A stretch of DNA of 22,300 bases from a virus: positions 1 through 22,300 of the IMG/VR virus record IMGVR_UViG_3300031695_000039. One strand, given 5' to 3'. Under the pieces are notes generated by a model. It was not told the DNA's origin. It ran no database searches and saw nothing but the letters and a program-made list of their open reading frames with translations. Below are positions 1-22,300 of the stretch, piece by piece; position 1 is the stretch's first letter; every line of letters begins with the position of its first letter. A program made the translations under genes and the position numbers.

Positions 1-1001
1 CTGCGATGGCCGCGATAGTTAAAGAGGTAACCACTAGACTTTAGTTCAAGTGCAACAGGCTGCAGATGGTAGCCAGCCTGTGACAAGATGAGCCATGACC
101 CTTTGGACATATCTAGCGCAGCGATGGTGCTGATGCGCGTGACCTTGCCTGCTTCTTCTTTAGGCTCGTACCGCTTTGGGTATCGACGTGCAATACGACG
201 CACAACGTTTTCGGCAAGGCTGTGTACGGACTGAGGGATTCGATAAGATTGTGACAGGGTTTCTGAACTGCCGGGCAAATTAATAAACTGATCAACATCC
301 GCACCCGCCCATCGATAGATGGCTTGGTCATCATCCCCCGCACAATACATGCGCGTGGATTTAGCATCGATAGCGTGAGCGATCTCCCACTGCAGCGGGC
401 TCAAGTCTTGCGCCTCATCTAAGAAGCACAGGTCAAAGTGTGGGCAGTAGTATTCAGCACCTTTAGCAAACTCTGACAGCATGTCGGTGAAGTCGTATAA
501 GTTCATGGTGTCTTTATATTTCTTCAGACATTTATCAACGTAGTTAACGGTGTTCCAATCTTGCTCGATGTTGCTGATGTTGTACTGCTCTCTCAAAGAT
601 ACTTTCCTAAGTCTAGCCAAGTTGATCAGTCCAAGGACAGGATCGTTGCTTGCCACCATTGAGGGGATGTCATCATCAAAGTTAGAGGCTTTGTTGCCAC
701 CTAGCTTGACACCGATTGATCGGCTCAGTTCTCTGAAGTTAGACTCCTGCATCACCTGCTCTGAGCGTATGTCTGTCATAGTCAGCGCAAGAGAATGTAG
801 TGTGCGAAAATGTATTAGATCCGTCTTAGGGTCTAGGTTAAAGCGTTCGGCTGCTCGGTCTCGAGCTTCGTTTGCGGCTTTACGTGTGAAGGCTAGGAAG
901 GCGATTGAGTGTGGGTGAGTGCCCTTCTCTAACGCTTCGTCCACCATGTTGAGCAGGGTGGTTGTTTTACCTGTGCCGGGAGGTCCAAATATTCTAAACA
1001 T
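1..1001 (-). CDS. UvrD/Rep-like superfamily 1 DNA helicase (partial, C-terminus off the window)
   Basis: This is a DNA-dependent ATPase that should unwind duplex DNA during phage replication or repair. The reading frame is open from an ATG at 1001 to the window edge, giving 333 residues without a stop. SF1A motifs appear in order: Walker A GPPGTGKTT (residues 6-14), motif Ia AFTRKAANE (37-45), TLHSLAL (67-73), Walker B DEAQD (195-199), motif III GDDDQAIYRWAGA (222-234) and motif IV SYRIP (252-256). Motifs V and VI should lie beyond base 1. A strong ribosome site AGGAAGGAG (1012-1020) precedes the start. The start overlaps the end of the HTH gene by 8 bases, so the two are probably co-translated. 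It is the last visible gene of the leftward replication operon. Family assignment is firm; the exact role (replicative accessory versus recombination) is inferred. Confidence 0.93.
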   Translation of the reverse strand, partial: MFRIFGPPGTGKTTTLLNMVDEALEKGTHPHSIAFLAFTRKAANEARDRAAERFNLDPKTDLIHFRTLHSLALTMTDIRSEQVMQESNFRELSRSIGVKLGGNKASNFDDDIPSMVASNDPVLGLINLARLRKVSLREQYNISNIEQDWNTVNYVDKCLKKYKDTMNLYDFTDMLSEFAKGAEYYCPHFDLCFLDEAQDLSPLQWEIAHAIDAKSTRMYCAGDDDQAIYRWAGADVDQFINLPGSSETLSQSYRIPQSVHSLAENVVRRIARRYPKRYEPKEEAGKVTRISTIAALDMSKGSWLILSQAGYHLQPVALELKSSGYLFNYRGHR

Positions 1002-1161
1002 CTTTAGACTTCTCCTTCCTGTAAATTTGCTGAACTCTCTGCTTCGAGATGCCAAACCATTTGGCCACTGCGGTCATCGTCATAAGGCGCTCGTCAATCA
1101 TCATGACGATCTCTGCGTTACGACGCCTGCCGTATTCTGGTCCTGTGATATCTTCTACCAT
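994..1161 (-). CDS. Small helix-turn-helix protein (55 aa), sigma-70 region 4-like
   Basis: This 55-residue protein contains a predicted helix-turn-helix in its C-terminal half: AVAKWFGISKQRVQQIYRKE at residues 31-50. The pattern resembles sigma-70 region 4, where the SKQRVQQI-like helix reads DNA in the -35 box. The N-terminal half is short and charged (GRRRNAEI). It is probably a DNA-binding regulator or a replication accessory, but the target is unknown. Its ATG at 1161 shares one base with the primase stop codon (TAATG), and its end overlaps the SF1 helicase start by 8 bases. It therefore sits as a translationally coupled bridge between primase and helicase. The frame is intact and uses both neighbours' overlap signals, which argues it is real despite its size. 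Confidence 0.75.
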   Translation of the reverse strand: MVEDITGPEYGRRRNAEIVMMIDERLMTMTAVAKWFGISKQRVQQIYRKEKSKDV

Positions 1162-2699
1162 TAGAAAGGTGCCTTATAGTCGTTACCGAACTTCGGTGTT
1201 TCTATGTCAATGTCAGACGTGTCAAACGAAGGGATCTGCCATACGCGTACAGCGCGGCCTTTGATCTTCAATACAACACTTGATCCATTGATGTCACGCA
1301 GTCGCTGCGCGATGCGGTGAGACTTGTACTCAAAGAACTTATTCTTCTTCAAGAAGTTCTCAAAGTCTTTCAGTCTAAAGTAAGTAATGCCTTGGTCTTC
1401 GTCAGTCCAAGGGCGACGCAGTAATATCTCTTCTTTATCCTGTGCAACCTGTAGGTGGCGACAGAACTCTTCAAGGTAATCATAGAACTGACCGCTAGTG
1501 CTGGCATCTACTGCAACTTCAATGATGGCACTCTCGTTATCCTTCATCTCATTCAACAGCGTACTGATGCGGCTTTCCCATTGCTGCTTCGCAACTGAGC
1601 GAGGCATCAAGTTTAACTGCTCCATGCAAGCCTTTTGGAACGTCATCTGATTCATCAACGCTTCAGTGTCCATCTCTAATGGTTCGCCATTCACGTCCAT
1701 AAACCACACGGGAGGCGTAGAGTTATACTTGCGAAGGTTAGCTACACTAGCACCTGACACTGCAGCACCAACACCAAACTTTCGAGTACGGCATAGGTCT
1801 TTGTTACAGTGTGAATTGATAGGTGAGTCGCTGCACTTATAAGCATATTCTTTTCGCTCAAGCTGCTTGGCCACGATGTTCACTTCGTTTAACGGAAGCG
1901 GTGGCGCAAGATACTCCATGTTGTACTTGAGTATCTCAGCCTGCCAGCTATCAGGAAAAGCCTTGCGTAAGTAAACCCCAATGTTAAACAAGCCATTGTT
2001 ACGACCCCCCTCACTGATACCATCCGTACAAATTATCTGTAAGCACGGCGGTCCATCTTGCAAGAGTTTGGTTTCTTTGCCACCAATTACTTGCAGCTTT
2101 AGGGCTTCTTCAGGGTTCTGAACAAACTTAGTATACAACTCTACAAACTCGTCTAATGTTGCCGAGGTGCCATCGTCTAGGAATGCGTAGCGCAAACCTT
2201 CCTCATGGTCGTAGTAAGGTAGATTAAGGAAGTTACCCACATCACCTCTGTCCAAATGCAGCTTGATCTGCTTTGGGAATATCTCGCTCTCGCCATAGCC
2301 CAATGCTGCGGCCATCGCCTTTAAAGCTCTCTGCATATCTTTAGCTTCGATCCACTCCGAGGTGAATAGAAAGCAGTGTGCCCCGCCCGATTTAGATCGG
2401 CATATAACGAGGGGTAATTTCATGCGGCGGACTTTATCCACCAGCAACTTATGATCGAGTGGGTACTGGTCTATGTCGATACAGCCCCATTTGCAACAGT
2501 TGTCTTCATTGATCGGTATGATGCCCAGACCATTGCCAGTGCCTAACAGATGGTTTTCCCAAAGCTGCTTGGTCTGTGGTTCGCGAAGAACGCCAGCCTT
2601 GCCTTGAGCCTTGCCGCTTGCACTCGTTTTTTCTATCTTGAAGTAACCGTGCGCTTCCTTCAGACCATCAAAGATGGCCATAAACTTGTCTAATGACAT
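1161..2699 (-). CDS. Archaeo-eukaryotic-type (TOTE-like) DNA primase with zinc-binding segment
   Basis: This 512-residue protein should synthesise primers for phage DNA replication. Catalytic features of the AEP superfamily are visible: the metal-binding IDID (residues 74-77, D75 and D77), the SKSGGAH motif (102-108) and GNFLNLP (155-161). A helical PriCT-like segment with RNN (233-235) follows, then a Cys/His cluster (C289, H297, C298, C303, within HCNKDLCRTRKFGVG) that probably binds zinc. The last 180 residues are not recognised. A GTG at 2741 in the same frame would add 14 residues, but it falls inside a terminator hairpin, so the ATG at 2699 is preferred; the ribosome site there (GGGGG, about 6 bases upstream) is only moderate. 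It lies downstream of the probable ssDNA-binding gene and is coupled to the HTH gene by TAATG. Confidence 0.86.
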   Translation of the reverse strand: MSLDKFMAIFDGLKEAHGYFKIEKTSASGKAQGKAGVLREPQTKQLWENHLLGTGNGLGIIPINEDNCCKWGCIDIDQYPLDHKLLVDKVRRMKLPLVICRSKSGGAHCFLFTSEWIEAKDMQRALKAMAAALGYGESEIFPKQIKLHLDRGDVGNFLNLPYYDHEEGLRYAFLDDGTSATLDEFVELYTKFVQNPEEALKLQVIGGKETKLLQDGPPCLQIICTDGISEGGRNNGLFNIGVYLRKAFPDSWQAEILKYNMEYLAPPLPLNEVNIVAKQLERKEYAYKCSDSPINSHCNKDLCRTRKFGVGAAVSGASVANLRKYNSTPPVWFMDVNGEPLEMDTEALMNQMTFQKACMEQLNLMPRSVAKQQWESRISTLLNEMKDNESAIIEVAVDASTSGQFYDYLEEFCRHLQVAQDKEEILLRRPWTDEDQGITYFRLKDFENFLKKNKFFEYKSHRIAQRLRDINGSSVVLKIKGRAVRVWQIPSFDTSDIDIETPKFGNDYKAPF

Positions 2700-2715
2700 T
2701 GCTTGCCCCCATACG

Positions 2716-2743
2716 AAAAAGGGCAGGGCTTCATGCCCCACCC
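2716..2743 (-). terminator. Rho-independent terminator between the ssDNA-binding gene and the primase gene
   Basis: On the minus strand a nine-pair stem, GGGTGGGGC with GCCCTGCCC (two wobble pairs), closes a five-base loop ATGAA and is followed directly by five T residues (2716-2720). It lies 17 bases past the stop of the upstream gene and 17 bases before the primase ATG. Since no promoter is visible in between, it probably trims but does not abolish transcription into the primase and helicase genes. Confidence 0.8.
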
Positions 2744-2759
2744 ATAGTACTGCGTTAGC

Positions 2760-3539
2760 TTAGAACGGTTCTGCTTTACCGCTTACGCCATCGTCATCCG
2801 TATGTTTAACAACAACGTCACCCGTGGTGATGCTGTCAGCAAAAGCTTTGGCGCGAACGTATAGTCCTGCTTCAGCAATGGGGCCCTCACAGGACATCTC
2901 CCAACCGTGCCATGACCCTTTAGAGTTTTCCTCTTGTGTGGTCTTGAGGTGATAGATGTGTGAGAAGCGTGGTGGAGTAAATGGACCCTTTGCACCTTGC
3001 ATGGACCGTGAGGCCATGATGCTGTTCCACTTACGCGACTTCTTTAACTGCGTAGATTTCATGGCAATCAAAGCCGTCTCAAAAGCACCATCGTCACCTA
3101 ATAGGATCACGAAGTGCTGATGCGTTTCTTCGATGTATTCACCGCTGCCGTCTGCGACATAATCTTTGTTGTCTTCAGTGGAGCGTTGAGTTTCAGGACG
3201 TACTTCGCCCGGCTCATAAATAGCAGTCGGCGCACCGTTGCCAGAACCACGAGGGGCCCATTGAATAAAGCGACGTTGATAAGCGCAGGGGATTACGCTA
3301 ATGCCATCTTTACCTTTGTACACCATACCTGTGACGGTGTTGTATATGTCACCTTTACGGGCGACTTCGTTTTCATCCAAGATGGGATCGTTACCCGACA
3401 ACACTTTTAGGAAGGGTAATGCTAAATCATCCTGCCCCATGTTTTCCATGCCCTGACCCGCATCGGCCTCGAACATAGATGGATCAAATGCTGCTAACTC
3501 AGTGGACTTCTTTGCTGCGACTTCTTTATTTTGTGACAT
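2760..3539 (-). CDS. Probable phage ssDNA-binding protein (259 aa)
   Basis: The gene belongs to a protein type I associate with phage replication modules, having a LPFLKVLSGNDP motif (residues 41-52) and an IPCAYQRRFIQWAPRG segment (83-98). It is rich in predicted beta strands, and the C-terminus (HTDDDGVSGKAEPF) is acidic and ends in phenylalanine. That tail is reminiscent of T7 gp2.5, where an acidic aromatic-ended tail contacts other replication proteins. Hence I infer binding of single-stranded DNA, but no catalytic or OB-fold signature is provable by eye. The ATG at 3539 is chosen because it sits 2 bases after the upstream stop and has GGGAAG just before it; the longer reading frame back to 3581 would lie inside the neighbouring gene. 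A terminator follows immediately. Confidence 0.6.
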   Translation of the reverse strand: MSQNKEVAAKKSTELAAFDPSMFEADAGQGMENMGQDDLALPFLKVLSGNDPILDENEVARKGDIYNTVTGMVYKGKDGISVIPCAYQRRFIQWAPRGSGNGAPTAIYEPGEVRPETQRSTEDNKDYVADGSGEYIEETHQHFVILLGDDGAFETALIAMKSTQLKKSRKWNSIMASRSMQGAKGPFTPPRFSHIYHLKTTQEENSKGSWHGWEMSCEGPIAEAGLYVRAKAFADSITTGDVVVKHTDDDGVSGKAEPF

Positions 3540-3541
3540 GT

Positions 3542-4120
3542 TTACTTCCCTTTTTTGATTACTGCGCGTTGACCTACCCAAGCCCCAAACAACTCCATGG
3601 GGAACTCCTCACCTGCTTCACATCGTTCTTTCACAAATGCCCGTAGGGTCTGTGGATGAACTTCAGTCTTCTGTTGAGGTATAAAACCCTTGCTCTCTGC
3701 AAACGCAGAAAATGCACTGGCTTGATCATCCTCACCACGACCGAACTGACACAAGACTGTATTCTTAATGATGTCATCATGATGGTGGTCTCGTAACCAC
3801 TCAAAAGCGGAGGGACGGTTTTGTACTAGTATAGATGCACCATACGTTTGTTTGACCTCAACGGTCGAACCGTCTTCTAAGGTGAAAGAAGCTATACCTA
3901 TTTCTGCAAGCATTGCAGGCATCTCTTCATCGGTGAGTTTCTGAAGGTCTTTCTTCGACTCCTTGAGTGATTTCTCAAGCGCCTCAATAGATCCTTCTTT
4001 GTCTCTGATTTGGCGGGCCAAGCCTGCTACTGAAGTCAGTCCAGTTTGGTCCAATCGTTCAACAGAGGTGGCTTTCGTTGCTTCAAAGTCCGCCTCCATT
4101 AATTTTGCTAAGTCTTCCAT
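3542..4120 (-). CDS. Conserved phage protein with N-terminal coiled coil (192 aa), function unknown
   Basis: I do not recognise a biochemical function. Residues about 35-65 (DKEGSIEALEKSLKESKKDL and beyond) form a likely coiled coil rich in Lys, Glu and Leu. A compact beta-containing middle follows (SFTLEDGSTVEVKQTYGASI, 78-97), then WLRDHHHDD (108-116) and a C-terminal helical part with TLRAFVKERCEAG (158-170). It is the first gene of the leftward operon, directly upstream of the probable ssDNA-binding gene (2 bases between stop and next start), so a role in early DNA metabolism, perhaps as its partner, is a reasonable inference. The start at 4120 is supported by AAGGAG (4129-4134) eight bases upstream. 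Translation is probably strong because of this site and the leader hairpin. Confidence 0.8.
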   Translation of the reverse strand: MEDLAKLMEADFEATKATSVERLDQTGLTSVAGLARQIRDKEGSIEALEKSLKESKKDLQKLTDEEMPAMLAEIGIASFTLEDGSTVEVKQTYGASILVQNRPSAFEWLRDHHHDDIIKNTVLCQFGRGEDDQASAFSAFAESKGFIPQQKTEVHPQTLRAFVKERCEAGEEFPMELFGAWVGQRAVIKKGK

Positions 4121-4142
4121 ACTACTTTCTCCTTCGTTATTA

Positions 4143-4161
4143 AAGGCTCCTTTCGGGCCTT
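4143..4161 (-). promoter_or_regulatory. Leader hairpin with GAAA tetraloop in the leftward 5' untranslated region
   Basis: The leftward transcript would contain AAGGC-CC-GAAA-GG-A-GCCTT: five plus two pairs, one bulged A and a GNRA-type tetraloop. It starts about 12 bases after the predicted transcription start and ends before the ribosome site at 4129-4134. Such leader stems commonly protect phage mRNA from decay. It is not followed by a T-run long enough for termination. Confidence 0.5.
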
Positions 4162-4187
4162 GACAAATGCAGATAATATCTTATATC
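4160..4187 (+). promoter_or_regulatory. Sigma-70-like promoter for the rightward SNF2-SleB operon
   Basis: TTGACA (4160-4165) is followed after 16 bases by TATATC (4182-4187); TAATAT upstream at 4174-4179 is poorly spaced. Transcription would start near 4194, giving a leader of about 40 bases before the ATG at 4234. The -10 shares bases with the leftward promoter, so both cannot be occupied at once. Confidence 0.62.
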
Positions 4188-4207
4188 CTACACGACTTAC
4201 ATGTCAA
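4180..4207 (-). promoter_or_regulatory. Sigma-70-like promoter for the leftward replication operon
   Basis: On the minus strand, TTGACA (4207-4202, perfect -35) is followed after 16 bases by TATAAG (4185-4180, five of six matches to the -10 consensus). Transcription would start near 4173 and lead into the gene that begins at 4120. The -10 overlaps that of the opposing promoter. Confidence 0.68.
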
Positions 4208-4233
4208 GCAGTTATTAGAAAAAGAGGACAATT

Positions 4234-5682
4234 ATGCAGAACTATCAATACGAGACGACACCGTATGACCACCAGCGAGTTGCATTAGAAGAATCGTGGT
4301 CCGCGGAGTACTACGCACTATTCATGGAGATGGGAACGGGTAAAACCAAGGTAGCTATAGATACGATGGCTATCTTATGGGAAGCCGAAAAGCTTAAAGC
4401 GGTGCTGATTATAGCGCCCAAAGGGGTGTACGACAACTGGGTAAAGGGTGAGATACCCATCCACTTGCCCAAGCGTATACCGCGTCAGATATGTCGCTGG
4501 ACACCCTCTAAAACAAAGAAGTTTGAAGAAGAATTAACAGAGTTTATTGTCAGTAAAGAGTCGTTCTTAAAGATATTTGTTATGAACGTTGAGGCGTTCT
4601 CTACCAGTAGAGGCACTGATGCCGCCACAGCTTTCCTATATCAGAACCCTGCTAATATGATCGTGGTTGACGAGTCTACGACAATAAAGAATCGTAAGGC
4701 TGCACGGACCAAGAACATTATGTCGCTGCAAAGGCGGTCTAAATACCGCCGTATATTGACGGGGTCACCTATTACTAAAAGTCCTATGGATTTATTTAGT
4801 CAGTGTGGGTTTCTTGCAGAAAAGTCGCTAGGTTTTAATAGTTTTTATGCGTTTCAGGGACGGTATGCAAATATCCAACAGCGGACCATGGGGCACCGAA
4901 GCTTCCAACAAGTGATGGGTTATCGTCGGCTAGACGAGTTATCTGAGAAGTTAGAGTGTTTTAGCAATCGCGTGTTAAAGGTGGACTGCTTGGACTTACC
5001 ACCAAAAGTTTATACTCGTCGAGACGTTGAGCTAACGCCTGAACAAGATAAGTTATACCGCCAAATGAAGAAGCTTGCATTGGCTAAACTAGACAGTGGT
5101 GAGCTTGCTACAACGGCTAGTGTATTGACTCAGATCATGCGCCTGCAACAGATATGTTGTGGACATCTAATGCCTGATGATGGGCCTATACAGTTGATAA
5201 AGAACAATCGCCTAAACGAGTTATTAAGCCTTGTCGATGAGATGCAAGGTAAGGCCATCATATGGGCTACCTATACGCATGACATCTTGCAGATATCAAA
5301 AGAACTAAGTGAGCGTTTTGGCCCTGATTCGGTGGCCACGTACTATGGTGATACGGAGCAAGACGACAGGCAAGAGATTGTTAATGACTTCCAAGATATG
5401 GAAAACCCTTTGCGGTTCTTTGTGGGCCAGCCTCGAACAGGCGGTTATGGCATCACGTTGACGGCGGCAACAACGGTGATCTATTACAGCAACAGCTACG
5501 ACTTGGAGATAAGACTACAGTCCGAGGACCGTGCGCATCGAATTGGTCAGACTAATAAAGTGACCTACATCGATTTGGTCTCGCCTAACACGATTGATGA
5601 AAAGATTTTGCAGGCTTTACGCAGTAAGATAGACATTGCAGGACAAGTACTCAAGGAAGACACCAAGAGTTGGTTACGTTAA
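4234..5682 (+). CDS. SNF2-like superfamily 2 DNA helicase/translocase
   Basis: This 482-residue ATPase should translocate on double-stranded DNA, remodelling protein-DNA complexes or assisting replication and recombination. SF2/SNF2 motifs are all present: YDHQRVALE (Q-like motif, residues 11-19), Walker A MGTGKT (33-38), IIAPKGVYDNW (Ia region), DEST in place of DEAH/DEGH (146-149), LTGSP (175-179), GYGITLTAATTVIYYSN (motif V, from 404) and QSEDRAHRIGQ (motif VI, 429-439). It is a minimal helicase core with no extra targeting domain, short compared with cellular SNF2 proteins but usual for phage versions. The ribosome site AGAGGA (4223-4228) precedes the ATG. It is the first gene of the rightward operon, opposite to the primase operon, and shares a divergent control region with it. 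Confidence 0.94.
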   Translation: MQNYQYETTPYDHQRVALEESWSAEYYALFMEMGTGKTKVAIDTMAILWEAEKLKAVLIIAPKGVYDNWVKGEIPIHLPKRIPRQICRWTPSKTKKFEEELTEFIVSKESFLKIFVMNVEAFSTSRGTDAATAFLYQNPANMIVVDESTTIKNRKAARTKNIMSLQRRSKYRRILTGSPITKSPMDLFSQCGFLAEKSLGFNSFYAFQGRYANIQQRTMGHRSFQQVMGYRRLDELSEKLECFSNRVLKVDCLDLPPKVYTRRDVELTPEQDKLYRQMKKLALAKLDSGELATTASVLTQIMRLQQICCGHLMPDDGPIQLIKNNRLNELLSLVDEMQGKAIIWATYTHDILQISKELSERFGPDSVATYYGDTEQDDRQEIVNDFQDMENPLRFFVGQPRTGGYGITLTAATTVIYYSNSYDLEIRLQSEDRAHRIGQTNKVTYIDLVSPNTIDEKILQALRSKIDIAGQVLKEDTKSWLR

Positions 5683-5698
5683 TTATAAGGAAGTAATG

Positions 5699-5986
5699 AT
5701 GAGTTTAATATTTAAGCCACGGATTGCATACCATTTTGGAAGTGCAAAGTTTTTGGCAGCTAAATCTAAAGCCAGTAATTCTCACCAAGAGCAGTACACA
5801 TGGGAAGAAAAAGAGATTGAATTCTTGATTGAATTACGCGCTTTAAAAGTGTCTTTTTTGCAATGTGATAAGATGTTAAAAAGGAAGCAGGGTAGTTGTT
5901 CTAACTGCATTCAGTCTCGTAATCTTTACGAAAAAATAAACAGTAAACGTCAGGACCTTATACAAGGAGTGTTAAAAGATGATTAG
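5699..5986 (+). CDS. Small putative HTH/Myb-like protein (95 aa), function unknown
   Basis: The protein is not firmly recognised. Residues 35-90 show the spacing of a small helical DNA-binding domain: W35 with EEKEIEFLIELR, then a second helix around LQCDKMLKRKQ, and a third around RNLYEKINSKRQDLI. This loosely resembles Myb/SANT-type or GcrA-type helix bundles. Three cysteines (56, 67, 70) are present but no clear metal-binding pair pattern is complete. The N-terminus is basic. Two tandem ATG codons occur at 5696 and 5699; the second is preferred because AAGGA (5687-5691) is then 7 bases away. The gene starts 16 bases after the helicase stop and its end overlaps the SleB gene by 8 bases, so the three genes form one operon. 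A regulatory role is an inference. Confidence 0.7.
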   Translation: MSLIFKPRIAYHFGSAKFLAAKSKASNSHQEQYTWEEKEIEFLIELRALKVSFLQCDKMLKRKQGSCSNCIQSRNLYEKINSKRQDLIQGVLKDD

Positions 5987-6398
5987 TGCAGCAATATTAT
6001 GTTTGGCCACCAATTTGTACTTCGAGGCTCGTGGAGAGCCTTTAGCTGGCCAATTAGCCGTGGGCTACAGTGTAATGAATAGAGTAAGTTCGCCTCGCTA
6101 CCCCGACACTGTATGCGGTGTTATTTACGACGCTCAATTTAACTCTTGGGACCCGATCAATCCTATTAGGCATCGTTGCCAATATTCTTGGTTTTGTGAC
6201 GGGGTTGCTGACGATATTGATCCTACCGACCATGCTATGGTTGAAGCTAAAGCGTTGGCTAAAAAGATTTATTTTGGAAGGGTGGTGGATGTGAGCGAGG
6301 GTGCTACGCACTATCACAATACGACGGTTAACCCGTATTGGGCTTCACAACTTACAAAAGTATTGTCTGTAGGGTCGCACCTTTTCTATCGGTACTAA
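5979..6398 (+). CDS. SleB-type cell wall hydrolase (Hydrolase_2 family)
   Basis: This 139-residue enzyme probably cleaves peptidoglycan and serves in host lysis or DNA entry. Nearly the whole chain is the catalytic domain: NLYFEARGEP (residues 12-21) carries the glutamate (E16) expected to be catalytic, AVGYSVMNRV (27-36) is the conserved following helix, QYSWFCDG (68-75) and GATHYH (108-113) with NPYWA (118-122) complete the family pattern. No signal peptide is evident; the hydrophobic start belongs to the fold, so export would need a holin or virion packaging. The start at 5979 overlaps the previous gene by 8 bases and has AAGGAG nine bases upstream. It ends 4 bases into the convergent gene on the other strand without a visible terminator. 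Confidence 0.92.
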   Translation: MISAAILCLATNLYFEARGEPLAGQLAVGYSVMNRVSSPRYPDTVCGVIYDAQFNSWDPINPIRHRCQYSWFCDGVADDIDPTDHAMVEAKALAKKIYFGRVVDVSEGATHYHNTTVNPYWASQLTKVLSVGSHLFYRY

Positions 6399-6664
6399 GT
6401 CCACTTTACTTTATTTGACCACCAAGCCGCAGACATTTTACCTTTTTTAATGTTTGCAGCATGGCGGGCTTTGAAGGAGTCAGACCGCTTTGTTTTATCT
6501 TTATCTCCAGTGACGCCCTGTTGCCCAAACCGAATCGTCTTAATTTCGCCGTCTTCTTTAGCAACTACTATATGACTTTTAGTTTTATGTTTGGGAGTTC
6601 GTTTAGGCTTGTTAAAACCATCAACACCTGCTCGAGCTAATCGAGGGTCTTTTTTAGCGGGCAT
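6395..6664 (-). CDS. Small basic conserved phage protein (89 aa), DUF6321-like
   Basis: This is a lysine- and arginine-rich protein of a kind widespread in phages, with the recognisable run KSHIVVAKEDGEIKTIRFGQ (residues 29-48) followed by GVTG and the C-terminal SFKARHAANIKKGKMSAAWW (63-82). Its function is not established; the charge suggests contact with DNA or RNA. The DUF number is from memory. AAGGAG lies just before the ATG at 6664. It is the last gene of the leftward virion operon in this window and its stop codon overlaps the stop of the convergent SleB gene (bases 6395-6398 shared). Confidence 0.82.
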   Translation of the reverse strand: MPAKKDPRLARAGVDGFNKPKRTPKHKTKSHIVVAKEDGEIKTIRFGQQGVTGDKDKTKRSDSFKARHAANIKKGKMSAAWWSNKVKWT

Positions 6665-6677
6665 TATAGCTCCTTAT

Positions 6678-7790
6678 TTAGCGGTTTATGTCTTCAAATA
6701 GACGACCGATACCTTGCGACTTTACCACGCCACCTTCGGCAAACGAAGATAAACCCGACTTGCCTGCAAAGCTAAACATGGGGCTATAATCAGTCATATA
6801 ACTAGCATACGATTCGGGTATAACTTCTTCTATGGGCGGTATGACAGGCGGTAAAAATGGATTGTTACTGTCGCCAGCCCCTTGTTGGTTAGACTGGGTA
6901 AGGGACCTTTTCATTTCCGTAGGGAGCATTAAAAATTGCGCCTCAGACATGTTCTCTGGACGCATAGCGTTTAATTGGGCGTCGTTTGCTGTATTACCTG
7001 TCTCATTGTTAATGAAAGCATTAGATAGTTGATTATCCATCTGAGGTTTACGAGCTAATTGCACTCTTTCTTTTTCAGACATCATAGGCCAATTAGGGTT
7101 TGACGCTTCTTGCCTCATGTATTCTTGTTTGGCAACGTCATTCATGCCGTACACACTCTGCTGTGCAAAGTCACCTAGCGGATCAAACTCACTATACGCC
7201 TTTAAAAAATCACTTACGGGATTGTCTTCACCCACTAAATTTGCGGCACCACTTAACAGGCTACCGCCCGTAAGGTTACCCATTAAACCCCTAAACATGG
7301 TGTCAGGTGCATTTGCAGGGTAATAACTAGTACCGCTACGACCTTGCGTGAACTGAGTCGGTGCAGTACGAGTATCTACGGAAGCGGGTGCTTCCATCAT
7401 TGCTTTGTATGACGCTATACCTTGTTGGTTTTGTTGTTGCTGTTGTTGTTTCTTTTGTGCTGCTTGTTGCTCTGCTTGTTGTTTCTTTTGTGCTGCTTGT
7501 TGTGCTGCTTGTTGTGCTGCTTGTTGCTCTGCTGCTGCTATTTGCGCTTGCATATTCCTATTAGCCGTAGCTTGTGCTACTGCTGCTTGTTGTGCTGCTT
7601 GCGCTTGCTGTGCGGCCACGGCCTGTTCTCTCAACCTCTGAGCTTGCTCCGCTGCAAATCTTGCCCTTCCGTCACCATTACCTCGGTCATTAGCATCTCT
7701 TCCACCGCTAGGAGGAGAGTAACCGCCCCGCCCGTCATTACCACCCTGACTACCCGCACTCGGGTGGCCACTTCCTCTTCTATATGCCAT
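6678..7790 (-). CDS. Q/A-rich phage protein with C-terminal GGVV motif (370 aa), probable virion component
   Basis: The chain has three parts. Residues 1-45 are Gly/Arg/Asp/Ser-rich and disordered. Residues about 46-123 are almost only Ala, Gln, Lys and Glu and should form a long helix, ending in a QQQQQQ run; its DNA contains tandem repeats (a 33-base duplication and three perfect 12-base units). The remainder is Asn/Met/Pro-rich with a C-terminal FAEGGVV (350-356) and a closing GIGRLFEDI. That GG motif also occurs in the 1047- and 572-residue proteins, linking it to the virion block. No enzymatic motif is seen. The ATG at 7790 shares a base with the stop of the upstream gene (TAATG), and AGGAGG lies nine bases before it. 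A structural role is inferred. Confidence 0.75.
   Translation of the reverse strand: MAYRRGSGHPSAGSQGGNDGRGGYSPPSGGRDANDRGNGDGRARFAAEQAQRLREQAVAAQQAQAAQQAAVAQATANRNMQAQIAAAEQQAAQQAAQQAAQKKQQAEQQAAQKKQQQQQQNQQGIASYKAMMEAPASVDTRTAPTQFTQGRSGTSYYPANAPDTMFRGLMGNLTGGSLLSGAANLVGEDNPVSDFLKAYSEFDPLGDFAQQSVYGMNDVAKQEYMRQEASNPNWPMMSEKERVQLARKPQMDNQLSNAFINNETGNTANDAQLNAMRPENMSEAQFLMLPTEMKRSLTQSNQQGAGDSNNPFLPPVIPPIEEVIPESYASYMTDYSPMFSFAGKSGLSSFAEGGVVKSQGIGRLFEDINR
7447..7526 (-). repeat. Tandem codon repeats within the Q/A-rich gene
   Basis: A 33-base unit is duplicated (matching bases 33 apart, for example C at 7452 and 7485) and encodes QQAAQKKQQ-type blocks. It is followed by three perfect 12-base units TGCTGCTTGTTG (plus-strand sense) at 7491-7502, 7503-7514 and 7515-7526, each encoding AAQQ-type residues. 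All unit lengths are multiples of three, so copy-number change keeps the frame. Confidence 0.85.
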
Positions 7791-10700
7791 TACGCCATTC
7801 CTCCTAAACTACCTATTCCAGACATTAAATCACGATCTTCAGGGAAGAGCGCGGCAAATCTTTGACGGTCCACGGGGCCCGATGCGGCCACTTGCGGTGC
7901 GGGCTGCAAAGGTTGTGGAGCCACGGGCCGCGGAGCCTGCTGCATCTGCTGTGAAGGCAATTGCATCCGCTCTACGGGTGGTAATCGTACAGGGACCGCG
8001 CTCTGCGGATCTGCGGTAGGCACTTCTTCTACGGAATCATCAGGTGCTGACCCCGAAACCACACCTTCTGTGCCTGTTCTTCTAATGGGGTTTAAAATGT
8101 AGTTTCTTAAGAACGCATCAATCACTTCCGCTGCTAAAGCCTCTTTTCCTCTTTGGGTCTTACCCGTTTGAAGTACTTTTTTAAGCAATACGTCGTTACT
8201 AAGAATAATAGCCACACGACTAGCTTGAAGAGACTGAGGTAGCTCTGCCATGTATTTTTGAGCTAGTCCTTGACCAAAAGCAGCACCACGTCCCGCAGCA
8301 ATTAAATCACCCGATCCGCCACCACCAAACATTTGTCTAAGGTTAGTACCTGCGATTGATCCACCCATAGCAGCTATTATTTTAACGCCTTCCCCAATAT
8401 CTTCAAAAAAGGCATCGGTCTGGCCTGCTTTAGCATTTGTGTTAAAAGCCTGTATTTTGCCCATTTCTTGCAAAAACTTTTTAGTATCTTTAAGCTGATC
8501 TTCCGTTATAAGATCATGTTTTAACATGAAATTTGCAACAGTTTGACCTTTGCCATTAGGGTGTTTTATAAAAAGTTTGTTGTAGGCCACATCGGGTCTA
8601 AAAGCTGCACCATTGGCTTGAACTTCAAAAATAGAGTCATAAATGGCAGTACGCAGACCTAGTTGTATGTCCGCTTTAGTGTACATATCAAATTGATTAG
8701 GGCTTAGTGGAGTAGTTACGGTAAAACCATCTTCTCCAATATTATCAATCATGTTTGTATATTTGGTTAGCGTGTCAAAAGGTGTATCTGAGTCCAATGC
8801 TTTTGTTATTGCAGTAGCAGGGTTTGCGGTCTTGTTTGGAAGAACTTCGTACAGACCTTTAACCCCTTTAAGCTGCGCTAACTCTGTTTTTGTTGCTACT
8901 CTTGTAGATTCCAACAATGTTTTGGCTTTTTTAACGTCGTCTAAATCACTTTTAAGTGCAGGAAATAAATCCAACAACCTTTTGTTGTTTTCGTTGTTTT
9001 TCCATGTAGACAGTTTGCCAACATTTAGCGTTCCATCGGGGTCTAACATGTCGGCCTTCATGGTCCTTAACAAAGTATCTTGTGAGGATCGCATCTGAAG
9101 GGCCCCGTCCATGGCGTCTTGTATGCGTTCTTTTAAATTTGGAACAGACGCAATAGCGTCTTCGTTTCGTCCATACCATGAACGCATTAAAGCCATGTCT
9201 AATACGCCCGTGGTAGGATCTATGTTCTTATTGAAGTCTTCTAATAAGGCCGCGCCTGTCTCTCGTGTAGCAGCGGAAAGTCCCGATATGTCACCTGTCG
9301 CTTCTTTAAGAGGCGCTTCAAGAAGGTTTGTAAGGGATTGAGTAACTTGGAACTGAGCTATCCCATCCAACATTTTTGCTCTAGAAAAAGCTTCTTTTCC
9401 TTGCATAAGGTTATTGGCTAAAACTTCGATAGGGATTTTTAATGCGCCATTTCCTTTAGTACCTAAAACGTCTCCCGCATAAGCCCTAGTAAACACATTG
9501 TTAAAGGCTCTGGAGTAATTTCTAGCGGTATCATAAGCCTTATTAAAAGCTCCAAACTGGGGGCTGTCTAGATCGGCTAAAATAGCATTAGCCATTTGAG
9601 ACGCTATGCGGGATTCATCTGCATCATCGGCTGATGCAAACTTTTTAGATGAGTTTAACAATCGGCTTCTTATTCTCTGAAGCTCGCTTGCATTTACTGC
9701 ACCTGCTACAAATTCTACTGGAGGAACGGCTTGAAAAGCTTTAGCTTGTATGTCTTGTGCCGAAATCAAATTTGCGTGTGCCTTTAACAAAGACGATAAA
9801 TCTTTAGATTCTTGTGTTACCGTTAACTTTCCAGAAGGTCTTGAACTCATTGAATCTTGCCAATTAGGTTCGGGCTCTAAGGCGTCTTTGGCTCTCTCTT
9901 TAAGTCGTTGTACTATTTGAGAGGTGTTAAGCCCATCTTCGGCAAATTGATCAAGTAATTCGTCTAAAAAACCGTCGTTGTCCGTTCCAGATACTTTAGT
10001 TAAATATTTATTAACCTCCTTTTGCTCGGGTAGCGCGGGTAACACCGTAGGAGCAGTTTCCGCGGGAGGAGTAAGACCCAGTTCTTCTGAGGTGCGTATA
10101 ACGTATTTATTTATAAATCTTAAATTGGCATTGCCTAAGATTTCGTCTTGTATCTCAATAGGGTAATCACCAACGAGTTCTTGCCATTTAGTTATAAAGT
10201 TTGGAACATTAGTAGTTGCACCTTGTTCATCTACAAACTCTGTTAGCTCTATGTTTTTTGGAATGCGCTTCCACAGAAGTTCTTCTTCTTTTCTGCCCGA
10301 CCCATATTGTCTTTGTAGCAAAGTAAAGATGTCATTGGCGGCCTCTAAATCTATGTTTTCGCCTTCAGGCCTAACTTGCCGCATGGACTTTTGCATCCTA
10401 GAGACAGCACTTGCTAATTGAGAGTCTAAAGCCCCTTCAAACAAACCTGTTTGAATCAAAGCCGCATCACCTAATGCTTCTTGCGAACCGTCCGCATACA
10501 TTGCCAACAACGCACGACGTAATGCGCTTACTGCATCAGTCATTGATTTCTTGGCTCCGCTAGCCGCTGCCTCGGGACCTGCATCCATAAACTGGTGTTG
10601 CAAAGCCAACAAAGTAACACTAGCTGATCGAGTGGCCGCATCTAACTCTATTTGATTACCATCTTCGTCAACAAGAAACCTATTAAAAGAAGAATCGTTT

Positions 10701-12073
10701 AATGATTTTAATATTTCGTCAGGGCTTTCTCTGTTTTTTTCTAGTTGATCTAAAATAAAATTACCGCTGGATATCATGTCCCCTTCGGTCAAATTATATT
10801 GAGCTTCTATAGTCGCAGCGGTGTCGCCTGACAGTCTTTGGTAAAGTCTTTTAAGAGGGCCATAAATTCCTTTCACAGCTATTGCAGGGATAGTGTTAAC
10901 CGCAAGGTTTGTCGTTAACGACCCGCCTAACCCAAAACCCACTTCCATACCAAACTTCATCCAACCATTATCACGGAAAGAGTCTTCGGCTTTATACGAA
11001 CCATAAGTGGTGCCGCCTAAACCACCTACTTCAACCATCGCAGTGGTTATAGGGTTTTGTCTTGCAGACGTACCGATCCTTTCCGTAAGTCCTTCTATGC
11101 CCCTAACAGCCCGTGCGGACAAAGGATTAGTATTGCCTGATGCCGCCATAGATTCTACTGCGCGGCGTCGGAAGGTTTCTTGTCCCCTATTGACCATAGG
11201 ACCTATAAAGTCTTTAAGGTTATTAAGAACTACTCTTCCGCCCATGTTGGCTCCTGCAGCAGGTACCATCCAAGGTGTAATTATGTAAGGAAGCATATTA
11301 GCGGCGGTTCTACCTGCCTCGTATGCAGGGGCTCCCGGAATTATAAGTCCTTCTGGGCCCATAAAGGCTTCAGTAATTTCGTCACCTGCCGCTTTACCCG
11401 TTATTGCTCCCGTTACGCCAGCAAGAAGAGGAACACCTACCCGAATAGCAGCGCCCCAACCTATCGGTGGAACAGCAGATACCGCCAAGTTACCTGCTCT
11501 AACGCCTGCAAAAAATCCAGCAGCGGAAAGAGTGCCCCCTGTTATGTCTCGTTTAAATCCTTCGATACCAGAGGGGTTTGCGTCAATAGGATTACCTTTG
11601 TCGTCTTTTGCAAATACTTGTATTATTTGTACGTCGCTCATCGCTCCGTCGATGCCTAATTCTTTTATAATAGGAGCGGTGCCGTCACGCAATGTTCCGT
11701 AGGTCATCTTGTCTTTGTAAAAAGGATCGTAAACTAAAGTTTGTACTAATTGACTTGCAAACCCTTGCTCGGGACTATTAACACCAGAACCATATTCGTT
11801 AGAAGCCTCGTCTAGTGTATTCCACATACCCATAAACTCTTCGGGAGTAAACCTTAATGCAAAAGGTGTATTAGAGGCTATTCCGGGAGGGTATGCTGTT
11901 TGCGCAGCAGTCGCCGTAGCTAAAGGATTTGCAGCCACAGGGGTTGCCGCCACAGGAGGTGCCGCTACAGGAGGTGCCGCTACAGGGGTTGCCGCCACAG
12001 GGGTTGCCGCCGCTGCTGGAGTTACAGTATTTGCAGCAATGCCTGCTGCGCTTGGCGGGTAAGTTTGTGCCAT
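7790..12073 (-). CDS. Giant virion protein (1427 aa), putative internal/ejection protein
   Basis: No enzyme domain is recognised. The N-terminus (residues about 20-60) is an Ala/Pro/Val linker built from five PVAA-type pentapeptides. Residues about 178-228 are strongly hydrophobic and Gly/Ala-rich (SAAGFFAGVR, GWGAAIRVGVPLLAGVTGAI), compatible with membrane insertion. The middle is a long predicted helical region rich in Leu, Asp, Lys and Glu. A Gly-rich stretch (GGSIAG, FGGGGSGD) and a Pro/Gln-rich tail follow, ending in RFAALFPEDRDLMSGIG. Size, position and composition resemble large internal virion proteins of podoviruses such as T7 gp16, which enter the host envelope with the DNA; no lytic transglycosylase motif was found. 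The start at 12073 is chosen for its AAGGAG, 22 bases past the previous stop; a GTG at 12109 would overlap that gene. Confidence 0.72.
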   Translation of the reverse strand: MAQTYPPSAAGIAANTVTPAAAATPVAATPVAAPPVAAPPVAATPVAANPLATATAAQTAYPPGIASNTPFALRFTPEEFMGMWNTLDEASNEYGSGVNSPEQGFASQLVQTLVYDPFYKDKMTYGTLRDGTAPIIKELGIDGAMSDVQIIQVFAKDDKGNPIDANPSGIEGFKRDITGGTLSAAGFFAGVRAGNLAVSAVPPIGWGAAIRVGVPLLAGVTGAITGKAAGDEITEAFMGPEGLIIPGAPAYEAGRTAANMLPYIITPWMVPAAGANMGGRVVLNNLKDFIGPMVNRGQETFRRRAVESMAASGNTNPLSARAVRGIEGLTERIGTSARQNPITTAMVEVGGLGGTTYGSYKAEDSFRDNGWMKFGMEVGFGLGGSLTTNLAVNTIPAIAVKGIYGPLKRLYQRLSGDTAATIEAQYNLTEGDMISSGNFILDQLEKNRESPDEILKSLNDSSFNRFLVDEDGNQIELDAATRSASVTLLALQHQFMDAGPEAAASGAKKSMTDAVSALRRALLAMYADGSQEALGDAALIQTGLFEGALDSQLASAVSRMQKSMRQVRPEGENIDLEAANDIFTLLQRQYGSGRKEEELLWKRIPKNIELTEFVDEQGATTNVPNFITKWQELVGDYPIEIQDEILGNANLRFINKYVIRTSEELGLTPPAETAPTVLPALPEQKEVNKYLTKVSGTDNDGFLDELLDQFAEDGLNTSQIVQRLKERAKDALEPEPNWQDSMSSRPSGKLTVTQESKDLSSLLKAHANLISAQDIQAKAFQAVPPVEFVAGAVNASELQRIRSRLLNSSKKFASADDADESRIASQMANAILADLDSPQFGAFNKAYDTARNYSRAFNNVFTRAYAGDVLGTKGNGALKIPIEVLANNLMQGKEAFSRAKMLDGIAQFQVTQSLTNLLEAPLKEATGDISGLSAATRETGAALLEDFNKNIDPTTGVLDMALMRSWYGRNEDAIASVPNLKERIQDAMDGALQMRSSQDTLLRTMKADMLDPDGTLNVGKLSTWKNNENNKRLLDLFPALKSDLDDVKKAKTLLESTRVATKTELAQLKGVKGLYEVLPNKTANPATAITKALDSDTPFDTLTKYTNMIDNIGEDGFTVTTPLSPNQFDMYTKADIQLGLRTAIYDSIFEVQANGAAFRPDVAYNKLFIKHPNGKGQTVANFMLKHDLITEDQLKDTKKFLQEMGKIQAFNTNAKAGQTDAFFEDIGEGVKIIAAMGGSIAGTNLRQMFGGGGSGDLIAAGRGAAFGQGLAQKYMAELPQSLQASRVAIILSNDVLLKKVLQTGKTQRGKEALAAEVIDAFLRNYILNPIRRTGTEGVVSGSAPDDSVEEVPTADPQSAVPVRLPPVERMQLPSQQMQQAPRPVAPQPLQPAPQVAASGPVDRQRFAALFPEDRDLMSGIGSLGGMA
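11936..12010 (-). repeat. Five tandem 15-base units encoding an Ala-Pro-Val linker
   Basis: Units of 15 bases start at 11936, 11951, 11966, 11981 and 11996 on the plus strand. The first and last are identical (CACAGGGGTTGCCGC); the others differ at one to three bases. A sixth, degenerate unit follows at 12011. They encode AATPV or AAPPV pentapeptides near the N-terminus of the giant protein. Confidence 0.9.
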
Positions 12074-12095
12074 CGTTGTATTCTCCTTATAAACC

Positions 12096-15000
12096 TTATT
12101 TTTTTGCACCGGGCAATTTAGACGCCATCATACTAGAAACTGAGTTTATATTGGCCATTGATGCCTCTGGACTAGACATTCCTGTCCACATTTGAGGTCC
12201 TAGAAGTTGTTTTATTCTTGAAATCTCTTGTAGCTTAACGGCTCTTGTTGCCATAACGGCGTCATCAGTAGTGGATAAAGGTATTGTTTGTAGCCTTGCT
12301 TCTTCTTCTTTTAAAGCCTCGACTAACATTACAAGTTTGTTGGCTTCGGATTCTGGGTTTGAAAAGAAAGTTTCTTCGCTAGGGAATAACTTGCCTGTCG
12401 CTTCCAAATCCGCAACCGCAAATCGTGGAGAGGCTGCTAATGCCGAACGTCCCATTATACGAATCAATTTAACGTACTGGCGACCTTCTTCCACATCTTT
12501 AAACATTTCAGAGAAAGCTTTTGGATTAATAAAGCCACCTACGACACCGTTGACTGCGGCCTGAAAAGCCGATATCGGTCCAGTACCCGCTCGGACTTTA
12601 CCTAAAACATTTTTTGCAAAGTCTTTTTCTTCAACACTACCTTGTAAACTTGCAACAAATAAAGCATCGTTTTGGTTTGACCAATCCCTAGCTTGAGATC
12701 GAAGCAATTCTTTACTATATAGATCCGCGGTTTGAGTATCATTAATCTTCATAGCGTTAGCTGGAAGCTTTTTAGGAAGACCATCTGTTCCAGTGTACGT
12801 GGCACCGCCATCGTAAGACATAGCGATAGTTTGCGTACCTTTTTCCTTGTCTGGGATCATAAATGCCAAGGCAGTATTGCTTTCAGTTCCAATCTTCTGC
12901 ATACGTGCGGAGCCGGGATCTGCAGCATTAAGCGCATTAACTTTTTCCATGGCTTTTTGGCCTGCAGTGGTATTCAAATCGATAACCGTTGGCGTCATTA
13001 CACCCTCGGCATCAGGCATTGAAACCCTAAACAAGTCTTTAGACTGCAATATGGCTGTGTTAAATACCTCCACGCCCTTTTGGTTTATATCAGGGTCGTT
13101 TTTATCGTAGCGCATCAACACGATTTTCTCACCATTGTTGACCTGTTTAAACTCGTACTCAGGAGCAATCCCCCACAATCTGTTTCTACTGGCAACAGGA
13201 AGACTGGTAAATTGCGCTTGAGACATTCCAAACTTGTCAAAGTAATCTAGGTCTGAAAGACCTATACCCTGTAAAGATTCTCTCGTTGTTTTTGGCAACG
13301 CTTTAAATTCGGACTCAAGCATTCCATACTTGGCAAAGTACTCATCGTTACCAACGGGAGCCTTATATTCAGTATATCCTGCAGCCCCAAGTTGATTCAC
13401 AACTATTTCAATTTCATCTGGCGTAAAGTTAGGCGAAGTACCTGCTTTGTATTTGTGTCCCATAACTTCTACGTCTGCTGTTAAAGTAACTTGAGTTCTA
13501 TCTTTGTTACGTTGAACAACCTTATCTGTTATAGCGCCACCTAGTCCGCCTCCAGACACTTGTTTAGTTAAGTTCTCAAATCGAGTTGTTCCCGGCGTAG
13601 CTACTACTACCTCACCAGAAGGTAAAAGTATATTCATTGGGGCTTTATCAGTGCCTAATTCAGATATAGCACCTAAACCACCGTCTTTCACAGGCAAAAT
13701 TGCATTTCTGTGGGTATCACTTCCTACCAACATTTCTCGTAGTGAGCCATCTGGTAATTTCATCGTCTTAAACACGAGCGACTTGTTAGTGGGATCGGCT
13801 ACTGCTGTGAATGCAACTTTACCGTATTTATCTTTATAGGCTTGTATTTCAGAAGGCAATAGCAATTGATCATTTTCCTTAACCGTTTTGCCGTCTTCAT
13901 TTTTGTAAGTTACATTGTAGGTTTTAGCGAGTAGTTTGTCGTCGCCTTCGGCTAGTACGTTTACGCTTTGGTACCCTGCCGAGTTAACCATGTTCATTTG
14001 ACCAACTGTTAACGGCTGTCTTACGCGCATAATCGTACCGTCTTGCCTTACAATTTCTAAAGCTTGAGCTTTACCCCCATCTATCAACTTGGAGTTTGCC
14101 AAAGCAAGCGCGGCGGCGATGTCGGCGGCTTGAGCATTCTGTGCAATTTGAGAAGCGGACTGTGACGCTAGTTCAGCATCAAAACGACCTTGAGACGCCG
14201 TTAGCGCCGAAAGATCCATGGCTCTGTCTTCCGCGTCTTGAGCTTGTTTGAACTTCCCTAATTCGCCTGCACGAACGCCAATGTTACCTAATACAGGAGA
14301 GAAAGACTGAGCTAAACGCTCCGCGGGGCTCATTTGACGATCGCCGGGAGAAGCAAACGCTAATGCACCCTGCGCCACATCAAATAGCATTTGAGCTTGA
14401 GTTAAGTTTTTTTGTTCTTCAAACGCATCTTCATTGTCGCCAGCACCAAGCAAAGTGCTTTGAAGTGTTTTCTGATCTTCAAACAATTGTTTTTGACGCG
14501 CTAACGCAGGAGACATTCCAACGGCATTGTCTAAAGTTGGGAGAGCAGCGTTTGCATTTTGAGGTACGGTACTGTTATCCAACTGGTAATTAAAAGCACC
14601 ACCCCCCAATTCCATATATCTGACGGGGCCGCCATTATCCATGTACTGGACAGCACCGCCTTGGCTAAAATTTACAGGGGCGGGGCCCTCCGCAGGTCCC
14701 ATATTAACGGTTGACATGATGCCTTCGGCCATTGGGCCCTCAATAGGGGCCATCATCTCATCTTGAGCTAAACCGCCAATACCCTGATCAACCGCTGCCA
14801 TTTGCATGACAGGCTGTATCAAGGTTAAAACTGATTCTGGAGTCGCCGTAGCGTCTTCTGGTCCGACCATTCCAGCAAGCTCTTGGTACCGAGCATCAAT
14901 GGGCAATTGATCGCCACGAATTGCATTGATTGCGCTTTCGTAGTCTTGGGCGTTATCTAAGTTATCCATACCTTGTTGGTAATCGCCAAGGCCTTGTTCC

Positions 15001-15239
15001 AACATGGCGGGGTCTAAACCCTGATCCATTGCACCTTGCGCGGCTTGCTCCATACTCATCTCTTCGGGAGGCATTCCACCCATCATTGCAGGATCAGGCG
15101 GCATTCCACCCATCATTGCAGGATCAGGCGCGGGAGCGGCTTGTGGCATTAGTTGCATAGACGCGATGCCGCCTTCTTGCATAGGGCGGACAAAACCACC
15201 TTGAGCAAACATCTGACGATTCATTACTTCTCTGTTCAT
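12096..15239 (-). CDS. Large virion protein with GG-x-V repeats (1047 aa), function unknown
   Basis: The N-terminal 216 residues carry GG motifs in two clusters (FAQGGFVRPMQEGG, 11-24; FSQGGAVQYM, DNGGPVRYM and ELGGG, 191-214) around a perfect duplicated decapeptide PDPAMMGGMP (39-58). A segment LAGMVGPEDATATPESVL (121-138) looks like a motif shared by marine phage structural proteins, from memory. Then come a helical region (240-390, with MSPAERLAQSFSPVLG) and a beta-rich part. Residues 634-691 form two degenerate copies of a roughly 30-residue unit (YF-K-GM...F..LP...L.GI). The C-terminal half is mixed. No enzyme motif is seen; it is probably a virion component. The ATG at 15239 shares a base with the stop of the upstream gene; a second in-frame ATG five codons on has a better purine-rich site and remains possible. 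Confidence 0.75.
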   Translation of the reverse strand: MNREVMNRQMFAQGGFVRPMQEGGIASMQLMPQAAPAPDPAMMGGMPPDPAMMGGMPPEEMSMEQAAQGAMDQGLDPAMLEQGLGDYQQGMDNLDNAQDYESAINAIRGDQLPIDARYQELAGMVGPEDATATPESVLTLIQPVMQMAAVDQGIGGLAQDEMMAPIEGPMAEGIMSTVNMGPAEGPAPVNFSQGGAVQYMDNGGPVRYMELGGGAFNYQLDNSTVPQNANAALPTLDNAVGMSPALARQKQLFEDQKTLQSTLLGAGDNEDAFEEQKNLTQAQMLFDVAQGALAFASPGDRQMSPAERLAQSFSPVLGNIGVRAGELGKFKQAQDAEDRAMDLSALTASQGRFDAELASQSASQIAQNAQAADIAAALALANSKLIDGGKAQALEIVRQDGTIMRVRQPLTVGQMNMVNSAGYQSVNVLAEGDDKLLAKTYNVTYKNEDGKTVKENDQLLLPSEIQAYKDKYGKVAFTAVADPTNKSLVFKTMKLPDGSLREMLVGSDTHRNAILPVKDGGLGAISELGTDKAPMNILLPSGEVVVATPGTTRFENLTKQVSGGGLGGAITDKVVQRNKDRTQVTLTADVEVMGHKYKAGTSPNFTPDEIEIVVNQLGAAGYTEYKAPVGNDEYFAKYGMLESEFKALPKTTRESLQGIGLSDLDYFDKFGMSQAQFTSLPVASRNRLWGIAPEYEFKQVNNGEKIVLMRYDKNDPDINQKGVEVFNTAILQSKDLFRVSMPDAEGVMTPTVIDLNTTAGQKAMEKVNALNAADPGSARMQKIGTESNTALAFMIPDKEKGTQTIAMSYDGGATYTGTDGLPKKLPANAMKINDTQTADLYSKELLRSQARDWSNQNDALFVASLQGSVEEKDFAKNVLGKVRAGTGPISAFQAAVNGVVGGFINPKAFSEMFKDVEEGRQYVKLIRIMGRSALAASPRFAVADLEATGKLFPSEETFFSNPESEANKLVMLVEALKEEEARLQTIPLSTTDDAVMATRAVKLQEISRIKQLLGPQMWTGMSSPEASMANINSVSSMMASKLPGAKK
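13167..13340 (-). repeat. Two degenerate copies of a roughly 30-residue protein unit
   Basis: Residues 634-660 and 666-691 of the 1047-residue protein align with period 32: YFAKYGM...EFKALP...LQGIG against YFDKFGM...QFTSLP...LWGIA. The DNA is not obviously repeated, so the duplication is old. Confidence 0.65.
15071..15130 (-). repeat. Perfect 30-base direct tandem repeat (two copies)
   Basis: The 30 bases 15071-15100 are repeated without change at 15101-15130. Each copy encodes the decapeptide PDPAMMGGMP. Identity at every synonymous position suggests recent duplication by slippage or recombination. Confidence 0.95.
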
Positions 15240-17233
15240 TAAAATAACCCCGATTTGCCGACACCAGCGGCTGCTGATAGTCCTGCTACGCCCAAACCAA
15301 GTATTTGTTGGGCAGGTGAAGTGCTTGGAGAAGTAGAAGACGTAATAGACTGCTGACTAGTCGGCGCACCTTTATATATGTCGGACAAAAATCCAACACG
15401 TTGATATGGTTCGTAAAGCCTTTCCATCTGCGTTTGACGGCCTGCTTCAAGTTCTGCTTGCTGCTGTGCTTGTTGTTGCTTACCAAGATCAAACGTAAAC
15501 CCTGATTCTTTCTGCTGTAGACCTTGACCCAATTCACCGAGGGCCGCTTGACGCATTCCAAGATCCGCTTGACCTGACCCTTGGGCCAGATTAAGTTGGC
15601 CGTATGAAGTTCCGAGACCGCCGATACCTTCACCTATTCTACTCTGTAATTCGTTTCCTTGCACCCCAAAGGCACCCGCTTGTTGAGCGCCTTGCATTCC
15701 GATTTGAGCTTGGGATTGACCTAATCCACCTGCCTGTCCTGCAAGTTGTGCCGCTAACTGCTCTGTTGAGATGCCCATTTGAGCAGCTTGTTGAGCAATA
15801 GAAGCCTGTTGCGTTGCACCAGAAAGGCCTAACTGACCCATCTGCGAGGTTAACTGACCGCTTAATTGTGCAGCGGACATACCCGTAGAGGCTTGAAGTT
15901 GTTGTAAATTCATTCCTGTCTGAGCAAGTGCTTGTGCGTTAGCCGCGGCCATCTGTTCGCCAGATAACCCTAACTGTCCTGCGGTTTGAGCCGCAGATAG
16001 ACTTAATTGTCCACCTTGCTGCGCGGTTTGCGCCGCTAACTGCTCTGCAGATAACCCTAACTGTCCTGCCGCTTGTGCTGCCGCAATACCAGATTGAGCA
16101 CCTTGAGCGCCGAGAGCACCAGTAAGTTGTGCCGCTTGTAAGCTGCGGCCTTGTTGTGATTCAAAAGCTTGTTGCGCACGTTGTGATGCGCTGTCAAAAC
16201 CTTGCTGACGCATTCCAGCCGCAGTGCGGCCTTGTTGCTCAAGAATGTTTCGGCTTAGTTCTGAATCTACTATGCCTTGGCGAGATCCGCCAAAAGCACC
16301 TGCGCCTACGGCTTGAGCATCAGCAGAAAGCTGTTGAATATCGCCAGCACGTTGAATATCTGCCATAGCTTGTTGCACGGCAGCGTCTTCGTATTGATTC
16401 ATGTAAGAACTAGCACTAGTGGGATCATAAGCACCCGTTGCGCCTGCTAATCCTGCAATACCTTGTTGAGCGGTTTGTGTGCCAAAAGCACCTGCTTGTT
16501 GTAAAGCTTGAGCCGCCGTTCCTGTAATACCTCGAGCACCAGCAATAGCTGTTCCAGTGCCTAGCTGAGATTGACGAGCCGCCTCTAATGCCGCAATGCC
16601 TGCGGAGGAAGTACCCGCTCGTGCTGCATCAGTAACACCCGATAAACTTTGTCCAAGCGTTGTACCTACACCTTGGTTAGACGCTGCCGTTAATGCTTGT
16701 CCCGCCTGACCCAAAGAACGCTGATTACCTAGTTGAGCATTGTTTAAAACAGTGGGTATCTGACTCGAGGCAGAACCTAACGCCGTTTGTCCAGCTAAAG
16801 CCGCGGCCCGTGCGTTCTCAGCCGCGGTCCCCAGTGCGCCTGTGGCTGTTTGAGTCGCACCTGCACCGTAATCAATAGCGTTTTGGATACCTAGTTGAGA
16901 AGCGGCTACTTGCTGCGGAACATTGCCCGCGGCACCACGCATAAGACCCGCGGCTTCTGCTTGATAAGGACTTGCGGCTCCCATTGTAGAGCCAATCGTG
17001 CTTTGCGCATCACCTAATGTGTATCCAGCTTGCTCTAAATAAGGCTGGTAACCGCCGATACCCGCTTGCGCGATTTCAGTAGCGTTTATTTGAAGCGCCG
17101 ACATCTCCGCAACTACTTGTGCGGGAATAGCGACGCCTGTATCAGCCAGTGCTTTAGCCGATTGAAGGAGGGCTAGCTTGTAGGCCTCAATCTCGGGAGC
17201 TTCTCTGACAATTTGTTCTTGAGTTTCAGCCAT
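15239..17233 (-). CDS. Ala/Gln/Gly-rich helical repeat protein (664 aa), putative tape-measure or ejection protein
   Basis: More than half of the residues are Ala, Gln or Gly. From residue 375 to 528 a short motif, G-hydrophobic-S-x-x-Q (as in GLSAEQ, GLSGEQ, GMSAAQ, GISTEQ), recurs at steps of 18, 18, 11, 18, 11, 18, 18, 18, 7 and 11 residues. All steps are sums of 7 and 11, which keep a position on the same face of an alpha helix. This predicts a long helical rod, as in tape-measure and internal core proteins. The C-terminus (LYEPYQRVGFLSDIYKGAP, 606-624, then a Ser/Thr-rich and a hydrophobic tail) is more conventional. No enzyme motif is present. The ATG at 17233 shares a base with the upstream stop, with GGGAGG about ten bases before it. 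The function is inferred from architecture and position. Confidence 0.75.
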   Translation of the reverse strand: MAETQEQIVREAPEIEAYKLALLQSAKALADTGVAIPAQVVAEMSALQINATEIAQAGIGGYQPYLEQAGYTLGDAQSTIGSTMGAASPYQAEAAGLMRGAAGNVPQQVAASQLGIQNAIDYGAGATQTATGALGTAAENARAAALAGQTALGSASSQIPTVLNNAQLGNQRSLGQAGQALTAASNQGVGTTLGQSLSGVTDAARAGTSSAGIAALEAARQSQLGTGTAIAGARGITGTAAQALQQAGAFGTQTAQQGIAGLAGATGAYDPTSASSYMNQYEDAAVQQAMADIQRAGDIQQLSADAQAVGAGAFGGSRQGIVDSELSRNILEQQGRTAAGMRQQGFDSASQRAQQAFESQQGRSLQAAQLTGALGAQGAQSGIAAAQAAGQLGLSAEQLAAQTAQQGGQLSLSAAQTAGQLGLSGEQMAAANAQALAQTGMNLQQLQASTGMSAAQLSGQLTSQMGQLGLSGATQQASIAQQAAQMGISTEQLAAQLAGQAGGLGQSQAQIGMQGAQQAGAFGVQGNELQSRIGEGIGGLGTSYGQLNLAQGSGQADLGMRQAALGELGQGLQQKESGFTFDLGKQQQAQQQAELEAGRQTQMERLYEPYQRVGFLSDIYKGAPTSQQSITSSTSPSTSPAQQILGLGVAGLSAAAGVGKSGLF
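15650..16111 (-). repeat. Periodic 7/11/18-residue helical repeat array
   Basis: Eleven motif copies start at residues 375, 393, 411, 422, 440, 451, 469, 487, 505, 512 and 523 of the 664-residue protein. The DNA shows related but diverged segments (for example AACCCTAACTGTCCTGC-like blocks, plus strand, near 15967 and 16053), so the array is partly visible at the nucleotide level too. Confidence 0.8.
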
Positions 17234-18951
17234 TACGCTGTATTCCTCCCACGGCTTTCGAGATTACGCATGACTGAATACATATTCTGGATACCGCTGT
17301 TAAGGTTTCCGTTACCCAAGCCGCGGACTGCGTCAGTGGTCATTACAAATTCGCCGGGCATTAACATCGCCCTAACACTATCCTGTCCCGCAACACCTTC
17401 GGTAGGCGCAATGCCTCCATTACGGCGTGGGAAGATAGGACCGCCTTCGGCTGCTGCTTGCACATAAGGGCGTGCAAAAGGACCGCTCGGCACACTGCCT
17501 CTCAAGTAATCGTTAGGAGACATAGCGGGCATCGCGGCATAGCTAGTTGGAGCGGTGTACATAGAAGAAGCCGTAGACACTATGTCTTCGTATTCTCCTG
17601 TTTCAGGGTTTAGTCTAATATTGCCTAACTCTGAAATTAAATACTTACTTGGATCGGCTTCGATCAAGTCAGATCCTGTAATCACAGTGCCGTCTGGGTT
17701 GCGACCTGCTAAGTTTACGGGCTCTTGCTCTGGAACTTCAAATGCGCCTGCGCCAGCCGCTAGTGCGGTGCCTGCTAATACGCTAGGTCCGTATCGAGCT
17801 AACATGCCGGGTTGCGCCGAATCATAAGCGTTTTGTAATCCCTGTTGTGTTACGGCAAATCCGTCTGTTGCAGCTTCAAGTTTATACGCTTGTTTAGCTT
17901 TTTCTCCCGCTGTTATTAGATCTGCTTTGGTTTCACCACCACGGAAAGCAAGATCTCCCGCTCTAGTGACTTGCTCGTCAAAGGGTAAGTCAAGGAAGGA
18001 GGTTTCTGGGCCAAGTGCTACAGAAGAATCTGCGGTTTGTAACCCTCGTCCGTAGCGCCCCATAGAATTAACTGTTTCGCCTAATTTATCAACTGATTCG
18101 TTCATGCCTGCCGTCGGCGTCACATTGCTGTTTAATTGTTGAGTTGCCTCTTGAGGCTTAAATTTAAACTCTGATGCGTCAACCTTAACATTTGCTGTAG
18201 GGTCAGATTTGCCAAGAAAATCACTAAAACTGGATTTAGTATTTTCAAAAGCTTGACTAAAACGTGCGGAAGGATCAGCGAAGGCATCAGCAACGCCTTT
18301 CATTCCACCCGTAGCACCTGCGTAAGCCGCGCCCGTAGCACCTGCGATAAGACTCGACTTCAAGGCATCGCCTATATCACCACCATTAATTAACGTGGAT
18401 ATGCCCGAACCCATCGCTGCGCCGTAGACAGGACCGAGGCCCGTGGCTGCCAAAGCAATAGGAAGTATAATAGGAGCGAGTTTCTTAACGACTTTAACAA
18501 CGCTTTTAAAAGCACTTTTTACGCCGCCAACAATGCTCTTGAATATCTTACCTAAGAAGAACTCAGGTAAACCTGTAGTGGGGTTAATAGAGTTACTGTC
18601 GCCACCAACTACATAACGCTCAGGATCTTCTAAACCTGCTTCAATCAGCATCTCAAAGATACGGTTCTTTGTATCTTCGTTTTCAAGGAATTGGAAAGGT
18701 ATAACTAACTCACCCTTGGCAACGTGTGCAAGAAATTTGTCTTCGTTTCGTCCATAAGTTGCCATTTTCTTAGCAATCTCTGGGAACTGCGCGATTCCAG
18801 TGTCCCCGAAGTCTTCATCTTCGTCTTCGTCTTTGCCGTATATGGCTTCTGCTTCGTCATCGTCCATGACAAAGTCACCAATACCGCCTTCAGGAACTTC
18901 AACTTCTTCTATTTCATCAATTTCTTGAATCTTTTTTGCTGTTGCTGCCAT
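17233..18951 (-). CDS. Putative ejection/tape-measure-like virion protein with acidic head and amphipathic helix (572 aa)
   Basis: Residues 8-50 are very acidic (runs of Asp and Glu). Residues 71-85 (DKFLAHVAKGELVIP) and the C-terminal DSVRAMLMPGEFVMTTDAVR (524-543) both resemble the short 'GE-V' motifs seen near ends of tail tape-measure proteins. Residues 135-158 hold seven lysines and no acidic residue, alternating with Ile, Val and Phe; a hydrophobic stretch (LAPIILPIALAATGLGP, 158-174) and a Gly/Ala-rich segment follow. This suggests membrane activity during DNA entry. A GG motif AEGGPIF occurs near 501. The ATG at 18951 shares a base with the stop of a 30-residue ORF, and GGAG lies eight bases before it. 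It sits between the gp10-like gene cluster and the helical repeat protein, the place of ejection proteins in P22-like gene orders. Role inferred. Confidence 0.74.
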   Translation of the reverse strand: MAATAKKIQEIDEIEEVEVPEGGIGDFVMDDDEAEAIYGKDEDEDEDFGDTGIAQFPEIAKKMATYGRNEDKFLAHVAKGELVIPFQFLENEDTKNRIFEMLIEAGLEDPERYVVGGDSNSINPTTGLPEFFLGKIFKSIVGGVKSAFKSVVKVVKKLAPIILPIALAATGLGPVYGAAMGSGISTLINGGDIGDALKSSLIAGATGAAYAGATGGMKGVADAFADPSARFSQAFENTKSSFSDFLGKSDPTANVKVDASEFKFKPQEATQQLNSNVTPTAGMNESVDKLGETVNSMGRYGRGLQTADSSVALGPETSFLDLPFDEQVTRAGDLAFRGGETKADLITAGEKAKQAYKLEAATDGFAVTQQGLQNAYDSAQPGMLARYGPSVLAGTALAAGAGAFEVPEQEPVNLAGRNPDGTVITGSDLIEADPSKYLISELGNIRLNPETGEYEDIVSTASSMYTAPTSYAAMPAMSPNDYLRGSVPSGPFARPYVQAAAEGGPIFPRRNGGIAPTEGVAGQDSVRAMLMPGEFVMTTDAVRGLGNGNLNSGIQNMYSVMRNLESRGRNTA

Positions 18952-19043
18952 TATCCTACTCCACCAATAATGCTGTCAGGTATATTGACCTGTTTTATTG
19001 TACTTCGCTTAGACGACATAGTCAAAATAGTCATGCCAATCAT
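18951..19043 (-). CDS. Micro-ORF of 30 aa coupled to both neighbours
   Basis: The frame reads MIGMTILTMSSKRSTIKQVN followed by IPDSIIGGVG and a TAA. It begins in an ATGA overlap with the stop of the 98-residue gene and ends in a TAATG overlap with the start of the 572-residue gene, so it fills exactly the space between them. No function is recognisable. It may be a true small virion protein or simply a spacer ORF that carries ribosomes on to the next start. The fit at both ends, matching the coupling style of the whole operon, is the main evidence. Confidence 0.6.
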   Translation of the reverse strand: MIGMTILTMSSKRSTIKQVNIPDSIIGGVG

Positions 19044-19336
19044 GATGTGGTTACCGTAACTTGGCCCACGAAACCTGTTCCCGATGATCCCCGTAAATAC
19101 GGTTTGTTTGTAACAGTGATTCTCAACTCGTCACCATGTTGAAACACACTACCTACGGGCAGGCTAACGTTATCCGTTTGTAGGTTTGGCAAGTTTAGCG
19201 CAGAAGCTTGCCAAGGTCCGGGATTGCTAACCTGTTCCAAAAACACCGAGAAAGATCGGATGATTTCAGCTTGGTATACTTGATCATATCCCGAAGGCGG
19301 AATAGGAAAGAACGGTAATACTAATCCTCTACTCAT
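19040..19336 (-). CDS. Conserved phage virion-associated protein (98 aa), function unknown
   Basis: This short protein has a Pro-rich start (LVLPFFPIPPSGYDQVYQAE), a helix with IIRSFSVFLEQVSNPG (25-40) and a beta-rich C-terminal half (SVFQHGDELRITVTN). Small proteins of this look follow gp10-like genes in marine phages as I recall them, but no function is known to me. Both ends overlap neighbours by four bases (ATGA), so it is translated with the gp10-like protein and the micro-ORF; a head-tail connector or tail accessory role is a guess. Confidence 0.78.
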   Translation of the reverse strand: MSRGLVLPFFPIPPSGYDQVYQAEIIRSFSVFLEQVSNPGPWQASALNLPNLQTDNVSLPVGSVFQHGDELRITVTNKPYLRGSSGTGFVGQVTVTTS

Positions 19337-21273
19337 CGGCGGCCATCCGGTCTAATGTCTACACGCGGTGTTCCTAACCGCCACTCCACCCCTGTTGTGG
19401 TGGAATTAATTTTAAGGGAGAAAGATCGACCTCTTAGCCTAACGTATACTTGATCTGTGAATTGTTCTACTGGCGTAGTAGCGGATCTTGTGACTGCGTT
19501 AATATTTGTGCCTGTGTAATCTGCGCCGGGAAATTGCCTACTTTCTAACGTCATAGACACCGTAGGGGAAGAGGCTGTAGAACCCGCAAAAGTAATGTCA
19601 GGTATAAGCCTAGTTAAAAATACAAAGCTGTCTCCAGCACCTAATGACATCTGACTACTTTCAATGAAAGAGGGGATTGCCGTAGGAGGGTTTTGACTAC
19701 CATCATCACTTCCAAACTCATGGTAATACAAATGGCCGTCTAACGCCGCCGCAACAGGAAAAGGAGAAATGCCTCTATCTACCCATGCCGAACGAGTTAG
19801 TGCGCCGTAATACCAAGCTTTTTCTTGGTAGTTATAGATGACATATCGATCCACATTAGCCGACGATGCAGAGGGGTAAAACCACCATATTTCAGAATAG
19901 CTAGAGTTTACTCCGCAAGTGACTTTTTCTATCTGTCCATTGTTAAAATCATCAAATATATAAGATCGTACAGAGCATGGTAGTTTTTGAACTTGACCTG
20001 AATAAACGTAAAACGCATCTTCGCCCATCCAATACACCATGTCGTCTACCGCAATAGCAGATAGAGGGCTGGCAATAGTAAGGTTTTCAGATATTAAACT
20101 AATACCAAAAGTAAATGGGGGTCCTAAATACTGCATGGCATGAAGAGAGCGGTCAGTAAACACCAGTATTTGTTGACGAGTCTCAACTGCCGTAATAATC
20201 TGAGAACCTGTACCAATACGCAAATCACCTGCGGTATTGGTAGCTTGTGCCGCCCAAACCAAGGGGTTGGCTTGGTCTGAGAACCTAATCAAAAGAGGAT
20301 CTTGTACGCCAATGTTGTCTTGCGGATCGCAACCAAACACTAAAACGTGTCGGTCTCTATCTGAAACCATAACTTGCTTGGCTACGGTAGGCGCGGTTGA
20401 GTCTATTCCCGGTACGTCCGAAAGTGCCACTGCTCTACCATACGTCGGAGTCTGCGTAGCTATTGATTCATCCCAATAGAATATACCGCCATCACGAACG
20501 TTAAGGATTAAATCTTCACCAAAGTTGTCATGGGTCCAAATTCTAAGTGTGTCGCCAAAAGCTAAAAGGCTTGATCCAAATCCCCAACCAAGACGACCCC
20601 ATGTTCCTGCGCCCCAACCTGTTCCAGACACCGTAGTATCTAGTCCCGTGTTAACTTGATAAAGACCCTTACACGCAGATCCGCCGTTTCCAGTGTCCGC
20701 AGAAGTAGCCACGACAGGAGTAGGAGTGTATGCGCCGTTTACCGTAATGTTAGGAACAATGGCTACTTCTCGAGCCACTATTTGGTAAGAGGCGTCAGTT
20801 AAAATAGCCGTAATTTGATATTCTTGGTTTAAAACCGCCGCTGTAATCTTTGCGGTAGACCCACCTAACGCAACAGCATTTTCAAATGATACGAAATCAT
20901 TAACAATTGCGCCGTGACCCACGTCAGTCACCGTAAGAGTAGATGATCCGCTAGTCGCGGAAAACGTAATTGCGCCCGCGGCAGTTGTTTCACGGATCGG
21001 GGTTATGTCGTTATAACCACCACCTTCCTCGATGTAATACTTTAAGTGTGTGCCGTTACCCATGTAACGATCACCTGCTAAAGCTACAAAAGGATGCAGT
21101 GCTCGAGAAGTGCCTAAGAAGCTACTGCCCGAAATCTTTTGCCACCCGCCTATTTTTTCTGGAGTGCCTGCTTGAAAACGTACTTTGTCACAGTCGTACC
21201 ATCCGCCTTCATTTGAATACGAAGTGGTCTCTCGGTTAACTCCCGGACGAAACTGTAATTTAGTAAGTGGCAT
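19333..21273 (-). CDS. P22 gp10-like tail hub / DNA stabilisation protein (646 aa)
   Basis: The protein probably closes the portal channel after DNA packaging and connects head to tail. Its N-terminus FRPGVNRETTSYSNEGGW (8-25) with KVRF and PEKIGGW (30-44) is typical of these marine phage proteins. The centre is rich in beta strands and Trp/Tyr, with a FTDRSLHAMQYLGPPFTFG segment followed by ISLISEN, as in gp10-type propeller proteins. The C-terminus (RGRSFSLKI ... GVEWRLGTPRVDIRPDGRR) matches the closing strand seen in this group. Residues about 97-200 look like an inserted beta-sandwich (TLTVTDVGHGAIVNDFVSFE, LNQEYQITAI), which makes it longer than P22 gp10. A weak AAGAGAAA site precedes the ATG at 21273. 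Family call is from remembered patterns, not a search. Confidence 0.75.
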   Translation of the reverse strand: MPLTKLQFRPGVNRETTSYSNEGGWYDCDKVRFQAGTPEKIGGWQKISGSSFLGTSRALHPFVALAGDRYMGNGTHLKYYIEEGGGYNDITPIRETTAAGAITFSATSGSSTLTVTDVGHGAIVNDFVSFENAVALGGSTAKITAAVLNQEYQITAILTDASYQIVAREVAIVPNITVNGAYTPTPVVATSADTGNGGSACKGLYQVNTGLDTTVSGTGWGAGTWGRLGWGFGSSLLAFGDTLRIWTHDNFGEDLILNVRDGGIFYWDESIATQTPTYGRAVALSDVPGIDSTAPTVAKQVMVSDRDRHVLVFGCDPQDNIGVQDPLLIRFSDQANPLVWAAQATNTAGDLRIGTGSQIITAVETRQQILVFTDRSLHAMQYLGPPFTFGISLISENLTIASPLSAIAVDDMVYWMGEDAFYVYSGQVQKLPCSVRSYIFDDFNNGQIEKVTCGVNSSYSEIWWFYPSASSANVDRYVIYNYQEKAWYYGALTRSAWVDRGISPFPVAAALDGHLYYHEFGSDDGSQNPPTAIPSFIESSQMSLGAGDSFVFLTRLIPDITFAGSTASSPTVSMTLESRQFPGADYTGTNINAVTRSATTPVEQFTDQVYVRLRGRSFSLKINSTTTGVEWRLGTPRVDIRPDGRR

Positions 21274-21300
21274 AGTGTCGTTTCTCTTTATCTTTTACGG

Positions 21301-21723
21301 TTATTCCTTAAAGTAAACTAATACTCCAACGGCGGCACCCATAATTAAAATTAGTATACCAAAAACTTTCACGGCTAAGGATAGATTTTCTTCTAATGCT
21401 TTTTGTTTAGCCCTACGCTTTTTAGATTCAACCTTTTGTTTCTTGTAAAACTCTTCTCTAAATTGCTGATACTTATAATAGCCTAAAAGTCCTTGCTTGT
21501 TTAACATCCACGCCAATTCTTCTTCTTGTCGTACTAAAGCTTGTTTTGCTTGATAAGCAGCTAAGACATCACCTGTACCTAGCTTTGCTTTCTGCTCAAT
21601 AGCTTGGCTTGCCCCAAAGTATTTAGTTAACGCAGAGCCCGCGTCTGCGATTTCTTTGCCGTTAGATAAGGTGGTTTTAATAACCTTAAAGGCAGCGTTA
21701 GCTATCATTAATTCAGCTAACAT
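21301..21723 (-). CDS. Small phage protein with C-terminal membrane segment (140 aa)
   Basis: The N-terminus MLAELMIANAAFKVIKTTLS and the following DAGSALTKYFG are typical of a small conserved protein that often sits next to tail-fibre genes in marine phages (from memory). A long charged helix follows (EFYKKQKVESKKRRAKQKAL). Residues about 116-137 (LAVKVFGILILIMGAAVGVL) form one transmembrane segment, with a short charged tail. It could be a holin-like or virion membrane protein, but a single anchor does not prove either. The ATG at 21723 overlaps the previous gene by 7 bases and is preferred over a TTG four codons upstream. Confidence 0.75.
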   Translation of the reverse strand: MLAELMIANAAFKVIKTTLSNGKEIADAGSALTKYFGASQAIEQKAKLGTGDVLAAYQAKQALVRQEEELAWMLNKQGLLGYYKYQQFREEFYKKQKVESKKRRAKQKALEENLSLAVKVFGILILIMGAAVGVLVYFKE

Positions 21724-21908
21724 TTTGCCACCCAATGCAGCGTGGACATAGGGCCGTGCTGCTTGTAAGCTACAATCCCCGTTATACGCTGTACACTATA
21801 TCGCTCTGTTACATCAGTTGTTTGAGGTTCATTAATTAGAACCTGTCCAACAGGTGCGGTAGCAGGTGCAACATATACGGGATATACCTCGCTGATCGTA
21901 GACCACAT
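21717..21908 (-). CDS. Hypothetical small protein (63 aa)
   Basis: The chain begins MWSTISEVYPVYVAPATAPV and seems mostly beta-structured, with no recognised motif. It lies 7 bases downstream of the 69-residue gene, overlaps the next gene by 7 bases, and has no good ribosome site, so it probably depends on coupled translation. Position beside the tail-fibre end suggests a minor virion or assembly protein. Confidence 0.62.
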   Translation of the reverse strand: MWSTISEVYPVYVAPATAPVGQVLINEPQTTDVTERYSVQRITGIVAYKQHGPMSTLHWVAKC

Positions 21909-21915
21909 TGCTAAA

Positions 21916-22125
21916 TTAAGCAGCCGCTGCTGTGATTGCTTTCATATCTTCTGTAGTCCAGTAATCTTTAGCAAGCATGAGAACCAAATGTTCTTTGTTA
22001 CGTGCTAAGGTATCTGTCCAATCATCGTCAGACATATCGGCTGGCTTACCTGCCTTGATTAGGGCTACTGAGTCACCACACGCTACGTAGTGTGCTGCGA
22101 TTTCTACTGCTGTTAATTCTTCCAT
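21916..22125 (-). CDS. Hypothetical small acidic protein (69 aa)
   Basis: Mostly helical, beginning MEELTAVEIAAHYVACGDSV, with a Asp-rich DMSDDDWTDTLARNKEHLVL middle and a Met/Trp segment MLAKDYWTTEDM. I recall similar small genes directly after tail-fibre genes in marine phages but know of no function. AAGGAT about seven bases before the ATG at 22125 supports the start; the gene begins 4 bases after the tail-fibre stop. Confidence 0.75.
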   Translation of the reverse strand: MEELTAVEIAAHYVACGDSVALIKAGKPADMSDDDWTDTLARNKEHLVLMLAKDYWTTEDMKAITAAAA

Positions 22126-22129
22126 TGTT

Positions 22130-22300
22130 CTATCCTTCTAGTGTTGTGATACGTGCAGCGAGTGCTGCGTTTTGGGTTGATAATTCTTGGATTGCTTTAG
22201 TTAAAATGGGGATTAAGGCTCCATCTGCTACCTCTTGAGAACCATCTTCTCTGCTATTCCACATCTGGAATCCATCTTTTATTTCAGAATGTGAATCCAT
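22130..22300 (-). CDS. Tail fibre/spike C-terminus with S74-type intramolecular chaperone end (partial)
   Basis: Fifty-six residues are visible up to a TAG at 22130. The end GALIPILTKAIQELSTQNAA followed by LAARITTLEG matches the closing helix of peptidase_S74/endosialidase-type chaperone domains, which trimerise a tail fibre and then cleave themselves off. The catalytic Ser-Lys part would be upstream, outside the window. The frame begins with an ATG exactly at the window edge, which may be internal. It is first in the virion operon as seen here. Confidence 0.7.
   Translation of the reverse strand: MDSHSEIKDGFQMWNSREDGSQEVADGALIPILTKAIQELSTQNAALAARITTLEG

Follow-up and report, generated by a model that had tools for sequence, protein, structure and literature searches.

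A probable compact bidirectional promoter with a conserved geometry at a divergent operon junction of marine phages

The divergent junction and its promoter elements

The DNA analysed here, referred to as the window, is a 22,300-nucleotide stretch of IMG/VR virus record IMGVR_UViG_3300031695_000039. Near its left end, two operons point away from each other. The leftward operon is led by a DUF7307 gene and carries replication genes, while the rightward one begins with an SNF2-type helicase gene, followed by a small ORF and a SleB-like hydrolase gene (Table 1). The first-pass annotation had proposed that facing promoters with a shared -10 region serve a leftward replication operon and a rightward SNF2 operon, and both the gene families and the divergence of the two operons in relatives agree with this proposal. 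Within the leftward operon, a gene for a 55-aa helix-turn-helix (HTH) protein is situated between the primase gene and a downstream helicase gene. The related phage records MN698239, MN698241 and MW574966 begin at the same divergent junction. Further downstream in the window, long Cys/Leu-rich ORFs at 7422-7865 (+) lie opposite 6678-7790 (-); these are probably shadows of the Gln/Ala repeats in the minus-strand gene and not genes themselves.

Table 1. Features of the junction and the flanking operons (positions in the window unless a locus is named)
Feature	Position	Strand	Basis
55-aa HTH protein	994-1161	-	position and sequence counterpart of sigma-70 region-4-like proteins in relatives
Primase, AEP-TOTE, phrog_21866	1161-2741	-	family search
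Pam3_Gp34-like protein, phrog_2402	2760-3581	-	family search
DUF7307 / Pam3 gp33-like, leading gene of leftward replication operon	3542-4120	-	family search
Stem-loop near predicted 5' end of leftward mRNA; 2-bp overlap with left -35	4143-4161	-	covariation
-35 TTGACA, rightward (SNF2) promoter	4160-4165	+	sequence; conserved in relatives
11-bp perfect palindrome AGATAATATCT, overlapping ancestral leftward -10	4171-4181		
TATTAT, leftward -10 of N29 relatives; here 23 bp from -35, out of register, relic	4173-4178	-	
-10 TATAAG, leftward promoter in window's clade, 16-bp spacer	4185-4180	-	sequence
N18 alternative -10 for leftward promoter, TAAGAT	4183-4178	-	promoter scan's choice
-10 TATATC, rightward promoter, 16-bp spacer	4182-4187	+	sequence; TA step conserved in relatives
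N18 alternative -10 for rightward promoter, TATCCT	4184-4189	+	promoter scan's choice
Stretch containing clade-specific 7 bp (inner distance 36, not 29)	4189-4201		
-35 TTGACA, leftward (replication operon) promoter; TGTCAA on plus strand	4202-4207	-	sequence
AT-rich, UP-element-like tract upstream of leftward -35; doubles as SNF2 leader and ribosome-binding site	4208-4233	-	
SNF2-type helicase, leading gene of rightward operon	4234-5682	+	family search
Small ORF, true start probably internal	5636-5986	+	
SleB-like cell-wall hydrolase (Hydrolase_2)	5979-6398	+	family search
Stand-alone sigma-70 region-4-like proteins of relatives	L368:176-355, L369:89-283		

The 113-bp gap between the DUF7307 and SNF2 genes contains two inward-facing TTGACA hexamers with 36 bp between them. 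The rightward one is preceded by C, which gives CTTGAC, the alphaproteobacterial form. The -10 hexamers match the E. coli consensus at 4/6 (TATATC) and 5/6 (TATAAG) positions, and neither carries the final T. They share four bases (4182-4185), an overlap of the kind by which Warman and Grainger recognise bidirectional promoters. The hexamer pair, the gap, the -10 elements and the four-base overlap had all been placed exactly in the first-pass annotation. If 7 bp are assumed from each -10 to its start, transcription is predicted to begin at ~4194 (+) and ~4173 (-), 21 bp apart. Thus, the promoters face each other in their layout, yet the predicted transcripts diverge.

From the window sequence alone, such a facing pair is only moderately improbable. 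When dinucleotides were shuffled across the whole window, TTGACA/TGTCAA facing at 20-50 bp arose in 18 of 300 rounds; shuffling the 113-bp spacer produced it in none of 20,000. The first 12 kb hold 10 promoter-like sites against 17.6 in shuffles, and two of the three best-scoring among them are the facing pair. Sites of the form TTGAC-N17-19-TATA number only a few per genome.

Conservation and natural variants of the pair

A scan of viral contigs with the SNF2 and DUF7307 proteins gave 169 distinct loci having readable upstream sequence. The first-pass annotation had suggested comparing this spacer in related phage genomes, and the comparison bears the arrangement out. The divergent order, SNF2 on the plus and DUF7307 on the minus strand, is kept in 162 of the 163 distinct loci that carry both genes. 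When the -35 pair was counted automatically with at most one mismatch, the inner distance was 29 in 123 of the 169 loci, 36 in eight and 28 in seven; all eight loci with a distance of 36 belong to the clade of the window. The remaining loci, mainly the most distant relatives, have another inner distance or no pair. Among distinct short spacers, 57 of 80 have the distance of 29 (N29), and the left TTGACA is present in all 57, again with one mismatch allowed. Four more loci have more than one mismatch and were missed automatically; L038 and L063 (TTGACG/AGTCAA), as well as L094 and L096 (TTGCGA/TGTCAA), were placed at 29 by hand. In the right -35, the GTCAA core is conserved, and the first base of TGTCAA, i.e., the sixth of TTGACN, is free.

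The constraint on spacing is evident from the fact that the inner length is kept while the letters of the spacer vary. Among 29 non-redundant N29 relatives, 15 flank lengths occur on the right and 13 on the left. In the same set, spacer positions 24-27 carry <0.2 bit each and are near random, and the core ATAWWATC...TATA is strongly conserved. Hexamers matching the -10 in at least four of six positions at N16-18, as for a sigma70-type promoter, are found on both strands in 28 of the 29; shuffled inner sequences gave 4.9 +/- 1.9, with a maximum of 12 in 2000 rounds. A TA step is present on the minus strand in 29/29 (N16 or N17) and on the plus strand in 24/29 (N16), though the AT-rich core offers several -10 registers, and N8, N9 and N14 score too. 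In the N29 form, the leftward -10 occupies offsets 8-13 and the rightward -10 offsets 17-22, each within the spacer of the other promoter. These -10s are 3 bp apart, adjacent without overlap, with a predicted start distance of ~28 bp.

The pair was also sought independently of the proteins. Among the 82 instances of CTTGACA-N29-TGTCAAG listed from viral contigs, 35 fall at this junction; most of the other 47 lack good -10s on both strands. A degenerate form of the pair is seen at the junction in 8/8 long relatives, and a single further hit away from it is put down to chance. Once SNF2 identity drops below ~55%, as in the most remote relatives, the pair is missing or altered. It was not found at the junctions of DSL-LC04 and the pelagiphages HTVC023P and HTVC027P; the last of these, the nearest studied phage, has a rightward TTGAC promoter-like site without the pair, and the main text of its transcriptome paper does not mention the homologous genes. 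At the 023Pt_psg01 junction, a pair faces across 25 bp. The depth of conservation, within a large and highly diverse phage group, shows that the promoter pair is functional, and the two-way start site is almost certainly real.

The natural variants of the core inform on its history. In the SNF2 tree, the N36 loci group together as one clade (support 99), marked by a 7-bp insertion on the right side of the core. Seven bp is exactly the distance from TATTAT to TATAAG; the insertion shifts the old leftward -10 out of register, so that TATAAG comes to N16 and the spacing is restored. The -10s thus came to overlap by four bases within the clade of the window, and the N29 form is ancestral. In L007 and L037, the 29-bp core is inverted relative to all other N29 relatives (in L007, the core ahead of the SNF2 gene at 5001). 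The flanks are not inverted, and the flanking hairpin described below keeps its usual orientation. The inverted cores score -25.8 and -31.2 bits as read and +24.0 bits when reversed, and both promoters are again at N16. Active inversion of the promoter was considered and rejected, as both inverted sequences fall in one clade (support 100; SNF2 95% identical), and one old event is the reading adopted. In L038 and L063, some 600 bp ahead of SNF2, an HNH-like gene of the homing endonuclease type (assigned by eye) separates SNF2 from the pair, which is kept. In the L097-L101/L197 group, SNF2 has moved and now stands last in the leftward replication operon (988-8054 in L197); both -35s stay beside DUF7307 although the plus direction no longer has SNF2.

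The leader hairpin and the small sigma-region-4-like protein

The two directions do not look alike. Close to the predicted 5' end of the leftward mRNA, a stem-loop is supported by covariation in 33 distinct leaders, in which 90% of cells pair. Compensatory changes on both sides of the stem number 20, far above the 4.6 +/- 1.8 of shuffles, which establishes the hairpin as real. A terminator was also considered for this element; its U tract is short (UUUAA) and it was unlisted by the scan, and it is therefore read as a 5' leader hairpin, for which protection of the mRNA would be the likeliest role. A conserved TTTAAYNACGAA(A)GGAG leader comes after the hairpin. In the ~20 bp upstream of the -35s, the relatives have 68% AT on the leftward side against 50% on the rightward one (Wilcoxon p 8e-6, indicative only since the sequences are related). 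On account of this AT-rich upstream tract and the 5' stem-loop on the mRNA, the leftward promoter is probably the stronger of the two.

The first-pass annotation had also suggested that one of two small HTH proteins, encoded in the two operons, may tune the balance. For the leftward protein, the relatives lend this indirect support. The Sigma70_r4 Pfam model scores 35.6 bits for the L368 protein and 26.3 for that of L369, against a cut-off of 24.1, and the best match of the L368 protein among solved structures is region 4 of RpoD/SigA. The 55-aa protein of the window scores 19.9 bits, below the cut-off, with HTH_23 slightly better; its group has the motif SKQRVQQI where the relatives' proteins have TRERVRQI. 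Of the 123 sufficiently long loci, 97 carry such a gene, in almost every case 2.6-3.2 kb along the leftward operon. For the rightward small ORF, no Pfam or PHROG family match was found.

Sigma region 4 is the domain that reads TTGACA. Its small counterpart was compared with the spacing of the pair in loci with SNF2 at least 58% identical. Loci with the gene comprise 61 N29, four N36 and three unscored cases, of which two are N29 by eye and one is the rearranged L197; loci without it comprise two N29, seven N28, one N26 and two with no pair. The left hexamer is TTGACA in 65/65 loci with the gene, whereas 7/10 without it have TTGACT or TTGACC. In the loci lacking it, the primase gene abuts the helicase gene, or an unrelated 91-aa ORF takes the place. 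The protein thus tracks the 29-bp spacing, but the loci share ancestry, and the class with 28 bp represents only about three branches, so this phylogenetically confounded link is a lead and not a test. It is conceivable, though unlikely, that this phage mini-protein reads TTGAC, with the symmetric -35 pair as its double target, and competes with or bridges the host sigma factor to set the direction.

Competition, rival readings and known systems

It is probable that the spacer acts as one compact bidirectional promoter for a sigma70-type RNA polymerase, most likely that of the host. A T7-like RNA polymerase (PF00940) was found neither in the window nor in six long relatives, though the control for this search was silent too. 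The DUF7307 protein had no match when bacterial genomes were scanned. On the predicted use of the elements, a polymerase with sigma region 4 on the left TTGACA would open the right-hand -10 and transcribe SNF2, the small ORF and SleB; one bound the other way round, on the right TTGACA, would open the left-hand -10 and transcribe the replication operon. As each -10 lies inside the other promoter, overlapping its -10 in the clade of the window, only one polymerase would be bound at a time, and the direction would be an either/or event. Every base pair between the -35s lies within at least one -35/-10 spacer, which may explain why the distance is locked. The earlier claim that polymerase cannot hold both promoters at once fits the overlap of the predicted footprints and the conserved geometry; mutual exclusion between the directions is likely on these grounds. 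Competition between the two promoters is plausible, and it is favoured by both -35s being perfect TTGACA. The further idea of a switch without a repressor goes further than the observations. Nothing points to bistability or switching, and mutual exclusion alone would set a ratio. Features of a lambda-type switch were looked for at the junction: there is no multi-copy operator, the junction genes encode a helicase and a DUF7307 protein and not repressors, and the small HTH gene lies some way off, 3 kb along the leftward operon.

The main contender is that two divergent promoters overlap without functional consequence and do not compete, which is somewhat unlikely. In five cases from E. coli, loss of a -35 left the opposite RNA unraised (PMC12825309), and the -10s of the window are weak, as this reading would have it. 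However, both -35s here are consensus, which is the regime where an improved -35 brought competition in the same study (PMC12825309), and unlinked promoters need no locked distance of 29 bp. The 41-bp pseudo-palindrome TTGACA-N29-TGTCAA could instead serve primarily as the operator of a DNA-binding protein, dimeric or paired, the promoter likeness being secondary or shared. Its near symmetry and fixed spacing would suit this, as would the internal 11-bp palindrome AGATAWTATCT, swapped in some relatives for another of 11 bp (GTATAWTATAC), the invertible 29-bp core, and the association of the sigma-region-4-like HTH protein with N29/N36 and the left TTGACA. Against this, the right TTGACN is not constrained at its sixth base, and a 7-bp shift, which is no helical turn, is tolerated exactly where the -35/-10 spacing is restored; both -10s are conserved at N16. 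A regulon of GATAWTATC operators was searched for and dismissed, as the copy in the promoter is the only one in each of five genomes (the window and four relatives). An operator is a distinctly improbable account of the element.

A replication-initiation or recombination site, such as an origin, a resolvase site or an invertible element, is the least credible reading and very improbable. Replication genes adjoin the AT-rich core, the core is inverted in one clade, and the start of related phage records at the junction may be only an annotator's choice. That inverted state is confined to the one clade, with no sign of recurrent flipping. Moreover, the conserved letters are those of the -35 and -10 elements, and the pair stayed where it was when the HNH-like gene was inserted downstream of it.

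A bidirectional promoter, the preferred reading, belongs to a known kind of element. Prokaryotic promoters with shared or overlapping -10s have been described (PMC10268837, PMC12825309); their divergent starts are most commonly 18 bp apart, with 10 and 23 bp common too, and their -35s are generally poorly conserved (PMC10268837). The five natural E. coli examples were too weak to compete until a -35 was improved (PMC12825309). The phage element resembles these promoters of Warman and Grainger in its short AT-rich core, its predicted divergent RNAs and its room for one polymerase, and in the window also in the overlap of opposite-strand -10s and a predicted start distance within the usual range. 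It differs in that both -35s are perfect, in that the ancestral -10s lie in each other's spacer with starts predicted further apart, and in that the geometry is conserved across the lineage.

Overlapping divergent promoters are also a part of the phage lambda switch (PR/PRM), and in E. coli, the bio operator with BirA lies over the facing bio promoters. The bioA/bioB promoters, one of the five pairs in PMC12825309, likewise overlap between divergent operons; unlike them, the phage element is read without an operator or regulator. Overlapping divergent promoters are reported for the switch of plasmid pLS20 as well (PMC4207663). Lambda and pLS20 share with the phage element the close or overlapping divergent promoters between two modules of a mobile element, and differ in that no repressor gene flanks the phage element and no operator set was found there. 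The alphaproteobacterial housekeeping consensus is given as CTTGAC-N16-23-TATNNT and CTTGAC-N17-cTATat (PMC4943231, PMC2573895). The phage element has CTTGAC on both sides with a TATAY-type -10 about 17 bp on; what sets it apart is that two such promoters are interleaved head-on. No report of this element was found in the literature on face-to-face overlapping phage promoters. The kind of promoter is known, and its locked geometry is unusual.

The question of competition at bidirectional promoters is young and has received little study. At the phage junction, natural selection has kept such a promoter with both -35s at consensus, and its geometry has stayed locked while the letters of the spacer were randomised. 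It also comes with its own natural variants, namely the 7-bp insertion, the inverted core and the 28-bp class. This set of sequences is therefore suited to asking when and how the competition of polymerases balances two phage operons.
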